From positions 1-64,000 of the forward strand of contig JAUYSH010000101.1 in the NCBI GenBank assembly GCA_030696455.1: a stretch of DNA of 64,000 nucleotides, read 5' to 3'. Source of the stretch: Elusimicrobiota bacterium. GTDB taxonomy: Bacteria > Elusimicrobiota > Elusimicrobia > UBA1565 > UBA9628. This document shows positions 1 to 64,000 of this stretch, piece after piece. The stretch's first letter is position 1. Each line of letters opens with the position of its first letter. A program made the translations under genes and the position numbers. Under the pieces are notes generated by a model. It saw only the letters and a program-made list of their open reading frames with translations, searched no databases and had not been told where the DNA came from.

Positions 1-315
1 CGCGGGACCGTCAACGGAATGAGGAGTCCCAAGGAAAAAGCTCCGGGAATATCGGCCAGCTGATTCTCTCGGGCGGAAAAGTCCGACCTCGTGGACGCGG
101 ACGACAACAAGATCTTGGGCGGGGCCTTGCGCAAGAAAGGCGTTAACGGGTTATATCAAGGTTCCTTGAGGGCCCGCGCGTCCGAAGCGGTCATCATCGA
201 CGGGATCGCCCGGGAATTCGGGCGTCCGTCGCTCGACATTCTACCCTCGTGGCTCGAGGCCGCGAAGCGCCTCGAGGCGCGCTATAGTTCGGCCGAGTGG
301 AACAACAGGAGATGA
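1..315 (+). pseudogene. C-terminal part of a lipoate/biotin-protein ligase-like gene, interrupted by TGA
   Basis: The frame reading through 64-315 contains KILGGALRKK and LYQGSLR, the pattern seen in lipoate-protein ligase A-type proteins (G-x-K-I-x-G-G-A-x-R-R and QGS). These enzymes activate lipoate and attach it to carrier lysines. In the same frame a TGA lies at 61-63, directly before Phe, where the family usually has a Cys-Phe pair. The upstream part continues to the window edge. Codons here (tta, tat, caa, agt, aaa) are less GC-biased than in neighbours, suggesting decay or transfer. The stop overlaps the start region of the next gene. It may be a pseudogene, a base error, or (unlikely) a recoded UGA. 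Family assignment rests on short motifs only. Confidence 0.5.
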
Positions 316-317
316 GC

Positions 318-548
318 ATGAAGACCTTCGTCTTGTGCAAGCTGACGCCGGGCAAGGAGCAGACGGCCGTGCGGACGATCCGCGCGATCGAAGGCGTCAC
401 CGAGGTGTACATGGTGTTCGGCGGCTGGGACATGATCCTCGCAGCCGAGTCCGACACCGTCGACAAGCTGTCGAACCTCATCGTCAGTCGCATCCGGGCG
501 GTGGACGGCGTCGCCGCCACCGAGACCTTGGTCACGACGAGCCTGTGA
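318..548 (+). CDS. Stand-alone Lrp/AsnC ligand-binding (RAM) domain protein
   Basis: The 76-residue protein begins MKTFVLCKLTPGKE and is one alpha/beta RAM domain without the DNA-binding HTH of full Lrp/AsnC regulators. The pattern 'EGVTEVYMVFGGWDMILAAE' is typical of the amino-acid-binding domain of that family, which forms ring-like oligomers. AGGAG at 307-311 gives a 6 nt spacing to ATG 318, so this start is preferred over GTG 297 or ATG 312. Its stop overlaps the GTG of the next gene (GTGA), implying translational coupling. It probably acts as a small-molecule sensor or accessory protein; the ligand is unknown. Confidence 0.8.
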   Translation: MKTFVLCKLTPGKEQTAVRTIRAIEGVTEVYMVFGGWDMILAAESDTVDKLSNLIVSRIRAVDGVAATETLVTTSL

Positions 549-1702
549 CCCGGGCCGGGCGCCTCTCGCCGACGGCGGAAGGCGCCGCCCTCGCCTTGGC
601 GGCGGTCGCGTCGCGGATCGTCTTTGTCGCCGCCGCGGCGAGCGCGCTCGGAGTGGATTGGCGCGATCTCGCGCTGCGCTACGACGGCCACGTCTACCTC
701 CGCATCGCCAAGACCTTGCCCGCGCTGTACGTCTCGGAGCAAGGTCCGCTTCTGACGGGCTGGTTCCCGCTCTATCCCGTGTTGATCCGCGCCGGGGGCG
801 CGCTGACCGGAGACCTGCGGGTAGCGGCCATAATGGTCTCGCTCGCCGCCTCCGCCGCGGCGGTCCTGCTCTTCCACCGGCTCGCGGCCCGCTTTTCCTC
901 GCGCCCAGGACTCGCGGCCGCGGTCCTCGCCGTGTTCCCGCCGATGTGGCTCGTCTGCGGCGGGCTCGCCTTCGCGGAGCCTGTTCTCGTCTGCGCGGCG
1001 GTCGCGGCCGTTCTGGCGGCCGTCGAGGATCGGCCTTGGACCTGCGGGGCGGCGGCCGCGGCCGCGGCGCTGTCCCAGAAATCGGGCGCGCTGGTCGTGG
1101 TGATCGCGGCGCTCGTCGTCTGGAGCCGCCGAAGCCGCCTCGACGGTCGCTGGCTCGCCGCCCTGGCTCTCGCGCCCCTGGCCGCCGCCGCCCTGCAGGG
1201 CTATCTGTGGCTGACCTTCGGCGACCCGCTGATCAACCTCCGCGTTCAACGCGAGATCTTCGGAGGCTCCTTGTTCAGCCTTCCCTTCGCGGGCTTCGTG
1301 AAAGGCCTGCTCGAGCCGTCGGCCTTCGGCGGACCCTGGCGCCGCGCCGCGATCGCCGCGAGCGGCCTCTTCTATCTCGGGGTCGCCGCGGCCGCCTGGC
1401 GCGGCCGGACGGAGGAGCGGCGGCCTCTGCTGCTCTGGCTCGGGGTCGTTCTGGCTTTCTTCTTCTGCCTCGGCGGATTCTGGGCGTTCCATTCCCTTCC
1501 CCGCTTCCTTCTCCTCGGGGCGCCGGCGGTCATCCTGCTCGCCGAGCCTTATCTGCCCCGCGGACGCGGGCTGCTCGCGGCGGCGCCGCTCGCCCTGCTC
1601 CCGTTCTTCGTCGGCCTCGTGGAGGTCGCGCAGGCGGACGCCTTCATGCGGCGCGCCTGGGGCGAGAGCTACTTTTCGCGAGCCTCGAGCGAACTCCGTT
1701 GA
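545..1702 (+). CDS. Polytopic PIG-V-like mannosyltransferase family protein
   Basis: A 385-residue, very hydrophobic protein with about ten membrane segments. Near the N-terminus it has RYDGHVYLRIA followed by GWFPLYPVLIR. This matches the bacterial PIG-V-like (GT-C fold) pattern of an R-x-D-x-x-x-Y-x-x-I-A segment and an F-P-L-Y-P loop. Such enzymes transfer sugars from polyprenyl-phosphate donors on the outer face of the inner membrane. It starts at GTG 545, overlapping the stop of the preceding gene, and ends in a TTGA overlap with the next glycosyltransferase. The two are therefore probably made together for a cell-surface glycan or lipid-linked sugar. The substrate is not inferable. Confidence 0.65.
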   Translation: MTRAGRLSPTAEGAALALAAVASRIVFVAAAASALGVDWRDLALRYDGHVYLRIAKTLPALYVSEQGPLLTGWFPLYPVLIRAGGALTGDLRVAAIMVSLAASAAAVLLFHRLAARFSSRPGLAAAVLAVFPPMWLVCGGLAFAEPVLVCAAVAAVLAAVEDRPWTCGAAAAAAALSQKSGALVVVIAALVVWSRRSRLDGRWLAALALAPLAAAALQGYLWLTFGDPLINLRVQREIFGGSLFSLPFAGFVKGLLEPSAFGGPWRRAAIAASGLFYLGVAAAAWRGRTEERRPLLLWLGVVLAFFFCLGGFWAFHSLPRFLLLGAPAVILLAEPYLPRGRGLLAAAPLALLPFFVGLVEVAQADAFMRRAWGESYFSRASSELR

Positions 1703-3237
1703 AGCCGCGGGACCGTGAGCTGGCGATCGTCGTTTCGGCGGCGCTGCTGCTCGCGCTGCCTTTCCTCGGCAAGGGCTTCCAGGTCGACGAGCCTTTCTTC
1801 CTCGATCGCGCCCGCGAACTGGTATCCGGCGCGAGCTGGACCCCCCGCGCCTGGTCGGACTACAACAACAATCCGCCGATGATCCTCTGGCTCCTGGCCG
1901 CCGCCACGCGGCTGGCGGGCGAGAGCGAGGCGGCCTTGCGCGCGCTGTTCCTGCCGCTCGACGCGCTCGCGGCCGCTTCCCTGTATCTTCTGTTCGCTCG
2001 ATTCCTCAAGAAGCCGCTGGCGTGGGCGCTGCTCGCGGTGCTCTCGCCCGCCTACGCGCTGAACATGGGGCACCTCATGGCGGAGAAGCCGGCGATGGCC
2101 TTCGGGGCCGCCGCGGTGTACGCCTTGGTCCGGGGCGCCGACGAGCGGCGCAGGGGCTGGCTCGCCGCCTCGGCCGCGCTGCTGTCGGCCGCGGTCATGT
2201 CGAAGTACGCCGCGGTCGCGCTCGTCCCGGCCGCGGCGTGGTACCTGCGGCGGCGCGGCTTCGGCGCCGGCTCGCTCTCGGGCTATCTCGCGTTGGCGGG
2301 CCTCGCGCCGGGCGCCTATCTTCTGGCGAACACCTTGCAGGGCGGCGTCGTGTTGAGCGGGGCCGCGGCGACCATGGCGGGCGCCTCATCGGGGGCGTGG
2401 GCGAGCGGCCCTCATCGTGTGCGCTCGCTGCTGGCTTTTTTCGGAGGGCTCGCGGTCCTGCCGATGTTCTGGCCGCTGACGGCGAGGCGCGGAGCCCTGA
2501 TCGCGTCGGCGGCCGGGGCCGCGCTCGTCTTCTCGCCGTGGCTTGATTCAGCCTCCGTGCGCCCGCTCGACCGCGCGTTCGGGGCCTGGCTCGCGGCGGG
2601 GTCGCTGGCCGCCGTCTTCGCGCTCGCCTCGTCGCCGCGCGGGCGCGGGCGGGACCTATGGCTGCCCTGGCTGGTCGCCTCGACGGCCGTCGCCGCGGCG
2701 TACTGGTCGGTGATGGCGCGCGTCGTGCTGTTCGCGATTCCGCCTCTGATCCTCGCGCTCGGCGAAACCTTCGAGGCCCGCGCGGAGCGGGGGGCCGCCC
2801 GCCTGCCGTGGGCCGGGGCGGCCGCCGCGGCGTGCCTGTCGCTGTCCCTGGGCTGGGTCGACTTCCGCTACGCCGGCGCGCAGAAGGATCTCGCCTCGGA
2901 GCTTGCGTCGCGGGGCCGCCCGGTCTGGTGCGCGGCCAAGCTCGGCCTACGCCATTACCTGCTCCGCGCGGGCGCGCGGCCGCTCGATACCGAGGCCGAC
3001 TGGGAGAGCGTCCGTCCGGGCGAGCTCGTCGTGTTCGCGAAGACCACCACGAACTTCTCGCCGGCTCGCCCGCGCCGCGTGAACGCCGAGCGGCGTCTGG
3101 TCGTCAGCGTCGTGCCGCTGCGCCTGATCAGCGGTTTCGGCGGCGAGGGCGGCTTCTACTCCAATATCAGCGGATTCCTGCCGTTCTCGCCGAGCACTGA
3201 GCCGGTCGAGGAATTCACGGTCGTCGAGCCGCTGTAG
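1699..3237 (+). CDS. GT39/ArnT-like polytopic glycosyltransferase
   Basis: A 512-residue membrane protein with an N-terminal helix, then a periplasmic loop carrying VDEPFFLDRARELV and YNNNPPMILWLLA. These correspond to the acidic D-E motif and the N/H-P-P loop of GT-C glycosyltransferases of the dolichyl-phosphate-mannose/ArnT type. Repeated Ala/Leu-rich segments give 10-12 helices, followed by a soluble C-terminal part. The start is TTG 1699 in a TTGA overlap with the previous stop. The 3' end overlaps the convergent mtgA gene by 82 nt. Acceptor and donor are unknown. Confidence 0.65.
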   Translation: MKPRDRELAIVVSAALLLALPFLGKGFQVDEPFFLDRARELVSGASWTPRAWSDYNNNPPMILWLLAAATRLAGESEAALRALFLPLDALAAASLYLLFARFLKKPLAWALLAVLSPAYALNMGHLMAEKPAMAFGAAAVYALVRGADERRRGWLAASAALLSAAVMSKYAAVALVPAAAWYLRRRGFGAGSLSGYLALAGLAPGAYLLANTLQGGVVLSGAAATMAGASSGAWASGPHRVRSLLAFFGGLAVLPMFWPLTARRGALIASAAGAALVFSPWLDSASVRPLDRAFGAWLAAGSLAAVFALASSPRGRGRDLWLPWLVASTAVAAAYWSVMARVVLFAIPPLILALGETFEARAERGAARLPWAGAAAAACLSLSLGWVDFRYAGAQKDLASELASRGRPVWCAAKLGLRHYLLRAGARPLDTEADWESVRPGELVVFAKTTTNFSPARPRRVNAERRLVVSVVPLRLISGFGGEGGFYSNISGFLPFSPSTEPVEEFTVVEPL

Positions 3238-3986
3238 ACCTCGGGCGCGAATTCCCCGTCGTCGTCCTCGAGCTCTTCCGCGAGGGGAGGCGTCATCCGC
3301 CCGATGATCCTGCGCGAGTTGCGCTCGACGTAAGGCCCGCGCTTGGCCGGGCTCCAACGGCGGGGGTTGGGCAGCACGACGGCCATCGCGACCGCCTCTT
3401 CGTAGGTCAGCTCGGCGCAGGATTTCGCGAAATAGGCCTGCGCCGCCGCCTCGCAGCCGAAGATTCCCTTGCCCCACTCGACGACGTTGAGGTACAGCTC
3501 CAGCACGCGCCGCTTGCCGAGCTCCCGCTCGAGCCGCCGCGCGATGAGGATCTCCTTGGCCTTGCGCAGGGGGTTCTTGCTCGGCGACAGGTAGAGGTTG
3601 CGGGCAAGCTGCATCGTGATCGTGCTGCCGCCGGCGGCGAAGCGCCCGGCCGCGCGGTTGCGCTCGTAGGCGACGCGGATCGCGGCCCAGTCGACGCCGT
3701 CATGCCGCCAGAATTCGTCGTCCTCGGCGGTGACGACGGCTTTTTTCAGATGCTCCGAGATCGCCCCGGAGGGGACCCAGGTCCAGCGCAGGCCGAGCTT
3801 GCGTCCCGCGGACGCGGCTTGACGCTTCCTCAGCTCGATGTAGGCGGTCGTCGCGGGCGGGTTCTTCTTGAGCGCGGAGACGTCCGGAAGCCACGCCACC
3901 CAGAGGGCGGCGAGGGCGGCGGCCGCGGCGGCGAGGAGCAGTCCCGCGGCCAGCCAACGGAGGACGAGGGGACTGGCGCGTTTCAT
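3156..3986 (-). CDS. mtgA: Monofunctional peptidoglycan transglycosylase (GT51)
   Basis: The protein starts MKRASPLVLRW, has one N-terminal membrane anchor, and then carries the GT51 signatures in order: TAEDDEFWRHDG (catalytic Glu), GGSTITMQLARNLYL, the RKAKE segment and VLELYLNVVEWG. It polymerises lipid II into glycan strands in the periplasm; no transpeptidase domain follows. Start 3986 is preferred over 4025 because a palindromic TGCTAGCA (3999-4006) gives an extended -10 close upstream. The same palindrome could serve the divergent gene at 4038. The C-terminal tail after the GT51 domain is acidic and unusual, and it is encoded in the 82 nt overlap with the convergent glycosyltransferase gene. 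Confidence 0.88.
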   Translation of the reverse strand: MKRASPLVLRWLAAGLLLAAAAAALAALWVAWLPDVSALKKNPPATTAYIELRKRQAASAGRKLGLRWTWVPSGAISEHLKKAVVTAEDDEFWRHDGVDWAAIRVAYERNRAAGRFAAGGSTITMQLARNLYLSPSKNPLRKAKEILIARRLERELGKRRVLELYLNVVEWGKGIFGCEAAAQAYFAKSCAELTYEEAVAMAVVLPNPRRWSPAKRGPYVERNSRRIIGRMTPPLAEELEDDDGEFAPEVYSGSTTVNSSTGSVLGENGRNPLILE

Positions 3987-4037
3987 TTTCAGGGGGTATG
4001 CTAGCAAGTCGAACGCCGCATCCATGGAGATAACGAT

Positions 4038-4322
4038 ATGAAGATCATGCTGTCCGCCGCCTTGCTGGCCGCCTTAGCCGCCCCCGTCCTCGCCGATGAC
4101 AAGCCCGCCGCCGGCGGCCCGAAGGCCGAGGCCGTCGCCGAGCGCCGGGAGTTTAAAGAAGGAATGAAGTCGGAGCGCAAGGAGTTCAGGGCGAAGCAGC
4201 ATGAGAAGCGCAAGGCTCACCGGAGCAAGATGAAGGAAATGCGCAAGAAGAACAAGAAGGAGCGCAAGGAGGCGAAGACCGAGGCCGCGGCGGATGCCCC
4301 GCCCGCTCCCGTCGCCCCTTAA
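4038..4322 (+). CDS. Small secreted Lys/Arg/Glu-rich helical protein
   Basis: A 94-residue product with a clear signal peptide (MKIMLSAALLAALAAPVLA). It is followed by a charged, probably helical segment rich in K, R and E (residues 40-80) and an Ala/Pro tail. GGAG at 4025-4028 precedes the ATG. No family is recognised; composition resembles small periplasmic charged coiled-coil proteins. It is divergent from mtgA and followed after 8 nt by the GYF-receiver gene. Confidence 0.7.
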   Translation: MKIMLSAALLAALAAPVLADDKPAAGGPKAEAVAERREFKEGMKSERKEFRAKQHEKRKAHRSKMKEMRKKNKKERKEAKTEAAADAPPAPVAP

Positions 4323-4330
4323 ACGCGTCC

Positions 4331-5011
4331 ATGCCGTACTACCTCTACGAGGGGGGAAAGGCCGTGGGGCCTTTCGAGCCTTCCGAGCTCGTGCTTCGAT
4401 CGGGATTTCACAGGGACACCTTGGTCTTCCCGGCGGGCGCGACGACGCAGGACGCTTGGAGGCCGGCGGCGAGCTTTCCCGATGTGGCGCGGGCGTTGGA
4501 CCCCGACTCGAGCGGGATATTCCTGACCGCGGCGCCGGCGCGCGTCGCGGCCCCGGCGCCGCCCTCGCCCTCGGCGGCGGCGCCGCCGGCGGCTTCCCCC
4601 GAGGAGGCGGGCCCGGCCCTGGCCGCTCCGGGCGACAAGCTGATCCTCGTCGTCGACGATGACGAGACCGTGCGCAGCTTCCTCGAGATGAGCGCGAGCC
4701 TGCAGGGGTTCCGCGTGCTGACGGCGGTCGACGGCCTCGACGCGGGCGTCCAGCTGGAGGCGCAGACGCCGGATCTGATCATCACCGACCTCATGATGCC
4801 GGGGCAAGGCGGCTACGAGTTCCTTCGTTCGCTGCAGGGCTCGTCGAACGGGCGTATACCCGTCTTCATCGTCACGGGCAGCGCGCTCGACGACTCGACG
4901 ATCAAGATGATCCGGGCGGAGGCGAACGTCGTCGAGTTCGTTTCTAAGCCGATCAAGATGGCCAAGTTCGTCTCGGCCCTCCACAAGACGCTGAAGACGG
5001 CTCCGCGCTGA
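4331..5011 (+). CDS. GYF_2-like domain fused to a response-regulator receiver
   Basis: Residues 1-55 (YYLYEGGKAVGPFEPSEL ... DAWRPAASFPDV) look like a GYF_2-type domain, a small module often found in bacterial membrane or signalling proteins. An Ala/Pro linker leads to a receiver domain at about residues 98-222. This has the acidic DDDE pocket, the phospho-acceptor Asp in ITDLMMP, the VTG switch Thr and the SKP lysine. There is no output domain beyond the GYF module. The receiver shares an unusual tail, (M)IRxExNVxxFxxKP, with the two receivers at 6931 and 7335, marking them as local paralogues. The gene is followed 35 nt later by structured repeat copy A. Confidence 0.82.
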   Translation: MPYYLYEGGKAVGPFEPSELVLRSGFHRDTLVFPAGATTQDAWRPAASFPDVARALDPDSSGIFLTAAPARVAAPAPPSPSAAAPPAASPEEAGPALAAPGDKLILVVDDDETVRSFLEMSASLQGFRVLTAVDGLDAGVQLEAQTPDLIITDLMMPGQGGYEFLRSLQGSSNGRIPVFIVTGSALDDSTIKMIRAEANVVEFVSKPIKMAKFVSALHKTLKTAPR

Positions 5012-5046
5012 ACGCCGCGACGGCCCGGCGAAGGACTTATGACGGC

Positions 5047-5170
5047 CCGGGGGGCGGTATCATGTCCTTCGGGGCCGCTCGGCATTGAGCCTCGCTTGGG
5101 GTCGACCGCGATCGACGGAGCAAACATCGCGGCGACCCCACACCCCTCAGGACATGATACCGCCCGCCGG
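5047..5170 (+). repeat. Structured repeat element, copy A (possible 3' UTR RNA)
   Basis: The outer stem pairs 5052-5068 with 5149-5165 (17 bp, perfect) and continues across a conserved TC/TC internal loop into GGGG 5071-5074 with CCCC 5143-5146. Inside are a small hairpin GGC-ATTGA-GCC (5081-5091) and a stem GGGGTCG-A-CCGCGAT (5098-5112) pairing with ATCGCGG-CGACCCC (5126-5139), a 7 bp + one-base bulge + 7 bp helix with a 13 nt loop. The 80 nt core 5069-5148 is identical to copy B at 22706-22785. It lies just 3' of the GYF-receiver gene, in the same direction. No T-tract follows, so it is not a simple intrinsic terminator. The gene-free gap 5012-5450 holds only this copy, copy C and a 130 nt spacer without a convincing ORF. 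Confidence 0.85.
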
Positions 5171-5302
5171 CCCTTATGAAGCTCATCAAGGAATCGCCCA
5201 TCCCGCTTCCTCGCCGTTGCGCGCCCGCGAAGAAGCCCATCGCCGAAGGCGATAAGCCGTTGCCTACGCCGTGCGCCCGCGAGCCTGACCCGACGGTTCA
5301 TC

Positions 5303-5427
5303 GGGGAGGAGGATCGACCCTCGCCGGGGCGTAGGGTCCGCCGCGACAAGGGTTCTTCATACGTCGCGGACGGACCCGAGAGTGAGGTCAATCCGAACGC
5401 CCCCGGCGAGGGTCGATCCTCCTCCCC
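5303..5427 (-). repeat. Structured repeat element, copy C (diverged, opposite strand)
   Basis: Outer arms 5303-5331 and 5398-5427 form a roughly 29 bp stem with a single bulged G. Read on the minus strand, the interior matches copies A/B in order: CGG-ATTGA-CC hairpin, then GGGTCCG-T-CCGCGAC pairing with GTCGCGG-CGGACCC around a 15 nt loop. The architecture (7 bp, one-base bulge, 7 bp) is the same as in A and B although several base pairs have changed in both strands together. It sits 23 nt beyond the stop of the minus-strand TPR gene, again in sense with the upstream gene. Confidence 0.8.
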
Positions 5428-5450
5428 GGCCCGCATCGACGTTCCTGGTT

Positions 5451-5843
5451 TTAGGCGACGCGGCGGAGGAGCTTGAGGCGGGCCTCGAAGGAGTGGCGCT
5501 CGGAGAGGGTGGCCTCCGGCCGCTCGAGGAGGGCTTTGAGGATATCCCGGCTCTCGTCCTTGCGGCCCAGGCGCATCAGGTAGTCGGACTTGCGGAAGGC
5601 CGCCTGAAACCGCCGGTGCGGCGTCTCCAGGGCGGCGGCGCGGTCGTACGCGGCGAGCGCCCGGTCGGTCTCGCCGAGGCGTTCATGCGCCGCTGCGGCC
5701 TGGCTCAGCAGGCGCGCGCGGTCCAGATCGGGGAGGTCGGAGCCGGCGAGCGCCAGGAGCTCCTCCAGGAGGGCGCGATCGTCGCCGGCGGAGCCGAGCT
5801 TGTCGATCGCCTCGACGCGGCCGCGGAATTCATCGAAATCCAT
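5451..5843 (-). CDS. Small TPR-repeat protein
   Basis: A 130-residue cytoplasmic protein with tetratricopeptide-like helices, e.g. LSQAAAAHERLGETDRALAA (residues ~45-65) and the following RFQAAFRKSDYLMRLGRKDE. No signal peptide is present. TATAAT on the minus strand (5852-5857) lies 8 nt before the ATG, suggesting a nearly leaderless transcript. Function is unknown; TPR units usually mediate protein contacts. It converges on the GYF-receiver gene across the gap that holds repeat copies A and C. Confidence 0.75.
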   Translation of the reverse strand: MDFDEFRGRVEAIDKLGSAGDDRALLEELLALAGSDLPDLDRARLLSQAAAAHERLGETDRALAAYDRAAALETPHRRFQAAFRKSDYLMRLGRKDESRDILKALLERPEATLSERHSFEARLKLLRRVA

Positions 5844-5870
5844 GCGCGGCCATTATAGAACAACGGGCGC

Positions 5871-6848
5871 TTATTGCGCGCCCGGAGGATCGACGATGCC
5901 GGCCTGGGCCTCATCGAGATGCACCTTCTCGCCGCCGGAGGGATCCTGGCCGAGGACGCGAAGATGCGTCTGCTCGAAGTTCACGGCCTCGCGGCCTTCC
6001 GCGGACAGCTTGATGCGCCAACGCAGGATCACGGTCTGTCCCGGGGCCAGGCTCGCGACGCTCCTGAAGACGGGCGACGACAGCGGCGCGCCCGGCGCCC
6101 CCGACGCGGTATGATCCTCCTGCACGGACGCGAGTCGCAGGTCCGTCAGCGTCGCCGGGCCGTCGTTGCGCAGGCGGACCTCGAGGTCGACGGAGTCCCC
6201 GGCGAAGTAAAGGGGAAGCTCCTGCTTCAGCGACTCCGGGATCTCCCCGCGGTTGGGGAGGAGGCGCTCATAGCCGTCGGACAGGGTCACCCGGAAGCCT
6301 TTTGCCTCGCCGCGCGTGACCCCCAGCGGCTTCAGGTAGTCGACCCGGGCGCGAACGGCGCCATCGCCGACCCACCGGCCAATGAAGGCCGGGCGGATGG
6401 GCTTGAGGTCCGAGCGGTACTGGAGGATCGACGAGAGCTGGGCCGCGAGGCCGGAGGCGAGGATGCGCCGGCCCTCCATCGCGATCAGCATCCGGTCGGC
6501 CGGCGGCTCCGGGGCCGGAAGCGACGCGACGACGAGCGCCTGATTGCGCGCGACGGCGGCGAGGGCGGCGAGGGCCTGCTCCGAAGGCGCCTCCTCGACG
6601 GCGGCGGGAGCGGCGAGGGCCGCCGACAGGCGCTCCCTCGTCCATCGAGCCACGACGCGCGCGGAGGCGAGCCACGGTTCGCCCTTGGGGGGCGTCGCCG
6701 TCGCCGCGGCGCCGGCGGGCGGCATCGCAGCCATGCGGCCGGGGGGCGGAAGCATCATGCCGCGCGCGAGCGCCGGGGCGAGGTCGGCGGCGCCGGTCGA
6801 TTGAACGAAGAACGCGGCGCTCAGCACGGCGGCGAAGGCTCGGCGCAT
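5871..6848 (-). CDS. Secreted protein with C-terminal CARDB/Ig-like domain
   Basis: A 325-residue product beginning MRRAFAAVLSAAFFVQSTGA, a signal peptide. After a Pro/Ala-rich stretch comes a mixed region, and residues ~205-300 (GDSVDLEVRLRNDGPATLTDL ... SLAPGQTVILRWRIKL) have the look of a CARDB or DUF11-type beta-sandwich. The start 6848 is chosen because AGAGG lies 7-8 nt upstream and a TATACT -10 (minus strand) lies further upstream. It is divergent from the receiver gene at 6931. Probably periplasmic or surface-associated; no enzyme motif is visible. Confidence 0.68.
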   Translation of the reverse strand: MRRAFAAVLSAAFFVQSTGAADLAPALARGMMLPPPGRMAAMPPAGAAATATPPKGEPWLASARVVARWTRERLSAALAAPAAVEEAPSEQALAALAAVARNQALVVASLPAPEPPADRMLIAMEGRRILASGLAAQLSSILQYRSDLKPIRPAFIGRWVGDGAVRARVDYLKPLGVTRGEAKGFRVTLSDGYERLLPNRGEIPESLKQELPLYFAGDSVDLEVRLRNDGPATLTDLRLASVQEDHTASGAPGAPLSSPVFRSVASLAPGQTVILRWRIKLSAEGREAVNFEQTHLRVLGQDPSGGEKVHLDEAQAGIVDPPGAQ

Positions 6849-6930
6849 GTCGTTACCTCTCGGCGGGAGTATAGCCCCGGCGGCCCGCGCGCGCCATATC
6901 CGGACGGCAAAAATACGGTAAAATGGGGGC

Positions 6931-7338
6931 ATGGTCGAACCCGGCGAAGACGCGAAGCTTGTCCTGATCATCGATGACGACGACGGAGTGCGCGACCTCC
7001 TGACCTTCCTGGTCAAGAAGGAGGGCTTCCGGGCCGACGTCGCCGTGGACGGCGAGGACGGCTTCCAGAAGGCGGAGCGCCTCAAGCCCGATCTGATCCT
7101 GCTGGACCTGATGATGCCGCGTTACGGGGGCTTCGAGGTCCTGCGCCAGCTTCAGGGCAGCGAGCTGTCCCGGATCCCGATCGTGATCGTGACCGGGCGC
7201 TACACCGACCGGTCGACGGCCGAGATGATCCGTCAGGAGTCCAACGTGGTTGATTTCCTCGAGAAGCCGCTGAAGCCTCACGTGCTCGCCTCGACTCTCG
7301 AGCGCCTGCTCAAGCCCCGGACGCCGGAGGCCGCGTGA
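6931..7338 (+). CDS. Receiver-only response regulator (first of tandem pair)
   Basis: A 135-residue single receiver domain: acidic pocket IIDDDDG (residues ~11-17), phospho-acceptor Asp in LLDLMMP (~52-58), switch Thr in IVTGR and Lys in LEKP. With no output domain it resembles a CheY-like or diguanylate-independent adaptor. TAAAAT at 6919-6924 ends 6 nt before the ATG, so the transcript is probably leaderless. Its C-terminal half (RQESNVVDFLEKP) is closely related to the next gene and to the receiver at 4331. It overlaps the next gene by 4 nt (GTGA). Confidence 0.85.
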   Translation: MVEPGEDAKLVLIIDDDDGVRDLLTFLVKKEGFRADVAVDGEDGFQKAERLKPDLILLDLMMPRYGGFEVLRQLQGSELSRIPIVIVTGRYTDRSTAEMIRQESNVVDFLEKPLKPHVLASTLERLLKPRTPEAA

Positions 7339-7763
7339 CCGATGCCTCCGGCGCTCCCGCCCCCAAGCTCGTCCTTCTCGTCGACGACGACGAGTCGCTC
7401 CTCGACCTGATGGATCACGTCGTGAAGAAGGAAGGCTTCCGCACCGAGCGCGCCGAGGACGGCATCGAGGCCCTGGCCAAGGTCGCCGCGCTCGAGCCCG
7501 ACGCCATCGTCCTCGACTTCATGCTTCCCAGCATGGGCGGCTACGAGGCCCTGCGCGAGCTCCAGTCCCGCGGTTTCGGACATATCCCGATCGTCGTCGT
7601 GACCGGGCGCGCGATGGACGCCAAGAGCATCGAGATGGTGCGGCAGGAGCCGAACGTCAAGGATTTCCTCCAAAAGCCCGTTCGTCCGGCGATGCTCGCC
7701 GCGGCGCTGCAGCGCCTGCTCAATCCCCCGACGGAGCCCGGGCCGGACGGGTCCGCGGGATGA
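7335..7763 (+). CDS. Receiver-only response regulator (second of tandem pair)
   Basis: A 142-residue receiver domain with DDDES (~17-21), phospho-acceptor Asp in VLDFMLP, VTGR and QKP. It is a diverged tandem duplicate of the gene just upstream, sharing MVRQEPNVKDFLQKP with that gene's equivalent segment. The start is GTG 7335 within GTGA; the stop overlaps ATG of the next gene (ATGA). Lack of an output domain means it probably acts by protein-protein contact, or as a phosphate sink for a kinase encoded elsewhere. Confidence 0.85.
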   Translation: MTDASGAPAPKLVLLVDDDESLLDLMDHVVKKEGFRTERAEDGIEALAKVAALEPDAIVLDFMLPSMGGYEALRELQSRGFGHIPIVVVTGRAMDAKSIEMVRQEPNVKDFLQKPVRPAMLAAALQRLLNPPTEPGPDGSAG

Positions 7764-8221
7764 CCCGGACCGCGGGGCGCACGGCCCTCGTCGCGGCCGC
7801 GCTCGTCGCCGCCGTCTACGGGATGGCGCGCATCGACCTGGTCTTGCGTTCGCGGTCCGCCTATCTCGAGGGCGAGAAGTGGTCGCAATGGAGCCTCAAG
7901 CCGGAGCTCAAGAAAGCCCATTTCGACGCCGAGCTCGCGGAGCGCGAGGCGCAGCTGTCCGCCGCGCTGGCGAAAGGCCGCATCGACCGCGCGGCGTACG
8001 AGCGCCAGGCCGGCCTGGCGCGCTTCGAGCGCGATCAGGCGGTGGATGAAAGCTCCCTGAAGTACGCCTATGTCTGGTATCAGACGGCGGCCGAGCTGTT
8101 CAGCCCTCCCGAGAACCGTTGGAGCCTCCTGGCGCGCGCGAAGATGGCGGAGACCCGCGCGCTCTGGAAGAAAGAGCTCGACGCGCGGAAGATCCCCTAC
8201 GAAGACTACATGCTGGAGTAG
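7760..8221 (+). CDS. Membrane-anchored helical protein, unknown function
   Basis: A 153-residue protein with one N-terminal membrane segment (residues ~8-25, TALVAAALVAAVYGMA) and a charged helical remainder likely to form a coiled coil (HFDAELAEREAQLSAALAKG). No family is recognised. The 4 nt overlap with the receiver gene upstream and 3 nt gap to the protease-like gene downstream place it in the same operon, which argues for a role in the same membrane process. Confidence 0.65.
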   Translation: MTRTAGRTALVAAALVAAVYGMARIDLVLRSRSAYLEGEKWSQWSLKPELKKAHFDAELAEREAQLSAALAKGRIDRAAYERQAGLARFERDQAVDESSLKYAYVWYQTAAELFSPPENRWSLLARAKMAETRALWKKELDARKIPYEDYMLE

Positions 8222-8224
8222 CGG

Positions 8225-8965
8225 GTGCCGCGCCTGCTGATCGGCGTCCTGCTCCTGCCGCTGTCGGGCTCCCTGCTTTGGGTGTCGGCGAGGACCCTCG
8301 CCGGCGTCGCGGTCCGCTCGTCGACGGCGGCGCCGTTCGGCGCGGGGCTCGCCATCGCGTTCGCGCTGTGGGCGGTCCATCGCTGGCTGCTCGTCTCTCC
8401 CATGGGCCCCGCGGCCTGGGCGGCGCGCGGCGCGCGCTGGAGCTACGTGCTGGGACACGAGCTCACCCATGCGATGGCGGCCTGGGCCACGGGCGGCAGC
8501 GTCTACGCGATCTCCGTCGGCGAGAAGGAAGGCCACGTCGACCTGTCGCATTCGAGCGTCCTCGTCGCGCTCGCGCCTTACTGCGTGCCTTTCTACGCGC
8601 TCGCCGTGGCGCTCGGCTACCGGATATTGCTCTGGGCCCGGCCCGAGGCGGGAGGCGAGGCGCTGTTCCTCTTCCTGCTCGGCGGAGCGCTCGGGGCGCA
8701 TCTTCTGTTCACGTGGGATTCCCTGACGCGGGCGCGTCAGCCGGACCTCGACGCGGCGGGCGGCGTGGTGTTCTCGCTCGCGCTGATCGCGATCGCGAAC
8801 GCGCTGATGGTGATGCTCCTGCTGAAGGCGCTGTTCCCGGACGCGGTACCGCTGCTGGCGAACCTGCGCGAGGCCGGCGGGCTCACGAAGAGCTTTTGGA
8901 GCCTGGCCTGGCTCTGGAGCCGGCCGGCGTTCGAGGCGGCGCGGAAGGCGGCGCTGGCCTCATGA
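8225..8965 (+). CDS. Polytopic membrane protein with HExxH, M50-like
   Basis: A 246-residue protein with five or six hydrophobic segments. GHELTHAMAAWATGG (residues ~78-92) contains the zinc-binding HExxH of membrane-embedded site-2-type metalloproteases. A later QPDLDAAGG (~174-182) could supply the third ligand Asp seen in the LDG motif of that family, but it is not a canonical match. The start is GTG 8225, 3 nt after the previous stop; the gene ends in an ATGA overlap with a dolichol-kinase-like gene. It is likely an intramembrane peptidase or a catalytically altered relative. Confidence 0.6.
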   Translation: MPRLLIGVLLLPLSGSLLWVSARTLAGVAVRSSTAAPFGAGLAIAFALWAVHRWLLVSPMGPAAWAARGARWSYVLGHELTHAMAAWATGGSVYAISVGEKEGHVDLSHSSVLVALAPYCVPFYALAVALGYRILLWARPEAGGEALFLFLLGGALGAHLLFTWDSLTRARQPDLDAAGGVVFSLALIAIANALMVMLLLKALFPDAVPLLANLREAGGLTKSFWSLAWLWSRPAFEAARKAALAS

Positions 8966-9552
8966 GCGATCTTCGCCGCGAATTCGGCCGCAAGGCCTTC
9001 CACATGCTGTCCTTGGTCTATCTTGCCGGGTTCCACCTTCTCGGCTGGCCGCGCATGGCCTGGGCGATGGCCGCGTGGCTTCCGGCCGTCCTTCTCATCG
9101 AGACCCTGCGCCTGAAGGTCCCCGCGGTCGAGCGCGCGTTGCATGCGTTCTTCCACGGCATGATCCGTGACACGGAGCGCAAGCATTTCAGCGGCATTTT
9201 CCACACCACGGCCGGCTGCCTGGCGGCCATGCTGATCGCCCGGGGCGAGCCGATGATCGTCGGCGCGGCCATCCTTCAGCTGGCGCTCGGCGACGCGGCG
9301 AGCGCGCTCGTCGGCAAGGCGTTCGGCCGCACGAGGCTGTTCGGCGGGGAGAAATCCCTCGAAGGAAGCCTCGCGGGCCTCTCGGTCGGCTTCGCGGCGG
9401 CGCTCGCCTACGGCCTGCCTCCGGGCGTCGCCTTCGCGGCGGCGTGCGCAGGCGCGCTCGCCGAGCTCCCGCCGACGACGCCCTGGTACAACGACAACCT
9501 TTGGATCCCGGTCGCCTCGGCGACGGTCCTGGTCCTGATGGGGGTCCGTTGA
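8962..9552 (+). CDS. Dolichol-kinase/CTP-transferase-like membrane protein
   Basis: A 196-residue membrane protein starting with RREFGRKAFHM, as in the dolichol kinase/phosphatidate cytidylyltransferase-like family. It carries the typical LGDAASALVGKAFGR and GGEKSLEGSLAG segments that form the nucleotide-binding site. Such proteins use CTP to phosphorylate polyprenols, phytol or related lipids in the cytoplasmic membrane. The start ATG overlaps the previous stop and its own stop overlaps TTG of the next gene. The neighbouring glycosyltransferase supports a role in lipid-linked or surface glycan metabolism. Confidence 0.75.
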   Translation: MSDLRREFGRKAFHMLSLVYLAGFHLLGWPRMAWAMAAWLPAVLLIETLRLKVPAVERALHAFFHGMIRDTERKHFSGIFHTTAGCLAAMLIARGEPMIVGAAILQLALGDAASALVGKAFGRTRLFGGEKSLEGSLAGLSVGFAAALAYGLPPGVAFAAACAGALAELPPTTPWYNDNLWIPVASATVLVLMGVR

Positions 9553-10661
9553 AGCGGCGCCTTGCCGTCGCGGCCCGCCGGGTCCAGGGATTCTCCGGCG
9601 CGGCGCGCATGATCGTCGAGCACGCGCGCCGCCTCTCCCGCGGCGACTGGGAGGTGCACGTCTTCGCGGAGAAGCTCGACCGCAAGGCTCTGCTCGAGGC
9701 GGGCGCGGTACCTCACTGGGTCCCGGGCTGGCCCTGGGGCTCGTGGATGAAGCGGCGCGCGTTCGCCGCCGCGGCCGAGGGTATGACGAAAAAGTTCGAC
9801 CTCGTTCACGGCCACGGGGATCTGCTCGATCAGGATGTGCTGAGCCTGCACAACTGCGTTCATGCTGCGCATGAATCCCTTTATAAACGTCCTCTGCCCG
9901 AGGATGACGCGGTGGGGCGCATGCACGCGCTTCAGCTCGAGGGCGGGCGGTTCCGCGCGCTCGTCGCGAACTCGAGGCTGATGAAGGACGACGTGACGCG
10001 CCGCTTCGGGGTGCCCGCGGAGGCCGTCTCCGTGATCTACCCCGGCTACGACGCCTGCCGCTTCAACACCGGCGGCCGAGGGGATTTTTCCGCGCCGATG
10101 CGCGCGGAGCTCGGCGTCAAGCCCGGCGAGATCCTTTACGGCCTCGTCACCTCCGGCGATTTCGAAAAGCGCGGCCTGAAGCCGTTCCTGAGGGCCTTCG
10201 CGGCAGTCGCGCGGAAACATCCGCAGGCCCGCGCGCTGGTCGTCGGAAAGGAAGCTCGTCCGGGACCGTACCTCGCCCTCGCGCGCGAACTCGGGATCGT
10301 GGACCGAGTCATCTTCCGCGACCCGATCCCCGAGGTCTGGCGCTTCTACCACGCCCTCGATGTCTATGTCCACCCCGCGAAGTGGGAGGAATTCGGCATG
10401 AGTGTTCTCGAGGCCCTTGCCTGCGGCCTGCCCGTGATCACCGGCGCCTCGGTCGGCGCGGCCGAACTGCTGAAGGGCGAGCAGCGCGAATACGTGTTGG
10501 CCGACCCATCGGGTCAGGCGCTCGAAAACAGAATGCTTGCTTTGGCGAACCACTCGCTTCGCGATCAGGTCGGCGCGCTGGGGCCGTCGGCGGCCCTGCC
10601 GTGCGCATGGGACCGGAGCGCCTCCGCCCTCCTCGGCCTGTACGAAAGCCTAATAAGGTAA
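9549..10661 (+). CDS. GT4 glycosyltransferase, WaaG-like
   Basis: A 370-residue GT-B fold enzyme. The N-terminal half has VQGFSGAARMIVEHARRL and FDLVHGHGDLLDQDVLSLHN, recalling the acceptor domain of LPS core glucosyltransferase WaaG. The C-terminal half has SGDFEKRGLKPFLRA (donor phosphate binding), VYVHPAKWEEFGMSVLEALACGLPV with the E-x7-E GT4 signature, and the A-A-E-L loop. It transfers sugar from a nucleotide donor to a surface lipid or LPS core on the cytoplasmic face. Start TTG 9549 lies in a TTGA overlap. TAAAAT spans its stop codon and may serve the next gene. Confidence 0.78.
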   Translation: MKRRLAVAARRVQGFSGAARMIVEHARRLSRGDWEVHVFAEKLDRKALLEAGAVPHWVPGWPWGSWMKRRAFAAAAEGMTKKFDLVHGHGDLLDQDVLSLHNCVHAAHESLYKRPLPEDDAVGRMHALQLEGGRFRALVANSRLMKDDVTRRFGVPAEAVSVIYPGYDACRFNTGGRGDFSAPMRAELGVKPGEILYGLVTSGDFEKRGLKPFLRAFAAVARKHPQARALVVGKEARPGPYLALARELGIVDRVIFRDPIPEVWRFYHALDVYVHPAKWEEFGMSVLEALACGLPVITGASVGAAELLKGEQREYVLADPSGQALENRMLALANHSLRDQVGALGPSAALPCAWDRSASALLGLYESLIR

Positions 10662-10682
10662 AATCATTCCTTATGAGGATCC

Positions 10683-12923
10683 ATGGAAGGCCCTAGGGGA
10701 GCGTTGCGCCTCCTCGCCTCCGCCTTCCGGACCGTGCTTCGCGGCTTCGGGCTCTCCTTCATCGTCCTCGTCCTGCTCGTCGCCGCGATCGCGATCTACG
10801 CCCAGCACCGGTTCGGCCCGGAGGAGGCTCGCGCCATCGCGATCGCCCAACTCCAGGGACTGCTGAACCGCGAGGTCACCATCGAAAAGCTGGTGCTCAG
10901 CCCTCGCGGCCTGAAGCTCAAGGGCCTGCGCGTGCGCCGGGCCGCCGGCACCGAGGGGGATCAACTCGTCTGCGATACCGCGCTCGTCACCGTGAAGCTG
11001 GCTCCTTTGCTCGATCGCAGGCTCGTGTTCGACACCGTGCGCCTGGAGTCGCCGCAGATCTTCCTCGCGCGCGAGCAGGACGGGACCTGGGACATCGCGG
11101 ACCTGTTCGCCTCCACGAAGGCCGCCCCGAGCGGAGCCCTGCCGCTCGCGCTCGCCGCGGCCGAGACCATCGTCAGCGACGGCGTCCTTCGGTTCGACGA
11201 CCGCATGCGCGGGCGGAAGATCTCATTCGAGAAGCTGGCCCTGCGGGCCGAAGGCTTCGACCTGGCCGAGCCTTTCCCGATGGCTCTCTCCTTCGTGAAC
11301 GCCGTCACCTTCGGCACTCACACCCTGACGACGAGCGTCGCCGCGGAGGGCGCCATGGACCTCGCCGGCTTGCGGTGGTCGAGCGCCACGGTGCGCGTCG
11401 ACCGCTTCTCGGCCGAGGCCGACGGGGTGCTCGTCGAAGGCAGCGGCTCCATCGAGGGATTCCTTCGTCCCGTCTTCGAGGTGTCCGCCTCCGTGCCCGC
11501 CCTCGGCTCCGGGCGCTGGCCCCGGTGGACGGGACGGGACCTCAAGCTCTCTCTGCCCGCCACGAAATGGGCCGGCCGCGTGAGCTGGTCCGCGCCGGCG
11601 ATCTGGGACATCGAGCGCCTGGCCGTCGAAACCCCCGCGGGGACGCTCACGGCGAGCGCGGTCTTCGACCTCAGCGAGGCCACCGCCTCGTTGCGCGCCG
11701 TTCTGGGGACGAAGGACGCGGTCCTCGACGACCTGGCGGGCTGGCATCCTTCCTGGGCCGTCCGCGAGCCGCACGGCAAGGCCGCTCTGAGCGGCACCCT
11801 CGAGGGCAAGCTCGGCGCCTTGCAGCTCAAGGAGGCGGTGATCAGCCTGCGCGGCTTCGGGGCGGACTGGGGCGACCGCCGCGTCGAGCTGCTCGACCTC
11901 GACGCCTTCGTCACCGACGAGTTCGCCTCCGTCAAGGCGAGCGTCACCAAGGGACGCGTCGTCGCGTACGGCAACGCCTTCGACGATCTGGCGGTCACCC
12001 TGTCGGTCGCCAAGCAGACCTTGACCGTCGAGAACCTCGCGCTGCGGTGGGGCGAATCCCGGCTGCGCCTGCGCGGGAAGGTGGATCGTCTTTCCGCTCC
12101 GAAGGAGGTTCTGATCTCGGGCAACCTCGATAAGGTCGTGTGGGAGGACGCCCAGCGCCTCGTGACCGGCATCGCGGCCGCGGTCTCGACGCGCACCGTT
12201 GGTACGGCCACGGAATCCGCCGAGGAGCGCGAGAGCCGGCCGTGGGTCCGCACCTTCAAGTACGTCATCCCCCGCAGCTTCCCGGACACCGTCGGGCACC
12301 TGCGCGTGGGAGAGGTCAAGCAGGCCAACTTCTGGTGCAATGACCTCGACCTGCTCTGGTCCATCCGCGGCGTGACCCCCGCGCTCGACAAGGTCGGCGG
12401 GGAGGCCCGCGTGCGCTTCGGGCCCGGGCGCGTGGCGGACATCCCGGCCGTGCAGGAATCCCATAAGATGCTGCGCGTCATCTTCCTCCCGTTCATCTAC
12501 ATGCACAAGATGAACAAATTCTCCATCTTCAGCACGGCGACCGCCTATCCGAAGACGCTCGACTTCACGAGGATCGAGAGCGAATACGGGCTGAGCAAGG
12601 GCGTCGCCACGACGCGCTACTTCCACGTGAACTCCCCGCAGCTCGCGGCCTTCGCCGACGGCACCGCCGACTTCGGCAAGGAGCAGGTGGACATGAACAT
12701 CCTGACCCGCCTGGCGAAATACGACGGCGTTCTCCCCGAATGGTGGGTGGACGAGGCCGGGCGCCCGTCGATCGGCTTCCGGGTGAAGGGCGACCTCAAC
12801 CGTCCCGAGCTTGAGCCCCGATTCAAGAAGATCCCCGTCGACGAGATCGAGCGGAAGCTCAACGAAGGCCGCGCCTCCGGCAAGAAGCGCTTCGAGGCGA
12901 TCGAGAAGCTTCAGACTTTGTAA
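10683..12923 (+). CDS. AsmA-family (DUF748-like) membrane-anchored protein
   Basis: A 746-residue protein with a single N-terminal membrane segment (residues ~20-40) followed by AsmA-like repeats such as LNREVTIEKLVLSPRGLKLKG and ESPQIFLAREQDGTWDIADL. The C-terminal part ends with a segment like those near the end of AsmA/TamB relatives (SIGFRVKGDLNRPELEPRF). Large AsmA-like proteins bridge the periplasm and move phospholipid or control outer-membrane assembly. GAGG at 10675-10678 precedes ATG 10683. The upstream envelope-glycan genes are consistent with an outer-membrane role. Confidence 0.75.
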   Translation: MEGPRGALRLLASAFRTVLRGFGLSFIVLVLLVAAIAIYAQHRFGPEEARAIAIAQLQGLLNREVTIEKLVLSPRGLKLKGLRVRRAAGTEGDQLVCDTALVTVKLAPLLDRRLVFDTVRLESPQIFLAREQDGTWDIADLFASTKAAPSGALPLALAAAETIVSDGVLRFDDRMRGRKISFEKLALRAEGFDLAEPFPMALSFVNAVTFGTHTLTTSVAAEGAMDLAGLRWSSATVRVDRFSAEADGVLVEGSGSIEGFLRPVFEVSASVPALGSGRWPRWTGRDLKLSLPATKWAGRVSWSAPAIWDIERLAVETPAGTLTASAVFDLSEATASLRAVLGTKDAVLDDLAGWHPSWAVREPHGKAALSGTLEGKLGALQLKEAVISLRGFGADWGDRRVELLDLDAFVTDEFASVKASVTKGRVVAYGNAFDDLAVTLSVAKQTLTVENLALRWGESRLRLRGKVDRLSAPKEVLISGNLDKVVWEDAQRLVTGIAAAVSTRTVGTATESAEERESRPWVRTFKYVIPRSFPDTVGHLRVGEVKQANFWCNDLDLLWSIRGVTPALDKVGGEARVRFGPGRVADIPAVQESHKMLRVIFLPFIYMHKMNKFSIFSTATAYPKTLDFTRIESEYGLSKGVATTRYFHVNSPQLAAFADGTADFGKEQVDMNILTRLAKYDGVLPEWWVDEAGRPSIGFRVKGDLNRPELEPRFKKIPVDEIERKLNEGRASGKKRFEAIEKLQTL

Positions 12924-12934
12924 CCAGGAGAACG

Positions 12935-13537
12935 ATGAATATGAGCCGAATGAACAAGATGGATGTGCTGGGCCTTCTTCAGGAGCACGGCGCGGTGGCG
13001 AGCGGGCATTTTCGCCTCGCTTCGGGCCTGCACACCCCGGTCTACCTGCAGCCTGCGCTGGTCCTCCAGTATCCGCACGTCGCGCAGAAGGTGGCCAAGG
13101 CCATCGCGGCCAAGTTCGCGTCGCCGGTCGACGTCGTGATCTCCACGGGCATGAGCTCGGTGGTGCTCGGCCAGGAGGTCGCGCGCGCCAAGAAGAGCCG
13201 GGCGATCTTCACCGAGCGCGTCGGCGGCTCGATGGCGTTCCGGCGTGACTTCCGCCTGGAGCGGGGGGAGCGCGCGCTGGTCGTCGTGGACGTGCTCACC
13301 ACGGGGCGCTCGAACGGCGAGGTGGTGGCGCTCGCCCAGGCCTACGGGGCGCGCATCGTCGGCGTGGCCGCGATGGTGGACCGCTCGAAGGCGCCGCTGT
13401 GCCTCGGCGTGCCCGTGCGCAGCCTCATCGGCTACCCCCTCGAGGCCGCCTCGCCGGAGACCTGCCCTCAGTGCGCCGCCGGCGTGCCGCTGTCGACGGC
13501 CAAGCGCGAGATCGAACTCGGCAGCGACGGCGAATGA
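12935..13537 (+). CDS. pyrE: Orotate phosphoribosyltransferase
   Basis: A 200-residue enzyme that joins orotate to PRPP to make OMP in pyrimidine synthesis. The N-terminal FRLASGLHTPVYLQPA and the PRPP-binding motif ALVVVDVLTTGRS (residues ~110-122) are diagnostic. The flexible-loop region ARAKKSRAIFTERVGGSMAFRR is also present. AGGAG at 12926-12930 supports ATG 12935. The stop overlaps the start of the MFS transporter gene, and purB follows, so a small nucleotide-metabolism group is embedded in this operon. Confidence 0.92.
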   Translation: MNMSRMNKMDVLGLLQEHGAVASGHFRLASGLHTPVYLQPALVLQYPHVAQKVAKAIAAKFASPVDVVISTGMSSVVLGQEVARAKKSRAIFTERVGGSMAFRRDFRLERGERALVVVDVLTTGRSNGEVVALAQAYGARIVGVAAMVDRSKAPLCLGVPVRSLIGYPLEAASPETCPQCAAGVPLSTAKREIELGSDGE

Positions 13538-14751
13538 CCAAGCCGAAGACCGCGCTCCATGCCCTTCTGCTCTGCCAGGGCGTCCTGGTGGCGGGGCTGG
13601 CGCTGTCTTTTCCGTTCCTCACGCTGTATTTTTTCGATAAGCGCGGCCTGCCGATGGGCCTCGTCGGCCTCGCGGTCAGCGGAGCCGTCGCGGCCTCCGC
13701 GGTCGGGCAGGCCCTGGGCGGGGAGCTCTCTGACGTGTGGGGCTGCAAGCGCGTGATGGCGCTGGCGCTCGTCTGCCGGGCCGTCTTCACGGCCCTGCTG
13801 GCGGCCGCCGTCTGGGGCGTCTGGCCCGTCTCCGTGATCGTCGGGCTTCACGTCGCCGCTTCGTTCGCGGGCAACCTCTACGGCCCCGCCGTGCGCGCGT
13901 GGATCGCGCACGAGCACCCGCCCGCCGAGCGCGTGCACGCGTACGGCTCCCTGCGGGTGGCCACGAACGCGGCCTGGGCCGTCGGCCCGGCGATCGGCGG
14001 CTTCATGGCGGGCTTTTCCTACGGCCTCATGTTCGCGGCGACCTCCGCTCTTTCCTTGGTCTGCCTCGGCCTGCTCCTCGGCCTTGTCCCCGCCGCGCCG
14101 GCCGCCCGCTCCGGCGAGGTTTTCGCCTGGAGCGGGAGCCTGACCGCGGCCCGCGACCCGCGCTTCCTGGAGCTCGGGCTGCTGAGCCTGGTCATCGCGT
14201 GCTCGATGTCCCAGCTCGTGGCTCCCCTGTCGGTGCACGCGACCGCCCACGGCGGCCTCACCGAGACCCAAGTGGGATTCCTGTTCGCCGTCAACGGCGC
14301 TCTCGTCGTCCTGTTCCAGCAGGCGGCCACGCGCGTCGTCGCGCGCGCGGCGCTCACCCGCGCCGCCGCCGCGGGCTGCCTGTTCTACCTCGCCGGCTGG
14401 TCATGGATCGGCTTCGCGAGCGGCTGGTGGCCGCTGGCGCTGGGCATGACCATCGTGACGGTCGGGGAGATCGTGCTCTCGCCGAGCCTCGAGGCGCTCT
14501 CCGCCAATCTCGCGCCGGCCGGCCTCAAGGGGCGCTACCTCGGCTTTCAAGGCCTGCTGCAGTCGCTCGGCCAGGCGCTGGGCCCGCTGCTCGGCGGCCT
14601 CGGCCACGAGCATCTCAGCGGGCGTCTGGCGCCCGCGCCGTGGCTGGCCGCGGGGGCGCTCGCCGGGGCCGCGGGCTGGGGCTTCTACCGCCTCGGGCGC
14701 CGGCTCGACGACGCGCAGGAAGGTCTCGTTCTCCAGGAGGTCGCATCATGA
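13534..14751 (+). CDS. Major facilitator superfamily transporter
   Basis: A 405-residue protein with about twelve membrane helices in two halves. The loop after helix 2 (GGELSDVWGCKRVMALALVC) is the MFS motif-A type G-x-x-x-D-x-x-G-x-K/R. Substrate is unknown; helix layout is like drug or sugar efflux members. ATG 13534 overlaps the pyrE stop, and a strong AGGAGG for the following purB is located inside its last codons. The tight position between pyrE and purB hints at a nucleobase or nucleoside-related substrate, but that is inference from order alone. Confidence 0.82.
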   Translation: MTKPKTALHALLLCQGVLVAGLALSFPFLTLYFFDKRGLPMGLVGLAVSGAVAASAVGQALGGELSDVWGCKRVMALALVCRAVFTALLAAAVWGVWPVSVIVGLHVAASFAGNLYGPAVRAWIAHEHPPAERVHAYGSLRVATNAAWAVGPAIGGFMAGFSYGLMFAATSALSLVCLGLLLGLVPAAPAARSGEVFAWSGSLTAARDPRFLELGLLSLVIACSMSQLVAPLSVHATAHGGLTETQVGFLFAVNGALVVLFQQAATRVVARAALTRAAAAGCLFYLAGWSWIGFASGWWPLALGMTIVTVGEIVLSPSLEALSANLAPAGLKGRYLGFQGLLQSLGQALGPLLGGLGHEHLSGRLAPAPWLAAGALAGAAGWGFYRLGRRLDDAQEGLVLQEVAS

Positions 14752-16058
14752 TCCCACGCTACACCCGCCCCGCGATGGGGGAGATCTGGTCGGACGACAA
14801 CCGCCTGCGCGCGATGCTGCGCGTCGAGGAGGAGCTGCTCAAGGCGATCGCCTCCGAAAAGGGCGTGCCCGCCTCCGAGCTCAAAGCCCTGCGGCGCCTC
14901 CTCGAGAAGTCCATGCTCGACGCCTCCCGGCGCAAGGAGTCGAGCGCCGGCCACGAGGTCATCGGCATGCTCTCGGCCGTCGCCGGCGAGCTCAAGTCGA
15001 AGGCCCCCAAGGTCGACCGCTACCTGCACTTCGGGATGACCTCCTCGGACGTGCTCGACACCTCGATGGCTCTCCAGCTGCGCGACTCCGCCGACCTGCT
15101 CGTCGCCGGCGTCGAGGCCGTGCTCAAGCGCCTGAAGGCCCTGGCCAAGAAGCACGAGCGCACCTGGATGGTCGGCCGCACGCACGGCGTCCACGCCGAG
15201 CCCATCACCTTCGGCATCAAGGTCGCCGGCTGGCACGCCGAGGGCCTGCGCTGTCTGCGCCGTCTGCGCGCGGCGCGCGAGCTCATCGCCTACGGCAAGG
15301 TCTCCGGAGCGGTCGGCGCGTTCTCCCAGCTTTCGCCGGAGGTGGAGGCCACGGTCCTGGACGCCCTCGGCCTGCGTCCGGAGCCGGTCTCGACGCAGGT
15401 CGTTCCCCGCGACCGCTACGCGGAGTACTTCCACGCGCTCGTGCTGGCGGCGTGCTTCGTCGAGCGCATCGCGCTTGAGATCCGGCATCTGCAGAAGACC
15501 GAGATCCTCGAACTGGAAGAGCCTTTCTCGGACGGCCAGAAGGGCTCCTCGGCCATGCCCCACAAGCGCAACCCCGTCCTGTGCGAGAACCTCTGCGGCC
15601 TCGCGCGCCTGATCCGCACCTACGAGTCGGCGGTGACGGAGAACTGCGCGCTGTGGCACGAGCGGGATATCTCGCACTCGTCGAATGAGCGCATGATTCT
15701 TCCAGACACGCATATCGCGTTGGATTTCATGCTGGCCCGGCTTGAGAACGTGCTCGACGGCCTTCAGGTGTATCCGGAGAACATGAAGCGCAACCTCGAT
15801 AAGATGAACGGCCTCGTCTTCTCGCAGAAAGTCCTGCTGCGCCTCATCGACGCCGGCCTGGGCCGCCTCGAGGCCTACGACCTCGTCCAGCGCAATGCGA
15901 TGAAGACCTGGAAGGACAACCGTCCGCTGCGCGAGCACCTCAACGCGGATTCCGAAGTCACCAAGCGCCTGTCGCCTAAGGAGCTCGACGCCTGCTTTTC
16001 TTTAGAGCCCTATGGAGCCTCCGCCCGCGAGATCCTCAAGCGCGGAGGCTGCCTCTAG
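14748..16058 (+). CDS. purB: Adenylosuccinate lyase
   Basis: A 436-residue fumarase/aspartase-superfamily enzyme that splits SAICAR and adenylosuccinate in purine synthesis. It shows HFGMTSSDVLDT, GRTHGVHAEPITFG with the catalytic His, and the superfamily signature GSSAMPHKRNP (about residues 266-276). Length matches the short (Bacillus-type) purB class. The start has AGGAGG 6 nt upstream and overlaps the MFS stop as ATGA. An imperfect palindrome of the REP type starts 10 nt after the stop. Confidence 0.94.
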   Translation: MIPRYTRPAMGEIWSDDNRLRAMLRVEEELLKAIASEKGVPASELKALRRLLEKSMLDASRRKESSAGHEVIGMLSAVAGELKSKAPKVDRYLHFGMTSSDVLDTSMALQLRDSADLLVAGVEAVLKRLKALAKKHERTWMVGRTHGVHAEPITFGIKVAGWHAEGLRCLRRLRAARELIAYGKVSGAVGAFSQLSPEVEATVLDALGLRPEPVSTQVVPRDRYAEYFHALVLAACFVERIALEIRHLQKTEILELEEPFSDGQKGSSAMPHKRNPVLCENLCGLARLIRTYESAVTENCALWHERDISHSSNERMILPDTHIALDFMLARLENVLDGLQVYPENMKRNLDKMNGLVFSQKVLLRLIDAGLGRLEAYDLVQRNAMKTWKDNRPLREHLNADSEVTKRLSPKELDACFSLEPYGASAREILKRGGCL

Positions 16059-16068
16059 ATTTGTGTAT

Positions 16069-16133
16069 GGTGTCAGGCCTAACGTTAGTGACAGTGTTGA
16101 AGAAATACCGTCATTACCGTTAGGCCTGACACC
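16069..16133. repeat. REP-like palindrome, copy 1
   Basis: Arms GGTGTCAGGCCTAACG (16069-16084) and its exact complement (16118-16133) form a 16 bp stem. It continues inward with a few mismatches and G-T pairs to a small loop near 16100. The terminal GTGTCAGGCCT is shared with the palindrome at 38473-38537 and, as a half site, at 22643. It lies between purB and the RlmI-like gene and may also terminate transcription. Confidence 0.85.
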
Positions 16134-16195
16134 AATAAGTATGGAATGAGAGGGGCGGCTGCCTCGAGCCGAACCCTGACGCAAGGAGAATCGCC

Positions 16196-17428
16196 ATGAC
16201 CGAAGCCGCCAAAGCCGCGCCCGCAGCCGCCGCCGAGAAGCCCCTGCGCATCATCCTGAACCCGGACCGCGACAAGCGCGTCAAGGCGGGGCATCTCTGG
16301 ATCTTCTCCAACGAGATCAAGGAGGTCTTATCAGATCACCCGCCGTTGGCGGGTGACCTCGGCATCATCGTGACCGCGGCGGGCGTTTCGCTCGGCCTGG
16401 CCTTCTACAACCCGAACAGCTTGATCGGCGGCCGCGTGCTCACCCGCGACCCGAAGGAAGTCATCGACGAAGGCTTCTTTCGACGGCGCCTGGCCGACGC
16501 CATCGCCTACCGGGAGAAGGCGCTGCCCGGGGAGACCTCCTACCGCCTCTGCTACGGCGAGTCGGACGGGCTTCCCGGCTTGGTCGTGGACCGTTACGGC
16601 TCGTATCTGGTGCTTCAGGTGATGTCCGCCGGCATCGAGCGCCGCATGCCGTGGATCCAGGCGGCTCTCGAGGAGCTCGTCAAGCCGAAGGGCATCTATC
16701 TCAAAAATGACCACAAGGTTCGGTCGCTGGAGGGCCTGCCTCTGGAATGCCGGACCTTGATGGGCACGGTCCCGGAGCGCGTTCCGATCACCGAGAACGG
16801 CCTGCGCTTCGCCGCTCCCCTGGGCGAGGGCCAGAAGACCGGCCATTATTTCGACCAGCGCGAGAACCGCGCGTACCTGCGGCCGTACTTCGAGGGCCGC
16901 AGCGTGCTCGACCTCTACTGCTATACCGGAGGATTCGCGATCGCGGCGGCCAAGGGGGGAGCCAAGTCGGTGCTCGCGCTCGACAGCTCCGGCCCCGCGG
17001 TGCAGCTCGCGCGCGAGAACGCGAAGTTCAACGGCGTCGACGGGATCGTGTCGGCCGACGAGGGCGACGCCGAAGTGGTGCTCGAGTCGTTCGCGCGCGG
17101 CCAGCAGCCGTTCAAGCCCGACATGATCGTTCTGGATCCGCCGAGCCTGGTGCCCGCGAAGAAGCATCTGCCCCAGGCCCTGCGCCTGTACACGAAGCTC
17201 AACGCCCAGGCGATGCGCGCCCTGCCCAAGGGGGGGCTGCTCGCGACGGCGACGTGCTCGCACCACGTCTCGCGCGAGGACTTCGTGCTGATGCTGCGCA
17301 ACGCGCAGGCGAAGGCGGAGCGGCCCATGCGCTTCGTGACGTTGCGCGGACAGGCCGTCGACCATCCGATCCTGCTCTCGATGCCCGAGACCGAGTACCT
17401 TCACTTCGCGCTGCTGGAGATGATCTAG
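16196..17428 (+). CDS. 23S rRNA (cytosine-C5)-methyltransferase, RlmI type
   Basis: A 410-residue protein with an N-terminal PUA-like RNA-binding part (residues ~20-95, KRVKAGHLWIFSNEI) and a C-terminal Rossmann methyltransferase. The SAM motif VLDLYCYTGGFAIAAAKGG, the acidic motif VLALDSSG and the catalytic-region motif VLDPPSL are visible, as is the conserved GHYFDQRENR segment. This is the layout of RlmI/RlmK-type enzymes acting on 23S rRNA. AAGGAG precedes ATG 16196. A low-complexity Ala-rich N-terminus precedes the PUA domain. The exact target base is not determinable here. Confidence 0.85.
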   Translation: MTEAAKAAPAAAAEKPLRIILNPDRDKRVKAGHLWIFSNEIKEVLSDHPPLAGDLGIIVTAAGVSLGLAFYNPNSLIGGRVLTRDPKEVIDEGFFRRRLADAIAYREKALPGETSYRLCYGESDGLPGLVVDRYGSYLVLQVMSAGIERRMPWIQAALEELVKPKGIYLKNDHKVRSLEGLPLECRTLMGTVPERVPITENGLRFAAPLGEGQKTGHYFDQRENRAYLRPYFEGRSVLDLYCYTGGFAIAAAKGGAKSVLALDSSGPAVQLARENAKFNGVDGIVSADEGDAEVVLESFARGQQPFKPDMIVLDPPSLVPAKKHLPQALRLYTKLNAQAMRALPKGGLLATATCSHHVSREDFVLMLRNAQAKAERPMRFVTLRGQAVDHPILLSMPETEYLHFALLEMI

Positions 17429-17432
17429 GGCG

Positions 17433-18704
17433 ATGGACCAGCCTCATCTGGAGGAGGACCGCTCCTCCAAGTTCTCGCCGTCGAAGCTCTCGGTCTATCA
17501 GAACTGCCCGAGGCGCTACCAATACCGCTACGTCGACAAGATCTCGCGCCGGCGCAAGACGCCGGAGACCGTGGTCGGCACGGCGGTGCACTCGACGTTC
17601 GAGGAATTGTACGCGTTGGTGACGGGGGGGAAGGCCCCCTCGCTCGCGGACCTTCACGAGATCTACGAGCGGGAGTTCGCGGCGGAATGGGACGAGACGG
17701 TCGTGGAGAAGGACGCGCGCTTCGTCAAGGACGACTGGCGGAAGGTCGGGCGCGACTGCGTCGCGCTCTATCACGAGGCGCACCACCCTTTCAGCGCGGA
17801 CCGCACGGTCGCCATCGAGAAGCGCGTCGGCTTTCCGATCATGGTCGATGGGCATGAGTACCGCATCGAGGGCTTCGTGGACCGCCTGGCGCTGGCGCCG
17901 GACGGGGCCTTCGAGATCGTCGACTACAAGACCGCCAAGACGCTGCCGAATCAAGAGCATGCCGACGAGGATTGGCAGCTTGCTCTCTATGAGCTCGCGG
18001 TGCGCCGGGAGTGGCCCGACACCAAGGAGGTCCGCCTCAAGTGGCATTACGTGCGCCATGGCAAGACGCTCGTCTCGATCCGCGACGACGCCGCGCGCGC
18101 GAAGCTGCTTGCCGACGCGGGCGCGCTGATCTCGGCGATCAAGCACGATCACGTCTTCGAGCCGCGCCAGAGCCCGCTGTGCGACTGGTGCGAGTACCGG
18201 GACCTGTGCCCGCTGTTCGCGGACGCGGTCCGGGTCGCGGCCCTGCCGCCCGCGGAGCGTGCGAAGGACGGCGGCGTGAAGCTCGTGGCGAGCTACGCCG
18301 ACATCGAGGACCGGCGCAAGCGGCTCAAGGACGAGCTCAAGACGGTGGAGGCGGAGCGCGAGAAGGTCGAGAAGGATATCGCCGACTGGGCCGAGGCCGC
18401 CGGGGTGACGACCGTGGCCGGCGAGCGCGCCCAGGCGACGGTGACCGTGAAGGACGAGACGCACCTTCCCACGAAGACGGGGGAGGCGGATAAGCACGCG
18501 GAGCTCGAGGCCGAGGCGCGAAAGACGCCGTTATGGACGGAGGTGGCGCGCCTGGACGGACACGCGCTGCTCGACGGGCTCAAGGCCCGCAGATGGACGG
18601 GAGAGCTTCTCGCCCTCGCGGAGGCTCTCGTCGCGCGCTTCGGGCACCGGATCCACAAGCGTACCGTGCGCCTTAAGCGCCGCGCCGACTCCGAAGAGGA
18701 CTAG
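17433..18704 (+). CDS. RecB-family PD-(D/E)XK nuclease with Fe-S cysteines
   Basis: A 423-residue protein. The N-terminal SPSKLSVYQNCPRRYQYRY, the nuclease core RIEGFVDRL ... FEIVDYKTAK (D-x(n)-D-x-K) and the C-terminal CDWCEYRDLCP cluster are those of Cas4/AddB-type PD-(D/E)XK nucleases with four Fe-S ligating cysteines. The last ~130 residues form a coiled coil and a small basic domain. No cas, addA or helicase gene is nearby, so it is a solo member of the family. It follows the RlmI-like gene after 4 nt and ends before a hairpin at 18735-18754. Confidence 0.82.
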   Translation: MDQPHLEEDRSSKFSPSKLSVYQNCPRRYQYRYVDKISRRRKTPETVVGTAVHSTFEELYALVTGGKAPSLADLHEIYEREFAAEWDETVVEKDARFVKDDWRKVGRDCVALYHEAHHPFSADRTVAIEKRVGFPIMVDGHEYRIEGFVDRLALAPDGAFEIVDYKTAKTLPNQEHADEDWQLALYELAVRREWPDTKEVRLKWHYVRHGKTLVSIRDDAARAKLLADAGALISAIKHDHVFEPRQSPLCDWCEYRDLCPLFADAVRVAALPPAERAKDGGVKLVASYADIEDRRKRLKDELKTVEAEREKVEKDIADWAEAAGVTTVAGERAQATVTVKDETHLPTKTGEADKHAELEAEARKTPLWTEVARLDGHALLDGLKARRWTGELLALAEALVARFGHRIHKRTVRLKRRADSEED

Positions 18705-18734
18705 ATGTTTTAGGAGTTTCCTCCGAACATCTGT

Positions 18735-18754
18735 GCCGGGCGCTTGCGCCCGGC
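18735..18754. terminator. Hairpin terminator-like structure
   Basis: GCCGGGCGC and its exact complement form a 9 bp hairpin with a very short loop, between the nuclease gene and a convergent small gene. No U-tract follows on either strand, so it could be a Rho-assisted or weak bidirectional terminator. A second, weaker hairpin (18703-18732) covers the nuclease stop codon. Confidence 0.5.
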
Positions 18755-18766
18755 CTAGTCGCAGTC

Positions 18767-18955
18767 CTAGTCGTAAGCCGCTTTATCGGACCCGCCGATC
18801 CCGAGCTGTACCGCCAGGCTCATCCAGTCGGTCTTCAGGCGGTCATGCTGAGCCTCGAGCTCGTTCCAACCCTGCTCGAACTCGAGCGCCTTGCCGCCCT
18901 TCGCCTTCCGCGAACCCTTGTGGTGCCGGGCCGACTTCGCCAAAGTTTTCTTCAT
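18767..18955 (-). CDS. Small basic protein of unknown function
   Basis: A 62-residue protein starting MKKTLAKSARHHKG. The N-terminal third is Lys/Arg/His-rich; the rest is an amphipathic helix region (FEQGWNELEAQHDRLKTDW). GAGGA lies about 8 nt before ATG 18955 and a TATACT -10 lies upstream on the minus strand, which supports expression. No known family. The charge pattern could suit nucleic-acid or ribosome contact. Confidence 0.6.
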   Translation of the reverse strand: MKKTLAKSARHHKGSRKAKGGKALEFEQGWNELEAQHDRLKTDWMSLAVQLGIGGSDKAAYD

Positions 18956-19021
18956 TCTAGTCGTCCTCGTTCGCAGTATAGCCCCGGCGTCCGTTTTCGT
19001 CAACGGCTTTTTTCCCGGGCG

Positions 19022-19747
19022 CTACTTGAACAGATCCGCGGCGGCGGGATGTCCGCGCTTGAGCGCGAGCTCCCGGGCCGTCAAGCCGTCTCCGCTGCGC
19101 AGGCCGGCGTCCGCCTTCGCCGCGAGCAGGGCCGACACCGTGTCGGACCGGCCGCCGTGCGCGGCCCACATCAGCGCGGTGTAGCCGAGCTGGTCCTTCG
19201 CGTCGACCTTGGCGCCGGCCGTCAGCAGGCGGCGGACCGCGGCGGTGCGCCCGAGCTGGGCGGCGCGGATCAAGGGGGTCAGGCCGTTCGCGTCGCGGGC
19301 GTCGACCGGGGCCTTGCACGCCAGCAGCGCCGAGATCGTCCTCGTGGAGCCCGTCGCCGCGTAGGCGAGCGCGGACACGCCGGCTGCGTCCTTGGCCGCG
19401 CAGTCGAGGCCTTTCGCGGCGAGCAGCGGGATGTTCTCCGCCCGCCCGCCCTTGGCGGCCTCGACGATCGCCGACCAGCCCGGCTCGTCCTTCGGCGCGG
19501 GATCGGCGCCCGCGTCGAGCAAGGCCTTCAGCGTCGCCCCGTCGGCCCGCCCCGCGGCCCACATGACGGCGGTCCAGCCGTGCCGGTCCTTCGCGGCGAG
19601 GTCCGCGCCTCCGGCCAGGAGGGCCTTCAGGGTCGCCGTGTCTCCCGCCTTGACGGCGTCCACGAGCGGCGGATCCGGAACGGGCTGGGCGGAGGCGCCG
19701 CGCGCGAGGAAGGGGAGGAGAGCCAGGAGGGCGAGTTGTTTGATCAT
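19022..19747 (-). CDS. Secreted ankyrin-repeat protein
   Basis: A 241-residue protein with signal peptide MIKQLALLALLPFLARGASA followed by about six ankyrin repeats, e.g. GDTATLKALLAGGADLAAKD, GWTAVMWAA and GLTPLIRAAQLGRTAAVRRL. These repeats mediate protein contacts; export points to a periplasmic role. Start 19747 is favoured because TATACT on the minus strand (19755-19760) ends 7 nt upstream, giving an essentially leaderless transcript, and because it places the signal peptide at the N-terminus. Confidence 0.82.
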   Translation of the reverse strand: MIKQLALLALLPFLARGASAQPVPDPPLVDAVKAGDTATLKALLAGGADLAAKDRHGWTAVMWAAGRADGATLKALLDAGADPAPKDEPGWSAIVEAAKGGRAENIPLLAAKGLDCAAKDAAGVSALAYAATGSTRTISALLACKAPVDARDANGLTPLIRAAQLGRTAAVRRLLTAGAKVDAKDQLGYTALMWAAHGGRSDTVSALLAAKADAGLRSGDGLTARELALKRGHPAAADLFK

Positions 19748-19857
19748 CGGAATCAGTATAGACCGCGCCGCCCGGGGCGTCAATATGGGGGTGCCGGAGG
19801 GCCCAAAAAAATAGACCTATAAGGCCTAAATTCGACTAGGCCTTTCGGACCGGAGCA

Positions 19858-19866
19858 TGCTAGAAT
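19858..19866 (+). promoter_or_regulatory. Extended -10 promoter of subtilase 1
   Basis: TGcTAGAAT is an extended -10 for the subtilase at 19903, leaving a 30 nt leader with AGAGGAG. Upstream (19797-19842) lie GAGGGCCCA and an AAGGCCTA/TAGGCCTT inverted pair. GGCCTA-type words recur before the second subtilase, so a shared regulator is possible. Confidence 0.55.
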
Positions 19867-19902
19867 CCGAATAGTTCACAGAGACGTTTCAGAGGAGCAT
19901 TC

Positions 19903-21120
19903 ATGAAGAATCTGATCACGCTGACGATGATCGCCTTGCTGATGCCGGTGTGCGCGTCCGCCGCGGGAGCCAAGCGCTACCTGATCGCCTTCAAGGACGG
20001 CACGTCGTCCGCCCAGCGCGAAGCCGCTCTGCGCTCGCTCGGCGCGACCAAGGCGGACGACCTCTCCGAGATCGGAGCGCTCGTCGCCGAGCTGCCCGAC
20101 GCCAAGATGTTCTCCGCGTTCGCGGAGAAGGCCGCCCTGATGCCCGAGGTGCTCGAGGTCCAGGAGGACATATATAGGAACTGGCTGCTCGACACCCCCG
20201 TGTTCCGGGCGCCGTTCCCCTCTTTTGAAGCCGTGCGGGCCGCTTTGCCCGCCGTGACGGCGCCGCCGAAGCGTCCCGAATTCCCGCTTCCCGCGGGTGT
20301 CGACGCCGCCGAGGTTCCCTGGGGCATCAGCCGCGTCAACGCCGCCTCCGCCTGGGCCGTGACGAAGGGCGAGGGCGTCAAGGTCGCCGTCATCGACACC
20401 GGCATCGACTGCAACCATCCCGACCTCAAGGCCAACTGCGCGGGCGGCTACAACGCGCTCGACTCCAAGCAGCCCCCGATGGATGACAACGAGCACGGCA
20501 CGCATGTCGCGGGCACGATCGCCGGCGTCCTGGACGGCAAGGGCGTGGTCGGCGTGGCCCCGAAGGCGCGCTTGTACGCGGTCAAGGTCCTGGACAAGGA
20601 CGGCGCGGGCGGCCTCTCCTCCATCATCAAAGGCCTGATCTGGTGCGGCAACAACAAGATGGACGTCGCCAACATGAGCCTCGGCGCCCCGATGGGCACG
20701 ATCTTCATGCGCGCCGCCCTCAAATACGCGACCGTGCGCGGCGTGGCCGTGTTCGCCGCCGCCGGCAACGACGGCGGCTCGGTCAACTATCCCGGAGCGT
20801 ATCCCGAGGCGATCACGATCTCCGCGCTCGCGCCGAACGAGACGATCGCCAAGTTTTCCAGCCGCGGCAACCAGGTCGCCTTCATCGCCCCGGGCGTGGA
20901 CGTGAGGTCCTCGGTCCCGGGCGGCGGCTACGACAGTTACGCGGGGACGTCGATGGCGACGCCCCACATGGCGGGCTTGGGTGCCCTCGCGGTCGCTCGC
21001 GGCGCCCGCGGCGAGGCGGCGGTGCGCGCGGCGCTGCGCCGCGCGGCCGTCAAGGTTCCCGGACTTTCCGTCTCCGAGCAGGGCGCCGGCGTCGTGGACG
21101 CGGCGAAGCTGGTCCGTTAG
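19903..21120 (+). CDS. Secreted subtilisin-like serine protease (S8), first of two
   Basis: A 405-residue preproprotein: signal peptide (1-~21), an I9-like propeptide (KRYLIAFKDGTSSAQREAAL) and an S8 catalytic domain from ~residue 135. The triad is Asp in AVIDTGID, His in EHGTHVAGTIAG and Ser in AGTSMATPHMAG, with the oxyanion Asn in AAGNDGG. The neighbour at 21308 is a tandem paralogue with the same layout. A single conserved-size domain and no C-terminal sorting region suggest release outside the cytoplasmic membrane. AGAGGAG precedes ATG 19903. Confidence 0.93.
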   Translation: MKNLITLTMIALLMPVCASAAGAKRYLIAFKDGTSSAQREAALRSLGATKADDLSEIGALVAELPDAKMFSAFAEKAALMPEVLEVQEDIYRNWLLDTPVFRAPFPSFEAVRAALPAVTAPPKRPEFPLPAGVDAAEVPWGISRVNAASAWAVTKGEGVKVAVIDTGIDCNHPDLKANCAGGYNALDSKQPPMDDNEHGTHVAGTIAGVLDGKGVVGVAPKARLYAVKVLDKDGAGGLSSIIKGLIWCGNNKMDVANMSLGAPMGTIFMRAALKYATVRGVAVFAAAGNDGGSVNYPGAYPEAITISALAPNETIAKFSSRGNQVAFIAPGVDVRSSVPGGGYDSYAGTSMATPHMAGLGALAVARGARGEAAVRAALRRAAVKVPGLSVSEQGAGVVDAAKLVR

Positions 21121-21307
21121 GACCTACGTTGAGGGCCCAGGCGTTCGAGGCGCAGGGCCTAGGGCATAGGACTTTGGGCCTAGACGGTGCTAGGTCTTAT
21201 GCCTCAGGGCGGAAGTGGGCCTTCCGCCCATAATACGTGCAGACTTAAGACCTGCTCCGGTCCCCGCCTTCGGCGGCGAATAAACGGGAGCGCAAGGGGA
21301 GAACAAA
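21121..21307 (+). promoter_or_regulatory. Palindrome-rich leader/promoter region of subtilase 2
   Basis: The 187 nt gap between the two subtilases holds repeated GGGCCTAG words, an inverted pair GCATAGGAC/GTCTTATGC around 21160-21202, and a perfect 9 bp hairpin (21207-21215 with 21221-21229). The hairpin is followed by CATAATAC, which may include a -10. It could be a terminator for subtilase 1, a promoter region and an operator combined. The GGGCCCA/GGCCTA words resemble those upstream of subtilase 1. Confidence 0.4.
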
Positions 21308-22579
<1,272 letters not shown>

Positions 22580-22596
22580 GCTTCGTCCGTACCGTC

Positions 22597-22640
22597 CCGC
22601 CCCGACCGGCACCCCTCCCGGTCGGGGCGGTTCTTTTTTT
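22597..22640 (+). terminator. Rho-independent terminator after subtilase 2
   Basis: A perfect 13 bp GC-rich stem (22597-22609 with 22618-22630) with an 8 nt loop is followed by TTCTTTTTTT (22631-22640). It ends the tandem subtilase transcript. Confidence 0.95.
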
Positions 22641-22642
22641 GC

Positions 22643-22660
22643 GGTGTCAGGCATATCGTT
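22643..22660 (+). repeat. Half REP-like sequence
   Basis: GGTGTCAGGC at 22643-22652 matches the terminal arm of the palindromes at 16069 and 38473, but no complementary second arm is found. A short internal hairpin GCAT..CG/CGATGC may remain. It looks like a decayed or single REP unit. Confidence 0.5.
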
Positions 22661-22683
22661 CTTTGCATAACTTCGATGCGGGG

Positions 22684-22807
22684 AGGGGCGGCGGGTTGAT
22701 ATCCGTCGGGGCCGCTCGGCATTGAGCCTCGCTTGGGGTCGACCGCGATCGACGGAGCAAACATCGCGGCGACCCCACACCCCTCCGGACATCATCCCGC
22801 CACCCCT
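22684..22807 (+). repeat. Structured repeat element, copy B
   Basis: The core 22706-22785 is identical in all 80 positions to copy A. Outer arms 22690-22705 and 22786-22801 pair in 14 of 16 positions and extend by AGGGG (22684-22688) with CCCCT (22803-22807). Compared with copy A, three outer-stem pairs have changed on both sides while keeping complementarity (T-A to G-C, C-G to G-C, T-A to G-C). It lies 43 nt after the terminator of subtilase 2, in the same orientation, and ends 35 nt before the lipid kinase start. Confidence 0.85.
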
Positions 22808-22842
22808 TCTCATCCAAACAATCGTAAAATGGCCGACAACGC

Positions 22843-23760
22843 ATGAGAACGCTGTTCATAGTGAATCCGGCGGCGGGGCATGGACGAGCGGGGGGGCGCT
22901 GGGAGAAGGCCCGGGCGCTCGCGAAAAACCTGTATCCCGACATGGAGCTGGTCCGCACGGAGAAGCCGGGGCACGGGCGGGAGCTCGCGCGCGAAGCGGT
23001 GAGCGACGGAGTCGACCTCGTGGTGGCGGTCGGCGGGGACGGCACGCTCGGGGAGGTCGTCGACGGCTACTTGGCGGTGCCCGAGGCGGCGCGCCGGGGC
23101 ACCACGCTCTCCACTTATCCCGCCGGCTCGGGCTGCGATTTCTCCGGCCACATGGGCGTGCCGCGCGAGCCCGAGGCTTGGGCTGAGTTCCTCGCCGCGG
23201 GGACGCGGCGGAGGCTCGACGCGGGGCGAGCCACCTTCCGGGCCGCGGACGGCGCTCCGCGCTCCAGGCACTTCCTCAACGTCGCGGCGCTGGGGCTGCC
23301 CGGCGAGGTCGCGCTCGCCGTGGACCGTCACGGCAAGTTCCTCGGCGGCACCATGACCTATCTCGTCGAGGGCGTGCTGGCCGTGCTGGCGGCGAAGGCC
23401 CGGCCCATGCGCCTCACGGTCGACGGCGCGACGGAGCCCGAGGCGCGCTATCACCTGGTCGCGGCGGCGAACACGAGCACGTTCGGCGGGGGCATGAGGC
23501 TCGCGCCGGGGGCGGACGCCGAGGACGGCCTGCTCGATCTCCTGACGATCGCGGACATGACGCGCCCGGAGCTTCTGTCGTTGCTGCCTCGCGCCTACGC
23601 GGGGGCCCACGCGGGCCGTCCCGGCGTCGTGCTGCGCCGCGCGCGCCGCATCGAGATCCACTCCGAGGAGTCCCTGCCGCTCAACATCGACGGGGACGCG
23701 GACGGGCTCGCGCCGGTCGTGTTCGAGGCGCTGCCGAAGGCGATCGCCTTCCGGCTCTAG
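22843..23760 (+). CDS. Diacylglycerol/lipid kinase (DagK/YegS type)
   Basis: A 305-residue protein with the N-terminal LFIVNPAAGHGRAG, the nucleotide-binding VAVGGDGTLGEVVDG (residues ~65-80) and the later TYPAGSGCDFSGHMG, all typical of the DAGK catalytic family. The C-terminal INIDGD-type motif (LNIDGDADG) is also present. It phosphorylates diacylglycerol or a related lipid at the membrane to recycle it into phospholipid synthesis. TAAAAT at 22826-22831 lies 11 nt before the ATG, so the leader is very short and has no ribosome-binding site. Repeat copy B is immediately upstream. Confidence 0.88.
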   Translation: MRTLFIVNPAAGHGRAGGRWEKARALAKNLYPDMELVRTEKPGHGRELAREAVSDGVDLVVAVGGDGTLGEVVDGYLAVPEAARRGTTLSTYPAGSGCDFSGHMGVPREPEAWAEFLAAGTRRRLDAGRATFRAADGAPRSRHFLNVAALGLPGEVALAVDRHGKFLGGTMTYLVEGVLAVLAAKARPMRLTVDGATEPEARYHLVAAANTSTFGGGMRLAPGADAEDGLLDLLTIADMTRPELLSLLPRAYAGAHAGRPGVVLRRARRIEIHSEESLPLNIDGDADGLAPVVFEALPKAIAFRL

Positions 23761-24194
23761 GGCTTGGGGGCGGAGGCGGCGTCCTTCATGTCGAAGGGGC
23801 CGTTGAACGCGGCGACGAAGTCCGTGCCGCCGAAGCCGGCGGTCTTCAGGGAGAAGACCGTGCCGCCGGGGATCACCGCGTAGCCGCCGGCGGCGAGCGT
23901 CTCGCTCTTGCCGGCGATCTCGATGACGAGCTTGCCCTTGAGCACGACGATGGTCTCGTCGGCGGTGTGGTAATGCGGGGTCAGCCCGTAGCCCTTGGGG
24001 AAGCGCACCAAGGTCTGCACCGCGTGCGTCGCGGGGTCCTCGTAGAGCAGGTGGTACTCGGCGCCGGGGGGAAGGCTGCCGGACGCCTTCCATTCGATCT
24101 GCGAGGCCGTCTTCACGACGGGGGCCGCGGCGCTCTGAGCGAGAGCCCAGGACGCGAGGACCGCGACGACGGCGAGAGGGAGCGCGCGCTTCAA
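23757..24194 (-). CDS. Secreted cupin-domain protein
   Basis: About 145 residues: signal peptide-like LKRALPLAVVAVLASWALA, then a single cupin with HYHTADETIVVLKGKL (metal-site motif 1, His/His/Glu) and GGYAVIPGGT (motif 2 region). The second motif lacks a clear His, so metal binding may be altered. The start is uncertain: TTG 24194 is the first plausible codon after the tRNA gene, but no ribosome-binding site is seen. A longer frame to 24284 would run through tRNA-Phe and is unlikely. It converges on the lipid kinase with a 4 nt overlap of stop codons. Confidence 0.7.
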   Translation of the reverse strand: MKRALPLAVVAVLASWALAQSAAAPVVKTASQIEWKASGSLPPGAEYHLLYEDPATHAVQTLVRFPKGYGLTPHYHTADETIVVLKGKLVIEIAGKSETLAAGGYAVIPGGTVFSLKTAGFGGTDFVAAFNGPFDMKDAASAPKP

Positions 24195-24199
24195 AAAAA

Positions 24200-24274
24200 T
24201 GGTGGCGGGGGACAGGATCGAACTGTCGACACCCGGTTTTTCAGACCGGTGCTCTACCACTGAGCTACCCCGCC
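24200..24274 (-). tRNA. tRNA-Phe (GAA)
   Basis: On the minus strand a full cloverleaf is visible: acceptor GGCGGGG pairing with CCCCGCC, D arm AGCTCAGTGGTAGAGC, anticodon stem CCGGT/ACCGG with loop CTGAAAA (anticodon GAA), and T arm GTTCGATCC. The 3' ACCA, including CCA, is encoded. Length 75 nt with CCA. Confidence 0.97.
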
Positions 24275-24441
24275 AAATCTGCAAAAAATTTCGGCAGAAT
24301 CCCGACCCGTTACGACCCGAATGGGGCCACTTATGCCGGATTCTTGTCGAGATCCGCGTGGAGATGAAACGAAAATCGGATGCCGACGGGCGATTATGCC
24401 AGTTTTAGCGTGTTGTTCGCAATATCGGCGTGTCGCATCGC

Positions 24442-25737
24442 TCAGGGGGCCACGGCCGTCGAGCAATCGGCGACCGTCACTTCGGCGGAGCCGTCGCTGT
24501 AGAGGCCGCGGCCGGCCTCGGCCTCGATCGCGCAACGCTTGAGCGTGGCGCTCCGGCTGGCGCGGATCTCGAAGGGGTTGGCGCCCCGGGCCGACAGAGC
24601 CACGCCGTCCAGAACGAAGCCTTCGGCCCCGTGCACGCTCACCGCGGGACGGCCGTACGGGGCGGCCACGGTCGCGCCCGCGCCGCGCAGCACGACGCGG
24701 CCACCACGCACCGCCACGGCCTCGTCGTAGCGCCCGGGCGCGAGCAGGAGGACGCCGCGCCCGCCGTAAGGCTCGAGCATAGCGAGACCCTCGGCGATCG
24801 TCGCCGCGTCGCCGCCGCCGGACGCGGACACGCGCACCAGGCCGCACGCGGGGCGGCCGCGGGCGGCCTTGGCCGCGGCCGCGGCGGCCGTGAGGTGCGC
24901 CTTCAGGTAGTCGCGCAGAGCGGAGAAGTCGGCGTCCCCGGGCTTGAGGCCGACCGCCCGGACGAGCGCGTCCCACTCCTCCGCCGTCGGGTTCCCGTAG
25001 GAGTGAGAGAACTTCCAGTCGCCGCTGCGCGACTGCTCCGCGCGACACAGCATCTCCCACGACAGCTCTCGCCGGGCTCCCTTCGGATCGCGGGCCTTCA
25101 AGGCCTCGTAGAAGCGGTCCCACTCGTCCCACGGCAGCTTCATGTCCCCCGCCGCCATGCGCAGGGCGGCGCGCGCCAGCACCAGCTCGGGCGAGAAGTC
25201 CGCGTCGGCGCCGACGGACTCGAGCCGCGTCAGGGCTTCCGGGCGGCGCCCGGCCGCCGCCAGATCGCGCGCCTCGCGCAGGATGCGGGACGCCTCCGGC
25301 GCGGGCGCCGACGCCAGCAGCCAGTCGCGGTAGCGCTCGCGGCGCGGCAAGGTCGCGTGATCGGCGAGGACGGAGTCGAGAGTCCGCCGTTCCCGCTCCA
25401 ACTGCTCGCCGAACAGCTTCCGTCTCCCGTGATCCTCGAGGCGCCACCACGGATCGCCGGCGCCGTGGCGCGCGTTCTCGCGCGAACGCCAGTCGAAGTA
25501 CATGCGCTCTTCGCGGTCGTAGGAGAGGTACGGCCGGGGCTCACCGGCCCGGACGGCGCGCATCGTGTCGGCGACGTGCAGGCCCCAGAACGCGCTGAAG
25601 TCCCGCGCCTCCCGCTCGTACTCGTAGGGCCGCAGCGAGATCGACTTGATCTCGGAGCGAACGGCCTTCAGCGAGTCCGACGCCGGCGAGGCCGGGGCGA
25701 AGGACGCCAGGACGAGCAGGAGCGCCGCGAGGTTCAC
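24442..25737 (-). CDS. Secreted protein with C-terminal beta-helix-like region
   Basis: A 431-residue protein starting VNLAALLLVLASFAPASPA, a signal peptide. The middle is helical. The last ~120 residues (GVLLLAPGRYDEAVAVRGG, VVLRGAGATV, GFVLDGVALSARG, ATLKRCAIEAEAG) look like rungs of a right-handed parallel beta-helix, as in pectate-lyase-like proteins. GTG 25737 is chosen because it forms a GTGA overlap with the upstream gene. It is the last gene of a three-gene secreted operon (27997 to 24442). The 167 nt between it and tRNA-Phe shows nothing recognisable. Confidence 0.65.
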   Translation of the reverse strand: MNLAALLLVLASFAPASPASDSLKAVRSEIKSISLRPYEYEREARDFSAFWGLHVADTMRAVRAGEPRPYLSYDREERMYFDWRSRENARHGAGDPWWRLEDHGRRKLFGEQLERERRTLDSVLADHATLPRRERYRDWLLASAPAPEASRILREARDLAAAGRRPEALTRLESVGADADFSPELVLARAALRMAAGDMKLPWDEWDRFYEALKARDPKGARRELSWEMLCRAEQSRSGDWKFSHSYGNPTAEEWDALVRAVGLKPGDADFSALRDYLKAHLTAAAAAAKAARGRPACGLVRVSASGGGDAATIAEGLAMLEPYGGRGVLLLAPGRYDEAVAVRGGRVVLRGAGATVAAPYGRPAVSVHGAEGFVLDGVALSARGANPFEIRASRSATLKRCAIEAEAGRGLYSDGSAEVTVADCSTAVAP

Positions 25738-26744
25738 GGAGCCGGGGCCTCCAGCTTCCATATCTCGCCGCGCGAGCGCGTCTCGCGGCCGGTCACGTTC
25801 GCCTCATCGTCCTCGGGGAGGACCTCCGAGAGCGAGGTGCCGTACAGCAGGCGGCCGCCTCCCCGCTCCTCGACGTATCGCAGGGCCACGGCTTCGGGAA
25901 GGACGGCGGATGGGGGGGCCGGCCTGGAAGTCCAGGTCTTGCCGCCGTCGGCCGTCTCCCAGAACGCGCCGGGAGCCGCCGCCCAGCCGCGGTTCTTGTC
26001 GGCGAAGGCCAGCGAGACGGAACCGGCGGTCGACAGCGAGATCGTCCCGCGGGTCTCCCACTCGTCGCCGCCGTCGTCGGTGGCGTGGATCGTCCGCGCC
26101 GCGCCGGAGCCGATCGAGGCCCAGCCGCGCTTCTTATCGAGGAAGAACAGCTCATCGCACTCGCCGAACAAGGGCGTTGAAGCAGAAGAGCGTTCCCAGT
26201 CCCGCCCGCCGTTGACGGTTCTCCAGATAACGGCTATTCCATCGCCGGAACATATCCATGCGCGCTTCTCATCCAGCACGTACGGCCGGACGCGCCAATC
26301 GAGCGGCCCGCTCAACGCCGTCGTCCAGGAGGCGCCGTCGTCGCGTGAGATCAGAACGCCGACCTTGTCGTCCTTTGAGTCCCGCGAGAAGCCGATCACC
26401 ATCGCCGTACGGCCCAAGAAGCGAGCCGAGATCGCGGCAAGGGCCTGGACGCCATCATTCAGAGTCTCTTCTTCGTCGTCCAGCTTCTGGAGATGCAGGT
26501 AATTTTTGGGGAGGACGGATATCTCGCGCCGATCGTCCGAAACGTCGGAATCGAGGAGTCCGACCGCGTCGAGCCCTTCCACCCACGACTTGCCGCGGTC
26601 CGTCGAGCTCGACAGGCCGGGCAACGCCCACAACTTGCCGCCTCTTTCGGTGAAGCGTTCTATACCGGCTCCTTCGTGGGCCTTCTCCCAACCCCAGGCG
26701 GGACCGGCAGCGGCCAACGCGGCGGCGACGATGACGGCTCTCAT
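25734..26744 (-). CDS. Secreted BNR/YCF48-like beta-propeller protein
   Basis: A 336-residue protein with signal peptide MRAVIVAAALAAAGPAWG and repeated BNR/Asp-box-like segments: STDRGKSW, SRDDGASWTT, TVNGGRDWE, TDDGGDEW, TADGGKTWT. The intervening DKKRGWAS and DKNRGWAA turns are typical of YCF48/sialidase-fold propellers, which are binding or assembly scaffolds rather than necessarily enzymes. ATG overlaps the stop of the lytic-transglycosylase-like gene, and its own stop overlaps GTG of the next. Parts (about 26160-26660) have lower-GC codons than neighbours. Confidence 0.75.
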   Translation of the reverse strand: MRAVIVAAALAAAGPAWGWEKAHEGAGIERFTERGGKLWALPGLSSSTDRGKSWVEGLDAVGLLDSDVSDDRREISVLPKNYLHLQKLDDEEETLNDGVQALAAISARFLGRTAMVIGFSRDSKDDKVGVLISRDDGASWTTALSGPLDWRVRPYVLDEKRAWICSGDGIAVIWRTVNGGRDWERSSASTPLFGECDELFFLDKKRGWASIGSGAARTIHATDDGGDEWETRGTISLSTAGSVSLAFADKNRGWAAAPGAFWETADGGKTWTSRPAPPSAVLPEAVALRYVEERGGGRLLYGTSLSEVLPEDDEANVTGRETRSRGEIWKLEAPAP

Positions 26745-27997
26745 GGCTTGCTCTCCTTCGGCGGTTTGGGCTTGGCGGCCTCGATCCAGTCCGCCACGTT
26801 CTTGAGGTACTCCCGGGCCTCCTTCTGAAACTTCTCCGGCTGATCGCCCTTGTTCAGGATTTCCTCCAACAGCGGCGGCTTGCCCGTACGCGGCTTCATC
26901 AGATCGGCGAGCCGGAGGCTCGACAACGGCTTTTTATAATCGCGCGGCCCTTCGCGGAGAGCTCTCCTTAAAGCGGTGTAGCCGACGTTGTGTCCGAGCA
27001 TGATGAACTCCCGCAGAGCCTCGTCATCGGGTGCCGTATGAGCCTCTTGATATATGTCCGTGAGCTTCTCTTCGACAAGGCGAAGAGAACGCAGGCCGCC
27101 ACGAATCGCTTTTGCGGAATCAAGACGCTCGTCGACCTTGCTTGTGACGCGCAGAGCGGCGCCCTTGGGGTCGGTCGCGTTTCCGTGCACCATCGAGAGC
27201 AGCCCGACCCCTATGAGCTTTGCTCCGGATTTGCCGCCGCACTTCTTTCTAGCGAATCCGCAGTTTTTCTCATTGTCGGGGTTGAACGAGCTCTCCCAGG
27301 CGATAAGGCCTTTGTAATGCAAGGGAGTGACCAGGCGGAGCGTCGTCCGGAACGACGGATCCGCCCAAATTTCTTTATACGCCGCCAAGATATCAGCATT
27401 GAACTCATTTTGTCGCGCGAACTTATTTTTCCCGCTCCTCAGTCTCACGACGCGCTCGGTCTCGAGGGCAAGGCCCTCGTAAGGGTAAGTGTCCCCGCCG
27501 AGCTCCGCGGCCTCCGCGCTGTCGACGAGGGCGTCGAGCAAGGCCCCGACGCGGCCCCACTCCGCCTCGCGGCCGGCGTTCTCGCGCCGCTGCAGGCCGG
27601 CGATCGCCGCGGCCTCGCGGCGATCCTCCTCCTCGCGCCAGCGTCTGTACTCCGCCGCGTCCCGCTCCGCCCTCTCCCGCGCGAGGCGCCGTTCCTCCAG
27701 CCAGTCCTTGAAGGCCTTGCCCGCGAGGTAAAGGGCGCCTCCGACGACGATCACCGGGGCCGCGACGATCACGGCCAGCGTCTCGAGGGCCTCGGCGGGG
27801 TCGGCGGACGACGCCGAGGGGCTCGAGTACTCGCGAGGCTCCCGGGGCTCGCGCGGCGAGCCGCCGCCTCCGCCGCTTCCGCGGGTCGGCTTGTCGACGA
27901 TGATGGTCACCGGGACGTCGGTCGGCATCGTGGTCGAGAAGCCCCAGGCGTGGACCTGGAGGGCCAGGCAGAATAACGCGGCGACGGCGCGCTTCAT
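26741..27997 (-). CDS. Secreted lysozyme-like (lytic transglycosylase-type) protein
   Basis: A 418-residue protein with signal peptide (KRAVAALFCLALQVHAWG), a Gly/Ser/Pro linker, one hydrophobic segment (~85-105) and a long charged coiled coil. A C-terminal domain contains LIAWESSFNPDN followed by IGVGLLSM. The Glu in that first motif and the later G-x-G-L-L resemble the E-S-x-F and G-x-x-Q-x segments of SLT-type lytic transglycosylases, though the match is partial. Start 27997 is supported by TATGAT (28005-28010) ending 7 nt upstream. The segment 26930-27430 has low-GC codon use, suggesting recombination. It heads the three-gene secreted operon. Confidence 0.6.
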   Translation of the reverse strand: MKRAVAALFCLALQVHAWGFSTTMPTDVPVTIIVDKPTRGSGGGGGSPREPREPREYSSPSASSADPAEALETLAVIVAAPVIVVGGALYLAGKAFKDWLEERRLARERAERDAAEYRRWREEEDRREAAAIAGLQRRENAGREAEWGRVGALLDALVDSAEAAELGGDTYPYEGLALETERVVRLRSGKNKFARQNEFNADILAAYKEIWADPSFRTTLRLVTPLHYKGLIAWESSFNPDNEKNCGFARKKCGGKSGAKLIGVGLLSMVHGNATDPKGAALRVTSKVDERLDSAKAIRGGLRSLRLVEEKLTDIYQEAHTAPDDEALREFIMLGHNVGYTALRRALREGPRDYKKPLSSLRLADLMKPRTGKPPLLEEILNKGDQPEKFQKEAREYLKNVADWIEAAKPKPPKESKP

Positions 27998-28047
27998 TCG
28001 GCCCATCATACCATGAATGGCCGGCGGCCGATTTCGTGGGACGCCTG

Positions 28048-28104
28048 TTGACTTCGCCGCGCGGGCGTGATATACTTCGAAAGACGAAGCATTCGAAAAC
28101 CGAA
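28048..28104 (+). promoter_or_regulatory. marR promoter with two tandem operators
   Basis: TTGACT (28048-28053), 17 nt spacer, TATACT (28071-28076) form a near-consensus promoter. Two palindromes of the form TTCG-N5-CGAA lie at 28076-28088 and 28092-28104, separated by 3 nt and overlapping the transcription start. That placement fits autorepression by the encoded MarR protein. Confidence 0.8.
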
Positions 28105-28106
28105 CC

Positions 28107-28556
28107 ATGAATCTCGAAGAACGCGCGCGCCGGCTCACGGACCACCTCCAGACGGTCATGGAGGAGGCGGAGAGCGCCGACAAGAAGAATTCGGCGGTGC
28201 GCGAGAAGCTGACCTGGCAGGAGATCCGCGTGCTGCGCGCGGTCGGTCGGCAGGACTGCTGCCCGATGAGCGGGCTGGCCGACATGATCTGCCTTTCCCT
28301 CAGTTCGGCAACAGGCTTGATAGACCGGCTCGTCGGCAAGAAGCTCGTCAAGCGCGACCGCTCGAGCGAGGACCGGCGCGTCGTGCAGGTCGAGCTCACC
28401 GAGCAGGGGCGCGCGCTCAACGAGGAGGCGATGGCGGGGCCCGTCGAGTTCGCGCGGGGGATCATGAAGGGGCTCAATGCCGAGGAGCAGGAAACCCTGC
28501 TCGGGCTGTTCCGCAAGATCTCCGATCGCATCAAGCAGGAGAAGTCGGCGGCCTGA
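28107..28556 (+). CDS. MarR-family transcriptional regulator
   Basis: A 149-residue winged-helix protein. Residues ~45-75 (ADMICLSLSSATGLIDRLVGKKL) are the recognition helix region and VKRDRSSEDRRVVQVELTEQG is the wing with the typical D-x-R-x-x-x-V pattern. An N-terminal helix and C-terminal helices form the dimer. Its own promoter carries two TTCG-N5-CGAA operators and another stands before the next gene, so it probably represses itself and the small Cys-rich protein. A Cys pair (QDCCPM) could sense oxidants or metals. No ribosome-binding site is seen. Confidence 0.9.
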   Translation: MNLEERARRLTDHLQTVMEEAESADKKNSAVREKLTWQEIRVLRAVGRQDCCPMSGLADMICLSLSSATGLIDRLVGKKLVKRDRSSEDRRVVQVELTEQGRALNEEAMAGPVEFARGIMKGLNAEEQETLLGLFRKISDRIKQEKSAA

Positions 28557-28575
28557 TTTTTTTTGCCGTAAACAT

Positions 28576-28588
28576 TTCGAAAGTCGAA
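28576..28588 (+). promoter_or_regulatory. Third TTCG-N5-CGAA operator, upstream of small Cys-rich gene
   Basis: TTCGAAAGTCGAA matches the marR-promoter operators, and a degenerate second copy (TTGAAAAGG) follows after 3 nt, overlapping the ribosome-binding site of the gene at 28610. It suggests separate control of that gene by the same regulator. Confidence 0.7.
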
Positions 28589-28609
28589 CTATTGAAAAGG
28601 AGAATGAAC

Positions 28610-28795
28610 ATGAGCGAAGAGAAGAAGGACGGCCAGGACGGGAAGGCGTGCTGCGATGCGAAGAAGTGCTGCGGCGGCAAGGCGCTCGCGGTGGTGGCCT
28701 TGCTCGCGGTCGGCGGCGCGGGCGGCTATCTCGCGGCGAAGTGCGGCCTGGCGAAGTGCGCGGTGCCGGCGGCGGTCGAGGCTCCGGCGAAGTAG
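28610..28795 (+). CDS. Small Cys-rich single-pass membrane protein
   Basis: A 61-residue protein: charged N-terminus (SEEKKDGQDGK), cysteine motifs ACC and KKCCGG, one hydrophobic segment (ALAVVALLAVGGAGGYLAA), then two more Cys (KCGLAKCA). AAGGAG gives a 7 nt spacing to ATG 28610. Likely inserted in the cytoplasmic membrane. The MarR operator just upstream suggests induction under a stress sensed by that regulator. No known family; metal or redox contact through the Cys pairs is only a suggestion. Confidence 0.7.
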   Translation: MSEEKKDGQDGKACCDAKKCCGGKALAVVALLAVGGAGGYLAAKCGLAKCAVPAAVEAPAK

Positions 28796-28806
28796 AAAAG
28801 AGGGCG

Positions 28807-28856
28807 CGCCCCCGGCGGGATTTGATCAGTATTTGAATGGCGTCCCGCCGGGGGCG
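28807..28856 (+). terminator. GC-rich hairpin after the Cys-rich gene
   Basis: A perfect 14 bp stem (28807-28820 with 28843-28856) with a 22 nt loop begins 11 nt after the stop. There is no U-tract, and its 3' arm runs into the TATACT at 28861-28866. It may attenuate transcription into the downstream region. Confidence 0.55.
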
Positions 28857-28866
28857 GGGCTATACT

Positions 28867-29062
28867 GTGAGTGCCGATACGATCGCACTCGAGAATCAAC
28901 ACCTCGAGCCGCTCCAGAGAGAACGGAGATCTACCGGCCCTGGCCGAACGTTTCGAAAGGTCAACTCGCAAGAGAACCTAGGGGACCCCGCCGAGGGGGC
29001 GGAGGACCCAGGAGAACCACACGGAACTCCATCGAACGATCGGCCTCGCTATTGGCGGGGAT
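28867..29062 (+). ncRNA. Candidate small RNA (unassigned)
   Basis: TATACT at 28861-28866 is followed by about 200 nt with no convincing ORF and then a strong terminator at 29063-29098. The ends can pair: 28867-28878 with 29039-29049 (11 bp and one bulge). Internal hairpins include CTCGAG/CTCGAG (28888-28908), a GCAA tetraloop closed by CTC/GAG and flanked by GGT/ACC (28959-28978), and CCGCC/GGCGG (28989-29002). The size and closing stem recall 6S RNA, but no conserved 6S sequence is recognised. A MarR-operator-like TTCGAAAGGTCAA occurs at 28952. If transcription starts near 28873 part of the closing stem is lost. Confidence 0.4.
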
Positions 29063-29098
29063 GCCCTCGCCGGGCTACAGCCCGGCGAGGGCTTTCTT
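29063..29098 (+). terminator. Strong terminator at the end of the candidate RNA
   Basis: A perfect 12 bp stem (29063-29074 with 29081-29092) with loop CTACAG is followed by TTTCTT on the plus strand. The stop codon of the minus-strand SIS gene lies in the loop, so its last codons are part of the hairpin. Confidence 0.85.
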
Positions 29099-29989
29099 GT
29101 AGTCGGCTTCGCTCGACCGGAGGTCGTCGGGGTCGATGCCGAGGACGCGGCAGGCGTCGATCGTGAAGCGCTGGCCCCACAGGATCTGCGCCAGCCAGTC
29201 GGCGTTGGCGACGTCGAGGAAGGGCACGCCGATCGCGTCGAGGTAGCGGTGCGCCGCGTCCCAGCGCGTCTCGCCGACGGTGGAGAAGCCGATCACGAGC
29301 GAGCCTTTCCCGACCGAGATGTGCGGGCCGTGCAGGAACTCCTCGAGGCCGTAGGCGCGCACGCGCAGGTGAGCGGTCTCAAGCAGCTTCAGCGCCGTCT
29401 CGCAGGCGACCCACTCGCGCAGGCCGTCGCCGAGCAGGACGAGGTCGGTGTCCGCCGCCACCTTCGGGGAGTCCGGGCCCCAGTTCAGGCTCGTGCCCGC
29501 GCGGGGGAACGGCGCGAGCAAGGCGGGCTTGCCCGTCCAGCGCAGGAGCCAGACCATGGTGGTGGTGAAGGACTTGGTGAAGGCGCCGGTGTCCTCGAGG
29601 TCGCACGTCTCGAGGCGGAGCTTGGGGCCCCTCCACACCGCGCCCGCGCCGCACACCGCGACGGTCGCCGCACCCGCGCGGCGGGCCATCGCCTCGGCCT
29701 TCACGGTGTAGGACTTGGTCCCGCCGCGATGGGACAGGAAGATCCCGAGGTCGCCTTTCGACAGCTTGTACGGACGCGAGACGAAGTCGTAGGCGTGGAC
29801 CGCGCGGGCGTCGAAGCCGGCGCCGCTCCACAGCCACGCGGCGATGCGCGCGGCGTGATGATTCGTGCCGACGCCGACGAAGAATATCTTTTTGCCCTTC
29901 GGCGGCTTCATCCAGGCGGGCAGCGGCGCGCGCAGGGCGTTCGCGATCAGCGCCGGCTGGGCGAAGACGTTGGCCTCGAAACGGCTCAT
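29075..29989 (-). CDS. SIS-domain sugar-phosphate isomerase-like protein
   Basis: A 304-residue protein resembling the isomerase half of GlmS/AgaS-type enzymes with two SIS subdomains. KKIFFVGVGTNHHAARIAAWL is the first sugar-phosphate loop, GIFLSHRGGTKSYTVKA the Ser/Thr-rich phosphate-binding loop, and VLLGDGLREW begins the second subdomain. There is no glutaminase domain, so it may be an isomerase, deaminase or regulator of amino-sugar phosphates. ATG overlaps the stop of the methyltransferase gene (ATGA). It ends in the loop of a terminator shared with the candidate RNA. Confidence 0.78.
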   Translation of the reverse strand: MSRFEANVFAQPALIANALRAPLPAWMKPPKGKKIFFVGVGTNHHAARIAAWLWSGAGFDARAVHAYDFVSRPYKLSKGDLGIFLSHRGGTKSYTVKAEAMARRAGAATVAVCGAGAVWRGPKLRLETCDLEDTGAFTKSFTTTMVWLLRWTGKPALLAPFPRAGTSLNWGPDSPKVAADTDLVLLGDGLREWVACETALKLLETAHLRVRAYGLEEFLHGPHISVGKGSLVIGFSTVGETRWDAAHRYLDAIGVPFLDVANADWLAQILWGQRFTIDACRVLGIDPDDLRSSEADYKKALAGL

Positions 29990-30843
29990 CGTCCGGGCTT
30001 GTGGCCGCGGGCCATCATGAACTCATATGGAATTTCGACGCCGGATCGGGTCTTGTTCTTCAGTGCGCGGCGAAGAACGGTCTTCTTGACCCAGGCCTGG
30101 CCTTTCTCGTCGAGGCTGCGCAGCATGGCGCCGGTGCGGCCTGCGCCCTCGGTCATCGTCGTCCAGTACTCCTCGGGGGAGGCGAAGCGGAAGACGCCGG
30201 TCAGGCGCTTGGTCGAGAGCTCCTGCAGGCCGGCGCGCGCGAACGCGGCGTCGATGGCGCCGTCGGGGCCGAAGGAGTAGATCGTGGGCGCGCCGTAAGG
30301 GGCGCGCAGGTCGGGGTCGCACTCGGTGATCGCGTGCAGGACGAGGGAGGTGAACAGCATCTTCTCGCGGCGCCCCTGGACGAGGCAGGAGACGACGCCT
30401 CCGGGCTTGACCACGCGCGTCATCTCCGCGAGCGCCTTGTCGGGCTGGGCGAACAGCATCAGCCCGAGCTGGGAGATCGCGGCGTCGAAGGAGGCGGTCT
30501 CGAGCTTGAGGTCGTGGACGTCCATCTCGGCGTACTCGATCGGGGCGCAGCGCTTGGCCGCGGGGACGGCCCTCGCGCGGGCCAGCATGCCGGGGGCCAG
30601 GTCCACGCCGAGCACCGAGCCCTTCTCGTCGATGCGCGCGGCGGCGGCGCGGGTCGCGATGCCGGGGCCGCAGGCGACGTCGAGGACCCGCCACTTCTTG
30701 CGCAGGCCGGCGAACACGACGAACTCCTCGGCCGTCTTCGCGAACAGGGAGTTGGAGAGCTTCTCGTAGCGCTCCGCGGACTCGCTCCAGACCTCGCGGG
30801 CTTCGGCGGTGTGGGCGGCGGGATCGAACGCGGTTTCTTTCAC
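29986..30843 (-). CDS. Class I SAM-dependent methyltransferase (UbiE-like)
   Basis: A 285-residue protein with VLDVACGPGIATRAAAARI (SAM motif I), GVDLAPGMLARARA (motif II) and ISQLGLMLFAQPDKALAEM (post-motif region), as in UbiE/COQ5-type methyltransferases. The substrate is unknown. GTG 30843 is preferred to ATG 30870 because TATAAT (30850-30855, minus strand) ends exactly 6 nt before it and would lie inside the longer frame; the transcript is then leaderless. It is followed by the SIS gene with a 4 nt overlap. Confidence 0.78.
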   Translation of the reverse strand: MKETAFDPAAHTAEAREVWSESAERYEKLSNSLFAKTAEEFVVFAGLRKKWRVLDVACGPGIATRAAAARIDEKGSVLGVDLAPGMLARARAVPAAKRCAPIEYAEMDVHDLKLETASFDAAISQLGLMLFAQPDKALAEMTRVVKPGGVVSCLVQGRREKMLFTSLVLHAITECDPDLRAPYGAPTIYSFGPDGAIDAAFARAGLQELSTKRLTGVFRFASPEEYWTTMTEGAGRTGAMLRSLDEKGQAWVKKTVLRRALKNKTRSGVEIPYEFMMARGHKPGR

Positions 30844-30943
30844 GCGCTGATTATACGATTTGCGGGCCATAGGCCAACGGGCCCGGCCGGGCGGGGGCCC
30901 CCGGACCCTCGCCGCCCCCCCGGGGCGCCGCTATCCTTAAAAC

Positions 30944-31585
30944 ATGAACGCCACTCTTTCTCTGCTCGTGCTCGCCCTCGCCTTGCCCGCGTCCGCCCAG
31001 ATCTTCGTCTCCGCCGGCCAGGCCGACGATCTCGCCGCCGCCGCGCGGTCGACGCGGAGCCTGCGCGAGAAGCTCACGCCCGCCGCCGTCGACCCGGAGC
31101 CCGTCAAGGCCTTGACCGACAGGCTCTTCAAGGACGGCGAGCAGGTGGAGATGGAGCAGGGCATCGGCAACATCTACACGCGCATCGGCCGACCCGACGT
31201 GAACGGACGGTTCAAAAACCTCCAGGCCAATCTCGTCGAGATCCCCGCCGAGCTTGCCGAGGCCCCGAGCGACTCGATGTTCCGCCAGGCCGTGATGCGG
31301 CGTTATTTCTCGCACCTGGAGGCCACCAGCGAAAGCTGGGAGGTCGACCCTCGGACGGGCAAGGGGAAGGTGCACGTGTGGCTTTATCGCGTCGGCCTCG
31401 AAGGGACCTTGATGAGCGTCGAGCATCAGATCGCGCCGGTCGAGCCGGACGCCGACGGCCAGGTCTCGCCCATCGAGGAAAAGGCCCGCTCCTACCGCAT
31501 GTCCCCGTCGGACCCGAGCGTGCAGCGCCGCTGGAAGAGGCTCGCTAAGGAGCTGCTGACCTTGGGCCGCGTCGTCGAGGCTTAG
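30944..31585 (+). CDS. Secreted protein of unknown function
   Basis: A 213-residue protein with signal peptide MNATLSLLVLALALPASA. The mature part is mixed alpha/beta with no Cys and no recognised motif (e.g. GNIYTRIGRPDVNGRF, KVHVWLYRVGLEGTLM). TATCCT at 30932-30937 ends 6 nt before the ATG, indicating a leaderless transcript. It is divergent from the methyltransferase gene across 100 nt that includes a run of C/G. Its stop overlaps the stop of the convergent acyl-CoA dehydrogenase gene. Confidence 0.7.
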   Translation: MNATLSLLVLALALPASAQIFVSAGQADDLAAAARSTRSLREKLTPAAVDPEPVKALTDRLFKDGEQVEMEQGIGNIYTRIGRPDVNGRFKNLQANLVEIPAELAEAPSDSMFRQAVMRRYFSHLEATSESWEVDPRTGKGKVHVWLYRVGLEGTLMSVEHQIAPVEPDADGQVSPIEEKARSYRMSPSDPSVQRRWKRLAKELLTLGRVVEA

Positions 31586-32997
31586 AAGCCCGACAGAAGC
31601 AAGTACGCCTCGGCGACCAGTTCCTCGTCGCGCAGGCCGCGCTCGTCCTCGTCCCAGGTCCGGCTTTGCTTGACCATCGCGGCGAAGCGCTCGAGGGACT
31701 CCTCGTCGGCGTCGCCGGAGACCCGTGCCAGGAAGTTTTCCAGCACGCGGGGACGGCGCAGGGCCTTCGCGGCATGGCCCGCGAGGATGGGATGGGTGCC
31801 CTCCCAGATCTCGTTGACGATCGCGTCGTCGGCGAGACGGTTGAGCGGGGAGAAGTCATCGAGTATGCCGTGGCCGCCGATGAGCAACTGCGCCTCGCGC
31901 ACGATCTCGCTGCCGCGCATCGAGACCTCCACCTTGAGCATCGGCACCAAAGCCTCGGCGTCGGCCTCGCCCGCCTCGAGCGCGGCCAGGCCGCGATAGA
32001 AGGCGGTGAGCATGCCCGCGTGCAGGGCCTCCATCGTCGCGAGCTTAGTGCGGACCGAGGGGATGGCCGTCAGAGGCTTGCCGTAGGCCAGGCGCCAGTC
32101 GGCGAAGGTGCGCGCCTCGAGCACCGCGCGCCCCGCGAAGCCGAGCGCCGCGGCGGCGACATGCAGTCGCGACACGGACAGGATCTCGTTGACGAGCAGG
32201 ACCATCCCTTCGCGCGGCCGGCCGATCATCTCGGCCCGCGCTCCCGTGTACTCGACCTCGACGGTGGCTTTGCCGCGCGTGCCGCCGATGGGCTTGAGGC
32301 GCAGTATTTTGTGTCCGTTGAGAGAGCCGCCCGGGTTCTTGCGTTTGACCAGGAACAGGGCCACGACGCCCTGCGGCGTCTTCGCCGTCGTCACCCACAG
32401 CTCGCCGGGGTTCGAGCAGAACCACTTGGTTCCTGTCAGGGACCAGGTCCCGTCGGGGTTGAGCGCCGCCGTCGTCTCGTTGGCCGCGACGTTCGAGCCG
32501 CTTTGCTTCTCGGTGATGTACTGCCCGCCGGTGAGCGCCCAGTCGGGGTCGTCGGATTTCAGGCGGGGAAGGAACTCCCGCATCTGCGCCGCGCTCCCTC
32601 GCTTTTCCAAGAGGCCGATGAGTCCGTCTGTCATCGCGAGGGGGCAGGTGATGCCGCCCTCGCCGCAGTAGTTGGCGATGATCGCGCGCGTCATGCGCTC
32701 GACCAAGGTCAGCGGGCCCGGCCCGCCGTAGATCGCGCGGGCGAGATGGCGGCGCGCCTCGATCTGCTCGGGGCAGTACTTCACCTCGCCGCCCTCGAGG
32801 CGGGGGAGGTTCTCGGCCCTGTGCGCCGTGTCGATCAGCGCGTCGAGCGTGCGCCCGGCGAAAGCCCCGAACTCCGAGGAGCGCGTCCGGCCCTGCGGCG
32901 TGAGCATCGGCGACGCGACGTCGCGCAGCGAGGCGTCCGCCTCCCAGAAGTTCATGCCGCGCGTTCCGGGATAGCCGGGCAGCGCTTCGTTGTCCAT
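31582..32997 (-). CDS. Acyl-CoA dehydrogenase family protein (AidB/isovaleryl type)
   Basis: A 471-residue flavoprotein. It shows [19 protein letters not shown] (FAD-binding loop), [37 protein letters not shown] and the C-terminal [15 protein letters not shown] ... EIWEGTHPI, as in acyl-CoA dehydrogenases of the AidB-like subgroup, where the catalytic Glu region ends E-G-T. It oxidises an acyl-CoA or acts on DNA-related substrates, which cannot be decided here. No electron-transfer flavoprotein genes are nearby. Start 32997 is supported by TATCCT (33004-33009, minus strand) 6 nt upstream. Confidence 0.85.
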
Positions 32998-33032
32998 GCA
33001 GCGAGGATAGGAAATTTGCTTCAATTGCGGCC

Positions 33033-33662
33033 ATGAACCTGATCCCCCAAGTCATCGAGCGCGCCACGCAGGGCTCCGTCATCGGCTACGACATCTACTC
33101 GCGGCTGCTGAAAGACCGCATCATCTTCGTCGGAGGCTACGAGGGCGAGTTCACCACCGACTCCGCCAACACCCTCATCGCCCAGCTGCTCTACTTGGAC
33201 AGCGACGACAACACGAAGGACATCAACCTTTACATCAACAGCCCCGGCGGCATGGTCACGGCCGGCCTCGCCGTCTACGACACCATGCAGTTCATCAAGG
33301 CCCCGATCACCACGATCTGCATGGGGATGGCGATGAGCTTCGGCGCGGTCATCCTTGCCGCAGGGTCGAAAGGAAAGCGCTACGCGCTGCCGAACTCCCG
33401 CATCATGATCCACCAGCCCCTCGTGGGCGGCATCTCCGGCCAGGCCACCGACATCCTGGTCGAGGCGAAGGAGATGTCCCACACGCGCCGGATCCTTGAG
33501 GAGATCATGGCCAAGCACACCGGCCAGACCTTCGAGAAGATCAACCGCGACATGGAGCGCAACAACTACATGTCCGCCGAAGAGGCCCTGAAATACGGCA
33601 TCATCGACGAGGTCATCATGGGCGCCAAGGCCATCGCGCTCAAGGCGATCCCCAACAAGTAA
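33033..33662 (+). CDS. clpP: ATP-dependent Clp protease proteolytic subunit
   Basis: A 209-residue ClpP. The catalytic Ser lies in [11 protein letters not shown] (usual form ASMGA), the His in MIHQPLVGG and the Asp in [32 protein letters not shown] is the conserved substrate-binding strand. It forms the double-heptamer protease that works with ClpX or ClpA. No clpX or tig neighbour is present, so this is a solo clpP. A strong terminator follows. Confidence 0.93.
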
Positions 33663-33682
33663 GCCTTTCCTTTGAAAGGAGC

Positions 33683-33716
33683 GGCCCGGCTCGAATGAGC
33701 CGGGCCGTCTTTTTTG
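33683..33716 (+). terminator. Rho-independent terminator after clpP
   Basis: An 11 bp GC-rich stem around a GAAT loop (33683-33708) is followed by TCTTTTTT. It separates clpP from the heat-shock operon. Confidence 0.95.
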
Positions 33717-33733
33717 GCAGTCGGAGGGGGGGA

Positions 33734-33790
33734 TTGACAACTTTGACGGCTTGGGGTAAAATATTAGCAGTCGATTCGGCGGACTGCCAG
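33734..33790 (+). promoter_or_regulatory. hrcA promoter and CIRCE operator
   Basis: TTGACA (33734-33739), a 17 nt spacer and TAAAAT (33757-33762) form a consensus housekeeping promoter. Directly after it is TTAGCAGTC-N9-GACTGCCAG (33764-33790), a close variant of the CIRCE operator (TTAGCACTC-N9-GAGTGCTAA). HrcA binding there would repress the heat-shock operon. Confidence 0.93.
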
Positions 33791-33804
33791 TATCCGTCAT
33801 ATCC

Positions 33805-34905
33805 ATGAGACAATTGAAACCCGAGGTCGTCCAGGAGCGTAAACGCCACCTTCTGCAGTGGATCGTCCACTATTTCATCAAGACCTCGAAGCCGGTCTCG
33901 TCCGCCCTGATCGCCGAGGAGGCCGGCCTCGACCTGTCGAGCGCCAGCATCCGCAGCATACTCCAGGAGCTCGAGAACGAGGGCTTCCTCCACCAGGCCC
34001 ACACCTCCGCCGGCCGCGAGCCGACCGACAAGGGCTACCGCTTCTTCGTGGACTATCTGTCCGGCGTGCAGCGCCTGGCCGCCTCCGAAAAGGAGAGCAT
34101 CGAGACGCAGTACAAGAGCCGCATCGAGGAGCTCGACACCTTGCTCTCGGAGACCTCGCGCCTGCTCTCGCGCGTCTCGCACGGGGCGGGCATCGTGCTC
34201 TCCCCGCACATGGGCCGGCAGTCCATCAAGCGCCTGGAACTGCTGCCTCTCGGAGGCCGCAACGTCCTCGGCGTGCTGATCACCGACTCGGGCATGGTCC
34301 GCCATTGGCCGATCCAGCTCGGCTACGCGCCGAGCGCCACGCAGGTCAACCGCATCAACCGCTTCCTGAACGAGAACATCCGCGGCGTCGGCGTGGACAA
34401 GGCCGAGGCCCTGGTCATGGCCAAGCTCTCGCAGATGGAGCGGGAGTTCTCGGAGCTGGCGAGCCTGGCCCACGAGCTGCTCACCGAGGTCGGCCGCGTC
34501 GCGTCGCCCGAGTCGATCTACGTCGAGGGCGCCGACAACATCCTGAGCCAGGCCGAGCAGTTCGGCGATCTGAAGACGGTCCAGTCGCTGATGCGCGTCA
34601 TCGGGGAGAAGGACCGCCTCGCCGTCATGCTGGAGAAGGAGCTCGAGGAGGATGACAGCCTGTCCCCCAAGCGCGTGCGCGTGCGCATCGGCGCCGAGAG
34701 CGGCCTGCCCGAGCTGGCCAACGCCAGCGTCATCACGCACGTCTACCGCCACGGCGACCGCGTCCTGGGCGTCCTGGGCGTCATCGGCTCCAAGCGCATG
34801 GAGTATTCGCGCATGATGGGGCTCGTGGATTTCGTGGGCCGCCTCGTCGAGTCGCGGCTCAACGAGTGGGACCTGGAAACGAAGGGCCTGGAGGGGCGCA
34901 AGTGA
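33805..34905 (+). CDS. hrcA: Heat-inducible transcription repressor HrcA
   Basis: A 366-residue repressor with an N-terminal winged helix (KPVSSALIAEEAGLDLSSASIRSILQELENEGFL ending in LHQAHTSAGREPT), a dimerisation part and a GAF-like domain. HrcA binds CIRCE and is folded by GroEL, so unfolded protein load induces the operon. The gene opens the operon hrcA-grpE-dnaK-dnaJ and is itself preceded by CIRCE. Length is slightly above the usual ~340. Confidence 0.95.
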   Translation: MRQLKPEVVQERKRHLLQWIVHYFIKTSKPVSSALIAEEAGLDLSSASIRSILQELENEGFLHQAHTSAGREPTDKGYRFFVDYLSGVQRLAASEKESIETQYKSRIEELDTLLSETSRLLSRVSHGAGIVLSPHMGRQSIKRLELLPLGGRNVLGVLITDSGMVRHWPIQLGYAPSATQVNRINRFLNENIRGVGVDKAEALVMAKLSQMEREFSELASLAHELLTEVGRVASPESIYVEGADNILSQAEQFGDLKTVQSLMRVIGEKDRLAVMLEKELEEDDSLSPKRVRVRIGAESGLPELANASVITHVYRHGDRVLGVLGVIGSKRMEYSRMMGLVDFVGRLVESRLNEWDLETKGLEGRK

Positions 34906-35426
34906 GCGACGACGTGAGCGATCAGGCGGAGGCTGAGCCGATGGAGAAGCCCGCTGAGGCTCCCGTCGTCGAAAAGGCGCCCGAGCCGGACTACTACTCT
35001 CAGCTCCTGCGCCTGAAGGCCGAGTTCGAGAACTACCGCAAGCGCGTGGACCGCGAGAAGCCGGACTGGTACAAGCTCGGGGCCGCGGGCGTGCTGTCGA
35101 AGCTGCTGCCGCTGTACGATCTGCTGCGTCACGCGCACGAGGACGTCAAGGCCGGCCACGGGGACACGCCGCTGGCCAAGGGCATGGAAGCGATTTTCCG
35201 CGAATACGACAAGCTTTTTAAGGAAGAAGGCGTGACGAAGATGGATCCGCTCGGCAAGCCGTTCGACCCGCACTACCACGAGGCGTTCGGCTTCGTGAAC
35301 AAGCCGGGTTTTGAGGAGGGAGCCGTGGCCGACGTATTGCAGGCCGGCTTCTTGTTGGGAGACAAAGTGCTGCGCACCGCGAAGGTGCGGCTGCAAAAAG
35401 ACGCGCCAAAATCTACGGAGGAGTGA
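34902..35426 (+). CDS. grpE: Nucleotide exchange factor GrpE
   Basis: A 174-residue protein starting at GTG 34902 within GTGA overlapping the hrcA stop. After an acidic tail comes [19 protein letters not shown] (long dimer helix) and the beta domain [10 protein letters not shown] ... [20 protein letters not shown], typical of GrpE. It exchanges ADP for ATP on DnaK. Confidence 0.95.
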
Positions 35427-35430
35427 ACAT

Positions 35431-37302
35431 ATGAGCAAGATCATCGGAATCGACCTGGGCACCTCGAACACCGCGGCGTCGGCGATGGAAGGCGGCAAGG
35501 CCACCATCATCCCCTCGGCCGAGGGCACCAGCATCGGCGGCAAGGCATTCCCGTCCTACGTGGCGTTCGCCAAGGACGGCCAGCTGCTCGTCGGCGAGCC
35601 GGCGCGCCGCCAGGCCGTCGCAAACCCCGAGGGCACCTTCATGGCCTTCAAGCGGAAGATGGGCACCGATCACAAATACAAGGCCCCCGACGGCAAGGAA
35701 TACACGCCGCAGCAGCTCTCCGCCTTCCTGCTCCAGAAGGTGAAGCGCGACGCGGAGGCCTTCCTCGGCACCACGATCGACAAGGCGGTCATCACCGTCC
35801 CCGCCTACTTCAACGACAACCAGCGCCAGGCGACGAAGGACGCGGGCACCATCGCGGGCCTCGAGGTCGTGCGCATCGTCAACGAGCCCACGGCCGCCTG
35901 CCTCGCCTACGGCATCGACAAGAAGGGCAAGGACGAGAAGATCATGGTCTTCGACCTCGGCGGCGGCACGCTCGACGTCACCATCATGGACTTCGGCGGC
36001 GGCGTGTTCGAGGTCATCTCGACCTCCGGCGACACCCAGCTCGGCGGCACGGACATGGACAAGGCGCTCGTGGACTTCATCGTCGCCGAATTCAAGAAGG
36101 AGACCGGCGCGGACGTGAGCAAGGACCCGATGGCCTACCAGCGCGTGCGCGAGGCGGCCGAGAAGGCCAAGATCGAGCTCTCGACGACCTTCGAGACCGA
36201 CCTCAACCTCCCGTACCTGACGGCGATCGACAACGCCCCGAAGCATCTCGCGCTCAAGATCAGCCGCGCGAAGCTCGAGACCCTCGTCGAGCCCATCGTC
36301 AAGCGCTGCAAGACCAGCATCGAACAAGCGCTGACGGACTCCAAGCTCAAGGCCTCCGACATCACCAAGGTCATCCTCGTCGGCGGTCCGACGCGCATGC
36401 CCATCGTGCAGAAGTTCGTCGAGGACTACGTCGGCAAGAAGCTCGAGCGCGGCATCGACCCCATGGAATGCGTGGCCGCCGGCGCGGCCGTTCAGGCCGC
36501 GGTGCTCACCGGTGAAGTCAAAGACGTTCTGCTCCTCGACGTCACTCCGTTGACCTTGGGCATCGAGACCCTCGGCGGCGTGATGACGCCCGTCATCGAG
36601 CGCAACACCACGGTCCCCGTCGAGAAGTCCCAGACGTTCTCGACCGCCGCGGACAACCAGCCGGCCGTCACCGTCAACGTCCTCCAGGGCGAGCGCCCGA
36701 AGGCGTCGGACAACGTGCCGCTCGGCAAGTTCGACCTCGACGGCATCCCGCCCGCCCCGCGCGGCACGCCGCAGATCAAGGTGACCTTCTCCATCGACGC
36801 GAACGGCATCTTGTCGGTCAAAGCGGAAGACCTCGGTACCAAGAAAGCCCAACATATCACCATCTCGGCGTCGAACAAGCTCGACAAGGCCGAGATCGAG
36901 AAGTTCGTCAAGCAGGCCGAGCAGTTCGCCGAGGAAGACAAGGCGTTCAAGGAGAAGGTCGCCGCCAAGAACGAGTCCGACACCTTGCTCTTCTCCGCCG
37001 AGAAGGCGCTGAAGGAGCACGGCGACAAGGTCTCCGCCGAGGACCGTCAGAACATCGACCGCGGCATCTCCGAGCTCAAGGAGGCGCTGAAGGGCGACGA
37101 CCTCGCGGCCATCAACAAGGCCAAGGAGGCTTTGCTCAAGGCGTCGCATAAGCTCGCCGAGGAGATGTACAAGGCTGAGTCCGCGAAAGCGGGCGCGGCG
37201 GGCGGTTCCGCCGAAGGCGACGCCGCCGGCGCGGCCTCGAACAAGGGCGGAGACAACGTCGTCGACGCCGAAGTCGTCGACGAGAAGAAGGACAAGGAAT
37301 AA
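35431..37302 (+). CDS. dnaK: Chaperone DnaK (Hsp70)
   Basis: A 623-residue Hsp70. The ATPase domain has [28 protein letters not shown] and [13 protein letters not shown]. The substrate-binding domain has [17 protein letters not shown], and the protein ends in a charged tail with [16 protein letters not shown] precedes ATG 35431. It folds client proteins with DnaJ and GrpE in the cytoplasm. Member of the HrcA-controlled operon. Confidence 0.98.
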
Positions 37303-37328
37303 GGCGGCCGGGGCGGTCCGGGTGACAA

Positions 37329-38465
37329 ATGGCTGAAGACTACTACTCGCTTCTGGGAGTCGCGCGCAACGCGACCGACGCGGAGATCAAGGCCGCGTAC
37401 CGGAAGCTCGCCATGAAGCATCACCCGGACCGCAACCCCGGCGACAAGGCCTCCGAGGCCAAGTTCCGCACGATCAACGACGCCTACCAGGCGCTGTCGG
37501 ACCCGAAGAAGCGCAAGCTCTACGACCAGTACGGCGAAGCCGGCGTCAACCAGGGCGCGGGCGGCTTCGGCGGCCAGGGCGGCCCCGGCTTCGAGGGCTT
37601 CGGCCAGGGCGTCGACGTCAACGAGGTGTTCGGCGACCTGTTCGAGAACCTCTTCGGGGGCCAGGGCGGGCAACGCGGCGGCGGCGGGCGCCGTCAGGCG
37701 CGCGGCAACGACCTCAAGTACGAGACCACGATCTCCCTCGAGGACGCCTTCAAGGGCGTCCAGCTCCCGCTGCATTTCCAGCGCGTCGAGTCCTGCGGCA
37801 CCTGCCACGGCACCGGCGGCAAGCCGGGCTCGGGCGTCAAGCGCTGCACCCAGTGCCGCGGCGCCGGCCGCGTCCAGGTCTCCCAGGGCTTCTTCGCGAT
37901 GTCCCAGACCTGCCCGCGCTGCGGCGGCGAGGGGCAGATCGTCGAGGACCCGTGCAAGGACTGCAAGGGCCAGGGCCGCACGCGCAAGGACGCCGAGCTC
38001 AAGGTCAAGATCCCGCCCGGCATCTATCACGGCGCCACCCTGCGTATCTCGGGTGAGGGCGAGGGCGGCCCGCGCGGCGCTCAGCCCGGTGACCTGTACC
38101 TCGAGATCCACATCAAGCCCGATCCCCGCTTCGAGCGCAAGGAGGACGATCTCTCCGTCGGCGCGACCGTCGACATCGCGACCGCCGCGCTCGGCGGCCA
38201 GACCACGGTCCCGACCATCGACGGCGAGCCCGTGACGGTCAAGATCGCCCATGGGACCCAGCACGGCGCGACCCTGCGCGTGCGCGAGAAGGGGATGCCC
38301 AAGCTCCACGGCCGCGGCCGCGGCGACCTGCTCGTCCACGTCCGCGTCGACGTGCCGCGCGATCTCACGTCGAAGCAGAAGGAGCTCCTCGAGGCCTTCC
38401 AGAAGACCCTTCACGAGGAGCATAAGAGCGACGGCGTCTTCGGCCGCCTCTTCGGCAAAGATTAG
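37329..38465 (+). CDS. dnaJ: Chaperone DnaJ (Hsp40)
   Basis: A 378-residue type I Hsp40: J domain with HPD in [11 protein letters not shown], a Gly/Phe-rich linker, four zinc motifs ([32 protein letters not shown]) and the C-terminal client-binding domains. It stimulates the DnaK ATPase. A REP-type palindrome begins 7 nt after the stop. Confidence 0.98.
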
Positions 38466-38472
38466 CGGGCCG

Positions 38473-38537
38473 GTGCCAGGCCTGCAAATTCGTTAAATTC
38501 GTTGAGGTCAAATTTAACGAATTTGCAGGCCTGACAC
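38473..38537. repeat. REP-like palindrome, copy 2
   Basis: Arms 38473-38499 and 38511-38537 pair over 27 bp with a single C-A mismatch and an 11 nt loop. The outer AGGCCTG(A)CAC arm is shared with the palindrome at 16069, while the inner AT-rich part differs. It stands between dnaJ and rsmE and could also act as a terminator. Confidence 0.85.
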
Positions 38538-38562
38538 TTCGATGAGTTGCTAGAATCGGCGC

Positions 38563-39336
38563 ATGCCCCAATTCCTCGTCGCCCCCGAAGACGTCAGCCA
38601 TAACACCTTCCGCCTCGCCGGGCCGGAGGCGTTCCATGTGTCCAAGGTCATGCGCCTGGCCGCCGGGGCCGAGCTCGACCTGTTCGACGGCAAGGGAGGC
38701 CGCTTCAAGGGCGTCATCGAGGCCGTGCACGCCGACGGCACGGTGACCGGCAAGGTCACGGAGACCCTCAAGGCCGACGACCGCCGCGCGCCCGTCGCGC
38801 TCAATCTTTACCTGGGCCTGCTCAAGGCCAGCCACTGGGACTACGCCCTCGAGAAGGGCACGGAGCTCGGCGTGTCGGCCTTCATCCCGCTGCTGACGCC
38901 GCGCACCGTCGTGCTGCTGCATGAGATCGAGCGCACGAAGGCCAAGGCCGAGCGCTGGTCGCGCCTGATCATGGCCGCCTCGAAGCAGTGCGGCCGCGCG
39001 GACCTGCCGCCGGTGCGCGACGCGGTGCAGTTCCGCGACGCGATCCGCGCGGTCAAGGACAAGGGCGTGGTCCTCGTCGCCTGGGAAGGCATGAAGGGCT
39101 CGGTGGCGTCGCAGACGCTCGGGCCCGCCCTGCGCGCGGCCGACGCCAAGCGCGGCACGGAGCTCCTCGAGGTCAGCCTGTTCATCGGCCCCGAGGGCGG
39201 CTTCTCCGATGAGGAGATCGAGCTCGCCGAGGCCGAGGGGGCGGTCCTGTTCGGCCTGGGCCCGCGCGTGCTGAGGGCGGAAACCGCGGCCGTCGCGGCG
39301 GCGGCGCTCGTGCAGTACGAGCTCGCGGGCGTATGA
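38563..39336 (+). CDS. rsmE: 16S rRNA (uracil1498-N3)-methyltransferase
   Basis: A 257-residue SPOUT-fold protein. HVSKVMRLAAGAELDLFDG is the N-terminal PUA-like part, YALEKGTELGVSAFIPLLTPRT and FIGPEGGFSDEEIELAEAEG with GLGPRVLRAETAAVAAAAL form the trefoil-knot SAM site. It methylates U1498 of 16S rRNA. An extended -10 (TGcTAGAAT, 38548-38556) ends 6 nt before the ATG, so it has its own leaderless promoter despite following dnaJ. Its stop overlaps the next start. Confidence 0.93.
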   Translation: MPQFLVAPEDVSHNTFRLAGPEAFHVSKVMRLAAGAELDLFDGKGGRFKGVIEAVHADGTVTGKVTETLKADDRRAPVALNLYLGLLKASHWDYALEKGTELGVSAFIPLLTPRTVVLLHEIERTKAKAERWSRLIMAASKQCGRADLPPVRDAVQFRDAIRAVKDKGVVLVAWEGMKGSVASQTLGPALRAADAKRGTELLEVSLFIGPEGGFSDEEIELAEAEGAVLFGLGPRVLRAETAAVAAAALVQYELAGV

Positions 39337-39848
39337 GCCTCGTCGAGCCCGAGGACGGCGTCCCGCCGGCGGTCGCGCGCCAGCTTCAGGTCATCGCCTT
39401 CGCGATGGGCGCCGGCCTCGCGTTGATGGCGGGGCTCGTCTTCTGGGCGCATCACCACGCGGCCGCGGCGGTCCCCTCGCCGGCGCAGGTCAAGTCGATC
39501 AACGCCTTGACCGCGGTGATGATGGGCGTCGCGCTGGCCTTGATCGTCGCCTCCGAGCTCGCCTGGCGCTTCCTGCTGCGCGGCTCCGCGCGCCCGCTGA
39601 GCGGCCGGCTCCAAGCCGCCTTCATCGCGCGCCTGGCCTGCCGCGAGGGCGCCGGCCTTCTGGGCCTGACGGTCGCCTACATCGCCGCGATCAGCGGAGT
39701 CCTGCGGGTGTACCCCGCCTACTGGGTCAACCTCGCGCCGTTCGCGCTGTTCCTCGTCTTTCTGGCGTCGCATTGGCCGACCGAGGACAGGCTGGCGGCC
39801 GAGGCTCGAGACGCCCTCGGCGAAAATCCTTCGTTCTTGAAAAAATAA
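39333..39848 (+). CDS. Four-helix membrane protein, unknown
   Basis: A 171-residue protein with four hydrophobic segments (about residues 20-40, 58-78, 100-120, 128-146), no signal peptide and a charged tail. The start overlaps the rsmE stop (ATGA). No family is recognised; small four-pass proteins of this sort are common beside housekeeping genes. Confidence 0.7.
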   Translation: MSLVEPEDGVPPAVARQLQVIAFAMGAGLALMAGLVFWAHHHAAAAVPSPAQVKSINALTAVMMGVALALIVASELAWRFLLRGSARPLSGRLQAAFIARLACREGAGLLGLTVAYIAAISGVLRVYPAYWVNLAPFALFLVFLASHWPTEDRLAAEARDALGENPSFLKK

Positions 39849-40020
39849 CTCAAAGAATAGAACGATAATCCACCGTCGGCGCCGGTGGTGAAATCTGCTT
39901 TTAAAATATGGGTTATTTTTTTAAAAACGAGGGGTGAGTCCGGTGCCGCCATTGGACCCATGACCATGGGGGAGCCGAGGACCCTTGCCCGTGGGGGCCC
40001 AGAAGGCTATAATTGACGCG
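39849..40020 (+). promoter_or_regulatory. Intergenic region with imperfect inverted repeat and HIT promoter
   Basis: The AT-rich end of the previous gene (39824-39847) and 39911-39934 are inverted, imperfect repeats; between them is a CCACCG/CGGTGG hairpin (39872-39890). TATAAT at 40008-40013 ends 7 nt before the TTG start of the HIT gene. No -35 is obvious. No other gene is seen here. Confidence 0.5.
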
Positions 40021-40359
40021 TTGCAGGAGTGCCTGTTCTGCCGTATCGTCCGACGCGAGATACCCGCCCAGATCGTCCATGAGGACGAGCAAGCGCTCGT
40101 CTTCAAGGACATCACGCCCCAGGCGCCGACGCATTTATTGGTGATCCCGAAGAAGCATTTGGGGTCGCTGAGCGCGTCGACGGACGGGGATGCTCTTTTA
40201 TTGGGTCATTTGCAGAGGGTCGCCTGCTGGATCGCGGAGAGCGTCAAGCTGTCCTCGTTCCGGCTCGTGACCAACAACGGAAAGGGCGCCGGGCAGTCCG
40301 TCGATCATCTTCATTATCATTTGCTTGCCGGCCGGCCGATGTCTTGGCCTCCGGGTTGA
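40021..40359 (+). CDS. HIT-family nucleotide-binding protein
   Basis: A 112-residue histidine-triad protein: ECLFCRIVRREIPA at the N-terminus (paired Cys often bind zinc) and the triad VDHLHYHLLAG (H-x-H-x-H-x-x). HIT proteins hydrolyse adenosine-5'-phosphoramidates or AMP-lysine. TTG 40021 is preferred because it gives the usual M-x-x-C start and sits 7 nt after TATAAT; a longer frame from 39985 would contain that promoter. Next to rpsU, as in several bacteria. Confidence 0.88.
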   Translation: MQECLFCRIVRREIPAQIVHEDEQALVFKDITPQAPTHLLVIPKKHLGSLSASTDGDALLLGHLQRVACWIAESVKLSSFRLVTNNGKGAGQSVDHLHYHLLAGRPMSWPPG

Positions 40360-40420
40360 TGTCTTGCGTTCTCGTCGGTAACTTGCGTTCCATTCGTGGA
40401 AAGGTGGTGAATCTCTAACT

Positions 40421-40618
40421 ATGGTTTTCATTAAACTGCGTGAAGGCGAGGGTCTCGAGGAGGCCCTGCGCCGCTTCAAGCGGGAGTGCGAACGCAACGG
40501 CGTGCTGAAGGAAGTCAAGCGCCGCGAGCGTTACATGAACCCCGCCATGAAGCGCAAGCTGAAGGCCGCCGAAGCGCGTCGCAAGCTGCGCCGCTCCAAG
40601 CGCCGCCGCACGCCTTAG
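40421..40618 (+). CDS. rpsU: 30S ribosomal protein S21
   Basis: A 65-residue protein with EGEGLEEALRRFKRECERNG and a very basic C-terminus (RRKLRRSKRRRTP), typical of S21. AAAGGTGGTG precedes the ATG by a longer spacing. A TTCCA-TTCG-TGGAA hairpin (40389-40402) lies in the leader. It is the first gene of a macromolecular-synthesis operon with dnaG and rpoD. Confidence 0.96.
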   Translation: MVFIKLREGEGLEEALRRFKRECERNGVLKEVKRRERYMNPAMKRKLKAAEARRKLRRSKRRRTP

Positions 40619-40627
40619 AATCCGCTC

Positions 40628-40676
40628 GACGGGCCGGCGCCGCGGCGTCCCGCGGCGTCGGTCCGTCCGATTTTTT
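40628..40676 (+). terminator. Intrinsic terminator/attenuator between rpsU and dnaG
   Basis: An 18 bp stem with two G-T pairs (40628-40645 with 40650-40667) is followed by ATTTTTT (40670-40676). It starts 9 nt after the rpsU stop and would make rpsU transcripts outnumber dnaG-rpoD transcripts. Confidence 0.93.
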
Positions 40677-40688
40677 CGAGAATATCAT

Positions 40689-42506
40689 TTGGCCCTGATA
40701 CCACCCGAAACGCTGGAACTGATCCGCTCCCGGCTCGACATCGTCGAGCTGGTGGGGGAGTACGTCCCGCTGACGCGCGCCGGCCGCAACCTCAAGGCGC
40801 GCTGCCCGTTCCATCAGGAGCGCAGCCCGTCGTTCATCGTGACGCCCGAGCGCCAGACCTTCCACTGCTTCGGCTGCGGCGAGGGCGGCGACGCGTTCTC
40901 ATTCGTGATGAAGTCCGAGAGCCTCTCGTTCATGGAGGCGGCCGAGAAGCTCGCGCTGCGCGCGGGCGTCAAGCTCGAGGCCGCCCGCGAGCTCGGCCCG
41001 GCCGACAAGGAGCGCATCAAGATCCGCGAGGCCAACGAGTTCGCGGCGCACCATTACCACGACCTGCTCAAGAAGGATCCAGCCGCCGAGGCCGCCCGCG
41101 CCTACGCCGCGAAGCGGCGCCTGAAAAAGGAATCTGTCGAGGGATTTCTCCTTGGTTTTGCGCCCAGGAACGGAACCTTGGTTTCGGCGGCAGAAAGGAA
41201 GGGGTTTTCGGCGGATCTCCTGATCAAAGCAGGTCTCGCGGCAAAGCGAGCCGATGGATCCCTGCGCGACTATTTCTTCGACCGCTTTATGTTCCCGATT
41301 CGCGATGTGAAGGGCGCGTTTGTGGGATTCGGCGGCCGCACCATGGGCGATGGTGAACCGAAATATTTGAACACGTCGGAAACTCCGGTTTTTTCCAAGA
41401 GCAAGGTTCTTTATGGGCTCTACGAAGGTCTCGCCGAGACGCGTAAAGCTCGAATGACTCACCTGATGGAAGGGTATATGGATGTCATCTCCGCCCATCA
41501 GCACGGACTTAAAAATGCATGCGCCCCGCTCGGCACGGCTCTCACTTCGGACCATGCCCTCTTGATCAAGCGCTATGTCGACAAGCTTTTTGTCGTCTTT
41601 GATGCCGACAATGCCGGGCAGGCGGCCGCGGTCCGAGGCGCCGAGGCTGCGATATCCGCCGGGATAAAGGTTCTTGTCGCCAGCGTCCCCGAGGGTAAAG
41701 ATCCCGATGAACTCCTCAACTCGAAGGGCCTGGACGTTCTGAAGAGCGCTCTCGGAAAAGGGCTTGATCTCAATATTCACGATTACGATGCCTCTTGGCA
41801 AAAGAGATTCGCGACCATCAGCGACGGATCGACGAGCAAAGACCTTGTGGAATTCAAGACGGAGTATTTGATCAGGAAGGCGGGAGAACTTACTCCGGAA
41901 GCCAAGTCGGCCATCGCGAAAGAAATATTGCTGACGATCGCGCAGTCTCCCGATGATGTCGTAAAAGACGTTTGGGTTAGACGGCTAGCTGCTCGGCTTG
42001 AGGTCTCTGAAGATTCTCTTCGCAGAGCTGGCGGCAAGGCAATCCCGCAAGGCTCGCGTCGCGCCGCCTCCCCTGCTTTCGTCTCCACCATGCAGGTGGC
42101 GCCGGTAAATCCCGCGGTTTTGACGACGAACGACCTGCAGCTGCTCGGGCTGCTGTTCAAGACGCCCGCGACCGCCGCGGAGCTCCAGTCCTCCGACCTC
42201 GAGTCCGCCTCGGCGCGCGAGATCGTGGCCGCGCTGCGCGGGATCGCGCTCGACGGCAAATGGGCCCCGCGCCTGCTCGACGCGCTGCAGCCGGCGGAGC
42301 GCGCGGTCGCCTCGCGTCTTCTCAACGACGACCTCGGCTACGACGACCCCGCGGCGACCCTGCTCGCGATGACGGCCAAGCGCCGGTCGCAGCGCCGCAT
42401 GAAGGAGCTCGAGCCGCTCGTTTTTTCGGGACAGGTGGATCCGGGGCTACGCGATGAGTACCATCGCCTCGCCGCGGAATTGAAGGGCACGAAGCGTTCG
42501 ATTTAG
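40689..42506 (+). CDS. dnaG: DNA primase
   Basis: A 605-residue primase. The zinc domain has CPFHQERSPSF ... FHCFGCGEGGDAF, the TOPRIM fold has MEGYMDVISAHQ (catalytic Glu) and VVFDADNAGQ (D-x-D), and the C-terminal part is the helicase-binding domain. It makes RNA primers for replication. TTG 40689 is the only start that keeps the conserved N-terminus; no ribosome-binding site is seen. Codons from about 41,120 to 42,080 (residues ~145-464) are much less GC-rich at third positions than both ends, so the TOPRIM part may have been replaced by recombination. Confidence 0.95.
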   Translation: MALIPPETLELIRSRLDIVELVGEYVPLTRAGRNLKARCPFHQERSPSFIVTPERQTFHCFGCGEGGDAFSFVMKSESLSFMEAAEKLALRAGVKLEAARELGPADKERIKIREANEFAAHHYHDLLKKDPAAEAARAYAAKRRLKKESVEGFLLGFAPRNGTLVSAAERKGFSADLLIKAGLAAKRADGSLRDYFFDRFMFPIRDVKGAFVGFGGRTMGDGEPKYLNTSETPVFSKSKVLYGLYEGLAETRKARMTHLMEGYMDVISAHQHGLKNACAPLGTALTSDHALLIKRYVDKLFVVFDADNAGQAAAVRGAEAAISAGIKVLVASVPEGKDPDELLNSKGLDVLKSALGKGLDLNIHDYDASWQKRFATISDGSTSKDLVEFKTEYLIRKAGELTPEAKSAIAKEILLTIAQSPDDVVKDVWVRRLAARLEVSEDSLRRAGGKAIPQGSRRAASPAFVSTMQVAPVNPAVLTTNDLQLLGLLFKTPATAAELQSSDLESASAREIVAALRGIALDGKWAPRLLDALQPAERAVASRLLNDDLGYDDPAATLLAMTAKRRSQRRMKELEPLVFSGQVDPGLRDEYHRLAAELKGTKRSI

Positions 42507-42527
42507 ACGCAAGGAGCAAGAGAGAAC

Positions 42528-44246
42528 ATGGCGATTCAGACGAGTCAGGCGATGAAGAACTTGATCGGTCTAGGTAAGGAGCATGGTTACCTAACGCTTG
42601 AGGAGATCAGCCGCACCGTGTCCGCGGCCAACATGAAGTCCGAGGAGATGGACGAGCTGATGACGGCGCTCGAGGACCTCGGCATCGAGGTCGTCGACCG
42701 CAAGAAGCCCGCCGCCGCCGCGCCCGAGCGCGGCCGCGAGCGCTTCTCCGAGGACTGGGGCGGCAGCTCCGACATCTCGAACTCGATCCGCATGTACCTC
42801 TCCGAGATGGGCCGCGTGCCCCTGCTCAACCGCGAGGAAGAAGTCACCTTGGCCCGCAACGTCCGGGAGCGCGAGAAGGAACTGCGCATGCTCGTGCTCG
42901 AGTCGCCCGTCACGATGCGCGAGATCCGCTCCTGGGAAACGCTCATCGAGGCGCAGGAGATGACGCCCAAGGAGCTGATGCCCCGCGGCCGCAAGACGAA
43001 CGCCGAGCTGTCCGGCATGCGCCGCAAGATGAAGTCCGTCGCGCAGTTCATCACGAAGGCCGAGAAGCAGATGGCCGCGCTGCGCACGAAGCTCCTGCCG
43101 CAGAACCTCAAGCCCCAGCGCCGCATCAAGCTGCAGAAGAAGATCGAGCAGATCAACAAGCTCGTGATCGCGCGCATCCTGAACCTGAACCTCAACCAGG
43201 ACAAGATCAAGCGCCTGACCAACAAGATCAAGAACCTCGCCGGCAAGATCGAGGAATGCCGCGACGAGATGGAGCGCTACCAGCGGCGCTACGGCTGCTC
43301 GCACGACGAGCTCAAGTCGTACTTCGCCGCGCTCAAGAAGGGCAAGATGCGCCCCGAGGCGTTCCGCGCCAAGACCGGCTACGCCCCGACGGCCGTCGAG
43401 GCCGCGATGGAGAACATGGAGGTGGTCGTCGACCGCATCGACCGCATCCAGAACACGCTGCCGATCCCGATCGACCGCTTCCTCGAGCTCAACGACAAGA
43501 TCATCCGCCTCGAGGACACCATCCTCGAGGACAAGCTCAAGCTGATCAAGGCCAATCTGCGCCTCGTCGTCTCGATCGCCAAGAAGCACGTGAACAGCAA
43601 CCTCGAGCTGTCGGACCTGATCCAGGAAGGCGGCCTCGGCCTGATGAAGGCCGTCGAGAAGTTCGAGTACAAGCGGGGCTTCAAGTTCTCGACCTACGCG
43701 ACCTGGTGGATCCGCCAGTCGATCAACCGCGCCATCGCCGACCAGGCGCGCACGATCCGCATCCCCGTGCACATGAAGGAGCTGATCTCCAAGCTCACGA
43801 AGGTCACGCGCCGCTACCGCCAGGAGTTCGGCCGGGAGCCCAGCCTCGAGGAGTACACGCGCTCCCTGCACATCTCGATGGACAAGGTGAAGAACGTCCT
43901 GAAGATCATGCAGGAGCCGGTCTCGCTCGCCACGCCGATCGGCGAAGATGAAGACAGCTATCTCGAGGATTTCATCGAGGACAAGACCACCGCGGCGCCG
44001 TCCAATACGGCTTCGAGCTTTCTCCGCAAGACCGAGATCGAGAAGGTGTTGTCGTCTTTGACCGACCGCGAGGCGAAGATCATCAAGCTGCGCTTCGGCA
44101 TCGACTCCGGCTACCCGCGCACGCTCGAGGAAGTGGGCCGCATCTTCCGCGTCACGCGCGAGCGCGTCCGGCAGATCGAGGCGAAGGCCATCAGGAAGCT
44201 GCGTCATCCTTCTCGCAGCAAGGGCTTGCGGGACTACCTCGATTAA
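42528..44246 (+). CDS. rpoD: RNA polymerase primary sigma factor (sigma-70)
   Basis: A 572-residue sigma factor with region 1.1/1.2 ([20 protein letters not shown]), a Lys-rich non-conserved region, region 2 ([38 protein letters not shown]) and region 4 ([24 protein letters not shown]). The usual N-I-G in region 2 is G-L-G here. It recognises -10/-35 promoters such as those seen in this window. Third gene of the rpsU-dnaG-rpoD operon. Confidence 0.97.
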
Positions 44247-44251
44247 CTGAT

Positions 44252-44548
44252 ATGCGACGCCGCCGAAATCGCCATCCCGCCCTGGAAGCCGCGGTCTTCG
44301 CCGCGGCTCTCCTGCTGGCGGCGTTCGTCGGCCGCGAGCTGTGGCTTCGGCGCGCCGCGGCCCCCGGGACGGCCGCGCCGGAGGCGTCCGTGCTGGAGCC
44401 GGCGACGCTGAACCCCTCCTACCCGGCTTTGCCCGGCAGCGAGACCGGGGGGCGCACGGAGACCGCGGTCACCGGCGTGCCGCCTCTGAAGCTCACGCGC
44501 GTCCAGCGGCGCAAGCCGAAGGCCGCCGTCGTCCCTCCGCCGAAGTAG
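44252..44548 (+). CDS. Small membrane-anchored protein, unknown
   Basis: A 98-residue protein with a basic N-terminus (MRRRRNRH), one membrane segment (residues ~12-28, AAVFAAALLLAAFVG) and a Pro/Ala-rich extracytoplasmic tail. It starts 5 nt after rpoD and may be co-transcribed. No family recognised. Confidence 0.6.
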   Translation: MRRRRNRHPALEAAVFAAALLLAAFVGRELWLRRAAAPGTAAPEASVLEPATLNPSYPALPGSETGGRTETAVTGVPPLKLTRVQRRKPKAAVVPPPK

Positions 44549-44554
44549 GCGGCG

Positions 44555-44944
44555 CTAAGCGCCGGGCGTGACCGCGCGCGCGACGGCTTCGCGCAGGCCG
44601 GCGGGCGTGAAAGGCTTCTGGAAGAACCCCGCGACCTGGGGCATCGCCTCGAACAGCGGACGCAGGTCGCCCTTGGCCGTGACGATGAGGATGGGGATCT
44701 TGCCCGCGCGCGGGTGCTCGCGCAGCGCGGCCGCCGTGCCGATGCCGTCGAGGACGGGCATCATCACGTCGAGCAGGATCAGATCCGGCAGCGGCGCGGC
44801 GGGGTCCTCCGGCGCGACCCCGAGCTTGGCCAGGGCGTCGGCCCCGTTGGCGGCGTCGGCGACCTGGTGCCCGGCCTTCTCGAGGACGGCGCGCATCAGC
44901 ATGACGAGCGAGGGCTCGTCGTCGACGATCAGGAGGCTGGCCAT
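44555..44944 (-). CDS. Receiver-only response regulator
   Basis: A 129-residue receiver: LLIVDDEPSLV (acidic pocket), LILLDVMMPVLDG (phospho-acceptor Asp), IVTAKG switch and FQKPF. It has no output domain and lacks the IRxExNV segment of the receivers at 4-8 kb, so it belongs to another group. The start codon follows the MscS-like gene's stop directly (TAG-ATG), implying coupled translation. Confidence 0.85.
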   Translation of the reverse strand: MASLLIVDDEPSLVMLMRAVLEKAGHQVADAANGADALAKLGVAPEDPAAPLPDLILLDVMMPVLDGIGTAAALREHPRAGKIPILIVTAKGDLRPLFEAMPQVAGFFQKPFTPAGLREAVARAVTPGA

Positions 44945-45619
44945 CTACTTCTGCGGCCGCAGGAATTCGCGCAGGTGCTCGGCGGCGAGGTCCTTCGCCC
45001 CCAGGCCGAGCGCGATCGCCACGGCGAGCCCGATCGAGCCGATGAAGATCTGCACGGTCGGGAACAGGATCTGGGGGCGCACGCCGATCTGCTCGAGAGC
45101 GAAGACGCTCGCGGCCCCGATGGCGACGGCCTGCGCGGCGATCGCGACGGCGCCTCCGCCCCGGATCGAGTTGGCCGCGGCGGCGTTGCGCAGGATGTGC
45201 GCGAGCAGGCGGCCGAACAGCAGCCCTCCGAAGAGGATCAGCACGGCCGCGATCAGGGAGGGAAGGAAGCCCACGAAGCGCTCGAGCATCTCGGAGACGA
45301 CGGTCATGTTCACGGCGTTGGCCGCGGACACGATGAACAGCACGAGGATGAACCAGTGCGCGACCCAGGCGAGGACGAAGGTGGGGGACTTGCCGAGGCC
45401 GAGCCGGGAGAGGACCTCGTTGATGCCGACGCGCGCGGTGTGGTCGTCCAGGCGCAGCTTGCCGCCGGCGGCCTCGATCAAGGTCCGCACGCCCCGCGCG
45501 AGGAACATCCCGACCAGCAATAAGAGGAGGGCGGCCGCGAGGGTGGGGATGGCGCCGGCGAAGCGGTGGAAGGCGCCCAGGAACGGCTCGACGAACAGGC
45601 GGACGAGGTTCTGCCCCAT
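44945..45619 (-). CDS. MscS-like membrane protein with conserved TM-helix repeats
   Basis: A 224-residue protein with five or six hydrophobic segments, including two repeats of the 'conserved TM helix' kind (TLAAALLLLLVGMFLARGV and SLIAAVLILFGGLLFGRLL). The final helix, GSIGLAVAIALGLGAKDLA, resembles the pore helix of MscS channels, but the cytoplasmic beta/cage domain is absent. It may be a channel-related membrane protein of unknown gating. TAGACT (45626-45631, minus strand) ends 6 nt before the ATG. Operon with the receiver gene. Confidence 0.72.
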   Translation of the reverse strand: MGQNLVRLFVEPFLGAFHRFAGAIPTLAAALLLLLVGMFLARGVRTLIEAAGGKLRLDDHTARVGINEVLSRLGLGKSPTFVLAWVAHWFILVLFIVSAANAVNMTVVSEMLERFVGFLPSLIAAVLILFGGLLFGRLLAHILRNAAAANSIRGGGAVAIAAQAVAIGAASVFALEQIGVRPQILFPTVQIFIGSIGLAVAIALGLGAKDLAAEHLREFLRPQK

Positions 45620-45669
45620 GCGTCGAGTCTAGCATTTCGCCATGTTGGGTTCTTGTGACCGAAACAGCG

Positions 45670-45698
45670 TTGACAGGTGACGGGGGGACCGCTATACT
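45670..45698 (+). promoter_or_regulatory. Consensus sigma-70 promoter of the FecR gene
   Basis: TTGACA (45670-45675), 17 nt spacer, TATACT (45693-45698). The ATG at 45710 is 11 nt after the -10, so the leader is about 5 nt and lacks a ribosome-binding site. Confidence 0.88.
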
Positions 45699-45709
45699 CC
45701 GGACAGAAT

Positions 45710-47269
45710 ATGGGCGCTGGATTCCGCCGGGCCGAGCCGAGGAATTCGCGGACCAGGACCGGCGCGGCCGTTTCCGCGCTGATCCTGTCCGCGGTTTTGC
45801 ATGCGGCCGCCGCGAACGCGACCGCGATCACCGAGACCGACGGCAAGGTCCTCTTCCTCAAGTCGGGCTCTTATACCTGGGCACAGGTCTCGCGCGGCCA
45901 GGTCCTCTCCGCCGGCGACCAGCTCAAGACGGCCTCCGGCGCGCGCGCGACCGTGACCTTCGACGACGCCTCCCGCGTCCAGCTGAACCCCGGCTCCTCC
46001 TTCACCCTGAAGGAAGCCACGCCCCAGGCGAGCGGGATGGAGCTCAAGCTCGGGTCGCTGAAGGCGTGGATCTCCAAGAGCCTCAACCGCCGCTTCCAGG
46101 TCCGCACGCCGACGGCGGTGTGCTCCGTGCGCGGCACGGAGTTCGGCGTGGACGTCGACCCGGGCGGCGACACGCGCGTGCAGATGTTCGGGGGCCTGCT
46201 CGCGGTGGCCGACACGACCGGCAACGAGGTGCTTCTCAAGGACCAGGAAAGCATCCGCGTGACGAGCGAAGGGCTCGGCCGCGTGACGGACGCCGGGACG
46301 CGCGAGGAGCGGGGAGGCGACGGCGAGGCGAGCCGGGTCGCCAAGCGCGAGGTGGACCTGCGCATGAGCAAGGAGGAGGTCCAGGCCGCCGCCGCCGAGG
46401 AGAGCAAGCTCTCGGAGTACCAGGAAGGCAAGGCGCTCATCGACGTCAACGGCAACCGCGTGCGCGTCGAGGAGTACATCGTGCGGCCCGCGGCCGACCA
46501 GTTCAAGCTCGTGGTGCTCAACGAGCGCGCGGACCGCTTCGACTACTTCTTCTATCACGGGACCTTCAACCAGGCCCTGCCGACGGATATGTCGGTCGCC
46601 CTTCGGCAGATCACGGGCTGCCTCGACGCCGCATGTTCTTATTTCATGACCTCGTATCGGACCGGGCGCTCGAACACGCAGGACAACATGCTCGAGGTGG
46701 CGAGCGGGGGGCACCTGGTCGACATCAACAACAACGCCGTCGGGGCGCAGGACGACGTGACCGCCGCCTTCGATCCCGTGACCGCGACCTACATCCCCGT
46801 CGCGACGAACCGTCCTTTCTTCACGACGCTGTATAACGACTACAACCTGACCTTCAACGGCGTGAGCCACCAAAGTTGGACAAGCGGAGTCGACATCCAG
46901 AACATGGTCTCGGGCCAGGCCCTCGCGCCGACCTTCACGAACGTGACCACGGTGCGGAACATGCCGGGCTGCGCGCCGCCGGACTGCACGTACAACGAGA
47001 TCTCCGAGGGCATCTTCCACGACGTCGTGTACGCGTCCAACGGCGACGGGAGCATCTGGGAGAAGTACGACAGCTACGTGATCAGCGACGAGGGAAAGAT
47101 CGCCCGGACCAGCGACTTCGCCGCGACCGGCTTCACCGGCCAGTCCTTCAAGCAGACCTTGCTCGGCTGGAACTTCCAGACCATCGTGACCGCCTCCGAG
47201 TTCCAGGGCCGCAAGATCGACCTCGTCGTGGAGCCCAAGATCTTCATCCAATCAGGCCTCATCCCGTGA
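45710..47269 (+). CDS. FecR-domain exported protein
   Basis: A 519-residue protein with an export signal (AAVSALILSAVLHAAAANA, after a basic N-terminus). A FecR-type domain at ~45-150 follows: GDQLKTASGARATVTFDDAS, LKLGSLKAWISK and RTPTAVCSVRGTEFGVDV. The remainder is a long unassigned beta-rich region. FecR domains are periplasmic and in other systems pass signals from outer-membrane proteins; here no sigma factor is adjacent. A beta-barrel gene follows after 10 nt, which suggests they work as a pair. Confidence 0.82.
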   Translation: MGAGFRRAEPRNSRTRTGAAVSALILSAVLHAAAANATAITETDGKVLFLKSGSYTWAQVSRGQVLSAGDQLKTASGARATVTFDDASRVQLNPGSSFTLKEATPQASGMELKLGSLKAWISKSLNRRFQVRTPTAVCSVRGTEFGVDVDPGGDTRVQMFGGLLAVADTTGNEVLLKDQESIRVTSEGLGRVTDAGTREERGGDGEASRVAKREVDLRMSKEEVQAAAAEESKLSEYQEGKALIDVNGNRVRVEEYIVRPAADQFKLVVLNERADRFDYFFYHGTFNQALPTDMSVALRQITGCLDAACSYFMTSYRTGRSNTQDNMLEVASGGHLVDINNNAVGAQDDVTAAFDPVTATYIPVATNRPFFTTLYNDYNLTFNGVSHQSWTSGVDIQNMVSGQALAPTFTNVTTVRNMPGCAPPDCTYNEISEGIFHDVVYASNGDGSIWEKYDSYVISDEGKIARTSDFAATGFTGQSFKQTLLGWNFQTIVTASEFQGRKIDLVVEPKIFIQSGLIP

Positions 47270-47279
47270 TAGCCTCTTC

Positions 47280-48524
47280 GTGCTGAAACCCCTCTCCTTG
47301 ACCGCCGTCCTGCTCGCCGCCGCCCTTCCCGCTCGCGCGGTCGAATGGACGCCCGTGCTCAACGGCTCCATCGCCGGGGGCCAGTACTTCTTCCAGGGCC
47401 AGCGCGGCAGCCTGGGCGGCAACGCCGCGCTCACCGCGGCCGGCATGGCCAAATTCAGCGAGCGCTGGAGCGTGCTGCCGATGCTCAGCAGTTCCTACCG
47501 CGGCACCAAAGGCGTCGACGACGGCGTCGCCGCCGGGACCTTGTTCCAGCAGCAGATGGACCATACGGCCTCGGTGACCGGGATCCGCAAGCTCGAGGGC
47601 TCGACCTGGCGGGTCAAGCCCTCGGCCGGCTACAAGCGCCAGTTCCTGAAGGAGACGCGCAACGAGGCCTGGGGCCACGGCCTCTTCGACTACGAGAAGA
47701 TCTCCGCCGGCCTCGAGTTCGAGAACGTTTACAAGGAGCCGTTCTCTTTGAGGGCGGGGCTCGACGTGTACCGGGTGCGCTTCCCGAGCTACGAGTCGCT
47801 CGAGTCGCGCTCGGGCGTGGACCCCTTCGGCAACCCTCTCGGCCGGGAGCTCGCCTCCAAGCGCGTCCTCGACACCTACAATTGGCAGGCCACGGTGTCC
47901 GGCAGCCGCCCCTGGCCCTTCGAGGACCCCAAGCTGGTGCTCTCCGGCACCTACGCCCTCCTTTATAAGGACTTCCTGGATCAGAGGCTCGTGCAGGCGA
48001 CGGGACAGTTCGAGGACGCGGGCCGCAAGGATTTCATGCAGTCCCTCGGCGGCTCGGTCATGCGCCCGATCCCTCTGCGCGTCTTCGGCGGCGACGGGCG
48101 CCTCGATCTGAGCGTGGGGATGAACCTGTCCTACAACCGCTCCAACCAGAACACCTTCGACGCGACCTTCGCCCGCTACCTCGACGACTCCTACAGCTAC
48201 TGGACCGTCGGCGGCGGGCCCGCGGCGACCTTGTCCTGGGGGGATCAGAAGGCCCCGGCCTGGACCTCGGCCTCCCTTCGTTGGACGCGGCAGAGCTACC
48301 TCGGGCGCCTGGTGCAGGACGAGGTGGGCGCTTACGGCTCGGCGAAGCAGCGGCACGACCGTTACTCTTTCTCGTTGGGCTACGGCTATCCGCTGGCGCC
48401 CAAGCTCACGATGACCTTCCGCACGAACATCCTGTGGGCGGCGTCGAATCATAAATATCAGAAGAACTACGCTTACGCGTACCGCGCGATGAACTACCTG
48501 ATCGGCGTCGCGTACGAATACTGA
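47280..48524 (+). CDS. Predicted outer-membrane beta-barrel protein
   Basis: A 414-residue protein with signal peptide (VLKPLSLTAVLLAAALPARA) and alternating aromatic/hydrophobic strands (WSVLPMLSSSYRG, WRVKPSAGYKRQF, YSFSLGYGYPLAP). It ends in VAYEY, the type of C-terminus used for barrel insertion. About 14-16 strands. GTG 47280 is the start. Not matched to a named porin family. Its position between the FecR and cyclic-nucleotide-binding genes suggests a common operon. Confidence 0.75.
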   Translation: MLKPLSLTAVLLAAALPARAVEWTPVLNGSIAGGQYFFQGQRGSLGGNAALTAAGMAKFSERWSVLPMLSSSYRGTKGVDDGVAAGTLFQQQMDHTASVTGIRKLEGSTWRVKPSAGYKRQFLKETRNEAWGHGLFDYEKISAGLEFENVYKEPFSLRAGLDVYRVRFPSYESLESRSGVDPFGNPLGRELASKRVLDTYNWQATVSGSRPWPFEDPKLVLSGTYALLYKDFLDQRLVQATGQFEDAGRKDFMQSLGGSVMRPIPLRVFGGDGRLDLSVGMNLSYNRSNQNTFDATFARYLDDSYSYWTVGGGPAATLSWGDQKAPAWTSASLRWTRQSYLGRLVQDEVGAYGSAKQRHDRYSFSLGYGYPLAPKLTMTFRTNILWAASNHKYQKNYAYAYRAMNYLIGVAYEY

Positions 48525-48542
48525 CGGCGCAACGGAGGCGGA

Positions 48543-48995
48543 ATGGACGGGATCGTTCTGGACGGGATGGGGGAGAAGGAGTACCTTTGGCTCGAGAGGG
48601 GACTCAAGAAGATGGGCTTCTTCTCGAAGCTCTCGCTCAAGAACCTCGCCGGCGTGCTGCCCTACATGGCGCTCGTGCGCTTCGACAAGGGCGCGACGGT
48701 GTGCGCCGAGGGCGAACCGGGCGACGGCTTCTACCTGATCTACGAGGGCGGCGTGTCGGTGACGAAGGAGGGCTGGGACAAGCCCGTCGCGTCGCTCAAG
48801 CCCGGGGAGTTTTTTGGAGAAATGTCTTTGCTGTTCCGCCAGCCCCGGACCGCGACCGTGCGCACCACGAAGCCGTCCCGCCTCTTCGCGCTGCACGCCA
48901 AGGATTTCGCCCGCATGCTCAAGAAGAACCCGACCGTCGCGCGCACGCTGCGAGGCGTGGCCGAGTCGCGCCGCAAGGAGCTGGCCCAGTCATAG
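48543..48995 (+). CDS. Cyclic nucleotide-binding domain protein
   Basis: A 150-residue single cNMP-binding domain: FDKGATVCAEGEPGDGFYLIYEG (beta-roll) and the phosphate-binding cassette GEFFGEMSLLFRQPRTATV with the conserved Glu and Arg. There is no HTH, so it is a sensor or adaptor rather than a CRP-type factor. GGAGG precedes ATG 48543. It could work with the FecR and barrel proteins; a CRP-like site is found just downstream at 49004-49019. Confidence 0.85.
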   Translation: MDGIVLDGMGEKEYLWLERGLKKMGFFSKLSLKNLAGVLPYMALVRFDKGATVCAEGEPGDGFYLIYEGGVSVTKEGWDKPVASLKPGEFFGEMSLLFRQPRTATVRTTKPSRLFALHAKDFARMLKKNPTVARTLRGVAESRRKELAQS

Positions 48996-49003
48996 AATTT
49001 CAA

Positions 49004-49048
49004 TGTGACGGATATCACCTAGCAACATTCCTCATAAGCGTATATACT
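49004..49048 (+). promoter_or_regulatory. CRP-type palindrome and -10 of the giant exoprotein gene
   Basis: TGTGA-N6-TCACC (49004-49019) matches the CRP consensus TGTGA-N6-TCACA in 9 of 10 positions. TATACT (49043-49048) follows and no -35 hexamer is present. The palindrome centre would be at about -43, near the -41.5 of class II activator sites. Confidence 0.55.
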
Positions 49049-49088
49049 CAGCGATAGTCGACGTGCCGCATCACGGAACACCGAGACC

Positions 49089-52000
49089 GTGACCACCGAG
49101 AAACGCCGTATTCCGTTCGAGCCGCGCGTCTTCCTCGCAGCCCTAGGGCTGGCGTTGGCGCTGTCCCCCACGGCGGCGAGCGCGGCGGGCTTCTTCTCCG
49201 TCTCGCCCGGCTCCACCGCTCCCGCCTCCGTGGACGCGACGAGCCAGAACGTCCCGGTGCTGTTCGTCGATCTGACCCCCAATCCCGGCCCCGCCTCGCT
49301 GGGCTCCAACGTCAACCTCAACATGTTCGGCGACGTTCCCGCGAACCTTCTCACCGCGACGCTGTGGCGCGACGAGGGCGCGGACGGCTTCTCGGTCGCG
49401 TTCGACACGCCGGTCGCGAGCGCCGCGTTCAACCCGCCGAACGCCGGCTTCCCGGCGCGCGCGACGCTGGGCACCATCTCCGAGCCGGCGCTCACCGGCG
49501 GCACCACGCGCTATTACTTCACGGTCAGCTTCAACGGCGTGCCGCCCGCCCGCAAGATGTCCTTCGGGTTCCAGATGTTCACCGACTTCTCGTCGACGAT
49601 GAACGATCTTCCGCTCCCCTTCATCTCGAGCCCGACGGTGGCGCGCACGGTGGTCTTCGCCAAGCCCTCCGACGGCGGCTTCGCGATCCCGACCGGCGGG
49701 GCGACGCGCACCGGAGGCCTCGACACCGGCCTTTTCGTGCGGTCCGGCCAGCGGGTCAGGACGGAGACCGTCCCCGGCGATCAATGGAACGTCTCCGCCC
49801 TCACCGATGCCGACGGCATCCCGGCGACGCTCGAGGGCCTCGGCTCGTTCGACCGGGGCGCCTTGGTCGGACGCATCGGCGCCGGACCCTGGCAGCTGCT
49901 GGGGCGGAGCTCGACGATCACCGCGACCTCCAACGGGACCTTGTTCGTCGCCGCCAACGACGCGGACTACTCGAACAACTCAGGCTTCGTGCGGTCGGTG
50001 TTCTCCGTCCTGCCCTCCACGACGCCCAAGCGCTGGCTCGGCGGCACCCTCGGCTTCGAGACCAGCGCCGACATCAATCAGAACTGGGCCGGCGGACGGC
50101 CTTTCGACGGCGAGCACGTGGTCTTCGATTCCTCCGCGTACGACTGCGATTGGAATCTTCCCAATATGTCCCTGGCCTCGCTGTCCGTCTCGACGGCCTT
50201 CGCGGGCTCTTTCCGGCTGACCCAGCCGCCTTACCATTGGAGCAACCGGCTCCTCGTGGAGGGCGACGCGACCATCCGGGGCGGCCTGTTCTCCGTCGGC
50301 GCGGCGTCGGCGACGAATTCCAACACCTTCGGAGTGAAGGGCCGCCTCGTGGTGCGCGACACCGCGACCTTCGACATGAGCGACGGGTCCCTCGAGCTCG
50401 GTCTCGGCGCGGAGATCCGGGCCGGAGCGGTGCTCCGGGCCTCCGGGGACTTCAACGTGCGGCGCGCGATCCCTTCGCTTCCCTGGTACCTGCGGATCCA
50501 CCAGGCGACGGCCAACGTGACCTCGTCCTACGCCAACCTCGACGGCCTGGACTACCTCGATTTCATCGACGCGACCTTCGTCGCGCTCGACAACCTGAGC
50601 TTCAACTCGTACGAGAGCTCGACCTCCCCTTATGCGCGGTTCGCGGCCGGCGCGCCTCGCGCCTACATCTTCAATAATTGGAACGGCAACCCCTCGAGCC
50701 GCTCCCCGAGCGTCAATGCCGTCGCGATGCCCGCCGGCTCCACCGTGACCTTCCACGGCTCGACGGGCGTCGGCGGGACCAGCTTCGGCTCTCCGAACAC
50801 CGCCGACCCGAACGGCGTCGTGCTTTGGATCCCCGACGGCGGCGGCACGCCCGGCTCGATCTCCGGGGCCCTGAGCGGCCCCGGGGGCACCTACAAGATT
50901 TACGCTTCGACGTCCCCGAACGGGCCGTCCAGCACCGGCCTGGGCGGCGGCGGCAGTTACACCGGACCGGCCGGCGGTTACTCGATCACGAGCCTGCGCA
51001 CCCCGAGCACCTACTACCTGTTCGCCCTTCAGGAAGGCGGCGGCGTCCAGACGCCGTTCACGCCCGCCGGCGGCCTCGGCTACCCGGGCCTGCTTAAATC
51101 CGAGCCCATGTTCGTTCCGCCCGGCGGCAACCCCGCGGGCGTCAACCTGGCGGCCCTCGATTGGGGCCAGATCACCGGCTCCTTCGTGAACTCGTCGAAT
51201 CAGGCCGGGCCCGTGATCGTCGAGACCTGGCGGGGCGACCCGAACCTGTCGACCAGCACCCGCCACTCGCGCGGCACGGCCGGCCCCGGCTTTTCGATCC
51301 TGACTTTGTCGAGCAGCCCCGTCCAGGTCTTCGCCTTCGTCGACGCCAACAACAGCGGCGCGTGGGACGTTTTCGAGGCCTCGAAGACGGTCACGGGCGT
51401 CAACGTCGGTCCGTCCGTCCCGACCCCCGTGGGCGACTTCGCCATCGTCGGCGGCGACGCGGCGCCAGGCGGCGAGGTGGCGCTGTCCACGCAGGCCGTT
51501 CACCCCGGGGCGGTCGGCCGGGTAGGGTCCAACGCGCTGATCAAGGCCCGGATGACGGCCTCCGGCGGCGCCGCCCAGTTCTCCGCACTGCGGGCGACCT
51601 TCCAAGGCGGGCTCCCGTCCGCCGGCGGGATCAGCGTGTATGCGGATAACGGCGACGGCATCTTCGACATGATGTACGACATGCCCCGGGGCTACGCGTC
51701 GATCTTCCCGTCCGGCCCGAGCACGGTCACCGTCAGCTTCTACCAGCCCGCCTTCCTCCCGCCCGGGGTGCCCAAGGACTTCTTCATCACGCTCGATCTG
51801 GGCGGCGGACAGCTCGGCCCGGGCGCGACCGCCGGCATCCTGATCGAGGCGGCCACGAGCTTCACCCTCTCGATGGGGACCTTCTCGGTCACCCCCGGCT
51901 TCCCGGTCCAGACCGGGGCGCTGCCGGTCCGGGAGGCCGTGCGCGCCAACGACCACGCGACGCCCGAGCTTCAGGGCGGTTCGCCGACGGGAGCGTACTT

Positions 52001-55000
52001 CTTCCCCGGCCAGATGATCTCGGTCATCTCGACCGGCTCCTGGCGCGTCGGGCCGGCCGACGCGGCGACCGGCCCCGGCGGCGCGCCCGGCACGACGGGC
52101 CTCAACACCGTCCTGCCCTCGGCCAACCTCGGCGAGCTGATCGGCCGCGTCGAGCAGGGCGCGAACTCCTCCTCGCCGTGGGTCCGCATCGGCGCCTCGA
52201 GCGCGCCCTTCGCGTCGCCCGGCGACGGCGAGCTGCGCCTGGCGATGAACGACTTCGTCGGCGCGTATTACGACAACTCGGGCACGGTCCTGGCGGGCTT
52301 CGCCGCCTCGGGCTCCAGCGTCGGCGCGATCTCGGGCCAGGTGTTCTACTCGACGCCGGTCGCCGGCACCCTGACCGTGACGGCCCGGATGAACGGCACG
52401 ACGCCGATGAAGTCGACGAGCTTCGGCGTCGCGTCCTCTTCGTCCTATCCGTTCTGGATCAACGACCTTATCCCCGGCGAGTACGATCTGTCGGTCACGA
52501 ACAGCGCGAACTCCGACTTCGGCGTGAGCGTCCAGCGGGCGTACATCCAGGCCGGCTCGACCTCCGTCCTGAACGCCGTCATGTATCAAAGCCTCGGCAG
52601 CATCTCCGGCGCGATCGCCTACGGCGGCGTGATGGGGCAGGGCGATTTCCATGTCGGAGTGGCCACGGTCACCGACTTCACCGGCGAGGTCCAGTTCTTC
52701 GGCGGTTGGGACTCGCCGGCGGCGGGCGGCTTCTCGATCGCGTCCTTGCCCGCTCCGGCGACCTATTACCTGGTGGCCTACCGCGACGGGGACTGGAACG
52801 GGAAGCCCAGCGGACCCGAGCCCCTCGGCTATTACGGAAGCGCCGGCGGCGGCCTCAGCACCTTGCCCTCGCACCTGACGAAGATCGTCGTGTCCGACGC
52901 GACTCCCGTCACGGGCATCAACGTGACCCTCCAGGACATGGGCGCCATCGAGGGCATGGTGGCTCTTCAGCCCGGCGCGACCGGCACCATCGTCGTCGAG
53001 ACGGGGCGCGGCGTTCCCGGCTCGGCCGGCTACGCGCCCGAGAACCGCCTCATCGTCCCGATCCCCGTCGCCGCCGCGGCCGCGGGCGTGCCTTACACGC
53101 TCCACCTGCTTCGGCCCGCCACGGGCTACAGCGTGTTCGCGTTCCTCGACAAGAACTTCGATGGTCAGCCGTCCGCCGGCGAGGAGCAGATGACCGCCCT
53201 GTCCGCCGTTTCCGTCCCTTCCGGCGGGCGAGCCCGGTTCGACTTCGCGCTGAACGTCCTGGCCGCCCCGTCGGCGCCCGCCTCGTTCTCCGCGACCCCC
53301 GCCGCCGGCGACGTCACCTTCGACTGGAACCTCGTGCCGGGCGCGACCGGCTATCAGCTGCGCCGCGCCGACGGCGCCGTGCTCTTCTCCCTGGGCTCCT
53401 CCGTCAGCACCTACCTCGACGCCCTGCCCGGCAACACGTCATCCCAGATCCGCTCCATCTCGGCGTCCAACGGCAACGGCGTCTCGGCGGCGACGGCCCT
53501 GACCCAGGCCGTCTATACCTTGGCCGCGGTGCCGGGCAATCCCGTGCCGGACCCGGTGGGGGCGACCAGCGCGCTGGTCTCGTGGTCGGGCGCCAACCCG
53601 CCGGGCACGGTCTATGAGGTGCAGCGCTCCACCGCGTTCTCCGGCGCGCAGGCGCGCGTCTACCTCGGCACCGCGACCGCCATCAATGAGTCGCTGGCGC
53701 CGGACTCGACCTATTTCTGGAAGGTCCGGGCGCGCAACGGCAGCGGCCTTTTCTCCGGCTTCAGCGGGGAGGCCTCGACCATGACCTTGCCGGCGGCGGG
53801 CCCGGCGCTGTCCGGCCTGCTGAACTACGCCGGAGCGCAGACGGCGGGCGGGCGCGGCTTCGTCATCGAGGCCTCGACGAGCTCGACGACCTTCTACCCG
53901 CGCGCGTCCTCGGCGGCCTTGCCGGGCGCCCTCCAGCAGCCCTGGTTCCTCCCGGTCCCGGCCGGCGCCTACTTCGTGCGCGCCTTCGTCGACGTCGCCG
54001 GCAACGGGGTCCTCCAGCCGGGCGCGGACCGCGGCGTCGTCGGCTCGAGCGTCGTCGCGGGAACCCCGGTCACGGGCGTGAACTTCACCGTGGCCGTCGA
54101 CACCGTGCCGCCGGGCCCGCCCGCCGGCGTGGTCGCCGCGCCCGGCTTCAACAAGGTGACCCTCTCCTGGGTGCCTCCGACCCGCAACGCCAACGGCACC
54201 ACCCTCATCGACCTGGCCGGCTACGCCGTGTTCCGGGCCACCTCGCCGAACCTTCCCGTCGAATCGTTCGTCTCGCTGACGCCGGTCCTCCTGTCCACGG
54301 CGACGGCGTCCTTCACCGACAACGCCCCGCTCCCCGGCGTCCCCAACATCTACGTGGTCCGGGCCAGGGACATCGGGGGCAACCAGTCCGCTCCCTCGGG
54401 CGCGGTCTCGGGCTCGGCCTCGTCGGGCGGGTCCATCTCCGGCCAGATCCGCAGCTTCAGCGCGGCGTCGGCCGGCCAGTACCGGGTGCGCCTGAGCACC
54501 ATGCCGGGTCCGTCGGCTCCGAGCGTGGCCGAGGCGGCGCTGACGAGCTACACCTTCACGGGCCTGCCGGACCGGGTCTATTATCTGCGCGCCTTCCGCG
54601 ACACCAACAACAACGGCTTCCAGGACTCCCTGACCGAGCCCGCCGGCACCTTCGGCGGCCTCAACCAGCCCTTCCCGATCGCCATCATCAACGGCAACGC
54701 CGTCTCCGGCGCCGACGCGACGATCTGCGACCGCTCCCCGCTGCAGCCCCCGGCGGTCTTCGGCAGCCTGGCCGCGGCCGGCTGCCCCGCGCTCGACAAG
54801 GGCCCGGGCTTCGTGACGAGCCTGTACGCCCTCTCGGTGGGCGGCGGCGCTCAGGGCTCGCTCGGCGTCGGCACGCAGGTCAACCTGGCCGTGTCCACCG
54901 CCACGGCCTTCGCCACCGACCTCATCCTCCTCGGTCCCGACGGGAACGTCGCGGCGCGGGACAACCGCGTGGGCGGCGCCAACCTCACGGCGACGCTGAG

Positions 55001-58000
55001 CGCTCCCGGCATCTACCTGGCCGAGCTCACGAGCTTCCAGTCCGGCGTCGTCGGCCCCTTCCAGCTCAACATGCGCCTCGAGGGCGGCTTCGCGGGCGTC
55101 ATCTCCGGCTCGGTGACCTACACGGGCGCGTCCGCCGGCTTGTTCTACACGCAGGTGTACAACTCGCCGAGCGCTCAGTCGGTTCCGATCCTGACCTCGA
55201 CCTCCAACGCCGCCCCGCCGCTGTCCTTCGGCTTCCCCGGCCTGCCCGACGGCGCGTATTTCCTGCGAGGCTTCCGCGACTCCAACGGCAACGGCGTGCG
55301 CGACCGCGGCGAGCCCTCCGGCCAGTACGGCTTCTCGGCGTCCTCCCCGACCCCGGTCGTCGTGCTCGGCGGCCAGGCGTCCGGCGCCCCGTTCAGCGTG
55401 GCCCTCGCCGACCCGGCGGTCGGCACGGCCCGCGGCGCCGTGCTCTATGAAGGAACGGTCGTCGGCGATCTGCGCGTCGAGGCCGGCGTTCCGAATTGCA
55501 CCGGCTGCAGCTCCATCGGGGAGGTCATCGCCTTCACGACCGTCGCCGCCGGCGGCGAGTACACCTTGGCGTTCCTCCCGTCGGCGACGGATTACGTCAT
55601 CCGGGCCTTCGTCGACGCCAACGGCAACGGCCGCTCCGACGCGCTCGAGTCGTCGGTCTCGACCTTCCCGATCACGGTGTTCGTCAACGCGACCTCGACG
55701 GTCAGCCTCATCGTCCAGGACGGCGGCTTCGGCGCGCAGGGCACCGCGGTCGTGGCGGGCTCGGTGACCTACTCCGGCTCGGCCGCGGGACCCGTCGTCC
55801 TCGGCATCTCCCGCGATCCGTACTTCCGCAGCGTCGATTACCTGCTGACCTTGTCGGCCACCGGCTACTTCCAGCGCGCCGGCCTGCAGGGCGACACGAC
55901 CTACTACATGGCCGGGTTCATCGACACCAACCTCAACAACAGCCCGGACGAGGCGCTCGGCGAGCCGATCGCCCCCGGCGTCCCCGCGGGCTTCGGCGGC
56001 ACGCCGGACCTGAACAACCCGCCGCAGATATTCGTCGCGGCGACGGGCACGACGGAGATCGAGCTCTCCCTGGCCGACCCGCCGAACGGGTCCCTGCGGG
56101 GCGTCGTGAGCTACGCCGGCTCCGCGGCGTCGCAAAAGCTGATCGTCCGGGCCTTCCCCGAGAACGGGACCGGCTACGATCAGCAGACGGAGCAGGCGAT
56201 CACTCGGGTCGTCGGAGTGAGCACCTATCCCTTCCGCCTCGACTTCCTCGCGGCCGGCTCCTATCATGTCAGCGCCTTCGTCGACGCCAACGGCAACGGC
56301 TGGCACGACTTCGGCGAGCCGTTCGGCAGCCGGCCGCCCGTCTCGGTCTCCAGCGGCGCCGGCTCCTACCCGAGCTACGGCAGCGATCTCCAGATCAACG
56401 ACCCGGGCAGCTTCGGCGCGGGGCAGACCTCCGGGCGCATCCGCGGGCACATGACCTATCTCGGCACGCAGGCCGGCCCGCTGTACGTCCGCTTCTTCAA
56501 CAACCCCGAATTCCTCGGCTCGCCGCTGTACACCTTGCGCGTCCCGGCGACGGGCACGCCGGCTCCGGGCTCCGGCGATTTCGAGTTCGACCGCCAGGGC
56601 CTGCCGTTCGGCACGTATTACCTCGACGCGTTCCGCGACCCGAGCGGCAGCGGCGTCTATAACCCCGCGGCGCACGCCTACGCCGAGCTCAACGAGGGCG
56701 GCGCCGTCACCGTCTCCCAGGAACGGCCGGAGCGCAACACGCACGGCGGCTTGATCTCCGACCCCGGGCAGGGCGGGAGCGTCAACGCCTTCACCGGCTC
56801 CTTCGCCGCTCCCGGCGGGGCCCGCTTCGACGGCGGCGCGACCGACCTCGGCGTCATCGTCCAGATCGACTCGGCCGCCGTCAACGGCCCGCAGCCCATC
56901 CTCATCACCATCACCGCCCAGAACGAGGGCCTCGAGGCCTGGGGCGTGCGCTACAGCTCGACGGGCGTCATGCTGTCCTCGGCCGTCGTTTCGACGGGAG
57001 ACCTCGCGATCGGCCAGTTCGCGGTCGCCCCCGGCTTCGTTTTCATGGGCGGACGCATCGAGGACGACATGGGCGCCTCGACGGCGACCCTGACGAAATA
57101 CGACGCCGCTTTCGCCGCCCAGGATTACATGGAGTACCCTGGTTACCAGGGCCTCGACGGCCTGGCTTACGCCGGCGGCAACATCTACGCGGCCTCCCGC
57201 CATATCCCGACCAACCAGGTCCGCGTCCTCAAGATCGACCCCGCGGACCTGAGCCTCGACCTGACCGGCTCGTTCACGCCTCCCGGAACCTGCCAGTACT
57301 GCAGGTCGCGCGTGCAGGGGGCGGCGCTGAGCCCGGACGGCCAGACCTTCGTCGTCTATGCCGTGACGAACAAGCAGAACGACGGGGACAGCGGCCTCCA
57401 CTTCCTCCTCAAGTTCAACGCGAGCACCTTGGCTTTGGTCTCCTCGCTGGACATCACCGCGCTCGGCGCGCCCTCGGACAACGAGGCCAGCATGGTCCTC
57501 GACGACGCGGGCGGGCTGTATCTCGCGTACGCGACCGACGGGAACACGGCACGCACCGTCCGGTACGACGTTTCCGGCGCGGCGATCTCGCAGACCGCCT
57601 CCGCGTCCTTCGGTCCGATCCTGGTCCACATCACCGGCGGCCTGGGCAATCTCGGCGTCGACCCGGCCAGCGGCCACTTGTTCGAAGTCTGGGAGAGCAC
57701 GACCGGCGCCGGCGACTACCTGCTGCTGCGCTACGACCAGTCCCTGAACCTGGTCGGACAGCGCACGTTCGACGGCCTGAACAACACCTTCGAGGACATG
57801 GGCTTCAGCCTCGCGGTCTACAACTCCTCGACCGTGTTCGTGACCGGCTCGGTCCACAACGGCCAGAACCTCGACGCGGCCACCGTGCGCCTCAACGGCA
57901 ACGTCAGCGGAGCCGCGACCGGCGCCGGCGAGGCGGTCGCGATCACGACCGCGAACGCGGTCAACTTCATCGGCGGGACCGTCGCCTACGCCGGCTCGCT

Positions 58001-61000
58001 CGTGACCTCGGGCACGGTGCGCATGAGCCTCACCCCGCTGTACTCCGACGTGCCGATCCGTTTCGCGACGGCGCCGTTCAGCGCGTCGTCGCCGTTCCTG
58101 TTCAACAACGTCCCGGACGGGCTCTACGACGTCCGCGCCTTCATCGATCCCAACGGCAACTTCAACCCGGACGAGGGGGAGCCCACCGGCGCTTCGACCC
58201 TGTACGGCCTCGAGTTCTACCGCGAGACGGGCAGCCAGGTCCTCTCCGACCCCATCCAGCTCTGCGACCGCCGCCAGATCTCCTTCGGCGCGGACGTGGT
58301 TCAGTCCTTCGCCGCGTCGGACTGCACCTCCCCGGACCGCCCGGGCGCCCCGCGCCGCCTGTACACCTTCCGCGGCACCCGCGGACAGCCGGTGTCGATC
58401 GCGCTCAAGGCCGTCGGCTTCTACGACTCCTACCTCGATCTGTACGGCCCCGACGGGGACTGGCTGGAGTACGACGACGACGGCGGCGGGGACGGCAACG
58501 CGCAGATCTCGAACTTCGTGCTGCCCGAGGACGGCGTCTACACGATCGACGCGGGCGCTTACGCCTCGGGCTCCTTCGGCCAGTTCAAGCTCTCTCTGTC
58601 GGGCTCCGCCGGCGCGCTCGGCGGCATCACGGGAAGCGTCAACTACGCCGGAAGCCAGGGCGGCGCGGTGATCGTGGGCCTGTTCGATTCGCCCTCGTTC
58701 TCGAGCTCCACCTCCGTCGGCGGCCTGACTTTGACGTCCACGCGCGCCTTCGCCTTCTCCAATCTGCCCGTCGGCACGACCTATTACCTGGGCGCCTTCA
58801 TCGACGCCAACGCCAACCGGGCGCCGGACTTCGGCGAGGATTCAGGGGTGTTCGGCCTCGACGGCGTCCCGAGTCCCGTCCTTCTCGCCCCCGGCCAGGT
58901 CGCCTCGGGCGTCGAGATCGGCGTGGTGCCCTCCACGACCGCCGCGGCCTCGGCCGCCTACGTGACCGGCGTCGCTTCCTACGCGGGGACGCGCACGGGC
59001 GCCCTCGTGCTCGAGTTCTGGTCCAGCGCCCAGTTCACCGGCCATCCCGTGGCCAGCCGCGTCGTGCCGACGGGTGCGGGCTCCTACGACGTCGCGGTGG
59101 CCGGGGGGCTTCCTTACTATATCCGCGCCTTCATCGACGCCAACGGCGACTTCGCCCTCCAGCCGGACGAGCCGCGCGGCGTGTACGGGACGAGCGGCCA
59201 GGGCGCGGAGCAGGTCTACGCGCCCGCCGGGCAGACCATGGTCGGCATCGACGTGCTCCTCAAGGACCCCGGCCTGACGGCCAGCGGCGCGATCTCCGGC
59301 GAAGGCACGGCGGTCCTGACCTCCACCTTCGCCGTGTCGGGGCAGACGACGACCATCGTCGTGACCTACACCGCGGGCGCCAACGGGATCCTCACCGGCG
59401 GCCAGATCGGCTTCACGGCTCCTCCCGGTTTCCCGTTCCCGACCTGGGTGACCGCGACGAGCACGGCGGCCGGCCCGCAGGCCGTGCTCTATTCCGGGCC
59501 TTCCGTTTTCGTGAACATGAACTCGGGCCTCTCCTTGGGCCAGACCTTGGTCTTCACCTGGTCCACCGCTCGGGCCTCCTGCCAGGTGGGCGTCGCCACC
59601 GTCACCGTGTCCTCCTTGAAGACCACGGCCGCCGCCGGCGACCTGCCCCAGCCCCTGCTCCTCGGCTCTCCCTCGCTCGCGGTCGTGCCCGGCCCCGCCC
59701 GCTTCGTGCAGCTCGACGCTCCCTACTTCTCGGTCAAGCAGGGGGAACTCTCCGAGGTGCGGCGCCTGGAGACCCGGGACATGTGCGGCTCCCGCGCCCC
59801 GGTCGCCGCGCCTTTGACCGTCGACCTGCGCTCGGCCCGCTTCGACGGGTCCGCCTTCGTGGCCGACGCCGAGGTCGGCGTGACGACGAGCCCCGCGCTC
59901 TCCACGGCCTCGGCGGTCGCCGTGAACTTCGAGGTCGGGCGGTCGTCCAAGTCGTTCTACGTGCTCTCCGCGTCCACCGGCTTCAAGAGCCTCGAGCTGT
60001 TCTACACGCTGGGCTTTCAGAACACTTTCTACTTCGGCGTCAACGCGATGCCGGCCAACGCGCTGGTCGGCGTCTCCGTGTCGACCGCCTCCAACGGCGT
60101 GGCCCTGTCGAGCGCGGCGATCGGCCTCGGCGCCAACGGCCAGCCCAACCAGATCTTCGTCAACTTCACCCTCGGCGACGCGCAGCAGCCGTGGCACGTA
60201 CTCGTCTCCTCGCTGCCGTTCAAGTCCGGCGAGACGCCCGCGGCCGTCTGGGAGCGGTGGGGCTACGGCCAGCCGGGCAAGGGCGAGATCGCCTGGGACG
60301 GCCGCTACAGCCCCTGGATCAGCGGCGGCGTGCGCGTGCCCAACGGCCTCTACTACGTCCGCGTCGAGCTCGGCGGCGGCGGCATCAAGGACGACACGGT
60401 CCGCCTGAGCGTCGCCCTGCCCCAGTTCGCCGGGCGCGCCTTCGATCCCGGCACCGTGCCCAACCCGCCGCTGTCGGGCGTGCGCCTGAGCGTCTACGGC
60501 CCGGCCGGCTATTACACGGCCGCGACCGGCGCGGACGGCTCCTACGTGCTGCCCGGGCTGGGCGGCGGCGCCTACCGGATGAACGTCGCCCGCGCCGACT
60601 ACGTCGACGGCACGATCGATCTGACCTTGGACGCCTCGGGCGCGGCGACCTCCTTCGTTTCCCGCACGGCCGGCCTGCTCGTGTCCTCCAACGCCGCGGG
60701 CGGGCTCGACCTGTTCATCGGCCGCGCGCCGCGCCTCGTGGTGGTCCCCTCGCTGGATGCGTCCGTGGCCGCGGCCGCCGCCGACCAGTGGGGCAATCTG
60801 CAGATCCGCTCGTCCACCGCCGCCAGCCAGCAGTCGTCGACGATCTTCGGACCGATGCGCCTGAAGGGGGGGACCACGACCTTCGACGACGGCGGCCAGT
60901 GGGACCCGGCCACCCAGCAGTTCATCGCCAAGACCTTGCTCGGCTTCAACGTCCCGGTGGGGACCTACACCGTCGTCGGCGACCTGCTCGGCTACTCGCG

Positions 61001-64000
61001 TTCCACCGGCTCGATCTACGTCGGCCCCGACGGCGCCCGCCTAGACCTGACGCCCTTCCTGCCCAAGGCGATCATCAGCGGCACGGTCAGCATACCCGCG
61101 CCCGCTCCGGCCAACGGGGTGTCCGTGGGCATCTCCGCAGTGCCGCTGTCGACCTCCGTCGCGTCCGCCGGGCTGTCGGGGGGGACCTTCATCAACGCGG
61201 GCCAGACCAGCGCCGCCTACTCGATCTCGGGCTTCGACGCCGGGGCCTACCTGCTTCGCGCCAACACGCAGGGCCTGAGCGCGGTCACCACCGGCCCGAT
61301 CGTCGTGTCCGGCACCGCGACGGTCGCCGGCGTCCATTTCTCCACCTTCGGCGCCGGCGCCTCGATCAGCGGCACGATCACCGTCGTCGCGCCGAACGGC
61401 CGCCGCATCTGGGTCAACGCCTGGTCTCCGGGCTCCTTCAACTTCGGCTCGACCCAGGTCTACGTGAACGCCAACGCCGCGAGCTACGCCCTCAACGGCC
61501 TCGACGCGGGCGCGACCTATCAGCTCTACGCGAACATCGACGGTCAGGGCACCGACTACGACCTGACCATCCCGTCCGGCGGCTTCCCGATCTCCGTCGC
61601 CGCGCCGGCGACGCAGAACTTCACCCTCGCCCCGGCCTCCGGCGTCATCAGCGGCCTCATCATGCTCCGGCCCGGCACCTCGGACTTCATCAACGTGACC
61701 TTGACCGGAGTGACGATCGCCTCCTTGAAGCCCAACGAGGTCGGCCATGCCTTCACCGAGATCGCCACCGATCTGCCGAACTTCCAATGCTGGGGCGGCG
61801 TGCCCCTCGTCGGCGGCTCCTGCTCCGGCGGCGTCTCCTCGGCGACGTTCAAGGTCTTCGGCGTGAACACCGAGACGATGGACATCCGTTTCCTGCACTC
61901 CACCACCGGCCAGTCCTCCCGCCAGACGCTCTCGGCGGTCAACGGCTCGACGGTGAGCCTGGTCTCGGACCTGCGCGGCTCGACGTTCTCCATCTCGGGC
62001 AGCCTGATCAACCAGATCTCCGACACGCTCTTCAACACCAACGCCAAGATCGTCGCCAACGCGCCGTCGATCGCTCCTCAGGGCTATCCCGCCGGCCTCT
62101 CCGCGACGATCGCGCGCGTGACCGCGGTCCGCCAGGAGATCGACGCGTACGGCGTGGCGATCTCGACGGTGTTCAACCCCGTCTCGAGCCGCGTGGGCTT
62201 CCTCGACGCCTCGGGCGGCTTCACCATCCCGAACTGCCCCGACGGCGTCTACATCGTGCGCACGACCGACCTGCGCTCCTGCTCGACCTGCCCGATCGTG
62301 GCACCCTCCGTCGGGCGCACGGTGACCGTCGCCGGCGCGGACGTTTCGAGCGTGACCCTCACCGTGTCCAACGGCTACTCGGTCTCCGGCACGATCTCGC
62401 TGCACGGCGGCCTGCTCGACGCCCGCGTCTTCGAGCTCAACGTGCTCAACAAGCGCCAGGAGGTCGTGCGCTCCACCGTCGCCTATCTCGGCGACCTCAG
62501 CCTCGGCCAGCAGTCCGGCTCGGTGGACTACGCCTTCACCAACCTCCCGGCCGGCGAGTTCTACACGCTCACCGTGCGCGGCCGGCTCTTCCCGATCAAG
62601 TACGTCGGCCGCCCGCTCAAGTTCCCCGACCCGGCGCTCTCCCCGGCCGGCCTCCAGTCCAATCTCACCGGCCAGAACGTCTCGATGCTGCGCGCCGCTT
62701 ATCTCACGGGACGCCTCAAGGACGGCGGCACCGGGGAGCTCATCAACGCGGCCAACGCGACCTTGCTCGCGCCGAACTTCGGGATCACGGCGACCGCCAA
62801 TCCCTGGACCGAGGGCGGCTTCGTGACCGCGGCCTCCTCCATCTCCGCCCGCCCGATCGAGGGCGACGGCTACTTCCGCGTCGGCCCGCTCGTGCCCGAC
62901 GTCTCCTACGACCTGCGCCTGGCCCAGACGACCTGGGACCCCAACTTCCTGGCCTCCGGCAGCCAGAACTACGCCCCCGTGACCATCAGCGGCCTCAAGC
63001 CCACCCCCGGCGAGATCCGCGACGTCGGCACCGTCGCCCTCGGCCAGGGCCAGTCCGTCACCGGCATCGTGCGCTCGACGACCACCGGGCTGGCGCTCGG
63101 CAACATCAAGGTCACCGCCCGCCCGTCCTTCGGCGGCGACGAGTCCCTCGTCGTGCAGAGCTTCACCAACCCGCAGGGCGCCTACTCCCTGTGGGTGTCG
63201 TCGGCCGTCTCCAACCAGTTCAGCCTCGTCGCCGCGCCCCGCGACGGCAACCAGGCCAGCGACGGCCGCTACTACGGCACCGTCGCGCTGAGCAACGTCA
63301 ACCTGCAGACCCAGACCAGCGCCAACTTCCTCCTCACCCCGCTCTCGGTCGTCGTCACCGGCCAGGTCGTCGTGGCCGACGCGGCGACGGGCGGCGCGCT
63401 CAGCTATCCGTTCGGCGACAAGCGCGGCTTCCCCGCCGCCGCGATCAACCTCCATCCCGTCGGGACGGTGCCGTCCAACCCGCTCGGCGACATCGAGGCG
63501 ACCACGGAGTCGGGCGGCCTGTTCAGCATCCCGGGCCTGTCCACCGGCCTCTACAGCCTGCACGCGACGAGCCTCGGCTACGGGGTGTACAACGCGACCG
63601 TCTCCGTCATCGGCTCCTCCTTCTCCATCTTCACCGGCTCCAACACCCCGGTCGCTCCGCTCACGCTGACGCGCGGCGCCACCGCCACCGGCCGCATCCT
63701 CAAGTCCGACGGCACCTCGCCCAACTCCAACGAGGTCGTCGGCATCGCCGCCGCCAACTTCGGCGCCGGCGAGTTCGTCGTCGGCTCCGTCGAGTCCGAC
63801 CCCGTCGCCAAGACCGTCAACGCCTACACGGTCTCCGGCTTCAAGCCCGGCATCTCCTACAACATCGTCCTGCTCTCCGGCTCCAACGGCAAGGAGGTCG
63901 TCTTCCCGGCCGAAGGCGCGGGCGTCGTCTTCGGCGCCGCCGAGTCCACCACCACCAAGACCATCAACCTCACCTACCGCCCCGCCCGCCTCGACTGCCT
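49089..64000 (+). CDS. Giant secreted modular protein (partial, at least 4,970 residues)
   Basis: The frame is open from GTG 49089 to the window end. It begins with a signal peptide (VFLAALGLALALSPTAASAA). In order: a lectin-like GALVGRIGAGPWQLLG ... NGTLFVAANDADYSNNSG segment (~250-310) and a G8-like beta stretch. Three Fn3-like domains follow (about 1395-1565 and 1670-1780), and two PPC-like domains (about 1880-2000 and 3057-3175). There is also a propeller-like region (~2560-2940), an FlgD-like AWDGRYSPW ... VPNGLYYVRV (~3720-3780) and many carboxypeptidase-regulatory-like beta repeats to the end. At least ten repeats carry F-x-D-x-N-x-N-G-x-x-D calcium-loop-like turns. It is likely a cell-surface or matrix protein. 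Long antisense frames across it are codon-bias shadows. Confidence 0.85.
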   Translation, partial: MTTEKRRIPFEPRVFLAALGLALALSPTAASAAGFFSVSPGSTAPASVDATSQNVPVLFVDLTPNPGPASLGSNVNLNMFGDVPANLLTATLWRDEGADGFSVAFDTPVASAAFNPPNAGFPARATLGTISEPALTGGTTRYYFTVSFNGVPPARKMSFGFQMFTDFSSTMNDLPLPFISSPTVARTVVFAKPSDGGFAIPTGGATRTGGLDTGLFVRSGQRVRTETVPGDQWNVSALTDADGIPATLEGLGSFDRGALVGRIGAGPWQLLGRSSTITATSNGTLFVAANDADYSNNSGFVRSVFSVLPSTTPKRWLGGTLGFETSADINQNWAGGRPFDGEHVVFDSSAYDCDWNLPNMSLASLSVSTAFAGSFRLTQPPYHWSNRLLVEGDATIRGGLFSVGAASATNSNTFGVKGRLVVRDTATFDMSDGSLELGLGAEIRAGAVLRASGDFNVRRAIPSLPWYLRIHQATANVTSSYANLDGLDYLDFIDATFVALDNLSFNSYESSTSPYARFAAGAPRAYIFNNWNGNPSSRSPSVNAVAMPAGSTVTFHGSTGVGGTSFGSPNTADPNGVVLWIPDGGGTPGSISGALSGPGGTYKIYASTSPNGPSSTGLGGGGSYTGPAGGYSITSLRTPSTYYLFALQEGGGVQTPFTPAGGLGYPGLLKSEPMFVPPGGNPAGVNLAALDWGQITGSFVNSSNQAGPVIVETWRGDPNLSTSTRHSRGTAGPGFSILTLSSSPVQVFAFVDANNSGAWDVFEASKTVTGVNVGPSVPTPVGDFAIVGGDAAPGGEVALSTQAVHPGAVGRVGSNALIKARMTASGGAAQFSALRATFQGGLPSAGGISVYADNGDGIFDMMYDMPRGYASIFPSGPSTVTVSFYQPAFLPPGVPKDFFITLDLGGGQLGPGATAGILIEAATSFTLSMGTFSVTPGFPVQTGALPVREAVRANDHATPELQGGSPTGAYFFPGQMISVISTGSWRVGPADAATGPGGAPGTTGLNTVLPSANLGELIGRVEQGANSSSPWVRIGASSAPFASPGDGELRLAMNDFVGAYYDNSGTVLAGFAASGSSVGAISGQVFYSTPVAGTLTVTARMNGTTPMKSTSFGVASSSSYPFWINDLIPGEYDLSVTNSANSDFGVSVQRAYIQAGSTSVLNAVMYQSLGSISGAIAYGGVMGQGDFHVGVATVTDFTGEVQFFGGWDSPAAGGFSIASLPAPATYYLVAYRDGDWNGKPSGPEPLGYYGSAGGGLSTLPSHLTKIVVSDATPVTGINVTLQDMGAIEGMVALQPGATGTIVVETGRGVPGSAGYAPENRLIVPIPVAAAAAGVPYTLHLLRPATGYSVFAFLDKNFDGQPSAGEEQMTALSAVSVPSGGRARFDFALNVLAAPSAPASFSATPAAGDVTFDWNLVPGATGYQLRRADGAVLFSLGSSVSTYLDALPGNTSSQIRSISASNGNGVSAATALTQAVYTLAAVPGNPVPDPVGATSALVSWSGANPPGTVYEVQRSTAFSGAQARVYLGTATAINESLAPDSTYFWKVRARNGSGLFSGFSGEASTMTLPAAGPALSGLLNYAGAQTAGGRGFVIEASTSSTTFYPRASSAALPGALQQPWFLPVPAGAYFVRAFVDVAGNGVLQPGADRGVVGSSVVAGTPVTGVNFTVAVDTVPPGPPAGVVAAPGFNKVTLSWVPPTRNANGTTLIDLAGYAVFRATSPNLPVESFVSLTPVLLSTATASFTDNAPLPGVPNIYVVRARDIGGNQSAPSGAVSGSASSGGSISGQIRSFSAASAGQYRVRLSTMPGPSAPSVAEAALTSYTFTGLPDRVYYLRAFRDTNNNGFQDSLTEPAGTFGGLNQPFPIAIINGNAVSGADATICDRSPLQPPAVFGSLAAAGCPALDKGPGFVTSLYALSVGGGAQGSLGVGTQVNLAVSTATAFATDLILLGPDGNVAARDNRVGGANLTATLSAPGIYLAELTSFQSGVVGPFQLNMRLEGGFAGVISGSVTYTGASAGLFYTQVYNSPSAQSVPILTSTSNAAPPLSFGFPGLPDGAYFLRGFRDSNGNGVRDRGEPSGQYGFSASSPTPVVVLGGQASGAPFSVALADPAVGTARGAVLYEGTVVGDLRVEAGVPNCTGCSSIGEVIAFTTVAAGGEYTLAFLPSATDYVIRAFVDANGNGRSDALESSVSTFPITVFVNATSTVSLIVQDGGFGAQGTAVVAGSVTYSGSAAGPVVLGISRDPYFRSVDYLLTLSATGYFQRAGLQGDTTYYMAGFIDTNLNNSPDEALGEPIAPGVPAGFGGTPDLNNPPQIFVAATGTTEIELSLADPPNGSLRGVVSYAGSAASQKLIVRAFPENGTGYDQQTEQAITRVVGVSTYPFRLDFLAAGSYHVSAFVDANGNGWHDFGEPFGSRPPVSVSSGAGSYPSYGSDLQINDPGSFGAGQTSGRIRGHMTYLGTQAGPLYVRFFNNPEFLGSPLYTLRVPATGTPAPGSGDFEFDRQGLPFGTYYLDAFRDPSGSGVYNPAAHAYAELNEGGAVTVSQERPERNTHGGLISDPGQGGSVNAFTGSFAAPGGARFDGGATDLGVIVQIDSAAVNGPQPILITITAQNEGLEAWGVRYSSTGVMLSSAVVSTGDLAIGQFAVAPGFVFMGGRIEDDMGASTATLTKYDAAFAAQDYMEYPGYQGLDGLAYAGGNIYAASRHIPTNQVRVLKIDPADLSLDLTGSFTPPGTCQYCRSRVQGAALSPDGQTFVVYAVTNKQNDGDSGLHFLLKFNASTLALVSSLDITALGAPSDNEASMVLDDAGGLYLAYATDGNTARTVRYDVSGAAISQTASASFGPILVHITGGLGNLGVDPASGHLFEVWESTTGAGDYLLLRYDQSLNLVGQRTFDGLNNTFEDMGFSLAVYNSSTVFVTGSVHNGQNLDAATVRLNGNVSGAATGAGEAVAITTANAVNFIGGTVAYAGSLVTSGTVRMSLTPLYSDVPIRFATAPFSASSPFLFNNVPDGLYDVRAFIDPNGNFNPDEGEPTGASTLYGLEFYRETGSQVLSDPIQLCDRRQISFGADVVQSFAASDCTSPDRPGAPRRLYTFRGTRGQPVSIALKAVGFYDSYLDLYGPDGDWLEYDDDGGGDGNAQISNFVLPEDGVYTIDAGAYASGSFGQFKLSLSGSAGALGGITGSVNYAGSQGGAVIVGLFDSPSFSSSTSVGGLTLTSTRAFAFSNLPVGTTYYLGAFIDANANRAPDFGEDSGVFGLDGVPSPVLLAPGQVASGVEIGVVPSTTAAASAAYVTGVASYAGTRTGALVLEFWSSAQFTGHPVASRVVPTGAGSYDVAVAGGLPYYIRAFIDANGDFALQPDEPRGVYGTSGQGAEQVYAPAGQTMVGIDVLLKDPGLTASGAISGEGTAVLTSTFAVSGQTTTIVVTYTAGANGILTGGQIGFTAPPGFPFPTWVTATSTAAGPQAVLYSGPSVFVNMNSGLSLGQTLVFTWSTARASCQVGVATVTVSSLKTTAAAGDLPQPLLLGSPSLAVVPGPARFVQLDAPYFSVKQGELSEVRRLETRDMCGSRAPVAAPLTVDLRSARFDGSAFVADAEVGVTTSPALSTASAVAVNFEVGRSSKSFYVLSASTGFKSLELFYTLGFQNTFYFGVNAMPANALVGVSVSTASNGVALSSAAIGLGANGQPNQIFVNFTLGDAQQPWHVLVSSLPFKSGETPAAVWERWGYGQPGKGEIAWDGRYSPWISGGVRVPNGLYYVRVELGGGGIKDDTVRLSVALPQFAGRAFDPGTVPNPPLSGVRLSVYGPAGYYTAATGADGSYVLPGLGGGAYRMNVARADYVDGTIDLTLDASGAATSFVSRTAGLLVSSNAAGGLDLFIGRAPRLVVVPSLDASVAAAAADQWGNLQIRSSTAASQQSSTIFGPMRLKGGTTTFDDGGQWDPATQQFIAKTLLGFNVPVGTYTVVGDLLGYSRSTGSIYVGPDGARLDLTPFLPKAIISGTVSIPAPAPANGVSVGISAVPLSTSVASAGLSGGTFINAGQTSAAYSISGFDAGAYLLRANTQGLSAVTTGPIVVSGTATVAGVHFSTFGAGASISGTITVVAPNGRRIWVNAWSPGSFNFGSTQVYVNANAASYALNGLDAGATYQLYANIDGQGTDYDLTIPSGGFPISVAAPATQNFTLAPASGVISGLIMLRPGTSDFINVTLTGVTIASLKPNEVGHAFTEIATDLPNFQCWGGVPLVGGSCSGGVSSATFKVFGVNTETMDIRFLHSTTGQSSRQTLSAVNGSTVSLVSDLRGSTFSISGSLINQISDTLFNTNAKIVANAPSIAPQGYPAGLSATIARVTAVRQEIDAYGVAISTVFNPVSSRVGFLDASGGFTIPNCPDGVYIVRTTDLRSCSTCPIVAPSVGRTVTVAGADVSSVTLTVSNGYSVSGTISLHGGLLDARVFELNVLNKRQEVVRSTVAYLGDLSLGQQSGSVDYAFTNLPAGEFYTLTVRGRLFPIKYVGRPLKFPDPALSPAGLQSNLTGQNVSMLRAAYLTGRLKDGGTGELINAANATLLAPNFGITATANPWTEGGFVTAASSISARPIEGDGYFRVGPLVPDVSYDLRLAQTTWDPNFLASGSQNYAPVTISGLKPTPGEIRDVGTVALGQGQSVTGIVRSTTTGLALGNIKVTARPSFGGDESLVVQSFTNPQGAYSLWVSSAVSNQFSLVAAPRDGNQASDGRYYGTVALSNVNLQTQTSANFLLTPLSVVVTGQVVVADAATGGALSYPFGDKRGFPAAAINLHPVGTVPSNPLGDIEATTESGGLFSIPGLSTGLYSLHATSLGYGVYNATVSVIGSSFSIFTGSNTPVAPLTLTRGATATGRILKSDGTSPNSNEVVGIAAANFGAGEFVVGSVESDPVAKTVNAYTVSGFKPGISYNIVLLSGSNGKEVVFPAEGAGVVFGAAESTTTKTINLTYRPARLDC

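Follow-up and report, generated by a model that had tools for sequence, protein, structure and literature searches.

Three stretches of the window, the 64,000-nucleotide piece of DNA analyzed here (contig C22 of a 4.01 Mb source genome, G000, in 147 contigs), are members of an undescribed repeat family, paired hairpins of roughly 380 bases that insert between genes in one branch of the Elusimicrobiota. With a little better than even confidence, the feature can be read as a mobile DNA element that is non-autonomous and has the build of a giant REPIN, in which two units of about 120-150 nt face each other across a short spacer. Two of the stretches, 5047-5170 and 5303-5427, together form one doublet (5047-5427), a point that the original prediction had missed, and the insertion that carries them ends at about 5012 and 5443. 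Table 1 shows the features of the doublet, its surroundings and the solo unit.

Table 1. Element copies in the window, with their parts and the genes beside the doublet.
Feature	Position	Strand	Remarks
Response-regulator-like gene, left of the doublet	4331..5011	+	
Left terminal segment of the insertion, ACGCCGCGACGGCCCGGCGAAGGACTTATGACGGC	5012..5046	+	Absent from relatives (gene junction in G003, G008, G016, G015); exact end base uncertain
Unit A, a branched hairpin with arms at 5049-5068 and at 5149-5168 around an 80-nt core (5069-5148)	5047..5170	+	Some 20 similar copies in the source genome
Mini-hairpin, conserved; loop ATTGA, internal mismatch TC/TC (GCTCGGC-ATTGA-GCCTCGC)	5077..5095	+	
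Second hairpin of unit A (7 bp, 1-nt bulge, 7 bp)	5098..5139	+	
Spacer between units A and B, 132 bp	5171..5302	+	Similar spacer in a G006 doublet
Unit B, homologous to unit A, inverted	5303..5427	-	Six more own-genome copies, 96-99% identity over the matched part
Right terminal segment, GGCCCGCATCGACGTT	5428..5443	+	Reverse complement AACGTCGATGCGGGCC recurs, slightly changed, outside other B units
Convergent gene, right of the doublet	5451..5843	-	
Solo unit, 80-nt core shared with unit A, arms diverged	22684..22807	+	Decayed remnants at the same place in G016 and G008

Structure and spread of the units

In each unit the two arms pair over about 19-20 bp, the outer edge of this stem being sharp, and enclose a conserved three-way junction of a mini-hairpin and a bulged second hairpin. 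Read from the outside in, the order is a foot, the stem, a 2-nt internal mismatch, a GGGG/CCCC block, the mini-hairpin and the second hairpin (7 bp, bulge, 7 bp). The mini-hairpin loop is ATTGA or ATCGA in 66 of 85 units, and the TC/TC mismatch is often present. The foot of B-type units is AACGTYGATGCGGGCC; of the GTAG and CGTC tags of REPs, it contains CGTC in some copies, away from the stem. The three window copies fold much more stably than their dinucleotide shuffles whether treated as ssDNA (z -7.9, -6.0 and -10.2) or as RNA (z -8.1, -6.3 and -9.9).

The original prediction described an identical core in unit A and the solo unit, and the longest block that they share is indeed exactly 80 nt (5069-5148 and 22706-22785). 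Unit B likewise holds its parts in the same order as the other two copies. The further statement that the arms had diverged but remained complementary was correct for three pairs, in which both bases changed without loss of pairing (T-A/G-C, C-G/G-C, T-A/G-C), but it left out two one-sided changes in the 22684 copy that break pairs, A-T to T-T and G-C to A-C.

Across the family, pairwise identity between units averages 45% in the arms versus 69% in the mini-hairpin block. Arm pairs are 96.5% Watson-Crick overall (142 units), and every one of the 142 units is at least 75% Watson-Crick over 18 bp. In a MAFFT alignment of 29 distinct copies, 160 cells were double-changed, where shuffles gave 47 +/- 6 and slid registers 22-37, and 26 pairs of the structure carried double changes. 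The covariation score on the same alignment was 0.379 versus 0.128 when shuffled and at most 0.086 in slid registers, so that covariation goes beyond chance, as would be looked for in a structured RNA. An Rfam search of the window returned one tRNA only and no match to the units. The proposal of a conserved folded structure, here outside the Rfam families, is supported; it had left both RNA and ssDNA open.

The further copies expected from the original prediction were found in number. Unit A as a query gave 21 matches in its own genome and unit B gave 23, many of the latter being palindromic arms that matched themselves, and near-identical B copies were located at unrelated loci. A covariance model built from 29 copies gave 37 matches in the own genome and matches in 15 of 19 same-genus genomes, amongst them G012 (27), G013 (8) and G014 (3). 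Contigs C9, C97, C101 and C139 of the source MAG break inside or beside units, and the true copy number is thus probably higher. A pattern scan of named genomes matched four Elusimicrobiota MAG contigs. Outside the genus, members become sparse: two models detected them in further genera of the family, in a different family of the order (G037) and in a different family of the class (G308). The G037 and G308 members differ in their loop sequences and are assigned by model score and fold. The core is of the same kind in other genera and up to class level. Searches of phage collections, plasmid collections and viral contigs for the element gave no match.

Amongst 155 units in the fetched loci, 52 close pairs were identified, and all 52 were convergent with a spacing of 14-162 bp, which is the inverted doublet with short spacer of REPs and REPINs. 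A pair in another genus (G022, L246) is likewise convergent. Several doublets fold across both units, and REPINs also fold across their two units.

A few loci showed other arrangements. At a contig end of the source genome (C12, L024 1235-1742), unit A, unit B and the reverse complement of the spacer form an array that looks mirror-symmetric about the palindromic unit B. The second unit of a doublet in G010 (L141, about 1188-1231) is without its entire core, and a bare arm palindrome is left. In G308, two same-strand units (L250 902-1019 and 1501-1618) lie within one long ORF (787-3084, minus strand), contrary to the extragenic rule. In G019, a facing pair (L252 1659-1949) has a 463 bp spacer with a 96-aa open frame without a Pfam match, which may be cargo or may have arisen by chance.

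Insertion and loss at orthologous sites

In G003, G008, G016 and G015, the genes that flank the window doublet are separated only by a short junction of a few to about 20 bp that lacks the units. A second doublet lies upstream of another conserved gene in G000, G016 and G013, and G006 and G007 lack it. At the 22684 site, G016 and G008 hold the decayed remnants listed in Table 1 and G001 holds none. At the M16 peptidase locus, units flank the gene on both sides in G003, G010, G013 and G016, either as doublets or as solos, and in G000 one unit is largely deleted. Across species, both arms of orthologous units vary in sequence, yet they still pair. Altogether, the empty sites, the remnants and the shared orthologous copies indicate that some insertions are recent and others old. 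At the C75 locus, G000 has a unit of a type that is common at other places in that genome, and the orthologues in G016 and G013 belong to different types; units may have been replaced or converted there.

The mobile element reading is based on the empty sites of both doublets, on the dispersal of the family with its fixed convergent architecture, arm pairing despite drift and a core kept up to class level, and on the remnants, the one-unit losses at orthologous sites and the folding across units. Occupied and empty sites, together with doublets that hold no transposase gene, agree with what is expected of a mobile, non-autonomous REP/REPIN-type repeat. Against this reading are the lack of a transposase inside or beside the elements, the lack of a clear target-site duplication at the two insertion sites that were compared with empty sites, and the many copies that occupy orthologous sites in several species. 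The latter imply that the elements are old, and such copies may be retained for a host function.

Insertion between genes, dispersal, the fixed doublet orientation, the conserved core and arms that drift yet stay complementary were all shown here. Beyond these, we propose that the units would function while single-stranded and folded, as could happen on the lagging strand, and that a recombinase supplied in trans would read the junction core and ask nothing of the arms but pairing. Arm complementarity would be maintained by template switching and by the purging of broken copies, and solo units would mostly be doublets that lost their partner. We tentatively raise the possibility, to which we give somewhat less than one chance in three in our own judgment, of a new kind of ssDNA mobile element, moved by a putative recombinase of Elusimicrobiota that reads a conserved three-way DNA junction and demands complementarity of the arms, not their sequence, leaving the arms free to drift.

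DNA-level structure versus an RNA element

An alternative explanation, which we regard as unlikely, is that the units are structured RNA elements transcribed with the upstream gene and serving as its 3' end, as mRNA stabilizers, as terminators or as a small RNA. The strong covariation and the conserved loop agree with this explanation, as does the placement of the units. According to gene calls from a simple codon-usage script, which are rough, units lie a median of 33 nt past the stop codon and, in 35 of 46 tandem settings, nearer the 3' end of the upstream gene; they are also over-represented between convergent genes (odds ratio 4.8). Placement at 3' ends fits an RNA role but also REP elements, since REPs, which are thought to be mobile DNA, share it (PMC3733652). 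In tandem settings, 12 solo units were in sense and 6 in antisense orientation, a difference that is not significant and weak as a test of a 3' RNA. Also against an RNA role are the ordinary-looking terminator that precedes the solo unit of the window and the lack of a match in Rfam.

The composition of the arms provides further information. G-T pairs account for 0.5% of arm pairs on the unit's own strand, with 13 G-T versus 41 A-C cells, or 23 versus 36 when collapsed by genome (p 0.12). G-U pairs are thus not favored over A-C pairs as in the stems of a structured RNA, both being rare. An RNA from the opposite strand would reverse the raw ratio, and the safe reading is therefore that wobble is rare, which does not by itself exclude RNA. 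Given the rarity of G-U wobble and its lack of excess over A-C, a structure at the DNA level fits better as an explanation of the units than an RNA gene.

The covariation in the original prediction is real but weaker as evidence for RNA function than had been claimed, since DNA hairpins repaired by template switching can acquire paired double changes without selection on RNA (PMC8794818). The retained mismatches, bulge and loop are unlike the outcome of simple palindrome repair, and we infer that the shape of the core is under selection or purging. With the window doublet being an inserted element that close relatives lack, arms that are nearly pure Watson-Crick and a solo orientation test that was weak, the proposal of a new RNA class for the units is not supported.

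Related repeats and candidate mobilizing enzymes

By working principle, the doublet is nearest to REPINs, whose inverted pairs replicate as one unit and leave singlets as remnants (PMC3116915). Shared with REPIN/BIME repeats are the inverted doublet as the dispersing unit, the short spacer, the solo remnants, the extragenic position 3' of genes and an imperfect hairpin with conserved mismatches. Membership fails because of unit size, branched form and the lack of RAYT linkage: REPs are simple hairpins of 20-50 nt, tagged GTAG and mobilized by RAYT, whereas the units here measure about 120-150 nt, form a three-way junction and have arms of free sequence. CGTC-tagged REPs (Di Nocera 2013, PMC3733652) also occur mostly as inverted (head-to-head) dimers and have no dedicated transposase known, but their 8-9 bp stems and 4-5 nt loops make them far smaller, and they are unbranched. 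RAYT TIRtrons, with self-complementary TIRs, resemble the family in having long self-complementary repeats in close pairs, but theirs flank RAYT genes (PMC3733652). Integron attC sites, marked by R'/R'' core boxes and a cassette array with IntI, were considered for shape only; the units here are isolated intergenic doublets without a cassette array. To our knowledge, a three-way junction and an inverted doublet are not features of ERIC. ERIC/RU repeats are intergenic, MITE-like and of similar length (127 bp), but they are known from enterobacteria and are set apart from the present units by description (PMC2229807, PMC2759123).

No description of such repeats in Elusimicrobiota was found in the literature searched, in which subscription journals were largely outside coverage. 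As far as searched, the family is undescribed and can be classed as a large, branched form of palindromic doublet. With it, the REP/REPIN type of element would be extended to branched units several times larger, in a phylum without such a repeat in that literature. The many copies at known orthologous sites offer a natural test of whether selection or template switching keeps the arms complementary, a question that matters for how far covariation can prove a function in RNA, and the family poses a concrete search for its mobilizing enzyme.

One candidate source of that enzyme is a cut-and-paste transposon with a DDE transposase, of which the element would be a deletion derivative (a MITE) with its self-complementary ends as terminal inverted repeats. 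The AACG...CGTT-type termini of the doublet, its size of about 430 bp and its non-autonomous nature suit such an origin. Each end is itself a branched palindrome, solo units are common, the two insertion sites gave no recognizable target-site duplication, and no longer relative with a transposase and the same ends was found in the fetched loci, which derive from fragmented MAGs; we regard this origin as quite unlikely. Clustering of the genes neighboring units in these loci showed no common gene resembling a transposase, inside or beside the elements, and only conserved housekeeping-type neighborhoods, which revealed the orthologous sites. Facing units 3 kb apart were considered as an autonomous copy with a gene between them, and this was rejected, the intervening genes being ordinary (M16 peptidase, GlmS).

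RAYT-like (Y1) transposase genes were identified in 14 of 19 congeners. No unit lies within 1.5 kb of any of 31 Y1 loci, and the units therefore do not flank the RAYT gene as the repeats of REPs and REPINs do. Instead, about 20 of the 31 loci have GTGTCAGGC...GCCTGACAC, or a closely related form, on their flanks, which makes this repeat the likely RAYT substrate of the genus. G012, G013 and G014, all MAGs, have units without a Y1 match. Element and Y1 counts correlate (rho 0.52), but each count tracks genome size comparably. RAYT linkage of the units was thus rejected as not supported, and a giant REPIN moved by the RAYT transposases of these genomes, which the REPIN-like doublet architecture (PMC3116915), the frequency of Y1 genes and the count correlation favor, is very unlikely.

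Two hairpins of the window, at 16070-16132 and 38473-38537, have GTGTCAGGC/GCCTGACAC-type ends like those at most RAYT genes of the genus and, judging from these ends, are probably genuine RAYT-type repeats of this genome. A lone GTGTCAGGC is also present at 22644, beside the solo unit.
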